The notes below the pieces were generated by a model. The model had not been told where the DNA came from and searched no databases. It saw nothing but the letters and a program-made list of their open reading frames with translations. From Acidithiobacillus ferrianus (GTDB lineage: Bacteria; Pseudomonadota; Gammaproteobacteria; Acidithiobacillales; Acidithiobacillaceae), in NCBI RefSeq assembly GCF_010378095.1, contig NZ_WNJL01000035.1:248001-312000 (forward strand): 64,000 bases of DNA, in the 5' to 3' direction. Each line of letters opens with the position of its first letter. Within the stretch, counting starts at the first letter, position 1. This document shows, one piece after another, positions 1-64,000 of the stretch. The translations under genes were made by a program, and so were the position numbers.

Positions 1-182
1 AAACCGGCGCCCGGGGTTTGCGCTCCATTCTGGAGCAGATTCTGCTGGATAGCATGTACGAGTTGCCGTCCATGAGCGGGGTTAAAAAAGTGGTGGTCGA
101 TGCCACTGTCGTTGAAAGTGGCACCAAACCGCTGTTGGTTTACGATGATGCTGCCAAGGTGGATATGTCGCACCCTGCCTGA
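1..182 (+). CDS. clpX: ClpX, ATP-binding subunit of Clp protease (3' end only)
   Basis: The first 182 bases are the tail of an open reading frame in frame 3 that ends with TGA at 180-182. The peptide begins [12 protein letters not shown] and continues through [13 protein letters not shown] and KPLLVYD, which is the conserved C-terminal small domain of ClpX. ClpX is the hexameric AAA+ unfoldase that feeds substrates to ClpP. Its position directly upstream of lon on the same strand matches the widespread clpP-clpX-lon order. The rest of the gene lies left of the window. Confidence 0.9.
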
Positions 183-200
183 AGCGGAGCGGGGCGTTCA

Positions 201-228
201 TTGAAAAGCACCGTGGACGACCCCATCT
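201..228 (+). promoter_or_regulatory. Heat-shock (sigma-32 type) promoter of lon
   Basis: TTGAAA (201-206) and CCCCATCT (221-228) are separated by exactly 14 bases. This matches the known sigma-32 pattern (CTTGAAA, 13-15 bases, CCCCATNT) with one mismatch in the extended -35. It lies about 45 bases before the lon start, and lon is a classical heat-shock gene. The assignment is from sequence match only. Confidence 0.75.
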
Positions 229-271
229 GCATCGTTATTGGTAGTCATTCACCTCATTGCTGGAGTAAACC

Positions 272-2707
272 GTGGCCCAAATAGATAAGAGTCTTCTGGT
301 GGAAGAGGAAGCGCAAATGGTACCGGTGTTACCGTTGCGCGATGTCGTGGTGTTTCCCTTCATGGTCATTCCTCTCTTCGTGGGGCGGGCGAAGTCTATC
401 CGTGCCCTGGAAGAGGCCATGTCCGGCGAGAAACAGATTCTGCTGGTGGCGCAAAAGAACGCGGCGGATGATGATCCCCAGCCAGAGAATATTTACCGGA
501 TTGGCACGCTGGCGACCATTCTGCAGCTTCTCAAGCTGCCGGACGGGACCGTCAAGGTGCTGGTTGAGGGTACCGACCGGGCAAAGATCGTCTCTTTCCT
601 GCCTGCTGGGGAGTCCTTGCGGGCACAAGTACAGGTCGTGGCCAGCGGCGCGGCGAGTGATCGTGAGCTCGAAGCCCTCATGCGTTCGGTGAGTGCGCAA
701 TTTGAGTCCTACGTTAAGCTGAACAAGAAAATCCCGCCCGAAATCCTGTCTACTTTGGCCAGTATGGATGATCCGGCGCGGCTGGCGGATACGGTAGCGG
801 CCCACCTGAGTCTCAAGCTGGAAGAGAAACAGGAGATTCTCGAGAAGGCGGAGACGCAGGCCCGACTCGAACACCTATTGGGCATGATGGAATCTGAAAT
901 AGACCTCCTGCAGGTGGAAAAGCGTATCCGTGGTCGTGTCAAGCGGCAGATGGAAAAAAGCCAGCGTGAATATTATCTGAACGAGCAGATGAAGGCGATC
1001 CAGAAAGAGTTGGGTGATCTGTCCGAAGAGGGTGGTGGCGAACTGGACGATCTGGCGCGCAAAATCGGCAAGGCTGGAATGCCCAAGGATGTGCAAGCCA
1101 AGGCTGAGGCCGAGCTGAAAAAATTGCGGATGATGAGCCCCATGTCGGCGGAGGCGACGGTCGTGCGTAACTACATCGACTGGCTGGTGAGTGTACCTTG
1201 GCGCAAGCGCAGCAAGATCACCAAGGATCTCAAGCGCGCCAAGGCCATCCTCGATGCCGATCACTATGGTCTGGAGGATGTCAAGGAGCGTATTCTCGAA
1301 TACCTCGCCGTGCAGGAGCGGGTAGGCAACAGCCGGGGACCGATCCTTTGCCTGGTGGGTCCGCCTGGGGTGGGTAAAACCAGCCTGGGACGCTCCATCG
1401 CGTCGGCGACGGGGCGAAAGTTTGTGCGCATGTCCTTGGGTGGTGTGCGCGACGAGGCGGAGATCCGTGGTCATCGGCGGACCTACATTGGGGCGCTGCC
1501 TGGCAAAATCGTCCAGAGTCTGGCCAAGATCGCCACGCGGAATCCGTTGATGCTGCTGGATGAAGTGGACAAGATGGCGATGGATTTTCGAGGGGACCCG
1601 GCCTCTGCCCTCCTGGAGGTGTTGGATCCGGAGCAGAACGCCACGTTCAACGACCATTATCTGGAAGTGGATTTCAACCTTTCCGAGGTGATGTTCGTGA
1701 CGACGGCGAACACCCTCAACATTCCGGCACCGCTGATGGATCGCATGGAGGTCATTCGTATCCCTGGCTATACCGAAGATGAAAAAACCCACATCGCCAC
1801 CCAGTATCTGTTACCCAAGCAGATCGGGAAAGCCGGGCTTAAGGACGGAGAAATACAGGTTTCGCAGACGGTTATTCGTGACATTATCCGTTATTACACC
1901 CGGGAAGCCGGCGTGCGGAATCTGGAGCGTGAACTGGCGCGTATCTGTCGTAAGGTGGTCAAGGAACTCCTGCTCGACAAGAAACGCACGCGGGTACAAA
2001 TCTCGGATCGCAATTTGAACAAATATCTGGGAGTCCGCCGCTTTGACTTCGGTAAGGCGGAGAAGGAAAACCGGATCGGTGAGGTCACCGGTCTGGCCTG
2101 GACCGAGGTGGGTGGGGAACTGCTCAGCATCGAGGCGGTGGTCGTGCCGGGGCGTGGCAAGCTGCTGATTACCGGCAAACTGGGAGACGTCATGCAGGAG
2201 TCTATCCAGGCTGCCATGAGCGTGGTGCGGGCCCGGTCGCGTGCTCTGGGGATTGCTATGGACTTCTACCAGAACCGCGATGTGCACATCCATGTGCCGG
2301 AAGGGGCGACTCCCAAGGATGGGCCAAGTGCGGGTATCGGCATGGCCACGGCGTTGGTGTCGGCGCTTACCAACATTCCGGTGCATGCCACGGTCGCGAT
2401 GACCGGAGAGATCACCTTGCGCGGTGAAGTGCTGCCTATTGGTGGACTCAAGGAGAAGCTGCTGGCGGCGCATCGCGGCGGTATCAGTACGGTATTGATT
2501 CCTGCGGAGAATGAAAAGGATCTTCAGGAAATCCCGAAAAATGTGCGTGATGCCCTGACCATCAAGCCGGTGCGCTGGATTGACGAAGTCTTGGCGATCG
2601 CGCTGGAATCGGCACCGACATTACTGCCGGACGACGGAGAATCTTCGCCGCTGATAGGTGCCGTGCCGGTCAATGAGCCCGTCGAGGATAAAGCCACGGC
2701 GCATTAA
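272..2707 (+). CDS. lon: Lon ATP-dependent protease
   Basis: This 811-residue protein has the full LonA layout: N-terminal substrate-binding LON domain (about 1-205), coiled-coil/helical region (about 205-320), AAA+ module with Walker A GPPGVGKT at 363-370, and C-terminal serine-lysine protease domain. The catalytic dyad is visible as S686 in KDGPSAG and K729 in [10 protein letters not shown], with the same 43-residue spacing as in the E. coli enzyme. Lon is a cytoplasmic homohexamer that degrades misfolded and regulatory proteins. The GTG start at 272 follows a TGGAG motif. A sigma-32-type promoter precedes it and clpX ends 90 bases upstream. Confidence 0.98.
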
Positions 2708-2873
2708 CGCGTGCTTTTGCCGCCCGCTGCGGAAAATGTCTGGGACGCGGCATTGCTTGTCTGGCGGTTTGTTTGAGCGATTTGCTTTGCGGTGTGTTGG
2801 ATGCATTTCCTGGCTATTATCGTCGCTTTATCACGACAGTGACGCCATGTTTGAGCATTCAGCAGTGTGTTTC

Positions 2874-2903
2874 TTGACAAGCCTTTTTTGGGACTGTTAT
2901 AAC
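2874..2903 (+). promoter_or_regulatory. Sigma-70 promoter of hupB
   Basis: A perfect -35 TTGACA (2874-2879) is followed after 17-18 bases by TTATAA/TATAAC (2897-2903). It sits about 65 bases before the hupB start. The rest of the 262-base gap after lon shows no other convincing feature and no clear terminator. Confidence 0.75.
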
Positions 2904-2969
2904 CTTCTCTGGACAGAAAGGATGCATGGCCTTACCCGGTAACCGAGCGTATAAACAGGAGAAAGAAAT

Positions 2970-3242
2970 ATGAACAAATCGGAATTGATCGAAAAGATTG
3001 CGGAAGAAGCTGGCGTAACGCGGGCAGCTGCTGGTCATACGTTGGATGCGGTCGTCAAGGTGGTGACAGAGGCGTTGAAAGCGGGTGATCAGGTGACCCT
3101 GGTGGGTTTCGGATCGTTTCTGGTTTCCAGCCGTGAGGCGCGTAAAGGACGTAACCCCGCTACCGGTGAAGAAATCATGATCGCTGCAAGTCGCACCCCT
3201 AAATTTAAGGCTGGCAAAGCACTACGGGATGCAGTAAACTAG
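2970..3242 (+). CDS. hupB: DNA-binding protein HU
   Basis: This 90-residue protein is a full-length HU subunit. It begins [15 protein letters not shown] and carries the arm motif [10 protein letters not shown] followed by a lysine-rich end ([12 protein letters not shown]). HU dimers bend and compact DNA in the nucleoid. The start has an AGGAGA ribosome site and a strong sigma-70 promoter upstream. The position immediately after lon matches the conserved clpX-lon-hupB order, which supports HU rather than IHF. Two tRNA genes follow after 12 bases and may share its transcript, since the first clear terminator is only after the tRNAs. Confidence 0.96.
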
Positions 3243-3254
3243 CGCGTCTGGTTT

Positions 3255-3330
3255 GGGCGGTTAGCTCAGTGGGTAGAGCGTCGGCTTTACACGCCGAATG
3301 TCGGGGGTTCGAGCCCCTCACCGCCCACCA
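3255..3330 (+). tRNA. tRNA-Val (anticodon TAC)
   Basis: The 76-base cloverleaf has a 7-bp acceptor stem (GGGCGGT with ACCGCCC), D-loop TTAGCTCAGTGGGTAGAGC, an anticodon loop reading TAC, a T-loop GGTTCGAGCC and an encoded 3' CCA. TAC reads valine codons. Confidence 0.96.
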
Positions 3331-3342
3331 CCAAAGATTATT

Positions 3343-3419
3343 GGGGTGGTAGTTCAGTCGGTCAGAATGCCGGCCTGTCACGCCGGAGGTCGCGGGTTCG
3401 AGCCCCGTCCGCCCCGCCA
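3343..3419 (+). tRNA. tRNA-Asp (anticodon GTC)
   Basis: The 77-base cloverleaf has acceptor stem GGGGTGG with CCGCCCC (one G-T pair), anticodon loop CTGTCAC reading GTC, T-loop GGTTCGAGCC and an encoded CCA. It follows tRNA-Val by 12 bases in the same direction, so the pair is likely one transcript. Confidence 0.96.
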
Positions 3420-3427
3420 ATACGAGT

Positions 3428-3458
3428 AAGGCGACCCTTTTGGGGGGCGCCTTTTTTT
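3428..3458 (+). terminator. Rho-independent terminator after the tRNA pair
   Basis: AGGCGACCC pairs with GGGGGCGCCT around a short T-rich loop, and a run of seven T follows. It begins about 10 bases after tRNA-Asp and would end the hupB/tRNA transcript. Confidence 0.9.
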
Positions 3459-3587
3459 ACATCTGTGTAGTGCTATAAGATAGAATTCCGCGCTTGCTGC
3501 CGGGATTTCCCGATGCGTCCTCCACTTTGGATATAGAGGACGGTGGACATGGCTTGCGCAATTTTCGAGTTCCTGGGGGATGTGCCT

Positions 3588-5165
3588 ATGATGGATATGT
3601 TTCGGAATCTTGGACAGTCTTGGGTGGCCAAGATCTTCATGATATTAATTGCGCTGTCTTTCGTGATGTGGGGCGTAAGCGGGTATTTATTATCGGGGAA
3701 TTCCAGTTCATCGACGGTGGCCACCGTGAATGGTCAAAGGATCAGCGATGCCGCATTTCAAAAACGCTTGGAAGAGACCCAAGCCCGTTACAATCACGTT
3801 TTTGGAGCAGCGGCGGCGGCAAAGATGGCGAAAGAAAATGGCTTCGCCCGCGATGTGCTGGATGGGATGATCGATAACTTGCTATTGGCTACGGAAGCGA
3901 GCCGATTGGGATTGGTGGTGCCTGAGATTGCGTTGGCCAAGAAGGTTGAATCCATTCCGAGTTTCCAGAACAAAGGGGTTTTTTCCAAAAGCCGTTATGA
4001 AAAATTACTGATGGCCAATAACATGACACCGGCACAGTTCGAAGCCATGTTGCGCGAAAGCATGCGCTTGGAGCAGTTGCAGGTGATCCCCCAGGTCATG
4101 GCGATGGCATCAGATGCGGAGGCGACCCGGATCTGGGCCTGGTCACAGGAATATCGGGATGTGAGTGCCGCTAAGCTACCAGCGACCGACTTCGCGGCAG
4201 CAGCCCAACCAACGGAGGCGGAGGTGGTGGATTACTATCACGCCCACGCCGATCAATTCCAGTCGCCGGCACAGGTGCAGGTGCGGTACGTCGTGTTGGG
4301 TCCTGACCATTTTGTGAGCAAACCTCCATCTCCGGCGAACGCGGCAGCGAGCACTTCCTCTGCGACGGCCGCCGGGCGGAGCGCCGTATCGGGGCATGAT
4401 CGGGCGGAAATGGCATTTCAAGCACAAATCGAGAATTTTAAGGACCGCTTGTTCAGTAATCCTGACAGTTTAGGCGCCGTGGCCAAGGCCTATGATCTCA
4501 AAATTGAAGACAGTGGGGTGTTGACGGCGGGGAAAGTGCCGAGCCAGGGCCCCTTTACGGACCCAAAAGCGTTGGCCGCCGCTTTTAGTAAGGCCGTTCT
4601 TGCGGGTAAAAACAGTAATGCGGTGACTTTGGCCAATGGTGATTTACTCGCTGTGCACCTGCTGCATTATACACCGGGTAGTGCCCAGCCTTTGCGTGCC
4701 GTGGAGGGATCCATTACGGCGCGATTAACGGCAACGAAGGCGGAGCAACTGGCCAAATCCAAGGCGCAAGCGTTACTGGTCGCGGCGAGGCGGGATCACA
4801 ATGTGGACGTGCTGACGGACCATGGCACCTACCCCGTGCGTCAGCATCTCGATGTGACGAGGCACAATGGGCAGGGACTGGATGAGGCCATGTTGAAGGC
4901 GGTATTCGCCGCTCCCGCTCCCGCGGCCGGAGTCCCGACCATGGGCATGGTGAAAAGCGCGGATGGTTATCAGGTTTTTGCGATAACCCGGGTGAGCGCG
5001 CCTTCGGTGGCGGCCTTGAACCCCAAGGTGGGTGCGCAGATCCGCGCCACCTTGGAGGAACAACGCGGTCGTTTGCTGTCGGCGGCCTACCTGAAGGATT
5101 TGCGGAGGCACGCCAAAGTGAAGATCAATGCGACGCAACTGGCGCGATTCTCTCACGAGTCATGA
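3588..5165 (+). CDS. ppiD: PpiD/SurA_N-type periplasmic folding factor
   Basis: The protein starts MMDMFRNLGQSWVAK and has one N-terminal membrane helix (about residues 13-36), followed by a SurA-N-like helical region (about 38-200). It is a PpiD-type inner-membrane-anchored chaperone acting at the Sec exit in the periplasm. At about 525 residues it is shorter than E. coli PpiD (about 620). Where the parvulin domain should be (about 225-400) I see only a fragment (VQVRYVVLG), an Ala/Ser-rich insert and no GGDLG-type motif, so prolyl isomerase activity is doubtful. The ATG at 3588 follows GGGGGA by about 7 bases. The open frame extends upstream to 3543, but that would put 15 poorly placed residues before the helix. 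Its position after lon-hupB is the common one. Confidence 0.85.
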   Translation: MMDMFRNLGQSWVAKIFMILIALSFVMWGVSGYLLSGNSSSSTVATVNGQRISDAAFQKRLEETQARYNHVFGAAAAAKMAKENGFARDVLDGMIDNLLLATEASRLGLVVPEIALAKKVESIPSFQNKGVFSKSRYEKLLMANNMTPAQFEAMLRESMRLEQLQVIPQVMAMASDAEATRIWAWSQEYRDVSAAKLPATDFAAAAQPTEAEVVDYYHAHADQFQSPAQVQVRYVVLGPDHFVSKPPSPANAAASTSSATAAGRSAVSGHDRAEMAFQAQIENFKDRLFSNPDSLGAVAKAYDLKIEDSGVLTAGKVPSQGPFTDPKALAAAFSKAVLAGKNSNAVTLANGDLLAVHLLHYTPGSAQPLRAVEGSITARLTATKAEQLAKSKAQALLVAARRDHNVDVLTDHGTYPVRQHLDVTRHNGQGLDEAMLKAVFAAPAPAAGVPTMGMVKSADGYQVFAITRVSAPSVAALNPKVGAQIRATLEEQRGRLLSAAYLKDLRRHAKVKINATQLARFSHES

Positions 5166-5166
5166 G

Positions 5167-5185
5167 GTGGATCAGTAAGATCCAC
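5167..5185. terminator. Perfect hairpin between convergent genes
   Basis: GTGGATC and GATCCAC form a perfect 7-bp stem with loop AGTAA, one base after the ppiD-like stop codon. No T-run follows on either strand, so termination function is uncertain. Confidence 0.35.
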
Positions 5186-5256
5186 GTATCGCGCGACCAT
5201 GCAGCAATTCGTTCGGCCTGAATGCGTGGGGGAGGCCGGCTCCATGACGCGGGCGG

Positions 5257-5685
5257 TCAGTTGCTTTGAACCTTGGTCCAGATGGTGTCGCCGCCGAGCC
5301 AGGGAAAGGCGATATAGCCATATACTTTGAGCTTGCGCGAATCCAGCGTGGTCAACGTGCCATGGAAATAGGTATTGCTGTTCGGGTCGTAGATACGGCC
5401 CCGTACCCACTCTCCCGGACGTTTGGGTACGAAGTTGGCCAGAATTTGCGGTTGGCCTTTGGCGAAGGCCTGTTGCACGGTATCTTGTACATGGCCCACA
5501 CTCTGCCCGAAAAATGCGCCATTTTTCTCGTAAATGCGGATATAGCTGTGACCGCCGGCGGTTTTCCACAGACCCACAATATTTTCATTCGCCGTGCTGG
5601 CCAGGGCGGTCCCGGTGGCGCCCCCGAACGCCAGGGTAAACGGAACCAGGGCATGGGTGAAAAGGCGTTTCAGTGTTTTTACCAT
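5257..5685 (-). CDS. DUF2147-family exported protein
   Basis: This 142-residue protein has a signal peptide (hydrophobic stretch about 10-29, ending ATGTALA/S). The mature part follows the DUF2147 pattern: VGLWKT near the start, then ILANFV, W.RGRIYDP...TYFHGTLT, LKVYGYIAFPWLGG and a terminal TIW. Members are small secreted beta-rich proteins, one of which was crystallised, but their biochemical role is unknown. The gene faces ppiD convergently and is divergent from lexA. I infer a periplasmic location and assign no activity. Confidence 0.8.
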   Translation of the reverse strand: MVKTLKRLFTHALVPFTLAFGGATGTALASTANENIVGLWKTAGGHSYIRIYEKNGAFFGQSVGHVQDTVQQAFAKGQPQILANFVPKRPGEWVRGRIYDPNSNTYFHGTLTTLDSRKLKVYGYIAFPWLGGDTIWTKVQSN

Positions 5686-5870
5686 CGCAGTGCTTGCAGC
5701 GTATCTCGGACTATTCTACTAATAAGACTAACAAATCAATGCGCTATAATCAACCGGGCTGGTTCCGCTCAGGACGTTGGCTATCCCGCAGTGGTGTTGA
5801 ATGTCATGCGCGAAGCGTGGGCCGAGCCAAAGGACAGCGCTGTTTGACCATCGCTTGCCTTTTGCGACGA

Positions 5871-5890
5871 GACTGTATGAAAATATAGTC
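5871..5890 (+). promoter_or_regulatory. LexA operator (SOS box) upstream of lexA
   Basis: GACTGTAT-GAAA-ATATAGTC is a 20-base imperfect palindrome with 7 of 8 arm positions paired. Its core CTGT-N8-ATAG differs by one base from the gammaproteobacterial LexA consensus CTGT-N8-ACAG. It ends 41 bases before the lexA start, as expected for autoregulation. The rest of the 246-base gap from 5686 holds a TATAAT at 5745-5750 without a good -35. Confidence 0.75.
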
Positions 5891-5931
5891 ATCGTCGGCG
5901 ATGAGCATGTGCTGGTCCCAGGAGGTATGGT

Positions 5932-6552
5932 ATGGATGAACTGACCCCCAGACAGGCGGAGATTCTCGCCTGGATTCGCGCGCGCATGGCGGAGGACGGT
6001 CTTCCGCCTACCCGCGCCGAGATGATGCGCGCTTTTGCCTTCCATTCGCCCAACGCCGCCGAAAGCCACCTGCGGGTACTGGCGCGCAAAGGTTATATCT
6101 CGTTGCGGAGTGGGACCGCCAGGGGTATCCACCTCTGCAACCGTGAAGAAGAGGACAGTGGCTTGCCCCTGGTCGGGCGTGTGGCCGCCGGTCAGCCCAT
6201 GCTGGCCGAGGAATTTCGGGAGGGGCGACTGCCCGTCGATCCCGGGCTCTTTTCACCCAGGGCCGATTATCTGTTGCGGGTGCGGGGTATGAGTATGCGC
6301 GACGCCGGTATTCTCGATGGCGATATCCTGGCCGTGCGTCGCGAAGCCGCGTGCGTTCCCCAGGAGGGGCAGATGGTAGTCGCTCGGGTCAACGGGGAGG
6401 TGACCGTCAAGCGCTGGAGACGGGAAGGGGACCAGGTCTGGCTTCTGCCGGAGCACCCCGATTTCTCACCGATCCCGGTGGATCTGCGGCGCGACAACCT
6501 GATCATCGAGGGCGTCGTGGTCGGACTCTTGCGCGTCGGGGGCAAGCTATGA
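5932..6552 (+). CDS. lexA: LexA repressor, SOS regulator
   Basis: This 206-residue protein has an N-terminal winged helix-turn-helix (about 1-65; PTRAEMMRAF...SHLRVLARKGYI) and a C-terminal S24 self-cleavage domain. The scissile bond is A86-G87 in VGRVAAGQP, the nucleophile is S121 in GMSMRDAG, and the general base is K160 in VTVKRW. RecA filaments stimulate the autocleavage and so derepress SOS genes. The GGAGGT site at 5921-5926 precedes the ATG. A good LexA box lies upstream. No SOS polymerase or sulA-like gene sits next to it; the next gene is a disulfide protein about 105 bases downstream. Confidence 0.97.
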   Translation: MDELTPRQAEILAWIRARMAEDGLPPTRAEMMRAFAFHSPNAAESHLRVLARKGYISLRSGTARGIHLCNREEEDSGLPLVGRVAAGQPMLAEEFREGRLPVDPGLFSPRADYLLRVRGMSMRDAGILDGDILAVRREAACVPQEGQMVVARVNGEVTVKRWRREGDQVWLLPEHPDFSPIPVDLRRDNLIIEGVVVGLLRVGGKL

Positions 6553-6657
6553 ATCCATCGTGATGCGGTACCCATCTGGCTTTTACCGTGGGCGCCGGTT
6601 TAGAATCCAGGAATGCCGTCTTCCCATCTCTCGGAAACACAAGGACCGTAGAACCAC

Positions 6658-7509
6658 ATGCAGAAGAAATCCATTGCTTTGGCCATAGGCCTTTTTGTTG
6701 TTGGCGGACTTTCCGGTATGGTTCTGGAGCATTTCAGACCGATTGTCCGCGCGCACGCAGAGGTGAGTCTCGGCACCGCACAGAAGTTGTTCGATGCCGT
6801 CACCCATGGCCGGGCCAAGGCGGACAAGGTGTTCTCCGGTCCCGGCGGGTTGACTGGCGTTGAAGTGGATTTCGATGGACACAAGACCGTCGCGTTCATA
6901 ACGGCGGATGGTAAGTACCTGGTTGCCGGACCGGTCCTGAATGCGCAGGGTAATGATCAGGGCCACGCCGCCATGATACGGCTCGGCCTGGTCCCCAAAC
7001 CCATGCGTGCCAGTGCGCTGGCGAAAGAAACCGTCCATGCCGACAGCTTTGTGCTGGGCACCGGAGGACCCGAGATCACGGCTTTCGTCGATCCCAACTG
7101 CATTTTTTGTCACAAGTTCTACGAGCGTGCCCAACCCCTGATCGCCGCCGGTAAACTGCGGATACGCTACCTTGTGGTCGGTTTTCTCAAACCTAGCAGC
7201 GAGGCCAAAGCCGCCGCTATCCTGGGCGCTCCCAATCCCGCGGCGGCCATGGCTGAAAATGAAAAGGGCTTCGTGGAAGCGACGGAAGAAGGCGGCATCC
7301 AGCCCGACGAGCACGCCAGCGCCGCCACGATCAGTGCGGTGAGGGACAATACCAGACTGCTCAGTGAGAGCGGCGAGATAGCCACCCCCACCTTGATTTA
7401 TTGTGATCAGAAAGGTGCGCCTCGCTTGATCCATGGCTTGCCCAAAGGAAGCCTGAAGGATTTCGCGGGTCATATCGGTAACCTGCAAAACGGGGTGTGC
7501 CGGAAGTGA
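6658..7509 (+). CDS. dsbG: DsbG/DsbC-type thiol:disulfide interchange protein
   Basis: This 283-residue protein has an N-terminal hydrophobic signal/anchor (about 5-22), a dimerisation-type N domain (about 36-95), and a thioredoxin fold with active site C148-I-F-C151 in VDPNCIFCHKFY. The cis-proline loop appears as ATPTLIY near 242. The order fits the DsbC/DsbG family of periplasmic isomerases/reductases. DsbG is favoured over DsbC by length and by the GLVPKPM...G linker, but the subgroup call is tentative. The stop overlaps the next start as GTGA, so it is probably co-translated with pepN. Confidence 0.82.
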   Translation: MQKKSIALAIGLFVVGGLSGMVLEHFRPIVRAHAEVSLGTAQKLFDAVTHGRAKADKVFSGPGGLTGVEVDFDGHKTVAFITADGKYLVAGPVLNAQGNDQGHAAMIRLGLVPKPMRASALAKETVHADSFVLGTGGPEITAFVDPNCIFCHKFYERAQPLIAAGKLRIRYLVVGFLKPSSEAKAAAILGAPNPAAAMAENEKGFVEATEEGGIQPDEHASAATISAVRDNTRLLSESGEIATPTLIYCDQKGAPRLIHGLPKGSLKDFAGHIGNLQNGVCRK

Positions 7510-10145
7510 GTACGCCCAGCCCGCAAGCCATGGTGATCCAGCGCGGGGATTATAGGGCGCCGAGTTACCAGATCCCTGAGATCATCCTGGACTTGCGCCT
7601 CGATCCGGAAAATACCGAGGTGCTTGCCCACCTCCATTTCCGGCGTGTCGCGGCGTCTCCCGTCGCGGAATTACCGCTCAACGGGGAGGCTCTGGAGTTG
7701 TTGAGTCTCCAGCGGGATGACCAGGTGCTGGCGGAGCATGAATACCGGCTGACCGAGGATGGCTTGGTGCTTCTGAATCCTCCCGAAACATTCGTGCTGA
7801 AGACCAAGGTGCGCCTTCACCCCGCGGCCAACACGGCGCTGTCCGGCCTCTATCACGCGGGCGGACAATTTTTGACCCAGTGCGAGGCGGAAGGGTTCCG
7901 GCGCATCACGTATATGCTGGATCGTCCCGACTGTCTGGCTCGTTTTACGGTCACGCTGCACGCCCCGCAGAAGCATTGTCCGGTCTTGCTGGCCAACGGG
8001 AACTGCATGGCTATGGGTCGCGAGGCGGAGGGTTGGCATTGGGCCCGTTGGGAAGATCCGTTTCCCAAGCCTACGTATCTCTTTGCCATGGTGGCCGGCG
8101 ATCTGGCGGTGGTCCGCGATCGATACCGTACCGCTTCCGGCCGTGATGTGGCGCTGGAGATCTATGTGGCCGAGCGCGACACGGCGGCCTGCGTCCAGGC
8201 CATGGACAGTCTCAAACGCGCCATGCGCTGGGATGAAGAGGTCTATGGCCGCGAATACGATCTCGATCGTTACATGATCGTCGCCACTGACAGCTTCAAT
8301 ATGGGCGCGATGGAGAACAAGGGGCTCAACATCTTTAATGCCAAATATGTCCTCGCTAGCCCGGAAACGGCCACGGACAGTGATTATCAGGGCATTGAAT
8401 CCGTGATTGCCCATGAGTATTTCCACAACTGGACCGGTAACCGGGTCACCCTGCGCGATTGGTTCCAACTGAGTCTCAAGGAGGGCTTGACCGTCTTCCG
8501 CGATCAGGAATTCAGTGCCGACCAGAACTCGCGTGGCGTTCAGCGCATTGGCGATGTGCGTCGTCTGCGCGCCGCCCAGTTCCCGGAAGACGCCGGTCCG
8601 CTCGCACATCCGGTGCGGCCCGAGGCATATTCCGAGATCAATAATTTTTACACCGCGACGGTCTATGAAAAGGGTGCCGAACTGATACGGATGATTCATA
8701 CCCTGCTGGGTAAAACGCAGTTCCGCCAGGGTATGGACCTCTATTTCCAGCGCCATGATGGCCATGCCGTTACCATCGAAGATTTCCTCGCGGCCATGGA
8801 AGCGGCCAATCAGCGCGATCTTTCGGGGTTCCGCCGCTGGTACAGCCAGGCGGGCACCCCGGTACTCCGGGCTTCGGGCAGCTACGACCCTGTCCAGCAC
8901 AGTTATACCCTCACCTTGCATCAGGAGACTCCAGCTACCCCCGGCCAGTCGACCAAAGAGCCGGTACCCATCCCAGTGCGCATGGCGCTCCTCAATACCC
9001 AGGGGCAACGTGCCCCCCTGAGCGGAGCCATCGAGGGTCCCGATGGTGAGGCCGTGTTGTTGCTTGAGCAGCGGGAGCAGTCCTGGACTTTTGTGAATCT
9101 GCCTGACCCCGTGATCCCCTCGCTGTTGCGCGGTTTTTCCGCCCCCGTGCGCCTGGAGAGCGCATGGGATGACGAGGCCTGCGGTTTTCTGGCCTGTTAC
9201 GACGACGATCCCTTTAACCGCTGGGAGAGTATCCAGAACCTCGCCGTAAAGGCCCTGCTCGCCGCCGTTGCCGATTCGTCCGTGACTCCGTTGCCTGCCG
9301 TACTGCGCGACGCGACGGCCAGTATTTTGCGCGATGACGCATTGGACCCCGCGTTTCGTGCCGAACTGCTCACGTTGCCCAGCGAGGACTATATCGGCGA
9401 ACAGATGTCGGTCGTGGCAGTCGAGGCCATTCACCGAGCCCGGGATACATTGAGACAGGACATCGGGGCGCGTTTTGCGGAAAAATGGATGGCCTTGTAT
9501 CATGATCTCGCCGCGCCCTATCAGCGCGACGGCTTGGCTATCGGGCGGCGGCGTCTGCGTAATCTGGCTTTGAGCCATCTCATCGCGAGTGATGGCGATA
9601 GTCGCGAAGCGATGGCCTTGCACGCCCGTCAGCAATATGCGCAAGCCGACAACATGACGGACCGTCTGGCGGCTTTCCAGTTACTGGTTCAACATCCGCA
9701 TCACGACGCTAAAGATATCCTGCTCGACTTCTACCGGAAATGGCATGGATATCCTTTGGTTATCGACAAATGGTTCAGTATTCAGGCGGCGACCCCGCGC
9801 CCGGAAACCCTGCATCAGGTGGAGCATCTCCTCGTGCACCCCGCTTTTGATTGGCGCGTTCCCAATCGGGTGCGTGCGGTGTTGGGCGGTTTCGCCGCCA
9901 ATCCCACGGTTTTCCACGCTGCGGATGGTTCCGGTTATGCCTTTTACGCGGAACAAATTCGCCGGTTGGATGATATCAACCCGCAGACCGCCGCCCGTTT
10001 GGCGACGCCTCTGAGCCGTTGGCGGCGCTATGATGCGCAACGTCAACAGGCCATGCGCGCAGCGCTGACGATGCTTGCTGATAAGGCCAAGCTTTCCCGC
10101 GACCTGGCGGAGGTGATTCAGCGCTCCCTTCCCGTAAAAGATTAG
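7506..10145 (+). CDS. pepN: Aminopeptidase N (M1 family zinc metallopeptidase)
   Basis: This roughly 879-residue protein has the full E. coli-type PepN layout. The substrate N-terminus motif GAMEN is at 267-271. The zinc site is H303EYFH307 with E326 in LKEG, at the family's spacing, followed by the C-terminal helical domain. It removes N-terminal residues in the final steps of cytoplasmic peptide breakdown. The GTG at 7506 overlaps the dsbG-like stop (GTGA), which is why I prefer it. A GTG at 7497 would add three residues and an ATG at 7530 would remove eight. The end is 34 bases before a small unknown gene. Confidence 0.95.
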   Translation: MSTPSPQAMVIQRGDYRAPSYQIPEIILDLRLDPENTEVLAHLHFRRVAASPVAELPLNGEALELLSLQRDDQVLAEHEYRLTEDGLVLLNPPETFVLKTKVRLHPAANTALSGLYHAGGQFLTQCEAEGFRRITYMLDRPDCLARFTVTLHAPQKHCPVLLANGNCMAMGREAEGWHWARWEDPFPKPTYLFAMVAGDLAVVRDRYRTASGRDVALEIYVAERDTAACVQAMDSLKRAMRWDEEVYGREYDLDRYMIVATDSFNMGAMENKGLNIFNAKYVLASPETATDSDYQGIESVIAHEYFHNWTGNRVTLRDWFQLSLKEGLTVFRDQEFSADQNSRGVQRIGDVRRLRAAQFPEDAGPLAHPVRPEAYSEINNFYTATVYEKGAELIRMIHTLLGKTQFRQGMDLYFQRHDGHAVTIEDFLAAMEAANQRDLSGFRRWYSQAGTPVLRASGSYDPVQHSYTLTLHQETPATPGQSTKEPVPIPVRMALLNTQGQRAPLSGAIEGPDGEAVLLLEQREQSWTFVNLPDPVIPSLLRGFSAPVRLESAWDDEACGFLACYDDDPFNRWESIQNLAVKALLAAVADSSVTPLPAVLRDATASILRDDALDPAFRAELLTLPSEDYIGEQMSVVAVEAIHRARDTLRQDIGARFAEKWMALYHDLAAPYQRDGLAIGRRRLRNLALSHLIASDGDSREAMALHARQQYAQADNMTDRLAAFQLLVQHPHHDAKDILLDFYRKWHGYPLVIDKWFSIQAATPRPETLHQVEHLLVHPAFDWRVPNRVRAVLGGFAANPTVFHAADGSGYAFYAEQIRRLDDINPQTAARLATPLSRWRRYDAQRQQAMRAALTMLADKAKLSRDLAEVIQRSLPVKD

Positions 10146-10179
10146 TGGGTTCACCGTATCTACCGAGGAGACAGGAAGA

Positions 10180-10521
10180 ATGGCTATCGATCGTCAAAGT
10201 GCCCTGAGTAAAGCGCTGGCCCTGAGAGAGGAAGAGAGTCTGGATGCCGCGACCATCGCGGTTGCAGAACAGTTGAGCGGCAAGGCCAATCTCAGTCTCG
10301 GAGAGGCCGTCGGCATACTCGGCAATGACCAGGTCGCCGAACTGGCCGGATTCCTGTTTGAGAGCATGAGTTACCAGCAACTGGCGCAGATTTGTGATGC
10401 GACCTCCTATGACCTCGAGCAGGCGCGCGAGTGGACAGTGGACGCATCCCAATATTGTTTGGCCCACGAAATAGCCCTTATCGGGCATATGATCGAACGT
10501 AAACGCGAAAGTCTGGACTAA
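10180..10521 (+). CDS. Conserved-looking small protein of unknown function
   Basis: This 113-residue protein begins MAIDRQSALSKALALREEE. It is acidic, predicted almost entirely helical, and has no signal peptide or membrane segment. I recognise no family motif. A good ribosome site (GAGGAGACAGGAAG) lies just before the ATG, and it follows pepN by 34 bases, so it is probably in the pepN transcript. It ends 18 bases before the convergent CYTH/CHAD gene. Codon use looks like its neighbours. Confidence 0.7.
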   Translation: MAIDRQSALSKALALREEESLDAATIAVAEQLSGKANLSLGEAVGILGNDQVAELAGFLFESMSYQQLAQICDATSYDLEQAREWTVDASQYCLAHEIALIGHMIERKRESLD

Positions 10522-10539
10522 AATACGCCGGGGGAGGGT

Positions 10540-12015
10540 TCAACCCCACGGCCGTGGGGCACTCTCCAACTGCTTCCAGTGCTTGCGGAATTTTTTGCGC
10601 TGCCGGCTTTCGCGGGCGTGCAGATAACCCATCAGCATGCCCGCATGGAAGGCGAGGCCGTGCTTGCGGCTGGTGGCCAGCCCGGTCAGGTGCTGCCGTG
10701 CCATATCGGCGTCATGGACCCCGCCAGAGGTTTCCTGCAAGGCGGCGAGCAGCTTGAGTAAGGTCTTGCTGTCTTTACTGGGCCACAATGCGCCCAACGC
10801 CAAAATCACATAGCGCCAGTTCTTGATGCGAATGCGCAAGGCGTGGAAGTCAGTCGCTGTTTTGACGTGATCCCCCGCCGCTGCTAGCTTGCGGTCTTGA
10901 CGTTGCAAATGGCGTTCGACGTAGTCTTGCACGTCCTGATCGCTCTGCAACTCCTCACGCAGCAAAATCGCCCAGAGCTGCAAAAGCGCCGCAGCAAGCT
11001 GACCGTGCTGCGCGTCGACCCTCGCACCCTGCGCCGCCAGCCAATGACGCAAAGGGCGCGCTTCCGTTTCCGTCTCCTGGGCCAGGGTCTCCCAATAAGC
11101 GGTCAACACTTCATGATCCCGGCGAATGTTCTGCGCATGAAACCACCGGGCGAGTGCCTGACGGATGCCGGCCAGACGGTTCGCATGGTCCAGAGGGCGG
11201 CAGAAATGCAAGAGGGCACGCAGACTACGCACACTTTTGCGCAACTGATGAAAGTGCTCCGGGGTGTCAGCGGACGCATGCCGCATCGCCTCGGTCAGCG
11301 CTTGCTGGCTCTGCCGAATCAACAGATGACTCAGTACCCGCCCCGCGCTATCGCGACGGTGCAACGGCGGAATCTTATCCCGCATGGCGTGTGGATCGGA
11401 CGGTAGTAGTCCGGCGAGACGCAAGCCCCGGGACATCTTGCTCTCGTCATCAGGCAATAGCGGCAGATCCCGGCACAGCACCGCCCCCATCTCCAGCATC
11501 GTGGCAGCGTCTCCTGACACGAGTTCCAGTTCTAACTCCAGAATGGGCGCGCGCAGACCCTGTGCGCGCATCTCTCCGCGATCCAAGGCGACCAGTATCT
11601 GGCCGCCATCGGCGCCATTCACCCGACTTTCCCTGCGTTCAAAGCGGGTTTCGAGAATGACTTGCAGGGGTGTTTCAAGAAAAGGCGCCAGCCGTGTCGC
11701 GGCTTCGCTCTCGCTAAAGACGGTGAGATCCGGCTCGGAAGAAGAAACGGTGACATTCCATTCAGGACGTTGATGGAGCCCCCCCGTGGAATGGCCTTCA
11801 GCCTTCAGCGTCGCCACCCATGCCTGGCCTTCCCGACGCACGCGATAAGCCAGTTTGGCCCGTTGCAGCATACCCTCCTGGCTATCATAGTAGAGGGCAT
11901 GAAATGGCAGAGGGGATATCGCTCCCAGCGCCAGCAGGGGATATTGGGTTATTTTTTCCCAGGCAGCGGCGGAGGGGTCCAGTATCCGCAGCTTAAGCTC
12001 CTGTTCCACACGCAC
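10540..12015 (-). CDS. CYTH-CHAD protein, probable inorganic triphosphatase / polyphosphate-binding protein
   Basis: This 491-residue protein has an N-terminal CYTH domain (about 1-200) opening with the E-x-E-x-K signature (VEQELKLR), and a C-terminal CHAD domain (about 215-485) rich in conserved His, Arg and Lys on helices (FHQLRKSVRSLRALL; FHALRIRIKNWRYVI). CYTH enzymes hydrolyse triphosphate compounds (E. coli YgiF is an inorganic triphosphatase). CHAD domains bind polyphosphate and localise to polyphosphate granules. It is the last gene of a leftward group with ppk and a ParA-like gene, overlapping the latter by 23 bases. The last codons overlap a 16-base perfect palindrome at 10544-10559 (CCCCACGGCCGTGGGG), which may also end transcription between the convergent genes. 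Confidence 0.9.
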   Translation of the reverse strand: MRVEQELKLRILDPSAAAWEKITQYPLLALGAISPLPFHALYYDSQEGMLQRAKLAYRVRREGQAWVATLKAEGHSTGGLHQRPEWNVTVSSSEPDLTVFSESEAATRLAPFLETPLQVILETRFERRESRVNGADGGQILVALDRGEMRAQGLRAPILELELELVSGDAATMLEMGAVLCRDLPLLPDDESKMSRGLRLAGLLPSDPHAMRDKIPPLHRRDSAGRVLSHLLIRQSQQALTEAMRHASADTPEHFHQLRKSVRSLRALLHFCRPLDHANRLAGIRQALARWFHAQNIRRDHEVLTAYWETLAQETETEARPLRHWLAAQGARVDAQHGQLAAALLQLWAILLREELQSDQDVQDYVERHLQRQDRKLAAAGDHVKTATDFHALRIRIKNWRYVILALGALWPSKDSKTLLKLLAALQETSGGVHDADMARQHLTGLATSRKHGLAFHAGMLMGYLHARESRQRKKFRKHWKQLESAPRPWG

Positions 12016-12631
12016 CCCCCATCACAAAGCGCATGATCTGCACCCACTGCGGTAACTCCGCGCGGGTTTCTGCGGTGCGCAAGTCGGCAAGACCAGCACC
12101 CAGTTCGGCGGCCCGTACATACAGTTGACTATCACGCAGGGTGGCCACCACCGGTAATGCCAGGTCCGCCAGAAAAGTTTGCAGATGCTGTCCGCCCTTG
12201 GTGCGTGCGTCTACCCGGTTGGCGATGACGCCCAGGCGCACTTTACCTTTGCGAAAGCGTTTGATTCTTTCCAGTTTTTCTAAGAACAGACGGCTGGCAT
12301 CCTTATCGAAGGCGGAGGGGCCGATAGGAACTAGCAACACTTCTACTTCGTCCAGCATCTCTTCCAGCCGTCCCTTCTTCAGACCGGCGGGCGCATCAAA
12401 CACCACATAATCGCTGGGAGGATAATGGCGGAATTCCCGATCCGTATCCGTGATGAGGGACAGTTTGGGCAGGTGTTCGGGACGGCGCCGAGCCCAATTG
12501 CTGGCAGAGCGTTGCGGATCCAGATCGGCAAGCAGGACCGGGCCGCGCAAGGCCAGGAGACTGGCCAGATTGGTGGCCACCGTGGTTTTTCCGGCACCTC
12601 CCTTGCTATTGAGCACCAGAATCCGAATCAT
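11993..12631 (-). CDS. ParA/MinD-superfamily ATPase between ppk and the CHAD gene
   Basis: This 212-residue protein starts MIRILVLNSKGGAGKTTVA, a deviant Walker A box with signature lysine K10 and P-loop K15. The ParA switch motifs follow: LADLDPQRSASNW and VVFDAPAG. ParA-type ATPases use ATP-dependent dimerisation and surface or nucleoid binding to position cargo such as plasmids, carboxysomes or chemoreceptors. No parB is nearby and the protein lacks an N-terminal DNA-binding extension, so it is an orphan ParA. The upstream open frame reaches 13018, but homology begins at 12631. It overlaps the CHAD gene and follows ppk by 16 bases. A role in polyphosphate granule positioning is my inference. 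Confidence 0.88.
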   Translation of the reverse strand: MIRILVLNSKGGAGKTTVATNLASLLALRGPVLLADLDPQRSASNWARRRPEHLPKLSLITDTDREFRHYPPSDYVVFDAPAGLKKGRLEEMLDEVEVLLVPIGPSAFDKDASRLFLEKLERIKRFRKGKVRLGVIANRVDARTKGGQHLQTFLADLALPVVATLRDSQLYVRAAELGAGLADLRTAETRAELPQWVQIMRFVMGGACGTGA

Positions 12632-12647
12632 GACAACGCTGCCTCGA

Positions 12648-14750
12648 TCATGCGGGATTGCTCCGGTCATACTGTGCCAATAAACGGTCTTGAGCCGATG
12701 TGCAGGCAGTGTCCGGTGTCTTACGCAAAAACGTATAAGTACCGTCTGGACGCATAGCCCAGGCGTTACAATCGTCCTCCAGGTAGAGTTGAAGCGTTTC
12801 CTGGAGGACACGCGCACGCAAGTCCGGATCCAGAATGGGCACGGCGACTTCGAGGCGACGAAAGAGATTCCGTCCCATCCAGTCGGCACTGGATATCCAT
12901 AATTTGGGATGACCGCCATTGCCGAAGTAATAAGCACGGCTATGCTCCAGAAAACGGCCGACAATGGAACGTACCCGGATATGTTCGGAAATCCCCGGAA
13001 TACCCGGGCGCAAGGCACAGGCGCCGCGCACGATCAAGTCGATCTCCACCCCGGCCTGGGAGGCACGATACAGCGCTCGAATCAGTTCGGGTTCCACCAG
13101 GGCGTTGACCCGGGCGATGATGCGCCCCTCCGGGCCGTGTCGGGTTTCCGTCTCGATGGCGTCGAGTAGGGCGTCGAACAGGGTAAAAGGGCTTTGCAGC
13201 AGGCAGCGCAGTTGCGGTGCTCTGCCCATACCCGTGATGTGCATGAAGAGATCGTTCATGTCGGCGGTAATGTCGGGATCGGCGGTAAGCAGGCTCAGAT
13301 CCGTATAAATCCGCGCATTGCGAGAGTGATAGTTGCCCGTGCCCAGGTGTCCGTAAAGACGGATGCCATCCTCCTCACGCCGTAAGATCAGCATCATTTT
13401 GGCGTGAACTTTGTGGTTGACCACACCATAAACCACCTGGACACCGACTTCTTCCAGCCGTTCCGCCATGCGGATATTGTTGGCCTCGTCAAAGCGCGCC
13501 TTGAGTTCCACCACGGCGGTGACCTGTTTTCCGGCCATGGCCGCCGCCATCAGCGCGTCGATGATGGGAGAATCTGGCGTGGTGCGATATAGGGTTTGTT
13601 TGATACCGATGACTTGAGGATCGCTGGCCGCCTGGCGGATAAAATCCAGAACCGGGTTGAAGCTCTGGAAGGGATGATGCAGCAAGATGGGTTCGGCGCG
13701 GAGTTGGGCAAAGATATTTTCCGGCTGCGCGCAAGCCGGTGGCAGCCCTGGTAGAAAGGGTGAAAAGAGCAGATCGGGGCGCACCACCATGTCGATGATG
13801 GCGGAGAGGCGCGCCAGATTGACCGGTCCAGACAGCGCGTAGAGACTATCTTCGCCCAGTTCAAAGTGGCGCAGCAGATATTCGATCACCTCCCGCGGGC
13901 AGTTGTTCGCCACCTCCAACCGCACCGCCTCGCCAAAAGGACGCATGGGGAGTTCATCGGCGAGCGCATCCAGGAGGTTGTCCACTTCTTCCTCGTCCAC
14001 GAAAAGCTCGCTGTTGCGGGTGACTCGGAACTGATAAAAACCTTGGATTTTCAGGCCTGGGAAGAGCAGTTGCACATATTCGTGAATGATGGAAGAGAGG
14101 AAGACAAAATCGCTGTGGCTGGCCAAGGGCGGTGGAATCTGAATGATCCGGGGTAAAATGCGGGGCGCCTGTACGATGGCGATGGGGCTGCGCCGCCCAT
14201 AAGCGTCCTGACCCTCCAGGACGATGGCAAAGTTGAGCCCCTTGTTCTGTACCTTGGGAAAGGGGTGGGCCGGGTCGAGGCTCAAAGGGGTGAGCAGGGG
14301 CAGGACTTCCGTCTGGAAATAGTTGCTGATCCAGCGTCGTTGGGCGGCTCGCCACTCCCGTCGCCGGAGCAGGCGGATGCCTTCCTTAGCCAGAGCAGGC
14401 AGCAATCGCTGATTCAGGCAGCGGTATTGCTCGGCGATGATTTCGTGGGCCACCTGGGCCACGGCTTCAATTTCTTTATTGGGTCCGAGCATGTCCGGCC
14501 CCGAGGGACCAGCACCGAATTTACGCCGTTGTAAAAGCCCGGCCATGCGCACTTCAAAAAATTCGTCCAGGTTGCTGGAGACGATGGTCAGGTATCGCAA
14601 CTGATCCAGCAGCGGGACATGGGGATCGTCCGCCAAGGCCAGCACGCGCCGATTGAATTCGAGGATGCTGAGATCACGGTTGAAGTACAGCGCGGGATCT
14701 TCCAGAGACTGCACCAGAGGGGCCGCTGACTGGGCGGACGATTCAGGCAT
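12648..14750 (-). CDS. ppk: Polyphosphate kinase 1
   Basis: This 700-residue protein has all PPK1 domains: N (about 15-125), head, and the two phospholipase-D-like catalytic domains. The autophosphorylated histidine is H449 in VHAKMML and the second conserved histidine is H603 in LEHSRAY, matching E. coli H435 and H592. The GHLGTGNYH and [10 protein letters not shown] motifs are intact. The enzyme reversibly polymerises the ATP gamma-phosphate into polyphosphate. The start overlaps the folD end by 8 bases, so translation is probably coupled. Polyphosphate is linked to metal and acid stress tolerance. Confidence 0.97.
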
Positions 14751-15612
14751 CGGGTAGCCCCATGCGCTTCTCTGCCGCGAGCATGGTGTTTTGCAGGAGC
14801 GTGGCCACCGTCATCGGCCCGACACCGCCGGGCACCGGGGTGATCCATGCCGCCCGCTCTGCCGCCGCCAGGAATTCCACGTCTCCCGTCAGCCGTCCAT
14901 CGGGAAGGCGGTTGATCCCCACGTCGATGACGACCGCCCCCTCGCGGATCCATCCACCGGCAATCAGTCCAGGTTTGCCAGCCGCCGCAATCAGGATTTC
15001 GGCACGCCCGACATGGGCGGCCAGATCGCGCGTGAAACGATGACAAACCGTCACGGTCGCTCCGGCCAGAAGGAGTTCCAGGGCCATGGGCCGTCCGACA
15101 ATGTTGGAGGCACCGACGATCACCGCCTCTTTCCCCTTGATCCCGGTACCGGTTTCCTGAAGCAAAGTCATGATGCCGGCCGGCGTGCAGGAGCGTAACA
15201 GGGGCGCGCGTAGCGCAAGACGGCCTATATTATAGGGGTGAAAGCCATCGACATCTTTTTCGACGGCAATCGCCTCGATGATAGTTTCAGGGTCGAAATG
15301 CGGGGGGAGGGGCAACTGTACCAGAATGCCATCCACGGTGTCCCGGGCATTGAGTTCGGCAATATGGGTCAGGAGTTGTGGCGGCGCACCGTTTGCGGGA
15401 GGCTGGATAAAAAAAGAGCGAATGCCTACCGCGGCACAGGCATCCCGTTTTTTCTGCACATAGACCCGGGATGCCGGGTCGGCTCCGACCAGCACTACCG
15501 CAAGACCGGGGGGGCGCCCGTGACGTTGGAGAAAAGCTTGACTGCGCTGGGCGACTTCCGCCTGCATCTTTTGGGCTATCCCTCTGCCATCAATGCGTTG
15601 CGCGGTCACCAA
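14743..15612 (-). CDS. folD: Bifunctional methylene-THF dehydrogenase / methenyl-THF cyclohydrolase FolD
   Basis: This 289-residue protein has all the FolD motifs: [15 protein letters not shown] with the catalytic lysine, [23 protein letters not shown], the NADP loop [14 protein letters not shown], and [18 protein letters not shown] near the end. It interconverts 5,10-methylene-, methenyl- and 10-formyl-tetrahydrofolate in the cytoplasm. It is the first gene of the folD-ppk-parA-CYTH/CHAD group, with an 8-base overlap into ppk. A sigma-70-like promoter lies about 145 bases upstream. The metabolic link with ppk is not obvious; shared transcription may be incidental. Confidence 0.97.
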
Positions 15613-15756
15613 ACCCTCTTCGGCAAGGCCTTGATGCTCAGGAAGGATGTATGACCCATGAAAAATTTACCTATATGCGGACAACGAGCAACGCAACCCG
15701 GCAGAGGGCGGCCCAGCGGATGCTTCCCAAAAAGACCGGCGGGGGTGTTGATCAGT

Positions 15757-15785
15757 ATTCTTCTGAGCACACCTCGTCTTGTCAA
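15757..15785 (-). promoter_or_regulatory. Probable sigma-70 promoter of the folD-ppk operon
   Basis: Reading leftward, TTGACA (15785-15780) is followed after 17 bases by AAGAAT (15762-15757), which matches TATAAT at 4 of 6 positions. It lies in the 239-base gap between folD and the RND gene. I see no coding region in that gap. Confidence 0.5.
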
Positions 15786-15851
15786 GCGAAAAAACCGGAA
15801 CCGCAATGCGTGTCCTGACCGTGTCCATCTGTGTAACGCGGCGCACGCCCC

Positions 15852-18800
15852 TCAGATTTCCCGGGTGTCCTGGGATTCGCGCAGATCCTTGGCAAGCACC
15901 ATATACATGGCCGGCACCACGAAGAGCGAGAAGAACGCACCGATACCCAGACCGGTAAAGATCACCAGACCCATCTGGAAGCGGCTGACCGCGCCGGGTC
16001 CGCCCGCCACCAGCAAGGGCAAAACGCCCAGTACCATCGCCCCTGTGGTCATGAGGATGGGGCGTAGACGAATACTGGAGGCCTTCTGCACGGCGTCACG
16101 TTTGCTGAGTCCTTCTTTCTTCTGAATCTCGTTGGCGAATTGCACGATCAAAATACCTTGCTTGGCGATCAAGCCAATCAGCGTAATGAGCCCCACTTCC
16201 GTATAGATGTTGATGGAAGCCAGTCCCAGGCTGATGAAAATCAGCGCGCCACTGATGGACATGGGCACCGTGATCAGTACGATCAACGGATCGCGGAAAC
16301 TCTCGAACTGCGCCGCCAGCAACAAATAAATCAGGACGATGGCCAACGCGAAGGTGGTCAGCAACGCCCCCGTCTCTTGCATGTACTCACGGGATTGGCT
16401 CGCATAGTTCAGAGAAAAATCCCTGGGCATGATTTTTTCTGCCGCGGTCTTGAAGAATTTCAGGGCCTCGCCCTGGGTGACGCCGGGTCTGGGCACCGCC
16501 TGGATGGTTGTCGAGTTGAGCTGCTGGAATTGCGGCAAGTATTGCGGTTCTACCTTGGTCTCAATGGAAACCACGGTAGACAAGGGCACCATCTGACCGG
16601 TGCCGGTCGCGATATAATATTGTTTCAGGGCGGCCGGATCGAGACGGAAATGGTCCGGTACCTGGGGAATGACCTTGTAGCTGCGACCTTCCATATCGAA
16701 GCGGTTGACATAGTTGCCGCCCAACAGGGGCTGCAGATCCTGGGCGATGTTCGCCATGGTCAGCCCGAGGTTGGCGGCCATGCTCCGATGGATTTTCAGC
16801 ACGATTTCGGGATTATCAATGCGCAAGTCTTTGGTCACATAGAAAAATAAGCCACTTTTCTCGGCTTCCGCGATCAGCCGCTGAGCCACTTGATCGATTT
16901 TGTTGTAGTTGCCTGGGCTCTGCAGCACAAATTGCACCGGCAGACCACCCGCCGAACCGGGGAGGGATGGCGGCAAGAATGAGGCGAGCTGGAGTCCCGG
17001 AACACTCTGCAGGGCCTGCTGGGTCCGGGGTTGCAGCTGCATCGCCGTCGTGGAGCGTTTGTCCCAATTGGTCAGATTCATGCCCGCGAACAGACTGTTG
17101 GAGCCACCGCCGCTACCCACCGATATGCCGGTGACCATGAAGGTCGCCCTGGTCTCGGGAAATTTATTCAGCACCTTGAGCACCTGTTTTCCGTCATCGG
17201 CCAGCCGTTCCGGCGTGATGGTCGGGCCGCCGGTGCCCGCGTTGAAAATAATGCCCTGGTCTTCCGCGGGCGCCAATTCGGATTTCGAGGTGCTAAACAG
17301 AAAATAGATGCTTCCAAACACTACGGCGGCAAAGAGCATGGTGACCGGCACATAATTCAGCGTGCGGCTTAAGAGACGGTCATAGATCCGGCATAGATCC
17401 ACGAAACGCTGCTCGATGAAGTGCTCAAACCCGTGTTCCCTGGTCGGGTGCAATATCCTGCCGGAAAGCATGGGAGACAAGGTGAGCGCCACGACCATGG
17501 ACACCAGCACCGTAGCCACCAGTGTAAAGGCGAATTCACCAAACAGGCTGCCCGTCAGCCCTCCCATGAATCCGATGGGGGCGAAGACGGCGATGAGCGT
17601 GGTGGACATGACGATGATGGGCCACCCCAGCTCCCGCCCGGTCATTAAGGCCGCCTCAAAAGGGGTTTTCCCTTCATCGATATGCCGGTGTACGTTTTCG
17701 ACGATGATAATGGCGTCATCCACCACCAGCCCGATGGACAAAACCACGGCCAACAGGGTCAGCAGGTTGATGGTAAAGCCCATGAACCAGGTGATCAGGC
17801 CCGCGCCCACGATGGACAGCGGAATGGCGATCGCGGGGATGAGCACCGCGCGGACAGAGCCCAGGAAGAGAAAAATGACCAGTACCACCACCGCGAGGGT
17901 GATTCCGGTGGTGATGAGGACTTCATCGATAGAAGCCTGGATGAAGGTGCTGGCATCATAAGGAATGGCCATATGCAGGCCGGGCGGCAGGCTTTTGGTC
18001 AGTTGCGCCAGCGAGGTCTTCACCCCGGAAGCCACATTCAGGGAATTCGCCGAGGGCGCTTCCTGAATACCGATGAATGCCGCGGGCTTGCCATTGAAAA
18101 AGGCCTGCGAGGTGTAATCCTGCGCACCGAGTTCGACATTGGCCACGTCTTTGAGGCGGACCAGGGTATTGCCAGACTGGCGCAGCACCAGATTGCGGAA
18201 CTCCTCCACATTGTGCAGGTTGGTGGTCGCGACGATGGTGTTTTGCACCGTCTTCCCGCGGGTTTGCCCGACGGCGGAAATGAAATCGTTCGCGGCCAAC
18301 GCTTGTGAAATCTGCGCGGCGGTAATGCCCATTGCCGCCATTTTCCGCGGGTTCAACCACACCCGCATCGCATAAGTATTCCCGTTGCCAGCGCCGGGTG
18401 GCAGTATCTGCGCTTCGCCTACCCCCGGTACCGAGGCCAATCGCGGTTGCGCCACACGCAGCAGGTAGTCGGTGATTTGCTGTTGACTGAGCTCCTTGCT
18501 GTAGAAGGCGACGTACATCAGATCCGTCAGGTGGCCGTTCGTGACGCTGATGACGGGCAGTTGACTGCCCGCCGGCAATTGGTCCGTTACCTGCTGCACT
18601 TTCGATTGAATGTTGGCGAGCGCCGCATTGGGACTGTAATTCAGCTTCATGTACACGGTGATGGTTGAAGAACCATCCGAACTGTCGGCGGTCATGTAGT
18701 CTATATCTGGTGCGCTGGCGATCACTTTCTCCAGACGCGCGGTGATGAAGCCTTGCACGGTATTCGGGCTGGCACCGGGATACGCGGTTTTTATGGAAAT

Positions 18801-18932
18801 GACCGTGTTCACCAAGGCCGGATATTCACGGACCGGCATCATCGAATAGGCATGCAGACCCAGCAGGAAAATGACGAGGCTCAGGGCGGTGGCCAGTACC
18901 GGGCGGCGCACAAAAATATCGGTAAAAGTCAT
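15852..18932 (-). CDS. RND multidrug efflux pump, inner-membrane transporter (HAE-1 type)
   Basis: This 1026-residue protein has the AcrB/MexB architecture: TM1 (about 11-30), a large periplasmic loop, TM2-6, TM7, a second periplasmic loop and TM8-12. TM4 carries the proton-relay aspartate pair in GLVVDDAIIIVENV. The start MTFTDIFVRRPVLATALS is typical of HAE-1 pumps rather than heavy-metal RND pumps. It is driven by the proton gradient and exports hydrophobic compounds through a tripartite channel. It begins 10 bases after the adaptor gene, as the third gene of a complete leftward efflux operon. Substrate cannot be told from sequence. Confidence 0.95.
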   Translation of the reverse strand: MTFTDIFVRRPVLATALSLVIFLLGLHAYSMMPVREYPALVNTVISIKTAYPGASPNTVQGFITARLEKVIASAPDIDYMTADSSDGSSTITVYMKLNYSPNAALANIQSKVQQVTDQLPAGSQLPVISVTNGHLTDLMYVAFYSKELSQQQITDYLLRVAQPRLASVPGVGEAQILPPGAGNGNTYAMRVWLNPRKMAAMGITAAQISQALAANDFISAVGQTRGKTVQNTIVATTNLHNVEEFRNLVLRQSGNTLVRLKDVANVELGAQDYTSQAFFNGKPAAFIGIQEAPSANSLNVASGVKTSLAQLTKSLPPGLHMAIPYDASTFIQASIDEVLITTGITLAVVVLVIFLFLGSVRAVLIPAIAIPLSIVGAGLITWFMGFTINLLTLLAVVLSIGLVVDDAIIIVENVHRHIDEGKTPFEAALMTGRELGWPIIVMSTTLIAVFAPIGFMGGLTGSLFGEFAFTLVATVLVSMVVALTLSPMLSGRILHPTREHGFEHFIEQRFVDLCRIYDRLLSRTLNYVPVTMLFAAVVFGSIYFLFSTSKSELAPAEDQGIIFNAGTGGPTITPERLADDGKQVLKVLNKFPETRATFMVTGISVGSGGGSNSLFAGMNLTNWDKRSTTAMQLQPRTQQALQSVPGLQLASFLPPSLPGSAGGLPVQFVLQSPGNYNKIDQVAQRLIAEAEKSGLFFYVTKDLRIDNPEIVLKIHRSMAANLGLTMANIAQDLQPLLGGNYVNRFDMEGRSYKVIPQVPDHFRLDPAALKQYYIATGTGQMVPLSTVVSIETKVEPQYLPQFQQLNSTTIQAVPRPGVTQGEALKFFKTAAEKIMPRDFSLNYASQSREYMQETGALLTTFALAIVLIYLLLAAQFESFRDPLIVLITVPMSISGALIFISLGLASINIYTEVGLITLIGLIAKQGILIVQFANEIQKKEGLSKRDAVQKASSIRLRPILMTTGAMVLGVLPLLVAGGPGAVSRFQMGLVIFTGLGIGAFFSLFVVPAMYMVLAKDLRESQDTREI

Positions 18933-18942
18933 GTTCCGCGCC

Positions 18943-20034
18943 TCACGTGTCTTTTTCGTCGCTGATTTTGACGAGACTGCCGTCCACCAGTTTCACCTGC
19001 CCCGCCGTGACGACCCTCTCACCCGCCTTGAGGCCCGAGACGATGCTCACCTGACCATTGCGTTCCTTGCCGGTCTGGATGACTTGTTGATGGGCGACCT
19101 CCACGGTCTTGCCATCGCGCGTCTCTTTTTTGATCACATACACATAGTTGCCGAAGGTGTTGTAGGACAGGGCGGAGACGGGCACGGTCAATACCTTTTC
19201 CTCGGTATCGCGCACGACGGTGAGTTCGCCGAACAGTCCGGGGCGCAACCTGTTCTCCGGATTGGCGATGATGGCCTGCGCCTCGATCTGTCGTGTCGTG
19301 GGATTCACCGAGGCCCCCAGCGCGGTCACTGTTCCGTTGAACACCTGACCGGGGTATGCGTTGGTCCCGACTTGCACCGGCATGCCCACACGAATGTCGT
19401 GCAGCTCGCTTTGCGGCAAGGTGAAATTCGCATACAGCGGGTTCCAGGATTGCAGGTCGACGATCTGGTTGCCGGGCGTGAGGTATTGCCCGATATTCAC
19501 CTGACGGATACCCAGATAACCACTGAAGGGCGCGCGGATGGCCAGCTTGTTCAGCGTCGCGTGAATATCCTTCAGCGCAGCCGCATCGCTTTGATATAGG
19601 GCCACCGCGGAATCCAGTTGGGATTGGCTCGCGGCTTTGGTGGCGATGAGTGCGCGGGTCCGGCGTAGGTTGATGCGCGCCAGACGAAGCTGCGCTTCAT
19701 CGCTCGCCAGTTGCGCGAGCTGGTTGCTATCGTCAATTTCCACCAGCACGGTGCCCGCGTGGACATATTGACCCGAATGAAAATGAATGGCGGTCACATC
19801 ACCGGCGATCTGCGGGGTGATCTCCACGCCTTGCACCGCCGTCAGAGAGGTGATGGCCTGCAGATGCGGGTGCCAAAGTTCCGTCCTGGCCGTCGTCGCG
19901 CTGACCGCCACGACGGGTTTGGGCATATGCGCCATGACTTCGGAGATCTTCTTGTTGACGAAGGCCTTGAATCCAAAAATGCCGCCAAAAACAATGATCA
20001 GGGCGAGAATAACAAGAGCAAACGCTTTTTTCAT
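18943..20034 (-). CDS. RND efflux periplasmic adaptor (membrane fusion protein)
   Basis: This 363-residue protein starts MKKAFALVILALIIVFGGIF, a signal/anchor helix. It then shows the adaptor order: half lipoyl domain (GDVTAIHFHSGQYVHAGTVLVEID), alpha-helical hairpin (about 95-150), second lipoyl half (IRAPFSGYLGIRQVNIGQYL), beta-barrel and membrane-proximal domains. The start at 20034 has a GGAGAG site 7 bases upstream. The frame stays open to 20262 without a better start. It links the inner-membrane pump to the outer-membrane channel. It lies between the channel gene (43-base gap) and the pump gene (10-base gap). Confidence 0.95.
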   Translation of the reverse strand: MKKAFALVILALIIVFGGIFGFKAFVNKKISEVMAHMPKPVVAVSATTARTELWHPHLQAITSLTAVQGVEITPQIAGDVTAIHFHSGQYVHAGTVLVEIDDSNQLAQLASDEAQLRLARINLRRTRALIATKAASQSQLDSAVALYQSDAAALKDIHATLNKLAIRAPFSGYLGIRQVNIGQYLTPGNQIVDLQSWNPLYANFTLPQSELHDIRVGMPVQVGTNAYPGQVFNGTVTALGASVNPTTRQIEAQAIIANPENRLRPGLFGELTVVRDTEEKVLTVPVSALSYNTFGNYVYVIKKETRDGKTVEVAHQQVIQTGKERNGQVSIVSGLKAGERVVTAGQVKLVDGSLVKISDEKDT

Positions 20035-20077
20035 GACCACTCTCCACGGCGGATGGCTGTGCTGAATGCATAATGGC

Positions 20078-21625
20078 TCACGGATTGACCTGCTTTGCCG
20101 GCAACGGGTCGACACCCGAACGGGAGTTTTGCGGAGCGCTGGCGGTGGGCGTTCGGGGTGCCGTTTTATTCCACCATCCCCCCCCCAGGGCGACGAGCAG
20201 CGCCGCGGTGTCCTGATAGCGCTGCGACTCGGCCTTGATCTCAGCGATCCGGGCATGGTCATACTGCACTTCGGAGGTCAGCAGGGTGAGATAGTCGGAA
20301 GCCCCCGCCCGGTAACTCGCCTGGGCCAGTTGCAGTGCCCGCGCGGCGGCCCGGAGGGCCTCGCGCTGGGCCGCGAGCGTCTGTGCATCGTGTTCCACCG
20401 CGCGCAGGGCATTCGCTACCTGATCAAAGGCGTTGAGCACCGTACTCCTGTAGGCGGCATATACTGCGTCATAGGCGGCGTGCGCTTCGGACTTCTGCGC
20501 CTCCAATTTTCCGCCCTCAAAAATCGGTTGCGACAGGGCGCCCACCAGGCTCCAGATGCTGCTCACCGGGCTGAAGAACAGCCCCGGGTGGGTCGCCGTG
20601 GCGCCGAACGCGGCGCTGAGCTGGACGGTGGGATAAAACTGCGCGCGGGCTTCGCCGATCGCCGCATTCGCGGCTTGCATCTGCGCGCGCGCGGCGCGGA
20701 TATCCGGACGCTGTTTCAATAATTGCGAGGGGAGGCTCACCGGCAATCGCTTCGGGAGTTGCAAGGTTGCAAGGGTAAAGGGTTGGCGCCTGGCGTTCGC
20801 AGGAAAGGTTCCCACCAGAATGGCGAGCGCATGACGATAGACGGCGAGTTGCTGCTCCAGGGGCGGCAAGGTCGCCATCTCCGTGGCCAGCTGACTGCGC
20901 TGATTCACCACGCTGACGTAGTCGATGGCCCCTGCCCGGTACTGGTTCTCCGTCAGCTCCAGAAGTTTCTTCTCCTGGGCAACGATGGCCCTGGTGGCGC
21001 GAATCTGACCTTCCGCCGCCGCCTCGCTGATGGCGGTGGTGACGATGTTGCCGGTCAGGGTCAGCCGCGCCGCTTCCAGTTCCCACTGTTGATACTTCAC
21101 CAAGGCTTCGCCGTGGCGGTAGACCAGGCGATTCACGCCAAAAATATCCGGGTAGTAGGAAACGCCCACGCTTCCGGTGATCAGGGAGTAGCGAAAGCCG
21201 CCGCTCCTGCCAAAGGCCGCCGCGCTGGCCTTGCTGCGATTCGCCTGGAGATTGCCCGTTACCTGCGGATAAAAGATGCTGCTATCCACTCTCGCGGCGG
21301 CCTGCGCTTCGCGCAGTTGCGCCTGCGCCTGGGCGATGGTCGGGCTGTTTTTCAGCCCTGCGGCGATCAGTTCGTCCAGCGCTTTGGCGTGAAAGAGCTT
21401 CCACCATTCTTCGTGGAGTTCTTTGCCATAGGCCATTTCCTGGGCGTGACCCGCAGGCCCGCCGGGAGTCACGGTCCGTTTGACCTGCGCGCCCGCTGTG
21501 TAGGGTGCTTTGTCCGACGGGGCCCGGGGCATGCGCAGCGGCGGCTCGAAGCTACAGGCCGCCAAGCTCCCTGCCAGCACGGTCGCCAGCACCGCAGCAA
21601 CGGGTCTCGGCAATGATTTTTGCAC
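20078..21625 (-). CDS. RND efflux outer-membrane lipoprotein channel (OprM/NodT type)
   Basis: This 515-residue protein begins at GTG with MQKSLPRPVAAVLATVLAG and a lipobox LAAC, so it is probably lipid-anchored in the outer membrane. Two internally similar OEP repeats follow (about 95-290 and 305-495), with the motifs PTIAQAQAQLREAQAA and KQRPDIRAARAQMQAANA that mark the OprM/NodT family. GTG 21625 has GAGAGGT just upstream. The open frame extends to 21760 but lacks a lipoprotein signal there. It is the first gene of the efflux operon, with its own promoter and palindromic operator. Confidence 0.93.
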   Translation of the reverse strand: MQKSLPRPVAAVLATVLAGSLAACSFEPPLRMPRAPSDKAPYTAGAQVKRTVTPGGPAGHAQEMAYGKELHEEWWKLFHAKALDELIAAGLKNSPTIAQAQAQLREAQAAARVDSSIFYPQVTGNLQANRSKASAAAFGRSGGFRYSLITGSVGVSYYPDIFGVNRLVYRHGEALVKYQQWELEAARLTLTGNIVTTAISEAAAEGQIRATRAIVAQEKKLLELTENQYRAGAIDYVSVVNQRSQLATEMATLPPLEQQLAVYRHALAILVGTFPANARRQPFTLATLQLPKRLPVSLPSQLLKQRPDIRAARAQMQAANAAIGEARAQFYPTVQLSAAFGATATHPGLFFSPVSSIWSLVGALSQPIFEGGKLEAQKSEAHAAYDAVYAAYRSTVLNAFDQVANALRAVEHDAQTLAAQREALRAAARALQLAQASYRAGASDYLTLLTSEVQYDHARIAEIKAESQRYQDTAALLVALGGGWWNKTAPRTPTASAPQNSRSGVDPLPAKQVNP

Positions 21626-21647
21626 AACGATACCTCTCACGGGCCTG

Positions 21648-21691
21648 TACCGACCGGTCAGTATAATGGAGACAATCCCCCCTGCTGTCAA
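21648..21691 (-). promoter_or_regulatory. Promoter and TetR-type operator of the efflux operon
   Basis: Leftward, TTGACA (21691-21686), 17 bases, then CATTAT (21668-21663) form a sigma-70 promoter. A 16-base near-perfect palindrome, TACCGACC-GGTCAGTA (21648-21663, 7 of 8 arm pairs), begins at the last base of the -10. This resembles operators bound by TetR/AcrR repressors of efflux genes. No such regulator gene is in the window next to the operon, so the repressor would act from elsewhere. Confidence 0.65.
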
Positions 21692-21811
21692 ACGGTTCCG
21701 GCACTTTCCTCGCGCAAAAGTCAGGGGTTGATTACCGGGCAATGCGCTCTTGATTTGCACAGGGTTTCACCGCATATTCCCAGTTACGGGGTTTACTGTT
21801 TGGAGGAGCGT

Positions 21812-22606
21812 ATGCGGTTGAAAATCTTTGGAACCATCGCCATTGCCTTGATGCTGGCCGCGCCTGCGGCGTGGGCCGAACCTAGTGTAGCGCAAGTCAC
21901 GCAAGCGATACAGGCGGGTCGCCTGGATCAGGCGCAGAGCATGATGCGGGAGGTGCTGATCGCGCACCCGCAGTCCGCGGAGGCGCAGTATGTCGAGGCG
22001 CGGATTCTGGCGCGTCAGGGCCACTGGACCGACGCGGCAGCGGCCTTGCAAAAATCGGAGCAGCTCGCGCCCAGCATGCCCTTTGTGAAACCGCAGGTGT
22101 TGGCCTCTTTTAAGAAGTCATTACAGAGCCATGTGAATAAACCGGTCGGTAAAATCAGCAAAGAAAGTCATTGGGGTACCGTGCTGGCCTTTTTCCTGGG
22201 TCTCGTCGCCCTCATCGCACTGATCTCCATGTTCTTGCGCCGGCGTCGCCAGCAGGCGGGCATGATGTATCGTGGACAGCCTTCCGGACCTTTCGGGGGC
22301 ATGAACCGTTATGGTCCGAATGTGCCCATGGGTCCTGGTGGACCCATGGGCGGCCTGCCGCAGCAGGGGGGTGGGCTGGGATCCAGTCTGGTCTCCGGAA
22401 TCGCCACCGGCGTCGGCGTGGGTGCCGGACTGGCCGCCGGGCAGGCTCTGGCCGGAAGCCTGTTTGGACGTGACAATGCATCGGGTGGTGTCGGCAGTGA
22501 CAGCGGCAACAATGATCTGGGTTTGACGGACGGCTCCTGGGGCAACGACCAGTTGGCGTCCAATGACGACTTCGGACTGGATGACGGCGGAGATAGCTGG
22601 GGCTAA
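21812..22606 (+). CDS. Exported TPR protein with one membrane helix and a Gly-rich tail
   Basis: This 264-residue protein has a cleavable signal (MRLKIFGTIAIALMLAAPAAWA/E), two to three TPR-like helical pairs (about 25-90; SAEAQYVEARILARQGHWTDAAAAL), and a membrane helix (about 122-141) followed by RRRRQQ. A Gly/Pro/Met-rich low-complexity stretch (about 145-185), a small hydrophobic glycine-zipper-like segment and an acidic Asp/Asn/Gly end ending DDGGDSWG complete it. The arrangement suggests a membrane-anchored scaffold. I recognise no defined function. GGAGGAG at 21802-21808 fixes the start. It stands alone between two leftward groups and ends with a clear terminator. Confidence 0.8.
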   Translation: MRLKIFGTIAIALMLAAPAAWAEPSVAQVTQAIQAGRLDQAQSMMREVLIAHPQSAEAQYVEARILARQGHWTDAAAALQKSEQLAPSMPFVKPQVLASFKKSLQSHVNKPVGKISKESHWGTVLAFFLGLVALIALISMFLRRRRQQAGMMYRGQPSGPFGGMNRYGPNVPMGPGGPMGGLPQQGGGLGSSLVSGIATGVGVGAGLAAGQALAGSLFGRDNASGGVGSDSGNNDLGLTDGSWGNDQLASNDDFGLDDGGDSWG

Positions 22607-22654
22607 GCCAGTGGCTTAGCGCAATCGGAGGGGCATCGATAGATGCCCCTTTTT
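22602..22654 (+). terminator. Terminator after the TPR gene (two stacked hairpins)
   Basis: GCTAAGCC/GGCTTAGC (22602-22620) overlaps the stop codon. Eight bases on, AGGGGCATC/GATGCCCCT with loop GATA (22629-22650) runs into T residues to 22654. The second is a standard Rho-independent terminator. It also sits just 3' of the convergent yceF gene. Confidence 0.88.
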
Positions 22655-22671
22655 AATATCTTTTCATGAGG

Positions 22672-23250
22672 TTATGGTAGCGGGTAGCCGAGTTTGCGCA
22701 ATGCCCGGCAGAGAGCGATCAACGGCAAGCCCATGAGTGCGTGGGGGTCTTCGCCTTCCATGCGCTCCACCAGGCTGACGCCCAGCCCTTCGGAGCGGAA
22801 GCTTCCGGCGCAGTCCAGGGGTTGATCTCGCTCCACGTAGCGCTCGATCTCCCTTCTCGTGAGGGCGCGCAGGATGATCCGGTAGGGTACCAGGCATATT
22901 TCCGTGCCGGATGTGGCGACAACGGCCAGACCATTGAGAAACTCGACAGTCTGGCCTTGCATCCAGCCCAGTTGTTCCACGGCCCGTGCGATATTCCCCG
23001 GCTTGCCGAGCATGCGACCACCGCAGAGCGCCATCTGGTCGGCGCCGATGACCACCGCTTGGGGATTGCGGTACGCCACGGCCCGCGCCTTGGCCTCCGC
23101 CAAGCGACGGACGAGGGCCTCTGGCGTCTCGCCCGCTAGAGGCGTTTCGTCGATCGCTGAAGCTTCCACGCGGAACGGAATTTGCAGATGTCGCAACAAC
23201 GCCTGGCGGTAGGGGCTGGTGGATGCGAGGATCAACTCTGGTGGAGGCAT
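22672..23250 (-). CDS. yceF: Maf/YceF-family nucleotide pyrophosphatase
   Basis: This 192-residue protein has the Maf signature LASTSPYRQALL near residue 10, then DETP, GADQM and the C-terminal SEGLGVSLVERMEGEDP. The latter, with GLPLIALCRALR, favours the YceF branch (7-methyl-GTP pyrophosphatase) over true Maf. It hydrolyses non-canonical nucleotides to the monophosphate and PPi. ATG 23250 follows the ppc stop by 13 bases, so ppc-yceF is a two-gene leftward operon. The open frame to 23415 lies inside ppc and is not used. Confidence 0.88.
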   Translation of the reverse strand: MPPPELILASTSPYRQALLRHLQIPFRVEASAIDETPLAGETPEALVRRLAEAKARAVAYRNPQAVVIGADQMALCGGRMLGKPGNIARAVEQLGWMQGQTVEFLNGLAVVATSGTEICLVPYRIILRALTRREIERYVERDQPLDCAGSFRSEGLGVSLVERMEGEDPHALMGLPLIALCRALRKLGYPLP

Positions 23251-23263
23251 GCGCCGTCCTCTT

Positions 23264-26053
23264 TTATCCGGTATTGCGTTGTCCGGCGGAAATCGCATTG
23301 ATGGTGCGTAACAGGGGATCCAACCATATCTCGCGGAACTCGGGGGGCGCGTCGTCGTTGCGATAACGGCGCAGCAAGGCCAGCTGAATGTGATTGAGCG
23401 GCTCCATGTACACATTGCGTCGTTGCAGAGAGAACGCCAGGGTCGGATTGTCGGCGAGCAGTTGCTCTAGTCCAGCCATGGCGAGCATCTCGGCCAGGCT
23501 GCGTTCAAATTCGGCGCGAATTTTTTGATAAATGTTGACGGCGGTTTCCTGGTCTTTGGGTAACCCGGCATATTCGCCGGCGATAGCCATATCCGTTTTG
23601 GCCATGGCCATGGCGATATTGCCCATGAGCGCCCGAAAGAATGGCCACTGCCGGTACATGTCCCGCAAAATCTGCAACCGCTCCGGTCGGTCTTCCCGCC
23701 ACCGGGCCAATGCGGACCCCAGTCCGTACCAGGCCGGTAGAATGTGCCGCGATTGGGCCCAGGCGAAAATCCATGGGATAGCGCGGATAGAGGACATGGA
23801 GCGGTCCCCGCGTTGGCGATGGGAGGGACGCGACCCGATGTTCATGTGGGCAATTTCGTTAAGCGGGGTGGCCTCGTAGAAATAGTCCATGAAGCCCGGC
23901 GTGTTTTCGGTCAGGTCACGGTAAACCGCCTCTCCGGTGCGGGTGATTTCCGCCATCACCCGCAGGTGGTCCGGGTTATCACTGGATACGGAGCGAACCA
24001 GACCCATACTCGCTTTTATGAGACCGGCCGTACCTACGGTCAGTTCATAAAGCGCCGTCTCCAGATTGGCATATTTGAAGGAGAGCACCTCTCCCTGTTC
24101 GGTAATTTTGATTTGTCCACGCACGGTATCCGGCGGCTGGGCCAGGATGGCTTCGTAGGTGGGGCCGCCGCCGCGCCCCACGCTGCCGCCGCGACCGTGG
24201 AAAACGCGCAGTTGAATACGCCGTTTATCCGCCAGGGCGGCCAACCGCATTTGCGCCTGGTACAGGGACCAACTGGAAGAGAGGATGCCGCCATCCTTGC
24301 AGGAGTCCGAGTATCCCAGCATGACCTCCTGGGTATCGTCCTGACTGCTGAGGATTTCGGCATAAACCGGATTGTCCAGCAAGGTGGACATCACCGTGTC
24401 CATGCGCTCGAGATCGTGGATCGTCTCGAAGAGGGGGGTGATGGCGATCTCACTGTAGAGCCCTTGCCGTGACCAGCCTGCCAGACCGAATTCTTTGGCG
24501 AGTAACAGCACTTCCAGGATGTGGCTGGCCTCGTGGGTCATGGAGATTACATAGTTGCCGAAACCGGAGGTGCTCACTTCGCGACGTAACTGGGCGATGC
24601 AGCGGAACATGGCGCAAGTTTCAGCCGCTATCGGTGACAGTTCGGGCTGTTTTTCTACCAGTGGGCCGGGTCGGCGCAAGGCTTCCGAGAGTATCAGCAG
24701 GCGTGTTTCTTCCGGCAGTTCCAGGTAGTTGGCGAAGCCGGGCACGGCCGCAAAGAGTTCAGCGATGGTGCGGGAATGTATGCTGGATTCCTGACGAATA
24801 TCCAGGTTGGCCAGGTGGAAGCCGAAGGTCTGAACCAGCCAAATGATGTCCTGCACTTCGTGATCGGCGATGTAGTCGTCGTTGTGCCCGCGCAGGGAGT
24901 CGCGCACCAGCAAAAGATCGTCGAGAAAATCCTCCGCGGCCGCATAGGCGGGACCAGCGGATTCGTTGAGGACTTGACCGTTTTCCAACTGCCGGAGGCG
25001 CAGGTCGAGGCGGGTCATCATGTAGCGCAGTTTGCGGCGATAGGGTTCACTGGGGAAACGCTGATCCACCCATTCGGCGAGTTCCGGGAAATCATCGGCG
25101 TCCCGTTCCAGCGAGGCGAGGAGCACGGGAGAAATGGCGCAGAAACGGCTGGAGTGCCCGAGGAGCTGGTAAAGATCGCTCAAGCGGCGCTGATATTCCC
25201 GCAGCACCTCGATACTCTGGGTACGCAAGGCCCAGCCGGTAATGGCCGCTGTCACGTTGGGATTGCCGTCGCGGTCGCCACCGATCCAGGAGCCAAAGCG
25301 GATGAAAGCCGGGATGTCGATATCGTCATTGCCAAAGACCCGCCGCGCCGCCCGCCGCGCCGCCTGATAGGTACGCGGCACCGCCTCAAAGAGGCTGTCG
25401 CGGAAGTAGAAAAGGCCGTTCTCGACCTCGTCCTGCACCTGCGGCCGGTTGGTACGCACTTCCTCGGTTTCCCAAAGGATCTGGATTTGTGCCTTGAGGT
25501 TGTTGATCACCTCTTGTTCTTCCTCATGGTTGAGGGCCGGATCGTCCAGCATTTTGCTGGCCACGAAAATGCGGCGCAAACCATGAAGCACCGTCCGGCG
25601 CTTGGATTCGGTGGGATGCGCGGTGAATACCGGCAGGTAGCGCGTCTGATCCAAGAGGAATTGTATCTGCCCGGAATTGATGCCCTGGCTTTGCAATTCG
25701 CGAAAAGTTTCTTCGAAGGAACCGATCCACAGTCCATCCCCCTTTTGTAACAGGCGGCGGCGATGCAGATGCTGGAACTCTTCTTCCGCAATGTTGACCA
25801 AGCTGAAATAGGTGTTGAATGCACGTATTACCAGTACCAGATCATCCTGAGGCAGCGCATTGATAAAGCGCGCGAGACGATCGCGCAAACGGGGATCTTC
25901 TCTTTTGTGCAAGCGGATGTATCCCTGGCGAAGCTGTTCTACGGCGTTGAACACCCGGGTTCCGGCCTGTTCGCGGAGGACCTCGCCGAGCAGGTTGCCG
26001 AGGAGTTTGACGCGGGCGCGTAGCACTTTGTCGTTGATGGCCGTCTTTTCCAA
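23264..26053 (-). CDS. ppc: Phosphoenolpyruvate carboxylase
   Basis: This protein of about 929 residues has the catalytic motifs of bacterial PEPC: FTAHPTESKRR with the essential histidine, GYSDSCKDGG with the lysine, FHGRGGSVGRGGGP with the arginine, and the terminal QRNTG. It makes oxaloacetate from PEP and bicarbonate to refill the TCA cycle. I place the start at TTG 26053 because AAGGAGAG sits 7 bases upstream. The frame continues to an ATG at 26083 lacking a ribosome site, which would add ten residues. A cysteine in GYSDSCKD is slightly unusual. It is followed by yceF. Confidence 0.96.
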   Translation of the reverse strand: MEKTAINDKVLRARVKLLGNLLGEVLREQAGTRVFNAVEQLRQGYIRLHKREDPRLRDRLARFINALPQDDLVLVIRAFNTYFSLVNIAEEEFQHLHRRRLLQKGDGLWIGSFEETFRELQSQGINSGQIQFLLDQTRYLPVFTAHPTESKRRTVLHGLRRIFVASKMLDDPALNHEEEQEVINNLKAQIQILWETEEVRTNRPQVQDEVENGLFYFRDSLFEAVPRTYQAARRAARRVFGNDDIDIPAFIRFGSWIGGDRDGNPNVTAAITGWALRTQSIEVLREYQRRLSDLYQLLGHSSRFCAISPVLLASLERDADDFPELAEWVDQRFPSEPYRRKLRYMMTRLDLRLRQLENGQVLNESAGPAYAAAEDFLDDLLLVRDSLRGHNDDYIADHEVQDIIWLVQTFGFHLANLDIRQESSIHSRTIAELFAAVPGFANYLELPEETRLLILSEALRRPGPLVEKQPELSPIAAETCAMFRCIAQLRREVSTSGFGNYVISMTHEASHILEVLLLAKEFGLAGWSRQGLYSEIAITPLFETIHDLERMDTVMSTLLDNPVYAEILSSQDDTQEVMLGYSDSCKDGGILSSSWSLYQAQMRLAALADKRRIQLRVFHGRGGSVGRGGGPTYEAILAQPPDTVRGQIKITEQGEVLSFKYANLETALYELTVGTAGLIKASMGLVRSVSSDNPDHLRVMAEITRTGEAVYRDLTENTPGFMDYFYEATPLNEIAHMNIGSRPSHRQRGDRSMSSIRAIPWIFAWAQSRHILPAWYGLGSALARWREDRPERLQILRDMYRQWPFFRALMGNIAMAMAKTDMAIAGEYAGLPKDQETAVNIYQKIRAEFERSLAEMLAMAGLEQLLADNPTLAFSLQRRNVYMEPLNHIQLALLRRYRNDDAPPEFREIWLDPLLRTINAISAGQRNTG

Positions 26054-26301
26054 GTATTGACTCTCCTTAATTAAGCACAACACCCCGGGACGACCAGCGG
26101 TGGGCCATCCGCTGGAGCCGGGTATGCCTCTTTGGGGGCTGCCTCGGTAAAAGCCCCTTTTGTGACTCGTTGACCCTGGACAGGCCGGGGAAGGGCTGGG
26201 GATCGTTTACCGGATGACACTAGCTCCTAAGCTAATGGGAAGCGTGCTGCAGGTCAAAGATTTTTCACCATGGACGCGGATTCTTCGTATCGGAGTGCCT
26301 G

Positions 26302-26348
26302 GGAGCGGTGAGCCGAGTCCGTGCGAGCATGGCGCTCCGTCTTTTTTT
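26302..26348 (+). terminator. First terminator-like hairpin in the hfq leader
   Basis: GGAGCG (26302-26307) pairs with CGCTCC (26333-26338), and a run of seven T follows at 26342-26348. No rightward gene precedes it, so it would end either a short leader RNA or a small RNA. Confidence 0.55.
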
Positions 26349-26369
26349 GAGTTAGTCTAAGCGCCATGC
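26327..26369 (+). promoter_or_regulatory. Antiterminator-like long hairpin in the hfq leader
   Basis: GCATGGCGCT (26327-26336) is the exact reverse complement of AGCGCCATGC (26360-26369), giving a 10-bp GC-rich stem. It uses the 3' arm of the first terminator and the 5' arm of the second, so it excludes both. This is the layout of a transcription attenuator. The role is inferred. Confidence 0.55.
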
Positions 26370-26396
26370 AGTGCGATGAGTCCCGCATGGCTTTTT
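26363..26396 (+). terminator. Second terminator-like hairpin in the hfq leader
   Basis: GCCATGC (26363-26369) pairs with GCATGGC (26385-26391), directly followed by five T (26392-26396). It ends 49 bases before the hfq start. A 10-base direct repeat AAGCGCCATG at 26359 and 26409 flanks it, and the second copy can pair with the 3' arm. Confidence 0.6.
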
Positions 26397-26445
26397 CCAC
26401 TACCCTAAAAGCGCCATGGAGCAAATAGTCTTAAGGAGATAAAAA

Positions 26446-26730
26446 ATGGCCGGACAACAAAAAGGACAGATCCTCCAGGATCCCTTTCTCAATCTGTTAC
26501 GCAAAGAGCACGTGCCCGTCGCAATTTATCTGGTGAACGGGATCAAGCTGCAAGGGTTTGTGGAATCTTTCGACCAGTTTGTCGTATTGCTGCGCAATAA
26601 TGTCAGTCAGATGATTTATAAGCATGCTATTTCCACCGTGGTGCCCGGTCGTGATGTACGTTTGCCCTTGCCTGAAGGGGAAACCGAGGGCGTTGCAGAG
26701 GTGAAGGAGCGGCCTGATTCTGGGCAATAG
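26446..26730 (+). CDS. hfq: RNA chaperone Hfq
   Basis: This 94-residue protein has the complete Hfq Sm fold: [21 protein letters not shown] with the proximal-face Gln and Phe, Sm1 with [20 protein letters not shown], and Sm2 [12 protein letters not shown] with the conserved YKH. The C-terminal tail is short. The hexamer anneals small RNAs to mRNAs. It has an AAGGAGAT ribosome site 5 bases before ATG. It heads the run hfq-hflX-hflK-hflC-hisZ-purA; miaA, the usual upstream partner, is absent. A multi-hairpin leader precedes it. Confidence 0.97.
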
Positions 26731-26746
26731 CGCAACGGCCGTCGCC

Positions 26747-28039
26747 GTGCCCCGGGAAAGGGTTTTACTCGTTCATGTGACCTTGCATGGTGAAACAGAC
26801 CCGGATGCGGGTGAGGAGTTTCGCCATTTGGCCGCGGACAGCGGGGCAGAAGTGCTGGAATTGCTCTCTGTGCAGCGTGCGCGTCCGGATCCTTCCACTT
26901 TTCTGGGGCGGGGTAAGGTGGAGGAACTGGCGGCCCAAGTGAGGGCGCGAGCGGTGGATGTAGTGCTTTTCGATCGGATGCTGAGCCCCGTTCAGGAGCG
27001 CAATCTGGAGCGAGCCCTGGGCTGTCGGGTGGTGGACCGGGTGGGCCTCATCCTGGATATTTTCGCCCGGCGGGCGCGTACGCATGAAGGTAAACTGCAG
27101 GTGGAGCTGGCGCAGTTGACTCGCTTGCGAACCCGTTTGATCCGCGGTTGGACCCATCTCGAACGGCAGCGCGGTGGTATCGGGTTGCGCGGACCGGGCG
27201 AGACCCAACTGGAAACCGATCGCCGACTGATCGGCGCGCGTATTCTTGCTTTGCGTGGGCGGTTGGCTAAGGTCGCCGCGCATCGGGCCACCCAACGGCG
27301 TGCGCGTCAGCGCGCACCTCTCCCCACAGTGGCCCTGGTGGGGTACACCAATGCAGGAAAATCCACGCTTTTCAATTTGTTGACCGAGAGCGCCCACTAT
27401 GCGGCGGACCGGTTGTTCGCGACGCTTGATCCCGCCATTCGACGTTTACAGGTGGCGGGGCGCGATGCCATCCTGCTCGCCGATACCGTCGGTTTTCTCC
27501 GCGACTTGCCGACGGAACTGGTTGCCGCTTTCCGGGCCACGCTGGAAGAAGTAAACCAGGCGCAGTTGCTGTTGCACGTGGTGGATGGCAGCGCCCCGGA
27601 CCGCGACGCGCAGATGGCCGCAGTCGATGCGGTATTGAAAGAAATCGGCGCGGATGAAATTCCCCGCCTACTCGTGCTCAATAAAGTGGATCGATTGAGT
27701 GATACCCCTGGAAACGTTTTTGAAGGTGCTGGTCATCTGGTGGCGGTACGCGTCAGTGCGCATTCCGGGGCGGGCCTCCCGGAGTTGCTGCAGGCCATGG
27801 CGGATCGGGTAGGACGTTCCACGCTGCGCGCCGAGTTGACGCTGACGCCGGGGGAGGGCGCTTTGCGTGCCCGTTTGCATCGTATGGCCCATGTCGTCGA
27901 AGAAAGTTTCGATGAGCGTGGGAGGGCGCACGTGGTTTTCGATATCGACGATCTCGCCTGGCGGCGTTTATGCGCGCGGTTGCATGACAGCGGTTGTCAG
28001 GCCGTGGACGCGCCCTCTACAATACCCGCTGAAAACTGA
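26747..28039 (+). CDS. hflX: Ribosome-associated GTPase HflX
   Basis: This 430-residue protein has the HflX N-terminal domain with FLGRGKVEEL, a helical linker bearing GIGLRGPGETQLETDRR, and a TRAFAC G domain. The G domain shows G1 GYTNAGKS at 199-206, G3 DTVGFLRDLP and G4 NKVD, followed by a C-terminal domain. HflX splits stalled or heat-damaged 70S ribosomes. The GTG at 26747 lies 16 bases after hfq, and no better start exists between the two. The hfq-hflX-hflK-hflC order is the conserved proteobacterial one. Confidence 0.96.
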   Translation: MPRERVLLVHVTLHGETDPDAGEEFRHLAADSGAEVLELLSVQRARPDPSTFLGRGKVEELAAQVRARAVDVVLFDRMLSPVQERNLERALGCRVVDRVGLILDIFARRARTHEGKLQVELAQLTRLRTRLIRGWTHLERQRGGIGLRGPGETQLETDRRLIGARILALRGRLAKVAAHRATQRRARQRAPLPTVALVGYTNAGKSTLFNLLTESAHYAADRLFATLDPAIRRLQVAGRDAILLADTVGFLRDLPTELVAAFRATLEEVNQAQLLLHVVDGSAPDRDAQMAAVDAVLKEIGADEIPRLLVLNKVDRLSDTPGNVFEGAGHLVAVRVSAHSGAGLPELLQAMADRVGRSTLRAELTLTPGEGALRARLHRMAHVVEESFDERGRAHVVFDIDDLAWRRLCARLHDSGCQAVDAPSTIPAEN

Positions 28040-28054
28040 AGGAAGGAGAGCGGT

Positions 28055-29227
28055 ATGCCGTGGAGTGATCCGGGCGGAAATGGCAACAAGAACGATAACA
28101 ATCCGTGGGGACGGCGCCCCAATTCGCAAAAGCCCGCCTTTGACATCCAGAGAATTACCCAGGAATTAAAAAAGTTGGGCGGAATTTTTGGCCCCGGTGG
28201 TGGCCGGGGCGGCGGGCCCAAGATGAATTACCGGTGGCTGCACCGCCTGCCTTTCCTGGTGATGGCGATTTTGATCCTGTTTTGGATTGCATCGGGCGTC
28301 TATGTCGTGGGGCCGGATGAAGAGGGCATTGTGCTGCGCTTCGGCAAAGAGGTCGGTGTCGTCCAGCCAGGTCTGCATTACCGGCTTCCTTTTCCCTTTG
28401 AGCGCGTCTATCTGCCCAAGGTGGCGCAAAGCCGTCGCCTGGTGCTGGGATACAGTGGCGCCGCCGATTCCATGAACCCTGGGATGATGCTCACCGCCGA
28501 TGAAAATGTGGTGGATGTGCGTTTTTCCGTGCAATACCGCATTACCAACCCCAGCCATTATCTGTTTGCCACCACCAACCCGGGGCAGTTGATTGCCTAC
28601 TGCGCGGAGTCGGCCATGCGCGAGGTGGTGGGGCGCAGCAAGATGGATGATCTGCTCACTACGGGGCGAGGGGCCATGGAGCAGCAGGCGCGGCAAATTA
28701 CCCAGCGTCTGCTCGACCGCTATCAGGCGGGCGTCCATATCGACGCGTTGCGGCTATTGGACGTGGGACCACCCAAAGCAGTTCAGCCCGCTTTTACCGA
28801 CGTGACGGCGGCGCGTGAGGATATGGAGCGGTTGCGTAATGAAGCGCAGGCCTATGCGAGCGCGGTGATTCCCAAATCCAAAGGCGAAGCGGCCGCCATG
28901 ATCACCAATGCGGAAGCCTATAAGCAGCAGGTGGTGGATCATGCCAAAGGGGATAGCGCGCGTTTCACGGACATCCTCCAGGCCTACGAAAAAAATCCGA
29001 AAGTAGTGAGTGAGCGCATGTACTTGCAAACCATGCAGAATATTCTGAGCCATACTCGGAAGGTGATTGTCGAGGGCAAGGAACGGCCGGTGATCCATCT
29101 TCATCTGCCGACGGCGGGCGGTAGCCCAACAGATTCGATTTTTGCCGCGCCGGCTGTTTCGATGGCGCCACCCATGGCACCCACGGTCAGTCCGGTCAGT
29201 CCGTCGGTGTCGGGAGCGAAGTCATGA
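28055..29227 (+). CDS. hflK: HflK, membrane modulator of FtsH protease
   Basis: This 390-residue protein has a Gly/Asn-rich cytoplasmic start, one membrane helix (about 66-87, FLVMAILILFWIASGVYVV) and a SPFH/band-7 domain (PDEEGIVLRFGKEVG through AREDMERLRNEAQAYASAVIP). It ends in a Pro/Ser-rich tail. HflK and HflC form a large cage around FtsH in the inner membrane. GGAAGGAGAG precedes ATG 28055. It overlaps hflC by ATGA, so the two subunits are translationally coupled. Confidence 0.96.
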   Translation: MPWSDPGGNGNKNDNNPWGRRPNSQKPAFDIQRITQELKKLGGIFGPGGGRGGGPKMNYRWLHRLPFLVMAILILFWIASGVYVVGPDEEGIVLRFGKEVGVVQPGLHYRLPFPFERVYLPKVAQSRRLVLGYSGAADSMNPGMMLTADENVVDVRFSVQYRITNPSHYLFATTNPGQLIAYCAESAMREVVGRSKMDDLLTTGRGAMEQQARQITQRLLDRYQAGVHIDALRLLDVGPPKAVQPAFTDVTAAREDMERLRNEAQAYASAVIPKSKGEAAAMITNAEAYKQQVVDHAKGDSARFTDILQAYEKNPKVVSERMYLQTMQNILSHTRKVIVEGKERPVIHLHLPTAGGSPTDSIFAAPAVSMAPPMAPTVSPVSPSVSGAKS

Positions 29228-30092
29228 AGAACCGGGCCTGGAGTGTGATTCTCGTCGTGCTGGCCTTGTTGCTGCTGGCTTCCGCGAGTTTCTATTCGGT
29301 ACGGATGACGCAGAGCGCGATCATTTTGCAATTCGGCAAAGCCGTTCGTGTGGTGGAAGCGCCCGGACTTTATCTCAAATGGCCACTGGTTCAGGATGTG
29401 GTATTCGTTGACAAGCGCCTGACCAGTTACAGCACCCAGCCGGAACCTTTTCTGACGGCCGAAAAAAAGCCGGTGCTCATCGACTTTTTCGCCGAGTGGC
29501 GAGTGGTGAACCCGCTGGTTTTTTACACCCGCCTGCACAACACATCGACTGCACAGAGTCGGATTGGCGATATCGTGCGCTCCGCGCTGCGCGGCGAGGT
29601 GGGTAAAATGTCCCTGGAATCCGTGATTCAAGGGCGTCGCCAGGAGATCATCAACCCGGTGTTGGCGGAGGCCAACTTGCGGCTGCAGCCTCTGGGTGTG
29701 CGATTGGTGGACGTACGTATTTTGCAGGTGGGGCTGCCGCCGGAAGTGTTGCGGGCAGTGTACAAACGGATGGAGGCCGAGCGTACGCAGGAGGCCAACG
29801 ATTACCGTTCCCGAGGGGCCGCCGATGCGGCTAAAATCCGCGCCAATGCGGAAAAAGAAAAGACCGAGATCATGGCCAACGCCTATCGTCAGGAAGAAGA
29901 GATGAAGGGGCAAGGGGATGCGGAGGCGGCGTCCATCTATGGCGCGGCTTATGGCAAAAATCCGGCATTCTTCTCCTTCTACCGCAGCCTGGAGGCGTAT
30001 CGTCACGGCCTGGGAGATAAGGACGTCCTGGTGCTGAATCCGAATTCGCCCTTCTTCAAGTACTTTCTTCACTCGCTGGGGCCGGCGGATCA

Positions 30093-30096
<4 letters not shown>
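29224..30096 (+). CDS. hflC: HflC, membrane modulator of FtsH protease
   Basis: This 290-residue protein has an N-terminal membrane helix (about 6-25) and a band-7 domain: SAIILQFGKAVRVVEAPGLYLKWP, then KKPVLIDFFAEWRV and a charged helix RSRGAADAAKIRANAEKEKTE. It is the partner of HflK in the FtsH regulatory complex. The stop overlaps hisZ as ATGA, so hflK, hflC and hisZ are all chained by 4-base overlaps. Confidence 0.96.
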
Positions 30097-32629
<2,533 letters not shown>

Positions 32630-32651
32630 TGCGCACATCCTTCCCCTTGCG

Positions 32652-32894
32652 CTAAATCTCACGACTTCCGGTAAAGAGACCCCACGCTCCGAAAATGATA
32701 TGCACGACGACATGGGCCACCAATCCGATCGCCATGAAACGCAGAGTCTCCAGACCCAGGGGCACCCACAAGGGAACGCCGTTGCTGGGCATGTCCGGTA
32801 GGGCCAGTATTTCGCTACGTGCCGCGAGAATGGTCAAAACCCAGGTGATCGCCCAAGGCTTTATCGGGCCGACTATGTTAGCCTTGCGTGCCAT
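32652..32894 (-). CDS. Small membrane protein at the end of the chemotaxis group
   Basis: This roughly 80-residue protein (MARKANIVGPIKPWAITWVL) has a weak hydrophobic stretch near 14-28 and a strong membrane helix near 50-75 (RFMAIGLVAHVVVHIIFGAWGLF). An in-frame ATG at 32906 would add four residues but touches the GGAGG site directly, so I prefer 32894. It starts 28 bases after the chemoreceptor stop and is probably the last gene of that leftward transcript, convergent with purA. I recognise no family. Confidence 0.6.
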   Translation of the reverse strand: MARKANIVGPIKPWAITWVLTILAARSEILALPDMPSNGVPLWVPLGLETLRFMAIGLVAHVVVHIIFGAWGLFTGSREI

Positions 32895-32922
32895 GACCTG
32901 ATTCATCCTCCGGGCATCTGGC

Positions 32923-34266
32923 TCAGTGGTTCATGATGCGGTCACGCAGCCTGTCCAGCTGTTGCTGCACCATGTTGCTGAGACTCTTGAGCTGTCCGGT
33001 GCCTTTGCGAACCGCCTCCCCGTCTCCCTTTTGCAGGGCGACAAGCAGCGCGACACCGAGTTTGTGGACCTGCGGATGTACCTGTTGCACCGCGATGAAT
33101 TCCGGCCACTGCGCCAGCGCGCTCTGCGCCATGCCGTCCATCCATTTCCCGAGGCGGCACTGGCGGTGATCGGGGAGTGCGCTGGGGGCGATGGTGGTAT
33201 CGTTGGCGCGGAGGGTCTCCAGGATGTGCGCGACCCACTGGACATGGTCAAACTTGGCAGCCGTCAGCCGGGTGGCCAGGGGCGCTTCCCCGCCCACGGC
33301 GGCTTCGTTGGCTTGCGCCAGTTGCTCGCGCACGGTGTCCAGGCCATGCTGGATTTCATTGAATTGCGTGGTAAAACGATCCATGGACTGCTGCAAGGCG
33401 TTCATGTGATGGCCCATGACGTCGGCGGCGGTGATTTCCTGAGCGCTGCCGTTGGCGATGTTCTGGAGGTTCTCCTGGGTTTTTTGGGCAGACCGGTTAG
33501 CCATGCCGAGTACGTCGGCGACCGTCTCCAGGGAGTCGCCGCCACGACGGAGATGGGTAATGCTCGCGGTCACACCGGATTCGACGTGACCAGCCCCTTC
33601 GCTGATGGTGATGGCCGAGTGACGAATGTCCGCGGCCGCGGCCGCGGAGCTTTGGGCCAGTTTTTTGACTTCATCGGCGACGACCGCGAAGCCACGGCCA
33701 TGCTCCCCCGCGCGCGCCGCTTCGATGGCGGCATTCAAGGCCAGCAGATTGGTCTGTTTGGCAATTTCCTGCACTTTGCCGGCGAGATTGGTGATATTGC
33801 GGGTTTGCTGCAAAAAGGCCTGCACGGTTTTGCCCATGGCGGTGACCGCCTGCTCGACGAGATCCATTTCACCAATGAGTTCGGAGAGACGTTCATTACC
33901 CATCTGTACGTCGCGCAGGGTGTCTTCCGCCAAGGTCTGATTCTCGGCTATACGTTCCGCGGTGCCCCGGATGGTCGTCACCACGGCATGGGACTGTGCC
34001 TGCAAGGAATGACTGTCGGCCTGAGCCGCCGCGAAATTTCGGTGAAAGTCCAGACCCAGCAAATGACTTTCGGTGACCAGTTCCAATGCGGCAACTTGAT
34101 GGTCGAGAACGGTGTTGCTTTGTTGCAAGCGCTTTCTCTGCCAGTTACAGAGGGGCGCGACGGTGGTCTGTAACTCTTGATCCTCCGCGATCAGTAGCGC
34201 GACCTCCGTATCGCCATCCAGGCAGGCGGAAAGTAGGGAAACGAGGGAACTGGTGTCGGCGGACAT
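32923..34266 (-). CDS. Soluble methyl-accepting chemotaxis protein with CZB zinc-binding domain
   Basis: This 447-residue receptor has no membrane helix. The N-terminal part (about 1-95) is helical and unassigned. The signalling hairpin (about 100-300) has the CheA/CheW-contact tip [25 protein letters not shown]. The C-terminal end (about 340-445) fits the chemoreceptor zinc-binding (CZB) domain: [21 protein letters not shown] and HPQVHKLG give the 3-His/1-Cys site. CZB receptors such as TlpD sense oxidants through zinc-thiolate chemistry. It follows cheV by 13 bases, so the two are probably co-expressed. Confidence 0.9.
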
Positions 34267-34279
34267 GGGACTTTACCTC

Positions 34280-35236
34280 TTAATGGGGGCGAATGACCTG
34301 GGCGACGGCGCGGGCCAAGTCATCGGGCAGGAATTTGGCGACATAACCATCAGCCCCGACGCTATGGGCATGAGATTCGTTGGCCGTACCGGAGAGCGAG
34401 GAATGAATGACCACCGGGATCTCGCGCAAGGTTTCGTGCTCTTTGATGCGCCGGGTGAGCGTGAAGCCATCCATTTCGGGCATCTCGAGGTCGGTGAGCA
34501 CCATGGCGACCTTGTTGCGCAGAGGAATACCCGCGGCTTTGGCGTCATGCGCCAGTTGCTGCAGACGGTCCCAGGCTTCCTTTCCGGTCTTCGTGCCGAG
34601 AAAGGGCAGGCCGAGGCTGCGGAGGGTTCTCTCAATCTGGTTGCGGGCAACGCCGGAGTCGTCGGCGTAGAGAATGACAGCGCCCTGAGGGATGCTGATC
34701 GAGTGCTGCTGAACCAGTTCGTCGCCCGCCTTGAAGCGGGAGGGCAAAACCTGACGGAGGATATGTTCCACATCCAGAACGAGCGCGAGTCGCGCCGTTT
34801 CCTCATTTTCGTCGAGCCGTGCCAGGCTGGTGACCAGCCCACCCACCGCGGCGCCTTCGGCGGAGAGCACGCGGCCCCATTCAAGGCGGACGATTTCATC
34901 GACATCCTCCACCGCGAAACCCTGCACGGATCGCTCATACTCGGTAACCAGCAGAATGTTGAGTCCATCGGCGCGACAGCCAACGACGGTGGGAAGATCG
35001 ATGACGGGGATGATCTGGCCACGAATGTTGGCTACGCCCATGACGTGCTCGGGAGCGCCGGGCATGGGGGTAATCTTGGGCATCACCAGTGCCTCGCGGA
35101 CCTTGAACACGTTGATGCCGAAAAGTTCCCGGCTGTTGAGTAGCTGATCTTCGCCGAGGCGGAATACCAGCAGTTCAAATTTATTCGTGCCTGCAAGCTG
35201 GGCGCGCTCATCGACTTCGCGTAATATCTGGCTCAT
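34280..35236 (-). CDS. cheV: CheV, CheW-receiver coupling protein
   Basis: This 318-residue protein has an N-terminal CheW domain (about 15-165; ELLVFRLG, GVANIRGQIIPVIDLP) and a C-terminal receiver (about 185-315) with the phospho-aspartate in VLTDLEMPEMDGF and the lysine in YVAKFLPDD. CheV couples receptors to CheA and tunes this by phosphorylation. No cheW is in the window, so CheV may be the main adaptor for the local receptor. The lysine motif reads AKF rather than KPF. It is 164 bases downstream of the ODP gene; I see no clear promoter in that gap. Confidence 0.93.
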   Translation of the reverse strand: MSQILREVDERAQLAGTNKFELLVFRLGEDQLLNSRELFGINVFKVREALVMPKITPMPGAPEHVMGVANIRGQIIPVIDLPTVVGCRADGLNILLVTEYERSVQGFAVEDVDEIVRLEWGRVLSAEGAAVGGLVTSLARLDENEETARLALVLDVEHILRQVLPSRFKAGDELVQQHSISIPQGAVILYADDSGVARNQIERTLRSLGLPFLGTKTGKEAWDRLQQLAHDAKAAGIPLRNKVAMVLTDLEMPEMDGFTLTRRIKEHETLREIPVVIHSSLSGTANESHAHSVGADGYVAKFLPDDLARAVAQVIRPH

Positions 35237-35400
35237 GAAAATCTCCTGTCAGGATGAGCGGCCATCTCGTCCGAAAGTGTCTCTAAAGGGTCAATCATTT
35301 TTTGAACGGTGGTTTCCAAATGCGGGATCGGTCCTGGCGGTCTTCCCCGATGCCATGCCTGGCGGTGGAACCCTTCGGTCTCCGTCAACCGGCGGGCATT

Positions 35401-36153
35401 TCAAGGTCGGATGCCCATGCCAACGGTCAGTTCGTCGAACCAGTTTAAAAAGCGCTGCACATTCTCCCCGCTATAAATGGCGCCATGCTGTGGACAGAGG
35501 TGCTCGATCTCCAGTTGGCTCACGCGATTGATCCAGTCCTTTTTCGCCGCATTGGAAGGCATCCAGCGCTGGTGAAAATATTTTGCCTTGGCGATATGCT
35601 CGTCGAAGGCGCGTCCGGTTCGATCTCTGCGGCCTACCCACGCATCATGCCCCGGTGGCAATAGCGCGGCACCGACATCGCCGGAAAACAGTACCTTGGC
35701 CTCGGGGTCGTAGACGTGGAAATTCGCTGAAGAATGCAGATAATGGGCCGGGATGAACTCCAAGCGACGTCCGCCGATGAGCACGTCTCCCCCCTCGTCC
35801 GGAATGTTCTGCAGGGGTGCTTCAAGTGCGCCATAGTGGCGAATGAAACCCTCCCAAAGTTTGGGGATATGCCACTGGATCTGCGCATTGCATGCATGCC
35901 AGAGCGGCAGGCTGGAGGCAATGTCCGGGTCCTGGTGGGAAACAAAAGCCGCCTTTAGGCTGCTGGGCGGTATCACCTCGACGAGGGCGGCGAACACCTG
36001 CGGAAAGACTTCAAATCCGCCGGGATCGAGGATAAGGCTTTGCCCGTTGGACTCCATCACGTAGACATTGGCATCGATGACGCGGCGCTCTTCCTGATCA
36101 TAGAGAATCCACCAGCGATGGCTGCCGGCTTCAAATATCGGTGCTGCTTTCAT
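35401..36153 (-). CDS. ODP-type di-iron metallo-beta-lactamase-fold protein
   Basis: This 250-residue protein has a metallo-beta-lactamase fold related to flavodiiron proteins but without a flavodoxin domain. Candidate ligands are H73-x-D75-x-D77 in SHQDPDIASS, a His in AHYLHSSANFHVYDP, Asp in LFSGDVG and His in PQHGAIY. The fourth residue of the usual HxExDH motif is Ile, as in the oxygen-binding di-iron proteins (ODP) that feed chemotaxis in Treponema. It overlaps a mini-receptor-like gene by 23 bases and lies just after cheA. I infer an oxygen-sensing input to chemotaxis; metal and oxygen binding are untested. Confidence 0.85.
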   Translation of the reverse strand: MKAAPIFEAGSHRWWILYDQEERRVIDANVYVMESNGQSLILDPGGFEVFPQVFAALVEVIPPSSLKAAFVSHQDPDIASSLPLWHACNAQIQWHIPKLWEGFIRHYGALEAPLQNIPDEGGDVLIGGRRLEFIPAHYLHSSANFHVYDPEAKVLFSGDVGAALLPPGHDAWVGRRDRTGRAFDEHIAKAKYFHQRWMPSNAAKKDWINRVSQLEIEHLCPQHGAIYSGENVQRFLNWFDELTVGMGIRP

Positions 36154-36751
36154 ACGCTAAGCTCTCCAGTTGATGGCGATAAGTGCGGATGGCGTTGGAT
36201 ACGGTGCGTACCGCCTCACCCATGTCGCGTGAAACGCGCATCAGCGGGGCGCCCGTGTCTTCGGCCAATGCCGCTTCGATACGGCCATTGGTCACCACAT
36301 ACTCCTGTTCCTCAATGCCTTCTTGCAGGACATCCACCGTGGCGATGAGACGAAGCAGTATTTTCCGTGCCTCGACCTCTTCCCGGGCAATGGTGTCCCG
36401 CCATCGCGTCCGGATGTTCTCGAGACTGGCGCAAATCTGCCCATATTGCGCCATGGCCTGGGCGATGGCGCTAAACGAGGCCACGAAGCGCTGGTGCTGG
36501 AGAATACGCATATGCGCCTGGATCAGGGGGGCGATGGTCTCCTGCAGATGGGACGCGGATTCCTTGAGGTTGGCGGCGCGTTCGCGGAAGGCCTGGGCGA
36601 CCACACCGTATCCGGCCAGCGTGTTGCCGTGGCGCTTGACCAGCACCATGGCGTTCAGGGCCCGGCGATCGATCTCGCGCAGGGATTTTTCGATGCTCTG
36701 GCGGGCGACGAAGGAGGCGTCGACGACTTGCATGATGTGCTGAATCTCCAT
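36131..36751 (-). CDS. Mini-receptor-like helical chemotaxis protein
   Basis: This protein of about 206 residues is all helical with no membrane segment. Residues 31-59 (ALNAMVLVKRHG, then GYGVVAQAFRERA) align without gaps to the receptor tip of the soluble receptor encoded nearby, with 11 of 29 identical including ALNA, R, G, G and VVA. It therefore looks like a truncated chemoreceptor signalling tip lacking a sensor and the conserved E/Q-rich contact motif. It overlaps cheA at TGATG and the ODP gene by 23 bases, so all three are translationally coupled. A TTG at 36754 is an alternative start. I infer a bridge between ODP and CheA. Confidence 0.75.
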   Translation of the reverse strand: MEIQHIMQVVDASFVARQSIEKSLREIDRRALNAMVLVKRHGNTLAGYGVVAQAFRERAANLKESASHLQETIAPLIQAHMRILQHQRFVASFSAIAQAMAQYGQICASLENIRTRWRDTIAREEVEARKILLRLIATVDVLQEGIEEQEYVVTNGRIEAALAEDTGAPLMRVSRDMGEAVRTVSNAIRTYRHQLESLAYESSTDI

Positions 36752-38844
36752 CAAGCGGCACCTCGCTGGGTCGGGAGGGTTCTGGCCACGGTGGCTTGTT
36801 CCAGGACGCGACCGATCAGCGTGCCCGGGTCCAGGATGAGGACGACCTGGCCCTTGCCGGAAATGGTCGCGCCTTGATACCAGTTTCGCTCGGCCAGGAA
36901 ATCGATGGGTTTGACCACCGAATCCTCATTCCCGAGCACCTCTGAAACCATGAACAGGCCACGTTCGGTGAGGACGCCCTCCATGGGCTCGGAGCCCAGG
37001 CGTAGAGGGCGTTCGTGGAGCAGGGCGCCCAAGTCCACCATCGGTGTGACCAGGGTGTCATCCACCCGGTACACGCTGCGGCCACCCATGCGATGGATTC
37101 GGTGCTCCTGGATGTCCAGGAGACTGTCGATACTCGAGATGGGTAGCGCATAGATTTCCCGGCGCAACCGCAGATAAAGCACGGGTAGCACCGCCATGGT
37201 CAATGGAAATTCCATGGCGATGCTGGTACTGAGACCCAGCCGGGTTTGAATGTCGAGGCGACCACGCAGTTTACGCACGGTTTCTCTGACGACATCCATG
37301 CCGACGCCGCGGCCGGAGAGATCGGTGGCTTGATCCTTGGTGGAGAAGCCGGGGCGAAAGATCAGTTCCAGGGCCTCCTGTTCCGAGAGGCGGGCGGCCT
37401 GCTCCTGGGTGATGACGCCCTTGTCCATGGCTTTTTGGGTCACAAACTGGCGATCAATGCCGCAGCCGTCGTCGGACACTTCAATGCGTACCTTGTCGCC
37501 GAGGTGGATGGCGGCCACGCGGATGGTGGCTTCGCGGGATTTGCCACCGGCCTGGCGCACTTCCGGTAGCTCGATGCCGTGGTCGAGACTGTTGCGGATC
37601 AAATGCGTCATGGGACCAGAGAGGGCATCGACGACGGTTTTGTCGATCTCGACTTCCTCGCCGACGATGTCGAGTTTGACTTCCTTACCGAGCTGCCGGG
37701 AGGCATCGCGCACCACGCGGGGCAACTGCTGGAAGAGTCGTTTGCAGGGTTGCATCCTCAGGCGCATGACCGTGCTCTGGAGATCGTTGACGGTAAGGTC
37801 CACTTCACGGGCGATGCGCGCCATATCCTCGTTTTCTTCACCCAGGCTACTGACTGCCGACGCCAGGCGATTGCGCAGGAGAACCAGTTCACCGACCTGA
37901 TTCATCACCGCGTCGAGACGCAGCGCGTCGACGCGGAGGGTGGTGTCGGCGGCCTCCGGGATGTTCTGCGCGCGCGCGCTGGCGGTGGAGTTCGCCACCG
38001 GCACCGGCGTTGCGGGCAACACCGCCTGTGCATTGAGGTTCTGGATGGGAAGACGGACAGGGGATGCGGGCGCGTCGGCGGTTCTGGCGGGTTGCGCCTG
38101 CGTGGCGGGTTCCGGAGCGGCGTGTCCCGGCGCCTGACCGCCATAGAGTTGATCCAGCACCCGTTCGAATTCTTCCGGGCTGATTTCGTCTCCCGCGAGG
38201 CAGGATGACTCCGGGGCATCGGTGAGGCCGGGAGCCTGGTTACCGTAGAGGGTGTCGAGGACGGCTTCAAATTCGGCTTCACTGATTTCGTCGTTGCCGT
38301 CCGGCGCCGAACGGCTGCCGGTATCGTTACGCTCAACGTAGACGCCGTGGTGACCGTCGACGGTGGTCCGCCGACTGGCCAAGAGAGTGGCTTCCGCGGG
38401 TGGACAGCGGGTGGCGTCCATGCCGAACGCGCCTGTTTCTGCGCTGGCATCTTGCGGGCGGGGCGCTTGTCCGGCGGCAAGTTGCTGAATGAGCAGACCG
38501 AGATCCCGGGGACCGGGTGTCGGATTATCGCCATGACCCAGTTGCTGCAACATGTCATCGATGACGTCCAGGCCCTTGAGAATGGCGTCTATCATGTTGG
38601 CGGAGAGGGTCAGCGTGTGCGAACGTAGCTTGTCCAGGAGGTCTTCCAGGTGGTGTGTCCAACTGACGAGGTGCTCCGCCTCCAGAAATCCCGCTCCACC
38701 TTTCAGGGTGTGAAAGGCCCGGAATACCGACGCCAGGATTTCATCGTTGCCTGGATCGGCCTCCAGGCGGAGGGTGTTCTCCTGGGCTTTTTCGAGGAGT
38801 TCGCGGGCCTCGGGAAGGTAGTCCTGCAAAATATCCATGTCCAT
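36751..38844 (-). CDS. cheA: CheA, chemotaxis histidine kinase
   Basis: This protein of about 697 residues has a P1 HPt domain with the phosphorylated histidine at about H45 (FRAFHTLKGGAGF), a long P1-P2 linker, P3 dimerisation helices, P4 ATPase (HLIRNSLDHGIE; VSDDGCGID; GRGVGMDVV) and a P5 CheW-like domain. The linker carries two related acidic motifs, DEISEAEFEAVLDTLYG (about 185-203) and DEISPEEFERVLDQLYG (about 218-234). It phosphorylates CheY. ATG 38844 has GGGGA upstream; a TTG at 38850 overlaps the cheZ stop. Its end overlaps the mini-receptor gene. Confidence 0.95.
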   Translation of the reverse strand: MDMDILQDYLPEARELLEKAQENTLRLEADPGNDEILASVFRAFHTLKGGAGFLEAEHLVSWTHHLEDLLDKLRSHTLTLSANMIDAILKGLDVIDDMLQQLGHGDNPTPGPRDLGLLIQQLAAGQAPRPQDASAETGAFGMDATRCPPAEATLLASRRTTVDGHHGVYVERNDTGSRSAPDGNDEISEAEFEAVLDTLYGNQAPGLTDAPESSCLAGDEISPEEFERVLDQLYGGQAPGHAAPEPATQAQPARTADAPASPVRLPIQNLNAQAVLPATPVPVANSTASARAQNIPEAADTTLRVDALRLDAVMNQVGELVLLRNRLASAVSSLGEENEDMARIAREVDLTVNDLQSTVMRLRMQPCKRLFQQLPRVVRDASRQLGKEVKLDIVGEEVEIDKTVVDALSGPMTHLIRNSLDHGIELPEVRQAGGKSREATIRVAAIHLGDKVRIEVSDDGCGIDRQFVTQKAMDKGVITQEQAARLSEQEALELIFRPGFSTKDQATDLSGRGVGMDVVRETVRKLRGRLDIQTRLGLSTSIAMEFPLTMAVLPVLYLRLRREIYALPISSIDSLLDIQEHRIHRMGGRSVYRVDDTLVTPMVDLGALLHERPLRLGSEPMEGVLTERGLFMVSEVLGNEDSVVKPIDFLAERNWYQGATISGKGQVVLILDPGTLIGRVLEQATVARTLPTQRGAA

Positions 38845-38846
38845 GT

Positions 38847-39335
38847 TCAAATCCCCAATTCGGCGAGCAGGGCGTCTACTTCGTCTTGATCGACGCTGGG
38901 ATTGGCGTCTTCGCGCGCGTCCGTCCGTCCGGCGACGTTCGGGTTGGGTTCCAGGCCGATTTCGGCCAGGGTCAGACGAATGCGTTCTTCGACTGCCTGC
39001 AGGAGGGCGATGGCTTTTTTTAGCCGTTGACCGGCAAGATCTTGCCCCTGCTGGCTGGCCAGAATGGTGAGCAGGGCGCTGTCAATGCGTTCGAGCGCTG
39101 CGTCGATGAAGGTGTGGTCGGCGCTGCGAATGTCATTGACGGCATCCTGGGCACGCTCGACGGCGGAGAGCGTGGCCATGGTCTGCTCTTCGGTGAGGCG
39201 CAACGCTTCCTCCAATGGGTTTTGCGCATCGGAGAGATGCTCTTCCGCGGTATTGGCAATGCGTTTCAGACCCTCGCGGAGGAGTAGCTCGGCCTCGCTC
39301 AGCAGGCGCCCGGGATGGGGTGCGTGATCGTTCAC
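38847..39335 (-). CDS. cheZ: CheZ, CheY-P phosphatase
   Basis: This 162-residue protein is shorter than enterobacterial CheZ (about 214) but keeps both functional parts. The helical hairpin has the catalytic glutamine region [16 protein letters not shown], and the C-terminal CheY-binding peptide reads [14 protein letters not shown]. It dephosphorylates CheY-P to end the tumble signal. GTG 39335 overlaps the cheY stop (GTGA). The frame is open to 39569 inside cheY but homology begins at 39335. Confidence 0.92.
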
Positions 39336-39751
39336 AATAGGCCTCTCTGGGCGGCTTGCAGGCGCTTGAAAACGGCGTCGAGCTTTTCTCGAAGGGTGTC
39401 GGCGGTGAAAGGTTTGACGATATAGCCGTTTACTCCAGCCTGAGCCGCTTCCAGAATATTTTCCCGTTTGGCTTCCGCCGTGACCATGAGCACCGGGATA
39501 TGTTTGAGCTGCGCGTCCGCACGAATGGTGCGGAGCAGATCGATGCCCTGCATGTTGGGCATGTTCCAATCGGAGACGACAAAATCGAAAGGGCGACTGC
39601 GCAGTTTTTGTAGTGCCTGCACACCATCCTCGGCTTCATCGAAGTTAATGAAACCCAGTTCTCTCAGGAGGTTGCGTACAATCCGGCGCATGGTGGAGAA
39701 GTCGTCCACCACGAGAATGTGGATGCCTTTGTCGACCTGATCTATTCCCAT
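39332..39751 (-). CDS. cheY: CheY, chemotaxis response regulator
   Basis: This 139-residue single receiver domain has the acidic pair D16-D17, phosphorylation site D61 in [11 protein letters not shown]91 in MVTAEA and K113 in VKPF. The sequence WNMP with NLLRELGF is typical of motor-binding CheY. CheY-P binds FliM. The upstream AGGAGGAG is about 11 bases from ATG. It heads the leftward cheY-cheZ-cheA-mini-receptor-ODP group behind a sigma-54-like promoter. Confidence 0.96.
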
Positions 39752-39848
39752 ATGCTGCTGTTCTCCTCCTGAGTGCAGTCCGCCCTGTCCGACTGCCAGG
39801 GACCGATCATCCGCGATACGGACGTCGCCCCCTGTCGGTGATGCATTT

Positions 39849-39865
39849 AAGCAAACTCTATACCA
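39849..39865 (-). promoter_or_regulatory. Sigma-54-type promoter of the cheY operon
   Basis: Leftward, TGGTATAGAGTTTGCTT has GG and GC with exactly 10 bases between them and a good -12 element (TTTGCTT). The -24 half lacks CAC. It lies about 100 bases before cheY in a 201-base gap. No other feature is clear in that gap. Confidence 0.5.
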
Positions 39866-39952
39866 GCGAGGCCGGGGTGCCGGTCCAGCGCGGTCCTATT
39901 GAGGAGTACGGCACGAAAGCGGAAAAACTGAAGGGTGCCGCGGCCCGGACAA

Positions 39953-40612
39953 TTAGCGGGAGGGTGCCCAGAATTGCGGGTAGCCCCGATGCTTGGTGAG
40001 GTTGGCGATACGCCGAGTGACGGTGCTGGCTGCGGACCGGTTGGGCACGGGGCCTACCAAGACGCGGTACAGCGGGTTCTGGGGCAACGTGCCGATGCAG
40101 GCGCTAAACCCTTTGCCGTGGACCTGTGTCGCCAAAGCGGCCGCCATGCCGGTGCGCCCGAAGGCCCCCAATTGCACGTACCAGCCGGCGTCGCTGCAGG
40201 GGGTGCCCAGGGTGGGGGTAGTGGAAGCCGCTGGCATTTTGGGGATGGGTGGGGGGAGGAGGGATTTCTGGGCCGGAACCCGGGTGGATCGGGGGGCTGT
40301 GACAACCATCGCGGGCGCGGCCATCGGCTGGTTGCGGGGAGGGAGGGCCGCCACCTCTACCGGGGGGGAGACCGTGGAGACCGTTGGCATGCTTGCGGGT
40401 GCGGAAGAGTGTGCCACGGTGGGTTGCGGCAAGCTTAAAAAAGCGTTGGCTCCGCTGGAGTGAAGGGCCCTGAGGGTGCCTGTTTTGTGCCGTTCGGAAT
40501 GCTCCCAGTACATTTCTGCCGCGACCACGATCAACAGTATGAAGGCGATGGCCATGACGCGATTGAGGCGTTTCTGCTGTTTTTGCCAGCGGTCGATTTC
40601 GTTGGGTGTCAT
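39953..40612 (-). CDS. Membrane-anchored SPOR-domain protein
   Basis: This protein of about 219 residues has a short charged N-terminus, one membrane helix (about 19-36, AIAFILLIVVAAEMYW), a Pro/Ala-rich periplasmic linker (about 60-140) and a C-terminal SPOR domain (about 145-219) opening GWYVQLGAFGRTGMAAALA. SPOR domains bind denuded septal peptidoglycan glycans, as in FtsN. ATG 40612 has AGGAG upstream; ATG 40630, overlapping the motB stop as ATGA, is an alternative. It is co-transcribed with motB, which suggests a flagellar or cell-pole role. The exact function is unknown. Confidence 0.82.
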   Translation of the reverse strand: MTPNEIDRWQKQQKRLNRVMAIAFILLIVVAAEMYWEHSERHKTGTLRALHSSGANAFLSLPQPTVAHSSAPASMPTVSTVSPPVEVAALPPRNQPMAAPAMVVTAPRSTRVPAQKSLLPPPIPKMPAASTTPTLGTPCSDAGWYVQLGAFGRTGMAAALATQVHGKGFSACIGTLPQNPLYRVLVGPVPNRSAASTVTRRIANLTKHRGYPQFWAPSR

Positions 40613-40626
40613 TCTCGAATCACTCC

Positions 40627-41487
40627 TCATACCTGACCGCGCTGATTCAGGGCGCCCGCCATGATCGGGTCGGTTCCGGCGCTGCTCGGATGTTGCGGGG
40701 CGACCACCACGATGCTTACTCGTCGATTCATCACCAGTCCCTTCGCCGTATCATTGGGCGCCACCGGATGATACTTGCCATAGCCCGCCGCGACCAAATG
40801 CCGGGGATTCACGCCGTGCTGGACGAAGATTTCCACCACGGAAACAGCCCGCGCGGCGGACAACGCCCAATTGGAAGGAAACTGCGCGGTACGAATGGGC
40901 AAGTCGTTGGTAAATCCGGCCACCTGGATTTGATAGGGCACTTGACTTAACACTTGTGCGATGGCCCCCAGCGTGGCGGTGGCATTCGGGCTCAGTTGCG
41001 CCTGTGCCGAGTGAAACAGGATTTTGGCATTGAGGTCGATGACGACACCCAGATTGCTTCGGTGAATGGCGACACTGCCCTGTTCGATCAGCGGTCTAAG
41101 CAGCGTTTCCATCTGCGCTTCAATGCGCCGCATGGCGGTATCGGGATGCGATGGTGTTTGCGGGTCGTTTTTCGCGCGGGGAGAGACCCGGCCCTTTTGC
41201 ACATGAGGCACGGGGGTGGCGTCGGCGATTTTAGGCAGGGGTGGCAGTTTTATCGGTGTCTGGTTGAGGGGAGGGGGGGTGTCGGAACGGATGGGTACCG
41301 GTGACCAGGGTTGACCACTGAAGGCGGATACCAAGGTCTTCGACAGGACTTTGTACTTGCCTTCATTGACCGAGGAAATAGCGTACATCACCACGAAAAA
41401 AGCGAAGAGCAGGGTGATGAAGTCGGCATAGGAGACCAGCCAGCGTTCGTGATTGTCCCACTCTTCTGCTTTTTTGCGGCGTGCCAT
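40627..41487 (-). CDS. motD: MotB-family stator protein (MotD type)
   Basis: This 286-residue protein begins MARRKKAEEWDNHERWLVSY. One membrane helix carries the proton-carrying aspartate D22 (ADFITLLFAFFVVMYAISSVNEGKY), and after a Pro-rich linker comes an OmpA-type peptidoglycan-binding domain (about 140-270; VAGFTNDLPI...NWALSAARAVSVVEIF, AAGYGKYHPV). The HENHERWLVSYADF style is that of Pseudomonas MotD. No motA or motC is present beside it, which is unusual because the channel partner normally precedes it. Confidence 0.92.
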   Translation of the reverse strand: MARRKKAEEWDNHERWLVSYADFITLLFAFFVVMYAISSVNEGKYKVLSKTLVSAFSGQPWSPVPIRSDTPPPLNQTPIKLPPLPKIADATPVPHVQKGRVSPRAKNDPQTPSHPDTAMRRIEAQMETLLRPLIEQGSVAIHRSNLGVVIDLNAKILFHSAQAQLSPNATATLGAIAQVLSQVPYQIQVAGFTNDLPIRTAQFPSNWALSAARAVSVVEIFVQHGVNPRHLVAAGYGKYHPVAPNDTAKGLVMNRRVSIVVVAPQHPSSAGTDPIMAGALNQRGQV

Positions 41488-41556
41488 GGTGATCTCCCGT
41501 TGCCCATCTGCCCCGGGAAATAGTCGATTTTTCCGATCCTGCAGCGGTCCTGCCCG

Positions 41557-41571
41557 GCAAGGCGAAAACCG
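41557..41571 (-). promoter_or_regulatory. Possible sigma-54-type promoter of motD
   Basis: Leftward, CGGTTTTCGCCTTGC keeps GG-N10-GC and a -12 TTGC. The -24 half (GGTTT) is poor. It is about 70 bases before the motD start. Confidence 0.35.
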
Positions 41572-41593
41572 TGCCGTGAACCGCCACCAACGG

Positions 41594-41610
41594 CGGCATG
41601 AATCATGCTT
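41594..41610 (+). promoter_or_regulatory. Possible sigma-54-type promoter of the PilZ gene
   Basis: CGGCATGAATCATGCTT has GG and GC with 10 bases between, with GGCAT and ATGCT close to the consensus GGCAC-N5-TTGCT. It lies about 110 bases before the PilZ gene in the 232-base divergent gap with motD. Confidence 0.4.
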
Positions 41611-41719
41611 TTGGAGAGGTCATCCGCGGAAACGGATCGTCACGATCACCTCGGATCCGGCGGTCTTCCATCGAGATCGTCAAAAACTTGACGACACACA
41701 TGCGCAATGCGAGGACGAG

Positions 41720-42460
41720 ATGCGGTCAAATCAGAGCTTCCTGGATCAGTTGTTTGATGAAAAAAATCGGCAAACCGGGAAAGGGCAGATAGAGCGGGCC
41801 CTCACCGAACTGATCGGGGGGAAAGCGCTGACGGTGATGGTAGGGCGTAGTGGTGGCGTTTTGGCCGAGGCCGCACTTCTGCATGCCGAAACAGGCGCCG
41901 CCCTGATCCTCGATGAACTGATGCCGGAAGCAGAAAATGCCCGGCTGCTGTGCGGAGAGGATTTACTCCTGTGGAGCACGTCGATGCTGCCCCTGGGATT
42001 CCAAAGCACAGTGATCGAGAGACTACAGTGGCAGTGTTACGGCGCCGTGCGCATTCAATGGCCCGATGCGCTTTATCATCTGCAGCGGCGCGCCGCTCTG
42101 CGCGCCGTGCCCGCGGAGGCCGATGGGATGACGCTGTCCATTCACCGCCACGGTGCGCGCAATTGCGCCGGATTCTGTGTGGATATGGGCGCCGGCGGCA
42201 TGCGCGCACGCATCCAGGCACCCGGCGATTATCCGATGACCGCCGGCGAGATGCTGGCCGGTGTGCGGTTCACCTTTCAGGGCAGGGCGTACCGGGTGGA
42301 GGCGCAGGTCCGTTATGTGGAGCCGGTGCGTTACCCCCGGGGCATCGCCACGCAAGACATGGGCCTCAGCTTCGTGCGGGCTCCAGGCATGTTGCAGGAA
42401 CAGATCACCCAGTATGCCTTGCGCTGCGATCGTGAGCGCTTACGCAGCGCCCATCGCTAG
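41720..42460 (+). CDS. YcgR-like PilZ-domain c-di-GMP effector
   Basis: This 246-residue protein has a YcgR-type N-terminal beta domain (about 15-115) and a PilZ domain (about 118-235). The c-di-GMP motif appears as QRRAALRA (RRxxxR) and DMGAGGMRA, where the usual serine of D/NxSxxG is a glycine. YcgR binds the flagellar motor and slows it when c-di-GMP is high. Placement between motD and the flg genes supports this role. GAGG at 41711 lies 5 bases before ATG 41720. It is convergent with fliW, and the two coding ends overlap by about 20 bases. Confidence 0.82.
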   Translation: MRSNQSFLDQLFDEKNRQTGKGQIERALTELIGGKALTVMVGRSGGVLAEAALLHAETGAALILDELMPEAENARLLCGEDLLLWSTSMLPLGFQSTVIERLQWQCYGAVRIQWPDALYHLQRRAALRAVPAEADGMTLSIHRHGARNCAGFCVDMGAGGMRARIQAPGDYPMTAGEMLAGVRFTFQGRAYRVEAQVRYVEPVRYPRGIATQDMGLSFVRAPGMLQEQITQYALRCDRERLRSAHR

Positions 42461-42937
42461 AGCGCTGGCTACGGCATTCTGTCGGCTGAGTCCGAGGTGG
42501 ATGAGGGGTGCGTTCAGGGTTGCCGGGGGCGTTTTGGCGGTGGAAACATGCGCGGGGTTGGGTTCGGCATGTTCGACGATCCATTGACCGAATCGGCGCG
42601 TGCCGGGCAGGAAATACAGCGGAGCCAGGGCGTTGGCCTGTAAAGCCTCGTTGGCTTTTTGCGGCAGGATGACCATGACCATGCTGGTTCCATCCGTTTC
42701 CTGCGCCGCAAAGTGTGGGCGTTGCGGGTAGTGCAGGCCAAAATGGTCCGGTGCAACCAGCAGAAAGGCGATCAGCGGTTCCTCCAGGGATTGCAGCCAG
42801 AGGAAAGGGCCCTGTTCTTGAACATGAAGCAGTGCGAATCGTTGCAGTTCCGCGAAGCCCGGCAGGGGAGCGATGCAATGCCATATCTGCGCATCAGAAA
42901 CGGGCAGGAGTCCAAAGCGGGTGGAGTAGTCGGTCAT
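42440..42937 (-). CDS. fliW: FliW, flagellar assembly factor and CsrA antagonist
   Basis: This 165-residue protein matches FliW: PGFAELQRFALLHVQEQGPFLWLQSLEEPLIAFLLVAPDHF, then the LPQKA...ALAPLYF region. FliW binds both flagellin and CsrA. Free FliW sequesters CsrA and so releases flagellin translation. ATG 42937 overlaps the csrA stop (ATGA) and has AGGAAG 7 bases upstream. FliW is best known from Bacillus, epsilon- and spirochaetal lineages and is uncommon in gammaproteobacteria such as E. coli. Confidence 0.9.
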   Translation of the reverse strand: MTDYSTRFGLLPVSDAQIWHCIAPLPGFAELQRFALLHVQEQGPFLWLQSLEEPLIAFLLVAPDHFGLHYPQRPHFAAQETDGTSMVMVILPQKANEALQANALAPLYFLPGTRRFGQWIVEHAEPNPAHVSTAKTPPATLNAPLIHLGLSRQNAVASALAMGAA

Positions 42938-43200
42938 TTTTGCGCTTCCTGAATGGTGTCCGTGTCCTGGGTGGTTGGGTGATGAGACAGTAGCCACTGG
43001 TTGAATTGGGCGGGGGCCACGGCTTGGGCGGACTGGTTGGCCCGCCGAACGGATTCCAGTAACTCCTCCCGAAGGATGATCACGTCGTGGGCACTTTCTA
43101 TCCCCAGCCGTACCTGACCATCTTCGATACGGGTGACGACGATACGAATGTCGTCGCCGATGCAGATGGCCTGGCCGCGACGCCGGGTGAGTACGAGCAT
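42934..43200 (-). CDS. csrA: CsrA, carbon storage / translational regulator
   Basis: This 88-residue protein starts MLVLTRRRGQAICIGDDI and contains the RNA-binding beta1/beta5 edges (LTRR; VRLGIESAHDVIILREEL). It has a C-terminal extension of about 27 residues beyond the usual 61. CsrA binds GGA in hairpin loops and blocks ribosome access. It is translationally coupled to fliW and follows flgN by one base, so it belongs to the flgA-flgM-flgN group. A fitting CsrA site lies in the fliC leader of this window. Confidence 0.94.
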   Translation of the reverse strand: MLVLTRRRGQAICIGDDIRIVVTRIEDGQVRLGIESAHDVIILREELLESVRRANQSAQAVAPAQFNQWLLSHHPTTQDTDTIQEAQK

Positions 43201-43201
43201 C

Positions 43202-43603
43202 TCAGGCGCTGCCGATCAGGTGTCGCTGGGCGGAGTGCTGGGTGGTTCCGCCATCGGTGTAGAGGGGATCACTGGTCCCGAAGAGGATTTGCCAGGCGCC
43301 TCGATTGAAGCGCTCCAGAGCCCCGATGATTTGCCCATTTCGTTGATTATGCAGGATGATCCGCCCCAGCAGCGCCCGGCGTTGCGCTTGCAGTTCCAGG
43401 TGGGCGGCGGTGGAGGGCTGGGGGTGGCGACGGGTCTCGAGGGCGCTGATGCTTTGGTAGAGCCGCTCTTTTTCCGCGGCAATGGATTCCAGCGCCGTCA
43501 TGTCCCCGGATTGTAGGCAATGTTCCTCCTGATGCAGCAGTTGGAGCAAGGTCTCCAGCGCGCCGATTTGTTGCTGCAGCGCGGTGCTTGTCGGGCTCTC
43601 CAT
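43202..43603 (-). CDS. flgN: FlgN, export chaperone for hook-filament junction proteins
   Basis: This 133-residue helical protein has FlgN features: LETLLQLLHQEEHCLQSGDMTALESIAAEKERLYQSI, then LGRIILHNQRNGQIIGALERF, and a C-terminal DPLYTDGG motif. FlgN chaperones FlgK and FlgL to the flagellar export gate. It lies 3 bases after flgM and 1 base before csrA, a standard flgMN pair. Confidence 0.85.
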   Translation of the reverse strand: MESPTSTALQQQIGALETLLQLLHQEEHCLQSGDMTALESIAAEKERLYQSISALETRRHPQPSTAAHLELQAQRRALLGRIILHNQRNGQIIGALERFNRGAWQILFGTSDPLYTDGGTTQHSAQRHLIGSA

Positions 43604-43606
43604 GGA

Positions 43607-43939
43607 TCAGGCCTTTTTGTTGACGGCCAAGGGCAAGAACTGCTGCATGTCCTGGATGAGGCCTTGTCCGATGTGTGGCGGGGAGATTTGATAGGTGCCA
43701 TTGGCGAGGGCTGACTTGATGCTCTGCACGCGTCCGCTGTCCGCGGGCACGGAGGTCTGGGCGGCGAGCAGACTGCGAGCCGCGGGAGACAGCGTGACAT
43801 GGTCCTGTGCCACGGCCGGGCCTTTGGCGGGCTGCGTGGTGCCGACCCCGGAGACGGGCTGATTCGCTGTGACTGTCGAATCGGCGCTCGTCCGTACCTT
43901 CGTGCCGGGTACACCGGAATAGGGGTTAATCGGATTCAT
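43607..43939 (-). CDS. flgM: FlgM, anti-sigma-28 factor
   Basis: This 110-residue protein starts MNPINPYSG, has a Thr/Ser/Val-rich unstructured first half, and ends with the sigma-28-binding helices DHVTLSPAARSLLAA and GRVQSIKSALANGTYQISP. FlgM holds FliA inactive until it is exported through the finished hook. AAGGAG lies about 9-10 bases before ATG. An open frame extends to 44032 but is not FlgM-like. Confidence 0.93.
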   Translation of the reverse strand: MNPINPYSGVPGTKVRTSADSTVTANQPVSGVGTTQPAKGPAVAQDHVTLSPAARSLLAAQTSVPADSGRVQSIKSALANGTYQISPPHIGQGLIQDMQQFLPLAVNKKA

Positions 43940-43972
43940 GATGACAGATCTCCTTATTACGCTTAAATCCGT

Positions 43973-43999
43973 ATTACGGCACATTGAAGCAGGAACTGA
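43973..43999 (-). promoter_or_regulatory. Possible sigma-28 promoter of flgM
   Basis: Leftward, TCAG (43999-43996), 15 bases, then GCCGTAAT (43980-43973). The -10 matches GCCGATAA at 5 of 8 positions with ideal spacing. It sits in the 96-base gap between flgA and flgM, where a FliA promoter is common. Confidence 0.35.
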
Positions 44000-44035
44000 A
44001 GGCGAACACAAAAACTTTCGGGCACAGACCATTGT

Positions 44036-44773
44036 TCAGAAGGGCACCACCACGGCGCCTCTGGCCGTGACGGTACCCCGGATCACTCTGCCGGACTGCA
44101 GGTTGCGTACCAGAATGGCTTGTCCGGGCCGGCCATTTTCGAGGGCGTTGGCAATGGTGGCGATGCGAATGCCATCCCCCTCCGCGTATACAGTGACTTG
44201 TTCACCGGCATGCACCACTTCCGGCGCATTGAGCATGGAGGTGGTAATGGGTTGTCCCGCCAGTGTGCCAAAACGCAGAACCCGGCCGATCGCTTGCTGC
44301 GGACTACCCAGTGCGCCGCCGCTGAGGCTGTTCGTATCGCGCTGAACGACACTCAAATCCGCGGCGTCGAGCACCCTGCCGGCGCTCAGCGATCGCGCAG
44401 CGATCACGACGCTCTGGCTGATCGTGAGTCGTACCGGCAAGTAAAGCTTCCAGGGTGAGGGACCCGGGCAGTTTACCGTTACGGTTTGGTTGCCGTAGGG
44501 GTTGCCATAGCCAAAAAAGTCGAGTTGCAGGTGGTCGCATCCGGGGAAACGTAAACCGGGTGCCGGACCGTCCACGTGAATCCGGGCGTGGCTGACGTTG
44601 GCGGGGAGATGTGCGCGGACAAAATGCATGACGGCCGCATGAATGACCGCGGCGTTTTCCGCCGCGGCGCTCACCGGCAAGGAGCAGGCCAGTAGAAGCA
44701 GGCCGATGCAGGATAGCATCGCATGGTGTTTCCCGTATTTTGCCAGCCTGATCTCTTTCATCGTCGTGCTCAC
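44036..44773 (-). CDS. flgA: FlgA, flagellar P-ring assembly chaperone
   Basis: This 245-residue protein has a signal peptide (hydrophobic 19-36, ending VSAAA) and a C-terminal SAF domain (about 120-245). The motifs ITSMLNAPEVVHAGEQVTVYAEGDGIRIA and a terminal ARGAVVVPF are typical. FlgA helps FlgI polymerise into the P-ring in the periplasm. ATG 44773 could be replaced by an ATG at 44761. A sigma-54-type promoter lies about 38 bases upstream, back to back with that of flgB. Confidence 0.93.
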   Translation of the reverse strand: MSTTMKEIRLAKYGKHHAMLSCIGLLLLACSLPVSAAAENAAVIHAAVMHFVRAHLPANVSHARIHVDGPAPGLRFPGCDHLQLDFFGYGNPYGNQTVTVNCPGPSPWKLYLPVRLTISQSVVIAARSLSAGRVLDAADLSVVQRDTNSLSGGALGSPQQAIGRVLRFGTLAGQPITTSMLNAPEVVHAGEQVTVYAEGDGIRIATIANALENGRPGQAILVRNLQSGRVIRGTVTARGAVVVPF

Positions 44774-44808
44774 GTGCTGCCCGGTGGTTACCTGCGCCGT
44801 GGGCTATA

Positions 44809-44825
44809 AAGCAAATAACGCGCCA
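44809..44825 (-). promoter_or_regulatory. Sigma-54-type promoter of flgA
   Basis: Leftward, TGGCGCGTTATTTGCTT keeps GG-N10-GC and matches the consensus TGGCAC-N5-TTGCT with one mismatch. It lies about 38 bases before the flgA start. Confidence 0.75.
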
Positions 44826-45048
44826 TATACGGGGGGATGGAGTGGACACGTTTCGCCAGCCGCGCGGCAACCCGTTGCCGTGTCCGAAGAGTCGAGAGTC
44901 GAGCGGTACGGATTTCGGCAAAATCATGCCGTTGGGCCACGGCTGCGGAGACCCCGCGGTATGTTCGTGCCGGTTGCGCCGCGCCTGGATGACCCCGGAG
45001 AGGCCCTATGGGCTCCTCACGCGCGGGTGGGCTCTGGCATCGTCATTC

Positions 45049-45064
45049 AGGCACGTGTTTTGCT
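45049..45064 (+). promoter_or_regulatory. Sigma-54-type promoter of the flgB operon
   Basis: AGGCACGTGTTTTGCT gives GGCAC-N5-TTGCT exactly, with GG (45050) and GC (45062) ten bases apart. It lies 41 bases before flgB, leaving room for the GGAGAG ribosome site at 45091. Confidence 0.85.
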
Positions 45065-45104
45065 TTACTGGGCACGATGGTGGTCTTCATGGAGAGTTCC
45101 AACT

Positions 45105-45518
45105 ATGGGTGGTCTGCTGGATCAGGCATTCAATCCTCTCGCGGATGCTTTACGGGTCAGCGGTTATCGGCAGCAATTGCTGTCGGCCAACATTGCCAAC
45201 GCCGATACACCGAACTACAAGGCGGTGGATATTCCGTTCAGCAAAACCCTGAAAGCGATCCAGGCGGGCGATCAGGGGGGGTTGCCCATGCGCACGAATG
45301 ATGCGCGGCAATTGGGGGGGTCGCCTGCCAGCGTCGGCCTGGCGGCCTTTGTGCGTTATCAGCGCGGCAACCAGGTGGGCCTGGACGGCAACTCTGTGGA
45401 TATGAACCGCGAACAAGCCGGTTTTTTGCAGAATAGCGTCATGTATCAGGCCGATCTGACTTTTTTGAGCGGTGAGATCAAAACCCTGAACTCTGTCATC
45501 TCCGGCAACGTGATTTAA
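45105..45518 (+). CDS. flgB: FlgB, proximal rod protein
   Basis: This 137-residue protein starts [20 protein letters not shown] and contains the rod motif [19 protein letters not shown]. The C-terminal half matches FlgB ([26 protein letters not shown]). It builds the base of the flagellar rod. ATG 45105 follows GGAGAG by 8 bases. The frame is open to 44643 but has no rod homology there. It is the first gene of the flgBCDEFGHIJ operon. Confidence 0.96.
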
Positions 45519-45531
45519 GGAGCATTTCGAT

Positions 45532-45942
45532 ATGTCCATGTTTTCAGTGCTCGATGTCGCCAGTTCGGCGCTTACCGCACAGAGCTACCGGTTGAACGTG
45601 GTGGCGAGCAACCTGGCGAATGCCAATTCTGCGACGAGTTCGAGCGGGCAGCCCTATCGCGCCCGGGAAGTGGTGTTCGCGGCGCGACCTTTCTCCGGTA
45701 ACGCCGCGCCCGCCGGTGTCAGCGGGGTGCAGGTGGTGGGGGTGGTGACCAAGCCTGGGCCTTTCAAGAGGGTATATCAACCCGGCAATCCCCTTGCGGA
45801 TAAGGCGGGCTATGTGAAAATGCCGAATGTGAATCCGGTGGATGAGATGGTAAACATGATTTCGGCATCCCGTGCCTATCAGGCCAACGTCAATGTCATG
45901 AACACCACGAAAATGTTGCTGCAGAAAACACTCACCCTATAG
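45532..45942 (+). CDS. flgC: FlgC, proximal rod protein
   Basis: This 136-residue protein starts [21 protein letters not shown] with the rod motif [15 protein letters not shown]. It contains the FlgC-specific [21 protein letters not shown] and ends with the coiled-coil strip [22 protein letters not shown]. It pairs with FlgB in the rod. AAGGAGC precedes it, 13 bases after flgB. Confidence 0.97.
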
Positions 45943-45952
45943 GAGTCTGATC

Positions 45953-46654
45953 ATGAGCGTCAATTCCCTGACATCCAGCGTCAATCCTTTTTACACTTCT
46001 CTGCTGAGCAGTACGGCGACCACCTCGGGTAGTGCGAGCAGTGGCGCCAGTGGGCTCGCCAGCGAGAATACGTTCTACAACCTGTTGGTTACCCAGTTGA
46101 CGAATCAGGACCCGCTCAACCCCATGAGCAACTCACAACTGTCGTCGCAACTGGCGCAATTCAGCGTTGCCAATGGGGTGCAGGCCATTCAGGGATCGCT
46201 CGGTGCGTTGATGGGGCAGATCAATCAGAATCAGGGATTGCAGGCGGCATCCCTCATCGGCCAGTCGGTTACGACCTCCGGTAATCAGTTGACGCTGAGT
46301 GGCGGCACTTCAACGGGCGCCTATGATCTCAGCAGCGGAGCCAGTGCTGTCGATGTCCTCGTGCAGGACGGTGCCGGGCAAACGCTAGCGGTGCTGCCCC
46401 AGGGACCACAGGTGGCGGGGATGCAGTATTTCAACTGGAATGGTACCGACGCCAGCGGCAATGCTTTGCCGGCCGGGACCTATCGATTTTCGGTGCAGGC
46501 GAGTGGACCTAACGGCCAGAGCGTGGGCAGCACGCCCTACAGGACGGGGGTTGTCAGCGGCGTCACTTTAGGCACCGCCGGTGCGGGGCCGACTCTGCAA
46601 CTGCAAGGTCAGCAAGGCCCGGTGCCATTCAGCGCGGTACAGAACATTCTTTAA
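45953..46654 (+). CDS. flgD: FlgD, hook-capping scaffold
   Basis: This 233-residue protein has a Ser/Thr-rich start and the conserved FLGD block FYNLLVTQLTNQDPLNPMSNSQL...QLAQFSVANGVQ (about 40-75). A FlgD Ig-like/Tudor C-terminal region follows (YFNWNGTDASGNALPAGTYRFSVQA). It caps the growing hook and guides FlgE subunits. A GGAGTC ribosome site precedes it, 10 bases after flgC. Confidence 0.96.
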   Translation: MSVNSLTSSVNPFYTSLLSSTATTSGSASSGASGLASENTFYNLLVTQLTNQDPLNPMSNSQLSSQLAQFSVANGVQAIQGSLGALMGQINQNQGLQAASLIGQSVTTSGNQLTLSGGTSTGAYDLSSGASAVDVLVQDGAGQTLAVLPQGPQVAGMQYFNWNGTDASGNALPAGTYRFSVQASGPNGQSVGSTPYRTGVVSGVTLGTAGAGPTLQLQGQQGPVPFSAVQNIL

Positions 46655-46666
46655 GGAGTCGGTGAT

Positions 46667-47914
46667 ATGGGAGCTTTCAATACGGCGTTGAGTGGTCTGC
46701 AAGCGGCTAATTCCAACCTGCAGGTGCTGGGTAATAATATTTCCAACGCCAGCACGGTGGGTTTCAAAAGTTCCAATGCGCAATTCTCCGATGCCTATGC
46801 CGCCGCCCTGGCTACCACGGCGCCTACCCAGGGGCAGGTGGGTATCGGGACCCAGGTGCAGACGGTGGCCCAACAGTTTACCCAGGGGAGCATTCAGACG
46901 ACCAGTAATCCTCTGGATGTCGCTATCAGCGGCAACGGTTTTTTCCAGTTCAATTACAACGGCTCTACCGTGTATGGCCGCAATGGACAGCTGCAGTTGA
47001 GCTCGGGCGGGGTAATCGTGGACGGTAATGGTGGCGAACTGGTCGGCATTCAGGCGCGGAACGGCGCTCTCACCGGCGCGAGCGGACCGCTGACGGTCAG
47101 CCAGAACGCCTTGCCGCCACAGGCCACCTCGGGCCTCAGCCTCGGACTCAATCTGGATTCCAGCAACACGCCGATCAGTGGGGCGCTCAATATCAATGAC
47201 CCCAGCACTTACAACTATTCCACGTCAACCACGGTCTATGACAGCCTGGGGACCCCCCAGTTGCTGACAACGTACTACCAGCTTTCGGGGAGCACCTCCA
47301 GTGGCGAATCATGGAATGTGGCCTATTCGGCGACAGGAACCACGGGTGCCAGCGGTACGACTTCGGGTTTCATTTTTTCGGGTGCCAGCGCATTGCAGTT
47401 CAGTTCCACCGGACAACCACTGGGTAACGTCAGCGGGACCACGGTGGCCTTCCCATGGGCCGATGGTGCCAGTAACAATACCATCGCGATCAATTGCAGT
47501 GGCAGTACGAACTATAACTCCGCCAATGCGGTTATTACCGCCAACAGTAACGGCTATGGCGTCGGACAGCTTTCGGGCCTGTCCATCGATCCAGGCGGCA
47601 ATATCTTCGCGCGTTACAGTAATGGACAATCCCAAATTCTGGGGCAGATAACACTCACGCGCTTCGCAAACAATAATGGCTTGCAGAATTTGGGGAATAA
47701 TTATTTCGCGGAAACCTACGCTTCGGGTCAACCGCTGTCCGGCTCCCCTGGAAGCACCAATCTGGGCGTCTTGCAGTCTGGCGCGGTGGAACAGTCCAAC
47801 GTGAATTTATCGCAGTCGCTGGTCAACCTGATCGTGGCGCAGCAGGCCTATCAGGCAAATGCGCAGACGATCAAGACCCAGAATGCCGTGGACCAGACGT
47901 TGCTGAGTCTGTAA
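46667..47914 (+). CDS. flgE: FlgE, flagellar hook protein
   Basis: This 415-residue protein has the hook/rod N-terminus MGAFNTALSGLQAANSNLQV with GNNISNASTVGFKSSNAQF, a D1-D2 core with QGSIQTTSNPLDVAISGNGFFQ, and the C-terminal EQSNVNLSQSLVNLIVAQQ. It is the subunit of the flexible hook. Length is ordinary. Gly/Ser/Thr-rich middle domains are typical. It is 12 bases after flgD. Confidence 0.96.
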   Translation: MGAFNTALSGLQAANSNLQVLGNNISNASTVGFKSSNAQFSDAYAAALATTAPTQGQVGIGTQVQTVAQQFTQGSIQTTSNPLDVAISGNGFFQFNYNGSTVYGRNGQLQLSSGGVIVDGNGGELVGIQARNGALTGASGPLTVSQNALPPQATSGLSLGLNLDSSNTPISGALNINDPSTYNYSTSTTVYDSLGTPQLLTTYYQLSGSTSSGESWNVAYSATGTTGASGTTSGFIFSGASALQFSSTGQPLGNVSGTTVAFPWADGASNNTIAINCSGSTNYNSANAVITANSNGYGVGQLSGLSIDPGGNIFARYSNGQSQILGQITLTRFANNNGLQNLGNNYFAETYASGQPLSGSPGSTNLGVLQSGAVEQSNVNLSQSLVNLIVAQQAYQANAQTIKTQNAVDQTLLSL

Positions 47915-47929
47915 GGATAAGGGCGCGAT

Positions 47930-48670
47930 ATGGATTCCCTCTATATTGCCATGACCGGCGCCAAAGCCATTTTGCAGCGGCAAACGGTGACGGCCAACAA
48001 TCTCGCCAATGCGAATACCACCGGCTTTCGCGCCGATCAGGCACAATTCCGGGCGCTACCCGTCTATGGTCAGGGCCTCCCCACCCGGGCTTACACCGCG
48101 ACCGAAACCTCCAGTGTGGATTTTCAATCCGGTCCGGTGGTGCATACGGGGCGGCTGCTGGATGTGGCGGTCAATGGTCAGGGATGGCTTGCGGTGCAGG
48201 GTCCGGGTGGCCAGGAGGCTTACACGCGCGACGGCAATCTGCAGGTCAGCGGGCAAGGCATTTTGATGACGGCGACGGGTCACCCGGTGCTGGGTGTCAA
48301 CGGCGCGCCCATTTCTGTGCCCCCCATGCAATCCCTGGTGATCGGGGCCGACGGGGTGGTTTCCGGTGTCCCCGTGGGGAGTCCACCGAACGCGGTGATG
48401 GCCATCAACCAGATCAAGCTGGTGAATCCACCGGAGCAGACTTTGCGGAAAGGCGCGGATGGTCTCTTTCAGACCCGTGGCGGTAAACCGGTGCCGGAGA
48501 ATGCCAGCGTCGTGCTGGAGCCGGGCGCGCTGGAAGGCAGCAATGTCAATCCGGTGAACAGCATGATCCAGATGCTGCAAGACAGCCGTCAGTTTGAAAT
48601 ACAGACCAAGTTGATGCAGACCGTTTCGCAAGACCAGCGGAGCGCCACGCAATTGCTGGTGGTGCCATGA
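47930..48670 (+). CDS. flgF: FlgF, proximal rod protein
   Basis: This 246-residue protein starts [20 protein letters not shown] with [17 protein letters not shown], and has the FlgF region [28 protein letters not shown]. The end reads [22 protein letters not shown]. It forms the rod between FlgBC and FlgG. It is 15 bases after flgE and 19 before flgG. Confidence 0.96.
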
Positions 48671-48689
48671 TAGACAGGAGAAAAGTCCA

Positions 48690-49475
48690 ATGATGCGATC
48701 CTTGTACGTGGCCGCCACCGGTCTGGAGGGCGAGCAAACCAAGATGGATGTCATCGCCAATAATCTGGCGAACGTGAATACCACCGGTTTCAAACAGTCC
48801 CGGGCGGTCTTCCAGGACTTGCTGTATCAAAATCTGCGGCAGCCTGGTGCGCAGTCTTCCCAGACCACGCAATATCCCTCCGGTCTGCAGTTGGGCACGG
48901 GGGTGCGCGTGGTCTCCACAGAACGGCTGATGACCCAGGGTAATCTTACCCAGACGGGTAACGCGCTGGACGTGGGTATCAACGGGCAGGGTTTCTTCCA
49001 GATCATGCAACCCAACGGCACGATCGCTTATTCCCGGGATGGCACCTTCCAGATGAATAATCAGGGGCAGTTGGTCACCTCCAATGGTTATCTCGTGCAG
49101 CCGCCGGTCACCATCCCGCCCAACGCCCAATCGGTGACCATCGGCAGCGATGGCACGGTGTCGGTGGTGTTGCCCGGACAGGCGCAGCCGCAGCAGGTGG
49201 GTACCATCCAGCTCGCCAATTTTATCAATCCCACGGGCCTGCAGAGCATCGGCGATAACCTGTACTTGCAGACCGGCTCTTCCGGCGCGCCCCAGACCGG
49301 TCAGCCGACCCTGAATGGTCTGGGTTCCGTGCAGCAGGGGTATCTGGAATCCTCCAATGTCAATGTGGTATCGGAACTGGTGAACATGATTTCCACCCAG
49401 CGCGCCTATGAGATCAACAGCAAGGCGGTGTCCACTTCGGATTCCATGCTGCAGTATCTCACCCAGAATCTTTGA
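48690..49475 (+). CDS. flgG: FlgG, distal rod protein
   Basis: This 261-residue protein starts [20 protein letters not shown] with [35 protein letters not shown], and ends [26 protein letters not shown]. These are diagnostic FlgG motifs, and the length is the family standard. It forms the distal drive-shaft rod across the P- and L-rings. Confidence 0.97.
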
Positions 49476-49484
49476 GGCGACGTG

Positions 49485-50240
49485 ATGCGAGCATGCTGCG
49501 GTGAACACATGATTCTGAACGGTTTCCTCGCAAAGGCGCGGCGTGGTGCAGTCCGTGCCGTCATGGCCGCCGGCTTGCTGCTCGGTCTCGGCGCCTGTGC
49601 CATGATGGAGAACCACCATAGCCTCAAGCCGTTGACGCCGCTGTCCATGCCGGCCGAGCCGGAGTCTCTGGCCGCGCACCCCGCCAATGGGGCTATCTGG
49701 CAGACGGGGACCAATGTTTCCCTGTTCAATGACAACCGGGCCAATCGCATCGGTGATCTCATCACGGTGCTGATTCAGGAGAACTCCAGCGCCTCCAATA
49801 ATACCAACACCGCCATCAACACCTCTGACTCGTTGAATGCGGCGCTGACGAATTTCTTTGGCATCACCCCCACCTTTGGCAGTGTGGCGGGTAATGCCTT
49901 CAGTCCCAGCATGGGGGCGACCAGCGGCCAGAAATATGGTGGTACCGGAGCCACGACGCAAAGTAATACCTTTACGGCGATGCTGGAGGTGACCGTGGTG
50001 CGGGTGCAGGGGAATGGCAATCTGGTGATTGAAGGGTCCAAAGAAGTGTTACTGAACGGCGGTCACGAATACATTCGGGTGGCCGGGGTCGTGCGGCCCG
50101 CGGATGTGACGCCGCAAAATACCATTCTCTCGACCCAGATTGCGGATGCGCGCGTGGAATATAGTGGTGACGGCAGTATTTATTCGGCGGCGCGGATGCC
50201 CTGGCTGGCGCGCTTTTTCCTATCGCTGTGGCCGTTCTAG
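49485..50240 (+). CDS. flgH: FlgH, L-ring lipoprotein
   Basis: This roughly 251-residue protein has a lipoprotein signal ending LLLGLGAC/A and FlgH motifs: NGAIWQTGTNVSLFNDNRANRIGDLITV, EVTVVRVQGNGNLVIEGSKEV, and RPADVTPQNTILSTQIADARVEYSGDG. It forms the outer-membrane L-ring around the rod. The leader before the lipobox is rather long (about 38 residues). An internal ATG at 49509 would shorten it. GAGG at the flgG stop lies 7 bases before ATG 49485. Confidence 0.94.
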   Translation: MRACCGEHMILNGFLAKARRGAVRAVMAAGLLLGLGACAMMENHHSLKPLTPLSMPAEPESLAAHPANGAIWQTGTNVSLFNDNRANRIGDLITVLIQENSSASNNTNTAINTSDSLNAALTNFFGITPTFGSVAGNAFSPSMGATSGQKYGGTGATTQSNTFTAMLEVTVVRVQGNGNLVIEGSKEVLLNGGHEYIRVAGVVRPADVTPQNTILSTQIADARVEYSGDGSIYSAARMPWLARFFLSLWPF

Positions 50241-50257
50241 TGGATACAGGTCCGATC

Positions 50258-51385
50258 ATGAGAACATGGCGTTGGAAACGGTTTCCGCTGATACTGCTCA
50301 CCGTGACGCTGGCGGCCGGATATCTGGCCGCAGCGCACGCGGAAACGGTGCGTAATCTGGTGACGGTCGGCGGCGTGCGCAGCAACCAGTTGGTGGGTTA
50401 CGGGCTGGTGGTGGGGCTGAACGGAACGGGCGATCAGGCGACCCAGGTGCCTTATACCACACAGTCCCTGCTCAACATGTTCCAGCGCCTCGGCATCAAT
50501 CTGCCGGCTGCCGTGGCCACCAATCTGCAACCCAAGGATGTGGCCGCCGTGATCGTGACCGCCCACCTGCCGCCCTTTGCGCAGCCTGGGCAGACCATCA
50601 ACGTCACGGTGTCGGCGGTCGGTAACGCCAGCAGCCTGGCGGGGGGAACCCTGCTGATGACGCCGTTGAAGGGTGCGGATGGGCAGACGTATGCCGTCGC
50701 CCAGGGCAATCTGATCGTCAGCGGTTTCGGGGCCAGCAGCAACGGCGCTTCGGCACAGGTCAACGTGACGACGGCTGGTACCATCCCCAACGGGGCGAAC
50801 GTGGAGCGCACGGTCACCAATGGATTCGACCGTGCCGGGCCCATGACCCTGGAACTGCATACCCCGAGCTTTACCACCGCAGCGCGGATTGCGGACGTCA
50901 TCAATCGGCAACTGGGCTACGGGATCGCCGAGGCGATGAACGCCGGGGAAGTGGTGGTGCAGGCGCCGGCATCCCCGGGGGCGCGGGTGACCTTCCTTTC
51001 CGAGATCGAGAATCTGGATGTCATCCCGGAAACCCCGCTTGCCAAGGTGGTCATTGATGCGCGCAGCGGAACCGTGGTGCTGGGCCAGAATGTGACCCTG
51101 GGCGCTTGTGCCGTCGCCCATGGCAGCCTTTCGGTCACCATCTCCCAGAAGTATCTGGTCAGTCAACCGAATCCGCTGGGGGCTGGACAGACCGTCGTCA
51201 TTCCGCAAGCCAGTGTGAACATTAAACAGTCCAACGCCAAGCTCCTGATGTTCAAACCAGGCGTCAGTCTGGAGGCCGTCGTGCGGGCTTTGAACGCGGT
51301 GGGTGCGACGCCCACCGACCTGATCGCCATACTGCAGGCCATGAAGGCCGCAGGCGCGTTGCATGCGCAACTGGAGGTGGTATGA
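50258..51385 (+). CDS. flgI: FlgI, P-ring protein
   Basis: This 375-residue protein starts MRTWRWKRFPLILLTVTL with a Sec signal ending AAAHA/E. It carries the FlgI signatures SNQLVGYGLVVGLNGTGDQ, PKDVAAVIVTAHLPPFAQPG and VVIDARSGTVVLGQNV. It assembles in the periplasm as the P-ring bushing with help from FlgA. The frame extends to 50228 inside flgH, but the signal begins at 50258. The stop overlaps flgJ (ATGA). Confidence 0.96.
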   Translation: MRTWRWKRFPLILLTVTLAAGYLAAAHAETVRNLVTVGGVRSNQLVGYGLVVGLNGTGDQATQVPYTTQSLLNMFQRLGINLPAAVATNLQPKDVAAVIVTAHLPPFAQPGQTINVTVSAVGNASSLAGGTLLMTPLKGADGQTYAVAQGNLIVSGFGASSNGASAQVNVTTAGTIPNGANVERTVTNGFDRAGPMTLELHTPSFTTAARIADVINRQLGYGIAEAMNAGEVVVQAPASPGARVTFLSEIENLDVIPETPLAKVVIDARSGTVVLGQNVTLGACAVAHGSLSVTISQKYLVSQPNPLGAGQTVVIPQASVNIKQSNAKLLMFKPGVSLEAVVRALNAVGATPTDLIAILQAMKAAGALHAQLEVV

Positions 51386-52353
51386 GCGGCCCCGTGAGTT
51401 TCAGCGCCAGTACCCGGGCGGTGGATGCCAATCCTAAGGCGGCGGCTGCGGCCGCCAGCGATGCCCTGAATTTCTCGGGTCTGGCGCGACTGCGCAGTGA
51501 TGCGCGGGCGCACGACCCTCAGTCTATCCTGGCGGTCGCCAAACAGTTTGAGGCGGTGCTGATGCAGCAAATGCTCTCGGCGATGTCCGCCACTTCATTC
51601 GGCTCCGATCTCACCGGGAAAAATGCCGGACCACTGTTTAAATCGTTGTTCAACCAGCAGATCGCGCAAACCGTCAGCCAGGGTCGGGGAATGGGTATCG
51701 CGCAGACGCTCGCCCAGGAAATCGCCAGCCGTTACCACTTGCACTGGGGTGAGGGTGGGAAGACGATGCCGACAGGCGCTGGAGGCGGAATGCCCGTTCC
51801 GGTGCGCAGCGCAACCGCCCAGTCACCCCTCACCGCCTCTATGCAATCCTGGGCCAAACCGTCGCAGACGCTGGTTCAGCAGGCTACCGCCTTTGTCGCC
51901 GCCATTCTGCCCGCCGTACAGTCCGCCGCGCGGAAACTGGGTGTCGCGCCCAAGGCCATCATCGCTCAGGCCGCTCTGGAAACCGGCTGGGGCAGTCATG
52001 TGGCGGGAAACAATCTCTTCGGCATAAAGGAGACGGATGGCTGGCCGGGGCCGTGGGTGCGCAGTGTGACGCACGAATTCGCGGATGGCGTGAATCAGGT
52101 GGAAACGGCCGCTTTCCGCGCCTATGGCAGTGTGACGGCCAGCGTGCAGAATTACGTCCATGTGTTGCTCGATAGTCCACGCTATCAGTCAGCGCTGGGG
52201 CAGGGAAGTAATGTCGCCGCTTTCGCGGCGGCGCTGCAGCGGGGCGGGTATGCCAGCGATCCACAATATGCCAGCAAGCTGGTGGCCGTGGCGGGCAGTC
52301 CATTGATGGATCAGGTGATGGCCGAATTTCCTCAAGACGCTGCCGGGGGCTAA
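51382..52353 (+). CDS. flgJ: FlgJ, rod-cap protein with peptidoglycan hydrolase domain
   Basis: This 323-residue protein has an N-terminal rod-binding domain (about 45-110; QFEAVLMQQMLSAMSATSF, GPLFKSLFNQQIAQ) and a C-terminal glucosaminidase-type domain (about 180-320; APKAIIAQAALETGWGSHVAGNNLFGIK with the catalytic Glu). It caps the rod and opens the wall for it. This dual-domain form is found in beta- and gammaproteobacteria. It is the last gene of the flgB operon, translationally coupled to flgI. Confidence 0.95.
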   Translation: MSGPVSFSASTRAVDANPKAAAAAASDALNFSGLARLRSDARAHDPQSILAVAKQFEAVLMQQMLSAMSATSFGSDLTGKNAGPLFKSLFNQQIAQTVSQGRGMGIAQTLAQEIASRYHLHWGEGGKTMPTGAGGGMPVPVRSATAQSPLTASMQSWAKPSQTLVQQATAFVAAILPAVQSAARKLGVAPKAIIAQAALETGWGSHVAGNNLFGIKETDGWPGPWVRSVTHEFADGVNQVETAAFRAYGSVTASVQNYVHVLLDSPRYQSALGQGSNVAAFAAALQRGGYASDPQYASKLVAVAGSPLMDQVMAEFPQDAAGG

Positions 52354-52378
52354 ACTCCGGCGGTTTTTGTGTCGTTAT
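52351..52378 (+). promoter_or_regulatory. Sigma-28-type promoter of the flgN-like/flgK/flgL genes
   Basis: TAAA (52351-52354, overlapping the flgJ stop), 16 bases, then GTCGTTAT (52371-52378). It matches the FliA consensus TAAA-N15-GCCGATAA at 4/4 and 5/8 with one extra spacer base. The -10 resembles the GCCGTTAT in front of fliC. It lies about 40 bases before the next gene. Confidence 0.5.
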
Positions 52379-52419
52379 AACGGAAAAGTGTATGTTTCCT
52401 GTGCGTGGGAGAGGGCGGC

Positions 52420-52782
52420 ATGAGCGAGGTGGTCCCAGAACGGGATGAACTGGAGATGGTGCGGACGTTGACCTCCTTGTTGCAGCAACAGAGGGTGTGG
52501 CTGGCGCATGCCGACTGGGGACAAGACCTGCCCGATGCGGAGCGGAGAAATTCCCTGGTTTGGCGTCTGTCGAGACTGCGTGCGGAAGTGACCGGGAACG
52601 CGGCATCCGCTCCGGATCTGAGTCAGGCGGTGTGCGGTTTGCAGGAAGCCTATAGCGAACTGGATCACGCCTTGCGCCTTGCCAGTGTGGTATTGCAGGA
52701 GGCACTGGCGCTTCTGCGGGGGCAGAACACCGCCGTATATGGTGATCACGCCAGTCCGGGCCGTTCCTTGGGGAGTGCGTAA
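52420..52782 (+). CDS. Second FlgN-like export chaperone
   Basis: This 120-residue helical protein (MSEVVPERDELEMVRTLTSL) has no membrane segment. It resembles FlgN in size and helix layout and ends LDHALRLASVVLQEALALLRGQNTAVYGDHASPG, close to the FlgN tail with its YG motif. A flgN is already present at 43202, so this is a paralogue or a dedicated FlgK/FlgL chaperone. It has a GGAGAGGG site 5 bases before ATG and ends one base before flgK. The family call is by pattern only. Confidence 0.65.
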   Translation: MSEVVPERDELEMVRTLTSLLQQQRVWLAHADWGQDLPDAERRNSLVWRLSRLRAEVTGNAASAPDLSQAVCGLQEAYSELDHALRLASVVLQEALALLRGQNTAVYGDHASPGRSLGSA

Positions 52783-52783
52783 G

Positions 52784-54793
52784 ATGTCGGGAATCAGCGG
52801 AGTCGTCAATACAGCGCTTACGGGATTGCAAGCCGCGCAAAATGCCTTACAGGTGACCGGCAATAACATCGCCAACGTCAACACGCCCGGTTATAGTCAG
52901 GAAAACGTAGTGCAGTCTACCACCACGCCCACTTTTGTGGGGGGGCAGTACTATGGCAACGGCACCCAGATCACGACGGTGCAGCGAAGCTACAGCAGTT
53001 TTTTGCAAGGGCAGGTATGGTCGGCGACCGCCAGCGCGAGTGGCCAAGCCACGCTTTCCAGTTCACTGCAACAGATCCTCGGGATACTCAATAACGGCGG
53101 CATCAGTTCGCAGGTCAGCCAGTTTTTTTCTGGCGTGGCACAGGTGGCGGCCAGTCCCAGCGACATGCCCGCGCGTCAGGGCATGCTCAGCAACGCCCAG
53201 AATCTCAGCCAGACCTTCCAGTCCCTCGGCCAGCAATTGCGCAGCATCGGCGCCGGCGTCAATCAGCAAATCGGCCAGGCGGTCACCCAGATCAATGACC
53301 TCAGCCAGCAGATCGCCCAGTTGAATGCGCAGATCTCCACGTTGCAGGGCGCGGGTAACGGTACCGCCAATGACCTTCTCGATCAGCGCGATCAACTCCT
53401 CACCCAGTTGAATGGTCAGGTGGGCGTGCAAGTGCTGCATCAGCGCAACAGTCAGATCAACGTCTACCTCAGCAACGGGCAGGTGCTGGTGGCGGGCAGC
53501 AAATCCTTCAACCTCAAGGCTCAGCCCGGTGCCTACAATCAGCAGACCATGGAGGTCGCCTACGCCAACAATGGCGCTATGATCAGTCATCACCTCAGCG
53601 GCGGTACCCTCGGTGGCCTGCTGCAGTTCCGCAGCCAGTCTCTCAACCCTGCCGAGAACGGCTTGGGACAACTGGCCGACGGCCTGTCGGCGGCCCTCAA
53701 CGCGCAGCAGGCGCAGGGGCTGAATCTCAACGGCAGCAGCGGCACGGCGCTCTTTGCCACGGGCGCTGTGCAGATCTTTGCCAATCAGGCGAATGCGGGT
53801 AGCGCGACCATCAGCGGCAGTATCACCAATGCCGCCGCGCTGACCGCCTCCGATTACATTCTGAAGGATGCGGGCGGCGGTAACTGGACGCTGGCGGATC
53901 GCGGCAGCGGACAGGTAGTGGCCACCACCAGCGGCAGCGTCAGCAGCGGCGTGACCACCTTGAACTTCGGGAGCTCAGGCTTCAGCGTCAGTGTCTCCGG
54001 CGCGGTCTCCGGCGATAGCTTTCTCATCGAACCCACCCGCCTGGGCGCCAGCGGTATGCAGACCGTGATGACCGATCCTTCGGGCATCGCCGCCGCCAGC
54101 CCCTATGTCAGTAGTCCAGGGCAAATGGTCAGCGGCAGCCTGACCAATACCAACCTCGGCAATATGACCCTGTCGGCGGGTCAGTATGTGAGTGGCATGG
54201 GCTCCGGTGCGGTGCTGGTCTCCGGGCTGGCCAGTTTCCCGACGCCATTGCAGGTCACCTTCACGCAGGGCGGGTCGGGCAATGCCGCCGTCAGTTTTCA
54301 GATCAGCTCGGGGAGTGGGGGCACCGGAATCATCGCCAGCGGTAGCGTTATCCTGAGTGGACCGGGCACCCGCATCGCCATTCAGAATCCCAATCCGCCC
54401 GGCGGTTACTGGCAGGTGAATCTCAGCGGCAGTCTGGCGGCATCGGGTGACGCCTTTACCCTCAGTCCCGGTGGCGTGGGTAGTAACGGCAATGCGCAGG
54501 CCATGGCCGCGCTGGCCACCGGCAAGACCATGAATAACGGTACTACGACCTTCAATGGCAGCGCGGCGCAATGGATCACGCAAATGGCCTCCCAGGCCGG
54601 ACAGGCGCAGACCAGTGCCCGGGCGCAAGCGGCGGTCCTGCAACAGGCCCAGGCTTCCCAGCAGTCGGTGTCCGGGGTTAACCTCAACCAGGAGGCCGCC
54701 AACCTGATCCTCTATCAGCAGAGCTATCAGGCCGCCGCCAAAGCCATTGCGGTGGGAAACACGCTGTTCGCGTCCCTCATTCAGGCCCTCTAA
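52784..54793 (+). CDS. flgK: FlgK, hook-filament junction protein 1
   Basis: This 669-residue protein starts MSGISGVVNTALTGLQAAQN with GNNIANVNTPGYSQENV. It has the FlgK block SQFFSGVAQVAASPSDMPARQGML, ANDLLDQRDQLLTQLN and the C-terminal SGVNLNQEAANLILYQQSYQAAAKAI. The first junction protein joins hook and filament. It is longer than E. coli FlgK (547) through a Gly/Ser-rich middle insertion (about 340-560). ATG 52784 is chosen by homology; the frame extends to 52679 within the upstream gene. Confidence 0.95.
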   Translation: MSGISGVVNTALTGLQAAQNALQVTGNNIANVNTPGYSQENVVQSTTTPTFVGGQYYGNGTQITTVQRSYSSFLQGQVWSATASASGQATLSSSLQQILGILNNGGISSQVSQFFSGVAQVAASPSDMPARQGMLSNAQNLSQTFQSLGQQLRSIGAGVNQQIGQAVTQINDLSQQIAQLNAQISTLQGAGNGTANDLLDQRDQLLTQLNGQVGVQVLHQRNSQINVYLSNGQVLVAGSKSFNLKAQPGAYNQQTMEVAYANNGAMISHHLSGGTLGGLLQFRSQSLNPAENGLGQLADGLSAALNAQQAQGLNLNGSSGTALFATGAVQIFANQANAGSATISGSITNAAALTASDYILKDAGGGNWTLADRGSGQVVATTSGSVSSGVTTLNFGSSGFSVSVSGAVSGDSFLIEPTRLGASGMQTVMTDPSGIAAASPYVSSPGQMVSGSLTNTNLGNMTLSAGQYVSGMGSGAVLVSGLASFPTPLQVTFTQGGSGNAAVSFQISSGSGGTGIIASGSVILSGPGTRIAIQNPNPPGGYWQVNLSGSLAASGDAFTLSPGGVGSNGNAQAMAALATGKTMNNGTTTFNGSAAQWITQMASQAGQAQTSARAQAAVLQQAQASQQSVSGVNLNQEAANLILYQQSYQAAAKAIAVGNTLFASLIQAL

Positions 54794-54803
54794 GGAGATC
54801 AAC

Positions 54804-56123
54804 ATGCGTGTCAGCACTTCCGAGATCTTTCAAAGCAGCTTGAGCGGCATGCTGAACCAGCAGAGCACATTGAACGCGCTCAGTCAGCAGCTTTCCACCG
54901 GCAATGCGTTGATCGATCCGGCGAGCAATCCGGTGGCCAATGCCCAGGTGCTCAACCTCAACAGTCAGATCGCCAGTCTTAGCAGCTATCAGCAGAGCAA
55001 TCAGTATGCCCAGCAGAACCTGCAACTGAGTTCCAGCACCCTGCAGGGGGTGGGTACCCTGGTTGATCAGGTGCGGCAACTGGCGGTGCAGATGAACAAC
55101 GCCACCGTCAGTCCCAGCGATTTGCAGAATGCGGTGACTACCATGCAGGGCAACTTGCAGCAACTGGTGCAGATGGCGAACACCCAGAATGCCAACGGCA
55201 CCTATATCTTTGCGGGTTCGCAATCGGGTGTTACGCCATTTCAGTTGCAGAGTAATAACCAGGTGCAGTATTTGGGCGATTCCGGCCAAAAAAACCTGGA
55301 GATTGGACCGGGGCTGACGGCGCCGGTGTCGCAGGCGGGAAATTCGGTTTTTATGAATATCCCGGCGGGAAATGGCAGTTTTACGGTGACGGCGTCGAGC
55401 GGCAACTACCAGATTCCGACGGGCGGCACCGCCACCGATGTGGGGACCACCACTCTGGGACCGGGAAGCGTTTTGAACCAGGCCGCCGCCAACGCCGCGT
55501 TCGTGGCGGATGGCGCGCAGTATCAGGTGACGATCAGCAATAACGGCTCCAGCGGACTGACCTATAGTGTGAGCAGCGGCACGGGGCAGGTGGGTTCATC
55601 GGGCTGGAGCGGCAGTTCCGGGACGGTGGTCTCCGGCAGCTACGCGCCGGGCCAGAGCATAGCCATTCCCAGCGCACCCGGAGGCAGCCCCTTTATCAGC
55701 GTGCCCGCCAACGGACAGCCGGGCATCGGGCAGAGCGCTGCGTTTACCCTCGCCGCCGCTCAGCCGCAAAGCCTGTTTCAGACGTTTAGTAACCTCATCA
55801 CGGCCTTTCAGGGGGGCGGTGGATCGCCGGGCGCCAACACACGACGCGCCCAGGATATCAGCAATGTTCTCGCCAATCTCGATCAGTCGCAAACCACTCT
55901 GCTCAGCGTTCAGAGCGGGATCGGATCACAGTTGCAGCAGGCGCAGAGCGTGCAGACGCTCAACGCCAATCTGACCCAGCAGTTTCAGACCACCCAGGGT
56001 AATCTGGCGGATATCAGCTACCCGCAAGTGATCACCCAGTTTCAACAGAGCACCACCGCTTTGCAGGCGGCGCAAAAGGCCTTTGCGCAGGTGCAGGGGT
56101 TGAGTTTGTTCAACTATATTTGA
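54804..56123 (+). CDS. flgL: FlgL, hook-filament junction protein 2
   Basis: This 439-residue protein starts MRVSTSEIFQSSLSGMLNQQ, with LSTGNALIDPASNPVANAQVLNL (the flagellin-like N-terminal helix), GTYIFAGSQSGVTPF and the C-terminal SYPQVITQFQQSTTALQAAQKAFAQVQGLSLFNYI. It is longer than E. coli FlgL (317) because of a Gly/Ser-rich middle. TAAGGAGAT precedes ATG 54804, 10 bases after flgK. Confidence 0.95.
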   Translation: MRVSTSEIFQSSLSGMLNQQSTLNALSQQLSTGNALIDPASNPVANAQVLNLNSQIASLSSYQQSNQYAQQNLQLSSSTLQGVGTLVDQVRQLAVQMNNATVSPSDLQNAVTTMQGNLQQLVQMANTQNANGTYIFAGSQSGVTPFQLQSNNQVQYLGDSGQKNLEIGPGLTAPVSQAGNSVFMNIPAGNGSFTVTASSGNYQIPTGGTATDVGTTTLGPGSVLNQAAANAAFVADGAQYQVTISNNGSSGLTYSVSSGTGQVGSSGWSGSSGTVVSGSYAPGQSIAIPSAPGGSPFISVPANGQPGIGQSAAFTLAAAQPQSLFQTFSNLITAFQGGGGSPGANTRRAQDISNVLANLDQSQTTLLSVQSGIGSQLQQAQSVQTLNANLTQQFQTTQGNLADISYPQVITQFQQSTTALQAAQKAFAQVQGLSLFNYI

Positions 56124-56132
56124 GGGCGGGAG

Positions 56133-59100
56133 ATGACAGTCAGTCCAGCTTGGAAACTGCTTCGGGAGGGTGACGGCGAAGCCGTGGGCGCGGCCTATCA
56201 CCATAATCCGCGTTTGGACTTGCTCACATTGCTGGACCGCCAACCCCGCCGGGTATTGGATGTCGGCTGTGCCGCTGGGGCGACCGGACAAGCGCTGCGG
56301 CAACGTTTCCCGGAGGTCGAGTTATGGGGCGTTGAACAGAATGCCGCCGCCGCAAAAATCGCTGCGCAGACGTACCATACGGTCTTCAGAGGCGCTTTCG
56401 CCCAGGTGGATTTCGTCGCGTCCGGCCTGATGCCGGGGAGTATCGATACGGTCATCCTGGCCGATGTGCTGGAACATATGGCCGATCCCTGGGAGACCCT
56501 GCAACGGCTGTTGCCGCTCTTGCAGCCGGACGCGCAATTGCTGGTCAGCCTGCCCAACGCACGTAATTTATGGCTCCTCAACGAACTCGCCGAAGGCCGT
56601 TGGACCTATGAAGAGCAAGGCATCATGGATGTCACCCATCTGCGCTTTTTCACGTGTGCCGAGGGGCGGCGTATGTTGGAGGAAACCGGTTATCGGGTCG
56701 AGGCCACCGCCTGGGGGCCTGACAGCCGTTTTTTGCACACTCCGGTGCCGCAGCATTTCCCGACCCGGATCGAGAGTGAGAAAATTGTTCTGAAAGACGT
56801 GACGGCGGCGGATTTTCAGGAACTCGTCAGTTTGCAAGTGTTCTTTCGCGCGGGTTTGGGGAGGCCATTGCCGAAATCGGGCGGGGATACCCATTTTATT
56901 TCGACCGGCAATGCCAAAAACAAAAACACGCTGTCCAGTGATCCCGGCTGCTTTTCCGGTCCCCTGCGGCAAAGCCGGACGGCGGTCATCTTGCATCTTT
57001 TTTATGTGGAACTCTGGGATGAGATGGCCGATGCGCTGTCCACTCTGGATGGGGACTTCAATCTCTACGTTTCCGTGACCGAACCGGCGGAATCGCTGGT
57101 GTCAAAAATCTCCCGGCGCTTTCCTTCGGCACAAATCTTTGTGCGACCCAACCGGGGGCGTGATATCGCCCCGCGGCTGGCGCTGGCCAAGGCAGCGATC
57201 ACTGCCGGCCACGAATATCTGCTGTTCATTCACGGCAAGAAATCACCGCATTTACGGCAAATGAAGCCGGAGCAGATCCATGTGGATTTCCTGTCCCATG
57301 GGGATGGCGATCGCTGGCGTCGCGATTTGCTGAATCATTTATTGGCACCGTCGGTGGTGGCCCACGTTCGCGAGCGCTTCACCAGCACGCCCCGAGTTGG
57401 CATGATCGGGCCGGCGGGATTCTGGCTGCCTTTGGATATGGTGAAGGATGCGAATCGCCCGCGCGTCGGCCCGATGCTGGATCGGATGGGAATACTGATC
57501 GACCCGCGGCGCTACGGCTTTTTCGCGGGCAGCATGTTCTGGGCGCGCGCCCAGGCCCTCGCACCACTGCTGGCCCTGGACCTGAGCCCCGAAGATTTTG
57601 AGGAAGAGTCGGGTCAGGTCGATGGCACGCTGGCCCATGCTGTCGAGAGATTGTTTGCGGTGGTGGCGGAACGTGCCGGTTTTGTGGTGGAGGATACGGC
57701 CGGTCATGAATGTCTCCGGCCGCTGGGACCCTTGCTGCCGTGGCTGGCGGTGCAGCGCTGGTCTCCGCAAGAGCACTGGTGGGCCGAGGAAACGCTTGAG
57801 AAACTTGCCTTCCCGGCGACCATCGCTGTGCAGGTGATGGAGAGCGGTCGTGCGGTTTTCGCGCAGGCCACGCACGCCAGCCTGTCGCAGCAGTGGTTGC
57901 CCGTGCGCGTGGGGACGATGGTCGCTGACACGGATCCCGTGGCCACCATGAACACCGCTCTTGCGGAAGTGGATGCCGACTGGATCGCCGTTCTGGACGC
58001 CGGTGACGAACTCGCCCTCGATGCCACGTTCCGCTTTGCCCAATCCATCCGGAATCATCCGGAATGGCAGATTGTCTACACCGACGAAGATTCCCTCACG
58101 GCGGAAGGCGAGCACGTCAACCCCCACTGTAAACCCGATTTCAATCTCGATTACCTGCGGAGTCTGCCCTATATCGGTGGCCTGATGCTCATTAAAAAGA
58201 CCCTCTTTGATGCCCTCGGTGGCTTCGATCCGCAGGCCGATGGCGCCGAAGATTATGATTTCCTCCTGCGTGCCTGGGAGCGGGTGGGAGATGCGGGTAT
58301 CGGCCATATTCCCGAAGTGCTTTACCACCGCCATCAGGAGAGCAGTCATTGCCGCAAATCGGTGCCGGAGATTCTGGAGGCGGGGCGGCAGGCCCTGGTC
58401 CGCCATTTCGAGCGATTGCAAATCCCTGCAGCGGTGCAACCCGGACCATTTCCACCGTCGACCCGTGTGCGTTATCCGCTCGGTGCCACCCCGCTGGTTT
58501 CCATCCTCATCCCCACCCGCAATCAACTGGGTTTTTTACAGCGTTGCATCGAATCTCTGATCGAAAAGACCCGTTATCCGGCTTACGAAATGCTGATCAT
58601 TGATAATGATAGTGATGATGCGGAAGCGCGTGCGTATCTGGATATGCTGACAGCGCAGGAAGAAAACATGGGCGGGCGTTTGCGGGTGCTGCGCCATCCC
58701 GGCGCCTTCAACTTCTCGGCCATGAATAATAGGGCGGTGGATGCGGCGCGTGGTGAATATATCCTGCTGCTCAATAATGATACGGCGGCTCTGCACGAGG
58801 ACTGGCTGGACGAAATGGTCAGCCACGCCCTGCGCCCGGAAGTGGGTATCGTGGGTGCCAAGCTGCTTTATCCTGACGGAAAAATTCAGCATGCCGGGGT
58901 GATTTTGGGCATGAAAGGACCCGCGGAACATCCCTTCATCGGCCGTGCGCCAGAGGATCGCGGTTATTTTGGCCGTGCCATGCTCACGCAGAATTACTCG
59001 GCGGTGACCGGCGCGTGCTTGCTCCTATCCAAGTCGCTGTATCAAGAGGTGGGCGGACTCGACGAGCAGCGGTTCAAAGTGTCCTACAACGACATTGATC

Positions 59101-60353
59101 TTTGTCTGAAAGTCCGTGAAGCGGGGCATAAAATTGTCTGGACACCCTGGGCCATGTTGCTGCACGAAGGCTCCGCCAGTCAGAAAGGTGCGGTGGAGCA
59201 AAAAGCGGACAACGATAAGCGGGCCCGTTTCGCCGCCGAGAAAGAAGCTTTTTATAACCGCTGGCTGCCGCAGATCGCCTTCGATCCGGCCTACAACCGG
59301 CATCTGAGTCTCGCCAGCACCGACTTCCTCCTGGAAGATCAGTCGGCGCTTACCTGGGACCCGGAATGGCGCCCGCGCCCGCGCATCCTCGTCCATCCCG
59401 CCGACCGCGAGGGCTGTGGCGAATACCGCATCATCTCGCCCATGCGGGCGCTGCGCGTGGCCGGAAAGGTGCAGGGCTGGGAGACCATGCGTATCTTCGA
59501 GCCTGCCGAGATGGAGCGATTTTCCCCCGACAGTATCGTCCTTCAACGACAGATGGAATGGCCGCAAATAGAAGCGCTGGAGCGCCACAAGCGCTTCCAT
59601 GACGCCTTCCGCGTCTTCGAGATTGACGACCTTATCACGAATCTGCCCGTGAAAAGCGTGCACAAGGGACAGATACACAAAGACATCGCCAAGCGTTTCC
59701 GCAAGGCGGCGGGCCTTTGTGACCGTCTGGTGGTGGCTACCGAACCGCTGGCGCGGGCCTACAAAGGCTTCAGCGATGAAGTGCGTGTACAGCCCAACTG
59801 CCTCGAGCGGGCGATCTGGGGCGATTTGCAACCGCGTCGCCGTGCGGGCGACAAACCCCGCGTCGGCTGGGCCGGAGGGGTGGGGCATACGGGCGATCTG
59901 GAGTTGGTGGCCGACGTGGTGCGTGATCTCGCCAACACGGTGGAGTGGGTGTTTTTCGGGCTGTGTCCCGAGGCTTTGCGTCCCTACGTGCATGAATTCC
60001 ACCCCGGCGTACCATTGCCGCAGTATCCCGCCAAACTGGCCAGCCTCGATCTGGATCTGGCCATCGCGCCGCTGGAAGAAAACCCCTTCAACGATGCCAA
60101 GAGCCATTTGCGGATACTGGAATACGGCGTGCTGGGCTTTCCCGTGGTCTGCTCGGATATCACGCCGTATCAAGGGGATTTCCCGGTCTGGCGGGTGGCC
60201 AACCGCTATCGCGACTGGATGAAGGCGATCCGGGAGGCGCTCTCGGATCGGGCAGCGCTTGCCGCCGCCGGCGACGCTCTGCGCGATCAGGTGCGGGCAC
60301 GCTGGATGCTGGAAGATCGTCTCGATGACTGGCTGCAGGCGTGGTTGCCTTGA
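56133..60353 (+). CDS. Giant multidomain flagellin glycosyltransferase (FgtA-like)
   Basis: This 1406-residue protein has at least five modules. A SAM methyltransferase domain (about 30-220) carries LDVGCAAGATG at about 42-52. A rhamnan-synthesis RgpF-like domain follows (about 280-500; VRPNRGRDIAPRLAL). Next are a GT2 domain (about 565-770; YTDEDS at about 650, GLMLIKKTLFDALGGFD) and a second GT2 (about 785-1010; VSILIPTRNQ at 789, LLLNNDTAAL at 879). A GT-B-like domain ends it (about 1080-1406; RVGWAGGVGHTGDLELV). It lies between flgL and fliC, the position of the Pseudomonas flagellin glycosyltransferase FgtA. I infer it builds a methylated glycan on flagellin. No signal peptide is seen, so it is cytoplasmic. 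Confidence 0.88.
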   Translation: MTVSPAWKLLREGDGEAVGAAYHHNPRLDLLTLLDRQPRRVLDVGCAAGATGQALRQRFPEVELWGVEQNAAAAKIAAQTYHTVFRGAFAQVDFVASGLMPGSIDTVILADVLEHMADPWETLQRLLPLLQPDAQLLVSLPNARNLWLLNELAEGRWTYEEQGIMDVTHLRFFTCAEGRRMLEETGYRVEATAWGPDSRFLHTPVPQHFPTRIESEKIVLKDVTAADFQELVSLQVFFRAGLGRPLPKSGGDTHFISTGNAKNKNTLSSDPGCFSGPLRQSRTAVILHLFYVELWDEMADALSTLDGDFNLYVSVTEPAESLVSKISRRFPSAQIFVRPNRGRDIAPRLALAKAAITAGHEYLLFIHGKKSPHLRQMKPEQIHVDFLSHGDGDRWRRDLLNHLLAPSVVAHVRERFTSTPRVGMIGPAGFWLPLDMVKDANRPRVGPMLDRMGILIDPRRYGFFAGSMFWARAQALAPLLALDLSPEDFEEESGQVDGTLAHAVERLFAVVAERAGFVVEDTAGHECLRPLGPLLPWLAVQRWSPQEHWWAEETLEKLAFPATIAVQVMESGRAVFAQATHASLSQQWLPVRVGTMVADTDPVATMNTALAEVDADWIAVLDAGDELALDATFRFAQSIRNHPEWQIVYTDEDSLTAEGEHVNPHCKPDFNLDYLRSLPYIGGLMLIKKTLFDALGGFDPQADGAEDYDFLLRAWERVGDAGIGHIPEVLYHRHQESSHCRKSVPEILEAGRQALVRHFERLQIPAAVQPGPFPPSTRVRYPLGATPLVSILIPTRNQLGFLQRCIESLIEKTRYPAYEMLIIDNDSDDAEARAYLDMLTAQEENMGGRLRVLRHPGAFNFSAMNNRAVDAARGEYILLLNNDTAALHEDWLDEMVSHALRPEVGIVGAKLLYPDGKIQHAGVILGMKGPAEHPFIGRAPEDRGYFGRAMLTQNYSAVTGACLLLSKSLYQEVGGLDEQRFKVSYNDIDLCLKVREAGHKIVWTPWAMLLHEGSASQKGAVEQKADNDKRARFAAEKEAFYNRWLPQIAFDPAYNRHLSLASTDFLLEDQSALTWDPEWRPRPRILVHPADREGCGEYRIISPMRALRVAGKVQGWETMRIFEPAEMERFSPDSIVLQRQMEWPQIEALERHKRFHDAFRVFEIDDLITNLPVKSVHKGQIHKDIAKRFRKAAGLCDRLVVATEPLARAYKGFSDEVRVQPNCLERAIWGDLQPRRRAGDKPRVGWAGGVGHTGDLELVADVVRDLANTVEWVFFGLCPEALRPYVHEFHPGVPLPQYPAKLASLDLDLAIAPLEENPFNDAKSHLRILEYGVLGFPVVCSDITPYQGDFPVWRVANRYRDWMKAIREALSDRAALAAAGDALRDQVRARWMLEDRLDDWLQAWLP

Positions 60354-60358
60354 GAGAC

Positions 60359-60385
60359 TCAAGTTTTTAGGCCGTGTGCCGTTAT
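60359..60385 (+). promoter_or_regulatory. Sigma-28 (FliA) promoter of fliC
   Basis: TCAA (60359-60362), 15 bases, then GCCGTTAT (60378-60385). This matches TAAA-N15-GCCGATAA at 3/4 and 6/8 with ideal spacing. Transcription would begin near 60392. Confidence 0.7.
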
Positions 60386-60391
60386 GAAAGA

Positions 60392-60447
60392 CATGCGGGA
60401 TTCACCCGCATGAACGGCAAGGATGCCACCTGACCCTAAGAAAGGAG
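60392..60447 (+). promoter_or_regulatory. fliC leader: hairpins and CsrA-type site next to the ribosome binding site
   Basis: The leader has a perfect 8-bp hairpin CATGCGGG/CCCGCATG with loop ATTCA (60392-60412). Next comes GGCA-AGGA-TGCC (60416-60427), a 4-bp stem presenting AGGA in the loop. Its core CAAGGATG is an exact match to the CsrA consensus CARGGAUG. The ribosome site AAGGAG (60442-60447) adds a second GGA about 20 bases on. This two-site layout resembles the CsrA-controlled flagellin leader of Bacillus. Confidence 0.6.
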
Positions 60448-60454
60448 CATTACC

Positions 60455-62038
60455 ATGGCAATTTCAGGAATTCTCAATACCAATACCTCGGCCTTGAACA
60501 CGATCAATGCGTTGAACAGTACCCAAGGCAGTTTGAACACCTATCTGCAGCAACTCTCCACCGGTAAGAGCATCAACAACCCCGCCGACAACCCCGCCGG
60601 CTACGCTATCGCCCAGCGTTTTCAGACGCAGATCAATGGCCTGAATCAGGCGGTGTCCAATGGCAATCAGGGCGTCTCCCTGGTGCAGACGGCCACCGGC
60701 GCTATTCAGAACCAGACCAGCCTCCTGCAGCAGATCCGTACCACGGCGGTACAGGCCGCGAACGGTTCCAATACCACTCAGGACCGTGCCGCTCTGCAGG
60801 GCGTGGTCAGCCAGTTGTTGGCCCAGGTCCAGACCATTGCGACGCAGACCCAGTTCAACGGGCAAAATATTTTGGACGGCACTTTTTCTGGTTCGACCTT
60901 TCAGGTCGGGGCGAATGCCAACCAGATCATCAACGTGTCGGTCGGCAACACGCAGACCAATGCGATGGGGAATTACACGACGGCGGCGTCTGGTAGCGTC
61001 TACACCAGTTCGGGTTCTTTCCAGATGGGCGGGTACGCGGTCGGGGGCGCCTTTACGTTGAGTGCGAGTGGCGTCGGCAATTTCACCAGTGGAACGGGTA
61101 CCAGTGGCATCAACGTGCAGGGCTCTGCCGGAAATGCCTACGTCGGGGTGAGTTCCAGCACGGAATCGGCGGCGAATCTGGCTTCCGCGGTGAATGCGGT
61201 CTCTTCACAGACGGGGGTGTCGGCACAGGCGACCACGAGCGTTGCCTTCACGGCGAGCTCCGGCACATATACCTTCACCCTGAGTAACGGTAGCAGTGGC
61301 AGCCCCACCAATGCGGTGAATATCTCCGCATCGGTGACCAATGGCTCCAACGGTCAGGCCGATTTGAGTTCGCTGGTTACCGCCATCAATAACCAGGCGG
61401 CGATCACCGGCACCTCCGCCACCACCCAGACCGTGAATGGAACGCAGGAGCTGGTGCTGACCAACGCCAATGGCAACAACATCAACATCTCCGCGGGTGT
61501 GACAGCGGGCGGTGCCTTGTCGGGCGCGGGATTGACTTCGGGTTCCACGGGCAGTTTGCAGGCGGTGAGCGGCAGCGGGATATCCTCGGTGGGCTTGGCG
61601 ATCACCAGCGCTTCGGCCAATGTCCTGATCCAGGGCGCGGTGCAGTTCAACTCCTCCAGTTCCTATGCCATCGGTAATGGCGCGAATATTGGATTCAACA
61701 CCGCCGCCACGGGAATCACCGGCTCATCGGTTTCCTCGGTCAATGTGAGTTCGGCGGCTGGGGCGCAGCAGGCTATCGGTATCCTGGACCAGGCGATCAA
61801 CTATCTGAACCAGCAAAACGGTGCCCTTGGTGCGACTCAAAACCGGATCCAGGCTTCAGTCGCCAACGATCAGACCACGGCGACCAATCTGCAGTCGGCG
61901 CAGTCGGTGGTGCAGGATGCGAACATCGCGCAGGCGACGTCGCAGATGACCAAGTACCAGATTCTGCAACAGGCCGGTATTTCCACCCTGGCGCAGGAAA
62001 ACTCTTTGCAGCAGAGCTTCCTCAAGCTCATACCGTAA
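60455..62038 (+). CDS. fliC: Flagellin
   Basis: This 527-residue protein has the conserved flagellin ends. N-terminal: MAISGILNTNTSALNTINAL and LSTGKSINNPADNPAGYAIAQRF (D0/D1, TLR5-type region included). C-terminal: QNRIQASVANDQTTATNLQSAQSVVQDANIAQ (about 460-500). A Gly/Ser/Thr-rich variable middle (about 165-440) contains a flagellin-IN-like stretch and many possible O-glycosylation sites. It polymerises into the filament. AAAGGAGC precedes ATG; the leader has a FliA promoter and a CsrA-type site. Only one flagellin gene is seen here. Confidence 0.97.
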   Translation: MAISGILNTNTSALNTINALNSTQGSLNTYLQQLSTGKSINNPADNPAGYAIAQRFQTQINGLNQAVSNGNQGVSLVQTATGAIQNQTSLLQQIRTTAVQAANGSNTTQDRAALQGVVSQLLAQVQTIATQTQFNGQNILDGTFSGSTFQVGANANQIINVSVGNTQTNAMGNYTTAASGSVYTSSGSFQMGGYAVGGAFTLSASGVGNFTSGTGTSGINVQGSAGNAYVGVSSSTESAANLASAVNAVSSQTGVSAQATTSVAFTASSGTYTFTLSNGSSGSPTNAVNISASVTNGSNGQADLSSLVTAINNQAAITGTSATTQTVNGTQELVLTNANGNNINISAGVTAGGALSGAGLTSGSTGSLQAVSGSGISSVGLAITSASANVLIQGAVQFNSSSSYAIGNGANIGFNTAATGITGSSVSSVNVSSAAGAQQAIGILDQAINYLNQQNGALGATQNRIQASVANDQTTATNLQSAQSVVQDANIAQATSQMTKYQILQQAGISTLAQENSLQQSFLKLIP

Positions 62039-62061
62039 AAGTCACAGGGCTTGGTGATGAT

Positions 62062-62083
62062 CCTCCCGGTATATGCCGGGAGG
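62062..62083 (+). terminator. Hairpin after fliC
   Basis: CCTCCCGG and CCGGGAGG form a perfect 8-bp stem with loop TATATG, 24 bases after the fliC stop. Only three scattered T follow, so it may be a weak terminator or an mRNA-stabilising end for the abundant flagellin message. Confidence 0.5.
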
Positions 62084-62107
62084 AGTTTCACTTGGCGGAG
62101 GTGTCTC

Positions 62108-62515
62108 ATGGATGCAACGCCTATTCGTAATGGTCATTCGCCCAATTCGCCGGCGGAGTCTGGGAAGGGGGTCACGAATGTCGCGGGAAAGTCGCAGGAA
62201 ACCGTGCGATCGGCCACAGCGGCTATACCCAAAAAAAGTCAGGCACCGACGGCAACTCTCCAGAAAGTCTCGTCGGAACAGTTGAATGCCGCGATGAAAA
62301 AGTTGCAACAGAAAATTCCGGAAAGTTCTTCGATCACCTTGGAAGCGGGTCTCGATCCGAACGGCAATCACCCTGGTCAGGTGTTGATCATGCTCAGTGA
62401 TAAAGCGACCAAGCAAATATTTTTTAAATACTACGTGCCCGTGCAGCAATTATTTAAAAGCGCAGCCATGGGAAATGCCATACCGCCGGGCGGCTTGATG
62501 AGTGAAAAGGCCTGA
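62108..62515 (+). CDS. FlaG-like flagellar protein
   Basis: This 135-residue protein has a Ser/Thr/Pro-rich unstructured half and a C-terminal FlaG-like part: LNAAMKKLQQKIPESSSITLEAG, then VLIMLSDKATKQIFFKYYVPVQQLFKS. FlaG affects filament length in other bacteria. Position between fliC and fliD is the usual one for flaG. GGAGG (62097-62101) lies 6 bases before ATG 62108. The C-terminus deviates from the usual VIRQIP, so the call rests largely on context. Confidence 0.7.
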   Translation: MDATPIRNGHSPNSPAESGKGVTNVAGKSQETVRSATAAIPKKSQAPTATLQKVSSEQLNAAMKKLQQKIPESSSITLEAGLDPNGNHPGQVLIMLSDKATKQIFFKYYVPVQQLFKSAAMGNAIPPGGLMSEKA

Positions 62516-62545
62516 GCGAATTAAAGCGGACAGGAGGCGACGGTC

Positions 62546-64000
62546 ATGTCAGTGTCATTGTCGGGTTTGGTGAGCGGGATCAACGTCCAGCAGCTGATTA
62601 GCAACCTCAGTGCGGCCTACCAGCAGCCGATTATGGTGCTGGAGAGTCAGCAGCAATCCTATCAGACGACGCTGAGCGCCTGGGGCACGTTGCAAAGCAG
62701 TTTGTCCAGTCTGCAGTCTTCCATGAGCAGTTTGCAAAACCTCAGTAGCGTGAATAACCGCAGTGTCAGCCTTTCCAATAATAATGCCGCAACGGCCACG
62801 GTGAGCGCCAACGCCGCCACGGGCAGTTATAGCCTCAGCAATATGGTGCTGGCGCAGTCACAGAGCATCTATTCCCAGGATTTCAGTAGTGCCAGCAGCG
62901 GTGCGGTGGGTACCGGAACCCTGCAGATACAGGTGGGTAGCGGGGCGGTAACGAATGTGGTCATTGGTTCCGGCAATAACACGCTGGACGGCATCGCGAG
63001 CGCGATCAACAAGGCCAATACCGGCGTCAACGCGGCGGTGGTCTATGATGGCACCGGCTATCGGCTGACCCTCACCGGTACCAGTACCGGGGCGAACAGC
63101 GCTTTCAGTGTCACCACCAGCGGCGCGACGGGCAGCCTGGCGAATCTCAGTTACAGTTCCGGTAGTTCGGGCGGTTCGGGTATGACCCTCAGTCAGGCGG
63201 CGCAGAATGCCGGGGTGAGCATCAACGGACTGGCGGTGACCAGCGCCAGCAATACTATCTCTGGCGCCATTCCGGGGGTTTCCCTGAATCTGTTGCAGGC
63301 CAGTGGTTCCACCACGCTGCAGGTCAGCGCCAACAATTCCGCTTTCGTCGGCGCGGTACAAAGCTTCACCACCGCCTTTAATCAGACGATGGGCACCATC
63401 AATCAGCTGACGGCTTACAACGCGCAAGCCGGTTCCGGCGGGCCGCTGCTCGGCGATGCCTCGGTGCAGGGTTTGCGTACCCAGCTACTGAACCTGATCT
63501 CTGGGCAAGGGGTCGGGGTGGCTTCCGGCAGCGCTTATAACTCCCTGGGGAGCGTCGGGCTCGGCCTGACCAGCAGCGGTACCATCAGTCTCAACACCAG
63601 CACCCTCAGCACCGCGCTCAACAGCGATTTCAACAATGTCGCCGGGCTATTCGGGCAGGTGGGCAGCACCAGCAACGCCAACGTGCAGTACGTCGGCGCC
63701 GGTAGCGCTACGCAGGCGGGCACCTACGCGCTCAACGTCAGTCAGGCGGCGACCCAGGCCACGGTGTCGGGTAGCGCGGCGGTTCCGGCGAGCGGCATCG
63801 CCCAGAGTGAGAGCCTGACCATCAGTTCCGGCGCGAGCTCGGTGGTGGTGTCGCTGGCCTCAGGAAGCAGTCTCGCCACTATCGTCAACACCATCAACGA
63901 CACGTTGCAACAATCCGGGGTCACCGGGCTTACCGCCAGCAACCAGAATGGCTATCTGGAGCTTCGGTCCAGCGCCTACGGCAGCGCGCAGAGTTTCAGC
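62546..64000 (+). CDS. fliD: FliD, filament cap protein (5' part; runs off the window)
   Basis: The open frame begins MSVSLSGLVSGINVQQLISNLS at ATG 62546, with CAGGAGG 8 bases before it, and is still open after 485 codons at the window end. The FliD N-terminal coiled coil is visible (ESQQQSYQTTLSAWGTLQSSLSSLQSSM). Ser/Gly/Thr-rich D2-D3 regions follow, with two flagellin-hook-IN-like modules (about 130-160 and 390-470; GTYALNVSQAATQATVSG). FliD caps the filament and folds incoming flagellin. Confidence 0.93.
   Translation, partial: MSVSLSGLVSGINVQQLISNLSAAYQQPIMVLESQQQSYQTTLSAWGTLQSSLSSLQSSMSSLQNLSSVNNRSVSLSNNNAATATVSANAATGSYSLSNMVLAQSQSIYSQDFSSASSGAVGTGTLQIQVGSGAVTNVVIGSGNNTLDGIASAINKANTGVNAAVVYDGTGYRLTLTGTSTGANSAFSVTTSGATGSLANLSYSSGSSGGSGMTLSQAAQNAGVSINGLAVTSASNTISGAIPGVSLNLLQASGSTTLQVSANNSAFVGAVQSFTTAFNQTMGTINQLTAYNAQAGSGGPLLGDASVQGLRTQLLNLISGQGVGVASGSAYNSLGSVGLGLTSSGTISLNTSTLSTALNSDFNNVAGLFGQVGSTSNANVQYVGAGSATQAGTYALNVSQAATQATVSGSAAVPASGIAQSESLTISSGASSVVVSLASGSSLATIVNTINDTLQQSGVTGLTASNQNGYLELRSSAYGSAQSFS

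Follow-up and report, generated by a model that had tools for sequence, protein, structure and literature searches.

The coupling of oxygen-binding di-iron proteins (ODPs) to chemotaxis signaling has been described in Treponema denticola, in which the ODP TDE2498 is coupled to the sensorless receptor TDE2496, and in which deletion of the ODP alters the ordering of CheA in receptor arrays (excerpt of PMC7666581). Operons combining ODP genes with MCP genes, in two gene orders, were recounted in a 2020 paper (excerpt of PMC7319448). Receptors without a sensory part also include Tm14, which has no ligand-binding domain and, in the excerpted text, is said to be without canonical methylation sites (PMC12871147). 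In a receptor trimer, every dimer has one subunit at the axis and the other at the periphery, where CheA and CheW bind; since the subunits of a dimer are identical, conventional mutants cannot assign a residue to either position (excerpt of PMC4692393). An engineered single-chain Tsr is signaling-competent, according to the same excerpt (PMC4692393).

Here we describe a chemotaxis locus of Acidithiobacillus ferrianus in which a short helical protein, for which we use the working name MID, is encoded between cheA and an ODP gene. We consider it fairly probable that MID is a natural asymmetric single-chain pseudo-dimer of receptor tips, which would act as the output half of an oxygen/iron sensor whose input is the neighboring ODP. 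The overlapping gene order, the co-occurrence with cheA, the two-tip pattern and the ODP ligand set can be read directly from the sequences.

The cheA-MID-ODP locus

The window, that is, the whole stretch of DNA analyzed, comprises 64,000 nt (GCF_010378095.1, contig NZ_WNJL01000035.1, positions 248,001-312,000, forward strand); its chemotaxis genes are listed in Table 1. As the initial annotation had noted for cheA, a 206-residue protein and an MBL-fold protein, three genes overlap head to tail in the order cheA, MID, ODP, and both coordinates and overlaps agree with this description: the cheA stop and the MID ATG have one base in common (TGATG), and the reading frames of MID and ODP overlap by 23 nt. 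The ATG used here is also the start in relatives, and an in-frame TTG is present at 36754. The cheY frame has tblastn matches upstream of cheZ at some related loci.

Table 1. Features of the locus, with positions in the window
Feature	Position (strand)	Length or residues	Description
cheY	39332..39751 (-)	139 aa	Named from its position and from CheY-like homologs at that place in some relatives
cheZ	38847..39569 (-)		PF04344 CheZ, E 5.7e-10
cheA	36751..38850 (-)		Histidine kinase; Hpt, H-kinase_dim, HATPase_c and CheW domains above cut-off
MID	36131..36751 (-)	206 aa	Putative two-tipped, mini-receptor-like protein; PF00015 sub-threshold; family profile matches MCP signaling domains
MID tip 1	36566..36676 (-)	26-62	ALNA...R40.G42....G47Y48GVVA; without trimer-contact Glu
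MID tip 2	36200..36310 (-)	148-184	YVVTNGRIE159AA...L170..V; without trimer-contact Arg
ODP	35401..36153 (-)	250 aa	Oxygen-binding di-iron protein family; PF19583
cheV	34280..35236 (-)		CheW and receiver; CheW and Response_reg domains above cut-off
MCP	32923..34266 (-)		C-terminal CZB zinc-binding domain; MCPsignal E 1.1e-30, CZB E 7.8e-10

Judged by sequence, the di-iron protein is a secure member of the ODP family, whose characterized members bind oxygen as a stable peroxo adduct. It passes the curated cut-off of PF19583 (225 bits against 27.2; E 9.9e-67) and matches the solved ODP structures 6qrq (E 7.7e-59) and 6qnm (E 2.7e-43). With ligand positions assigned by flavodiiron enzyme numbering, the residues H73-x-D75-x-D77-I78, H140, D159 and H223 are invariant in 17/17 aligned ODPs. 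All six di-iron ligands are thereby kept, which agrees with a di-iron site, and Ile (I78) occupies the position of the fourth flavodiiron His in each of the 17. Profile match, ligand set and Ile uphold the earlier description of an ODP-like MBL-fold protein which has HxDxD and lacks this His.

Relationship of MID to receptor tips

The initial annotation had pointed to an ungapped 29-residue match with 11 identities between the middle protein and the receptor tip encoded nearby. The match is present, between residues 31-59 of MID and residues 176-204 of the MCP in Table 1, and judged within the window alone it is marginal, as shuffled MID reaches 11/29 identities in 42 of 1000 trials and BLASTP assigns it an E-value of 0.048. 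MID scores 17.1 bits with PF00015 (MCPsignal), below the curated cut-off of 34.6, which none of ten distant MIDs scanned reached either, one of them being without an MCP match at E <= 0.1. A Pfam scan of MID finds no sensor domain, in line with the absence of a sensor part claimed earlier. An NCBIfam scan of MID and ODP added nothing, and that of the MID family gave scattered MCP and coiled-coil matches.

Once relatives are added, the relationship to receptor tips appears firm at the level of profile comparison. Searched against the PDB, the MID family profile matches 15 sequences at E <= 0.001, of which 13 are receptors, with Tm14 on top (best chain 3g6b, E 5.1e-14); the single MID sequence retrieves Tm14 alone, at E 0.07. 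Similarly, hhalign with the near family alone was unconvincing before the distant members joined (E 0.0012 and 0.059, scores 30.8 and 19.1). When half of the 28 distant rows, drawn at random, were combined with 15 near rows into a profile, it recovered 14/14 of the held-out half in ten of ten runs. Chance similarity between MID and receptor tips was rejected by this held-out test and by the shuffle tests given below, and a relationship of MID to Hpt or CheW was rejected as well, since Pfam gives no sign of it. As the family profiles also match ordinary MCPs at E < 1e-5, detection of MID away from ODP neighborhoods is unspecific.

Two tip-like segments in one chain

The middle protein had been described as resembling one receptor tip; the kinship stands, and the single tip gives way to two tip-like segments per chain, a feature that is new here and is suggested by profile scores above those of shuffles. 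Both halves of MID align gap-free to the same MCP tip. With a reference profile built from 18 MCP sequences, the N-half scores 71.4 and the C-half 51.0 against MCPs, and the two halves score 33.2 against each other; each value lies above the respective maximum of 300 column shuffles (24.2, 17.3 and 18.2) and of 300 heptad-block shuffles (49.5, 40.1 and 29.4).

The trimer-contact residues, which in MCPs are a Glu and an Arg within one tip, are distributed differently in MID. Tip 1 has no Glu in 43/43 family rows and Arg or Lys in 38/43. Tip 2 has Glu in 38/43 and no Arg or Lys in 33/43, both residues being present in ten of the 43. The tip-2 Glu is absent in five rows, four of which also lack the tip-1 Arg/Lys. 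In the near family, the split of Glu and Arg between the tips is found in 41/41, as is the tip-2 Glu. Tip 1 furthermore retains the VVA/PIT surface, the trimer-contact Arg and the Phe/Tyr switch position, while tip 2 retains the trimer-contact Glu. Gly42 and Gly47, located at the MCP turn positions, are fully conserved in the 15 near rows and occur in 86 and 82% of the 28 distant rows.

Spread and conservation of the MID-ODP pair

The neighborhood with cheA is conserved among relatives. The 58 loci fetched with MID as query, the window's included, encode 40 distinct MID proteins besides that of the window. ODP lies directly downstream of MID in 58/58 and cheA directly upstream in 56/58, the other two loci being on one contig which ends before cheA. 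The presence of MID matches that of cheA (at E <= 1e-20) in 29/29 family genomes, with both in 23 and neither in six.

Of the ODP matches listed for 369 genomes, the strongest, to about E 1e-55, and one fragment were taken as additional loci. A divergent MID is encoded directly upstream of 30/30 ODP frames that reach 240 bits or more with a profile of the window's ODP type. The profile used for this detection itself contains most of the rows concerned; as independent checks, the near-family profile alone detects 19 of the 30 partners at E < 0.01, and the held-out test is that given above. The most divergent partner (L067) was omitted from alignment A3, whose profile nonetheless detects it at E 3.3e-10. 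MID precedes one of 74 lower-scoring ODP frames, a frame of 175 residues (L205). In a quick tree of 120 ODP rows, which carried long-branch warnings and left out frames with <150 matched residues, a single branch (SH-aLRT 99) separates 47 MID-linked ODPs from the 73 others.

A phylum-wide search with the distant MID profile gave matches in 142/299 genomes. Among the matches listed, two are strong (G733, E 8.6e-44; G920, E 3.6e-39), the next has E 4.9e-11, and most of the remainder fall in open frames of MCP length. MID looks rare in Acidobacteriota, where it was found in one of 247 sampled genomes, the seed genome itself.

Predicted shape of MID and alternative explanations

Two AlphaFold models of MID, built for a single chain on 41 and 43 sequences (pLDDT 89.2 and 92.9), contain an unbroken helix from residue 3 to 101, which runs straight through tip 1, and a turn at tip 2 only (163-167). 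For the hairpin expected in the 206-residue protein, the models thus offer a turn at tip 2 and no support at tip 1. Foldseek searches with both models gave nothing at E <= 0.001, and the top matches were designed helix bundles rather than receptor tips. A PilJ chemoreceptor chain appeared at rank 11 (TM 0.28) in one of these searches. The models suit an extended or strand-swapped helical adaptor, in which two chains would swap their N-terminal helices with tip 1 as a hinge, and subunit swapping has been seen in engineered single-chain receptors (excerpt of PMC4692393). We regard this shape as doubtful, given the glycines retained at the MCP turn positions and the small, single-chain basis of the models. 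It concerns the form of MID and is compatible with a role between ODP and CheA.

An ordinary Tm14-like sensorless receptor, that is, a homodimer with one working tip and a generic coiled coil as its C-half, tip-like by chance, would account for Tm14 (213 aa) as the top PDB match, with the first tip of the profile placed within chain residues 70-205, and for the higher score of the N-half against MCPs; in eight of the nine distant MIDs with an MCP match, moreover, the best Pfam stretch starts in the first half. In the ninth (L187), however, that stretch is the second half, and the C-half of MID aligns on the tip with a score beyond all 300 heptad-block shuffles. The invariance of the tip-2 Glu in the near family and the off-centre place of tip 1, near residue 43 of 206, further make this explanation unlikely. 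More improbable still is a two-gene signaling or storage module independent of chemotaxis, whose location in the che operon of Acidithiobacillus would be incidental. Within the stretches examined, and judged by che genes other than cheD, 22 of the 32 loci with a MID-ODP pair are located outside any che cluster and have dissimilar neighbors, which favors such a module, but the other ten lie within differently built che clusters, MID and cheA agree throughout the family genomes, and MID is related to receptor tips. Proteins encoded beside the non-che loci include, for example, a Ser/Thr kinase and a pyrophosphatase (ten proteins scanned).

Proposed mode of action

For the asymmetric pseudo-dimer, we propose that a single chain, about 206 residues long, holds the two tips which two MCP subunits normally provide, and that these tips have diverged. 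MID would be bound by the iron-peroxo or the reduced form of ODP, and the altered packing of the MID helices would be relayed to CheA, with CheV or CheW. We infer that MID binds both ODP and CheA with oxygen as the stimulus, that it may sit inserted beside ordinary MCPs in mixed receptor arrays, and that its tips divide the labor. The split chemoreceptor of ODP, mini-receptor and CheA suggested by the initial annotation is in line with the ODP family assignment, the tip kinship and a conserved pair which tracks cheA, and is revised in that the partner bears two tip-like segments.

We put forward more tentatively a generalization: hard-wired pseudo-dimers, apparently without a sensor, membrane or adaptation part of their own, might recur, using one tip for CheA/CheW and the other for the trimer axis, and might form mixed trimers with ordinary MCPs and feed the oxygen/iron signal of a separate di-iron protein to CheA. 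If true, a natural chain with diverged tips would directly reveal the division of labor between axis and periphery; ODP oxygen sensing would extend to further Pseudomonadota; and, in acidophiles living on oxygen and iron or sulfur, a receptor-like partner would have been overlooked by the standard Pfam cut-off. The MID-ODP pair may allow cells to steer by oxygen.

Comparison with known systems

The pairing was initially thought to be undescribed; an ODP beside a sensorless receptor is in fact already known (PMC7666581), and what was not found described in the accessible parts of the literature searched is the divergent, two-tipped MID partner family. TDE2496 is described as a homolog of MCPs which can modulate CheA; TDE2498 affects CheA as well (excerpt of PMC7666581). 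Both systems have an ODP-family di-iron protein and, if MID counts as a receptor, a partner without a membrane or sensing part. Unlike TDE2496, as far as the excerpt describes it, MID falls below the Pfam MCP cut-off, has 206 residues and apparently two asymmetric tips, and is encoded directly after cheA.

Tm14, a soluble receptor of Thermotoga maritima (3g67/3g6b), is similar in length and its tip aligns to the first tip of MID; MID differs from it in that its first arm is short and another tip-like half is present. By its profiles, MID qualifies as a natural single-chain MCP-like protein with two tip units per chain. It would share with the engineered Tsr~Tsr a single chain holding two signaling units, but is much shorter, has diverged tips with a split Glu/Arg contact, and is tied to an ODP gene; natural proteins are named in the same work (excerpt of PMC4692393). 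DosM, likewise a single protein without a sensor, has two signaling regions; its described role is that of a structural scaffold in double-layered arrays (excerpt of PMC9321776), whereas MID would fit both tips into about 206 residues.

A receptor-like protein in the cheA-ODP gene cluster

The minus strand of the window carries cheY, cheZ and cheA, followed by the genes for MID, a helical protein of 206 residues, and for the oxygen-binding di-iron protein ODP, and then by cheV and a receptor (MCP) with a CZB domain. The head-to-tail overlap of cheA, MID and ODP described in the initial annotation is present: read from the start codon that its relatives use, MID overlaps the cheA stop by one base (TGATG), and its 3' end reaches 23 nt into ODP. 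The assignment of the di-iron protein likewise held, as it matches PF19583 (E 9.9e-67, 250 aa) as well as two oxygen-binding di-iron proteins of solved structure (6qrq and 6qnm), and the fourth flavodiiron His is indeed missing, its position being taken by Ile78. H73, D75, D77, H140, D159 and H223 are invariant in 17/17 aligned ODPs, the ligands being named by flavodiiron numbering. In the same genome, four MCPs pass the Pfam cut-off, alongside a single CheR and four CheW domains. The CheR, one separate CheW and a second CheA lie on contig 24, and the remaining CheW domains are within the two CheA proteins and CheV. A second ODP, of the kind without MID, is encoded on contig 15.

Coordinates of features in the window and in related loci
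Feature	Locus	Position	Strand
MID	window	36131-36751	-
ODP	window	35401-36153	-
Tip 1	window MID	residues 26-62	
Tip 2	window MID	residues 148-184	
ODP-cheV interval without MCP gene	window	35237-35400	
ODP-cheV interval without MCP gene	L028, L030, L039		
MCP gene between ODP and cheV	L027	9858-10601	
MCP gene between ODP and cheV	L031	5445-6113	
MCP gene between ODP and cheV	L034	9888-10406	
MCP gene between ODP and cheV	L048	9955-10596	
ODP frame in two pieces	L009 (G016)	775-1517	
Second ODP, kind without MID	L106 (contig 15)	3505-4350	
288-aa MID-like frame	L210 (G062)	3120-3983	

Conservation in close relatives

MID occurs in 23 of the 29 family genomes, and the same 23 also have cheA (E <= 1e-20), the same six having neither. 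A scan of genome contigs added 32 loci from Acidithiobacillus and kin, Thiomonas and records titled Acidobacteriota MAGs to 26 others, giving 58 loci, many on the same contigs, with 40 distinct MID proteins besides that of the window. The neighbourhood proved to be conserved, with ODP downstream in 58/58 loci and cheA upstream in 56/58; the two exceptions are a single contig that ends before cheA. Three genomes (G005, G017 and G026) have two MIDs each, owing to a second, diverged cheA-MID-ODP cluster (L026, L025 and L024, respectively). In G016, a one-contig genome, the ODP frame matches as two pieces in different frames and MID is intact.

Many relatives have an MCP gene between ODP and cheV, and none is seen there in the window and three other loci, which suggests loss or gain of this receptor. 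In the few records titled Acidobacteriota MAGs (L042, L043, L044, L046 and L049), the cluster looks like the result of horizontal transfer or a binning error, because MID identity is 56-60% and yet only 1/247 sampled Acidobacteriota genomes, the seed genome itself, contains it.

Two receptor-tip-like segments in one chain

Taken by itself, the window sequence hints only weakly at a receptor tip in MID: its Pfam MCPsignal score of 17.1 bits falls short of the cut-off (34.6), BLASTP against the window MCP gives E 0.048, and the 29-residue tip match noted initially exists but is also reached by 42/1000 shuffles. A second conserved block, YVVTNGRIEAAL...APL..V, is also MCP-tip-like, and profile comparison with the near family alone, at E 0.0012 (first half) and 0.059 (second half), is only suggestive of two tips.

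With 44 rows, the N-half and C-half score 71.4 and 51.0 against MCP and 33.2 against each other, and both align ungapped to the same MCP tip stretch. None of 300 column shuffles (maxima 24.2, 17.3 and 18.2, in the same order) or 300 heptad-block shuffles (maxima 49.5, 40.1 and 29.4) reaches the real scores, and with the halves reversed the scores are 12.7 and 16.4. When only the distant rows (29) are used, the N-half and C-half score 71.6 and 53.7; with only the near rows (15), they score 30.8 and 19.1. In the PDB, a 43-row MID profile matches 15 sequences at E <= 0.001; of these, 13 are receptors, and Tm14 is the best match (E 5.1e-14).

Structure prediction is partly against the two-tip reading. 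In two AlphaFold runs of the window MID (41 and 43 rows; pLDDT 89.2 and 92.9), helices span residues 3-101, 108-162 and 168-204, so that the hairpin tip expected in this protein is predicted as a turn at tip 2 but not at tip 1. Judged from the helix lengths, the turn of tip 2 would lie level with tip 1, the N-terminal helix not being folded back. Gly42 and Gly47, at the MCP turn positions, are kept in MID, and tip 1 may be either a hairpin that the model misses or part of a strand-swapped dimer.

The two tips also differ in composition. The Glu and Arg of the MCP tip are described as forming inter-dimer locks (PMC8144572) and its Phe as a switch (PMC12871147); Glu and Arg are each found in 16 of 18 reference MCPs. 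Among 43 MID rows, tip 1 has Glu in 0/43, Arg/Lys in 38/43 and Phe or Tyr at the Phe position in 43/43, and tip 2 has Glu in 38/43, lacks Arg/Lys in 33/43 and carries Leu at the Phe position in 39/42 rows that have a residue there. Where the tip-2 Glu is missing (five rows), the tip-1 Arg/Lys is missing as well in four, a joint loss that may be one event. The subunits of a receptor dimer are reported to take different roles through their position in the trimer (PMC4692393); by analogy, we infer that tips 1 and 2 have taken separate roles.

A wider family tied to one ODP group

ODP matches over the cut-off occur in 155/369 class genomes. A distant MID (from G200) matches 123/369 genomes at E <= 0.001, and most of these matches fall in frames as long as an MCP; those at E < 1e-8 number 11, including the window and the query, and each adjoins an ODP among the ODP matches listed. 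Among 104 distinct ODP frames from the loci of stronger ODPs, 30 reach 240 bits or more with the window-type ODP profile. MID lies upstream in 30/30 of these and in 1/74 of those below that value (L205, a 175-residue ODP frame). The near-family MID profile alone recovers 19/30 partners below E 0.01, and profiles built without half of the distant members recover 14/14 of that half in ten of ten runs, also picking up some ordinary MCPs. A single branch (SH-aLRT 99; 47 vs 73 rows) separates the MID-linked ODPs from the others in a quick tree that drew long-branch warnings. A longer MID-like frame in G062 has no adjoining ODP among the ODP matches listed.

The surroundings of 32 MID-linked ODPs, covered over 9.8-18 kb each, show MID directly upstream of ODP in 32/32. 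Ten loci are che clusters, eight of the cheA/MCP/cheW/MID/ODP/cheR/cheB kind in somewhat varied order (L248, L253, L264, L269, L270, L273, L275 and L278; in L270 cheA was not seen within its stretch) and two of the window kind, cheY-cheZ-cheA-MID-ODP-MCP-cheV (L276 and L277). The other 22 lie outside che clusters, several stretches stopping at contig ends, and 19 of them have no match to the che queries used within stretches of this length. L256 and L262 have a further receptor-like frame nearby, that of L262 being an MCP by Pfam, and L257 a receiver protein. Pfam searches on ten neighbours found Ser/Thr kinases in two loci of like build (L254 and L266) and nothing obvious in common among the other eight.

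Relation to known systems

The MID partner family, with its split tips and its link to a single group of ODPs, appears to be new: literature searches found no description of a two-tipped, sub-threshold ODP partner. The primary ODP paper (PNAS 2019) may cover some MID-ODP pairs under the name MCP. The pairing as such, initially thought undescribed, is of a known kind, because an ODP with a sensorless MCP homolog has been published from Treponema, where ODP deletion alters CheA ordering (PMC7666581); it is the MID family that is apparently new. ODP operons containing MCP genes are likewise recounted in PMC7319448, and single-chain receptors, both engineered and natural, in PMC4692393.
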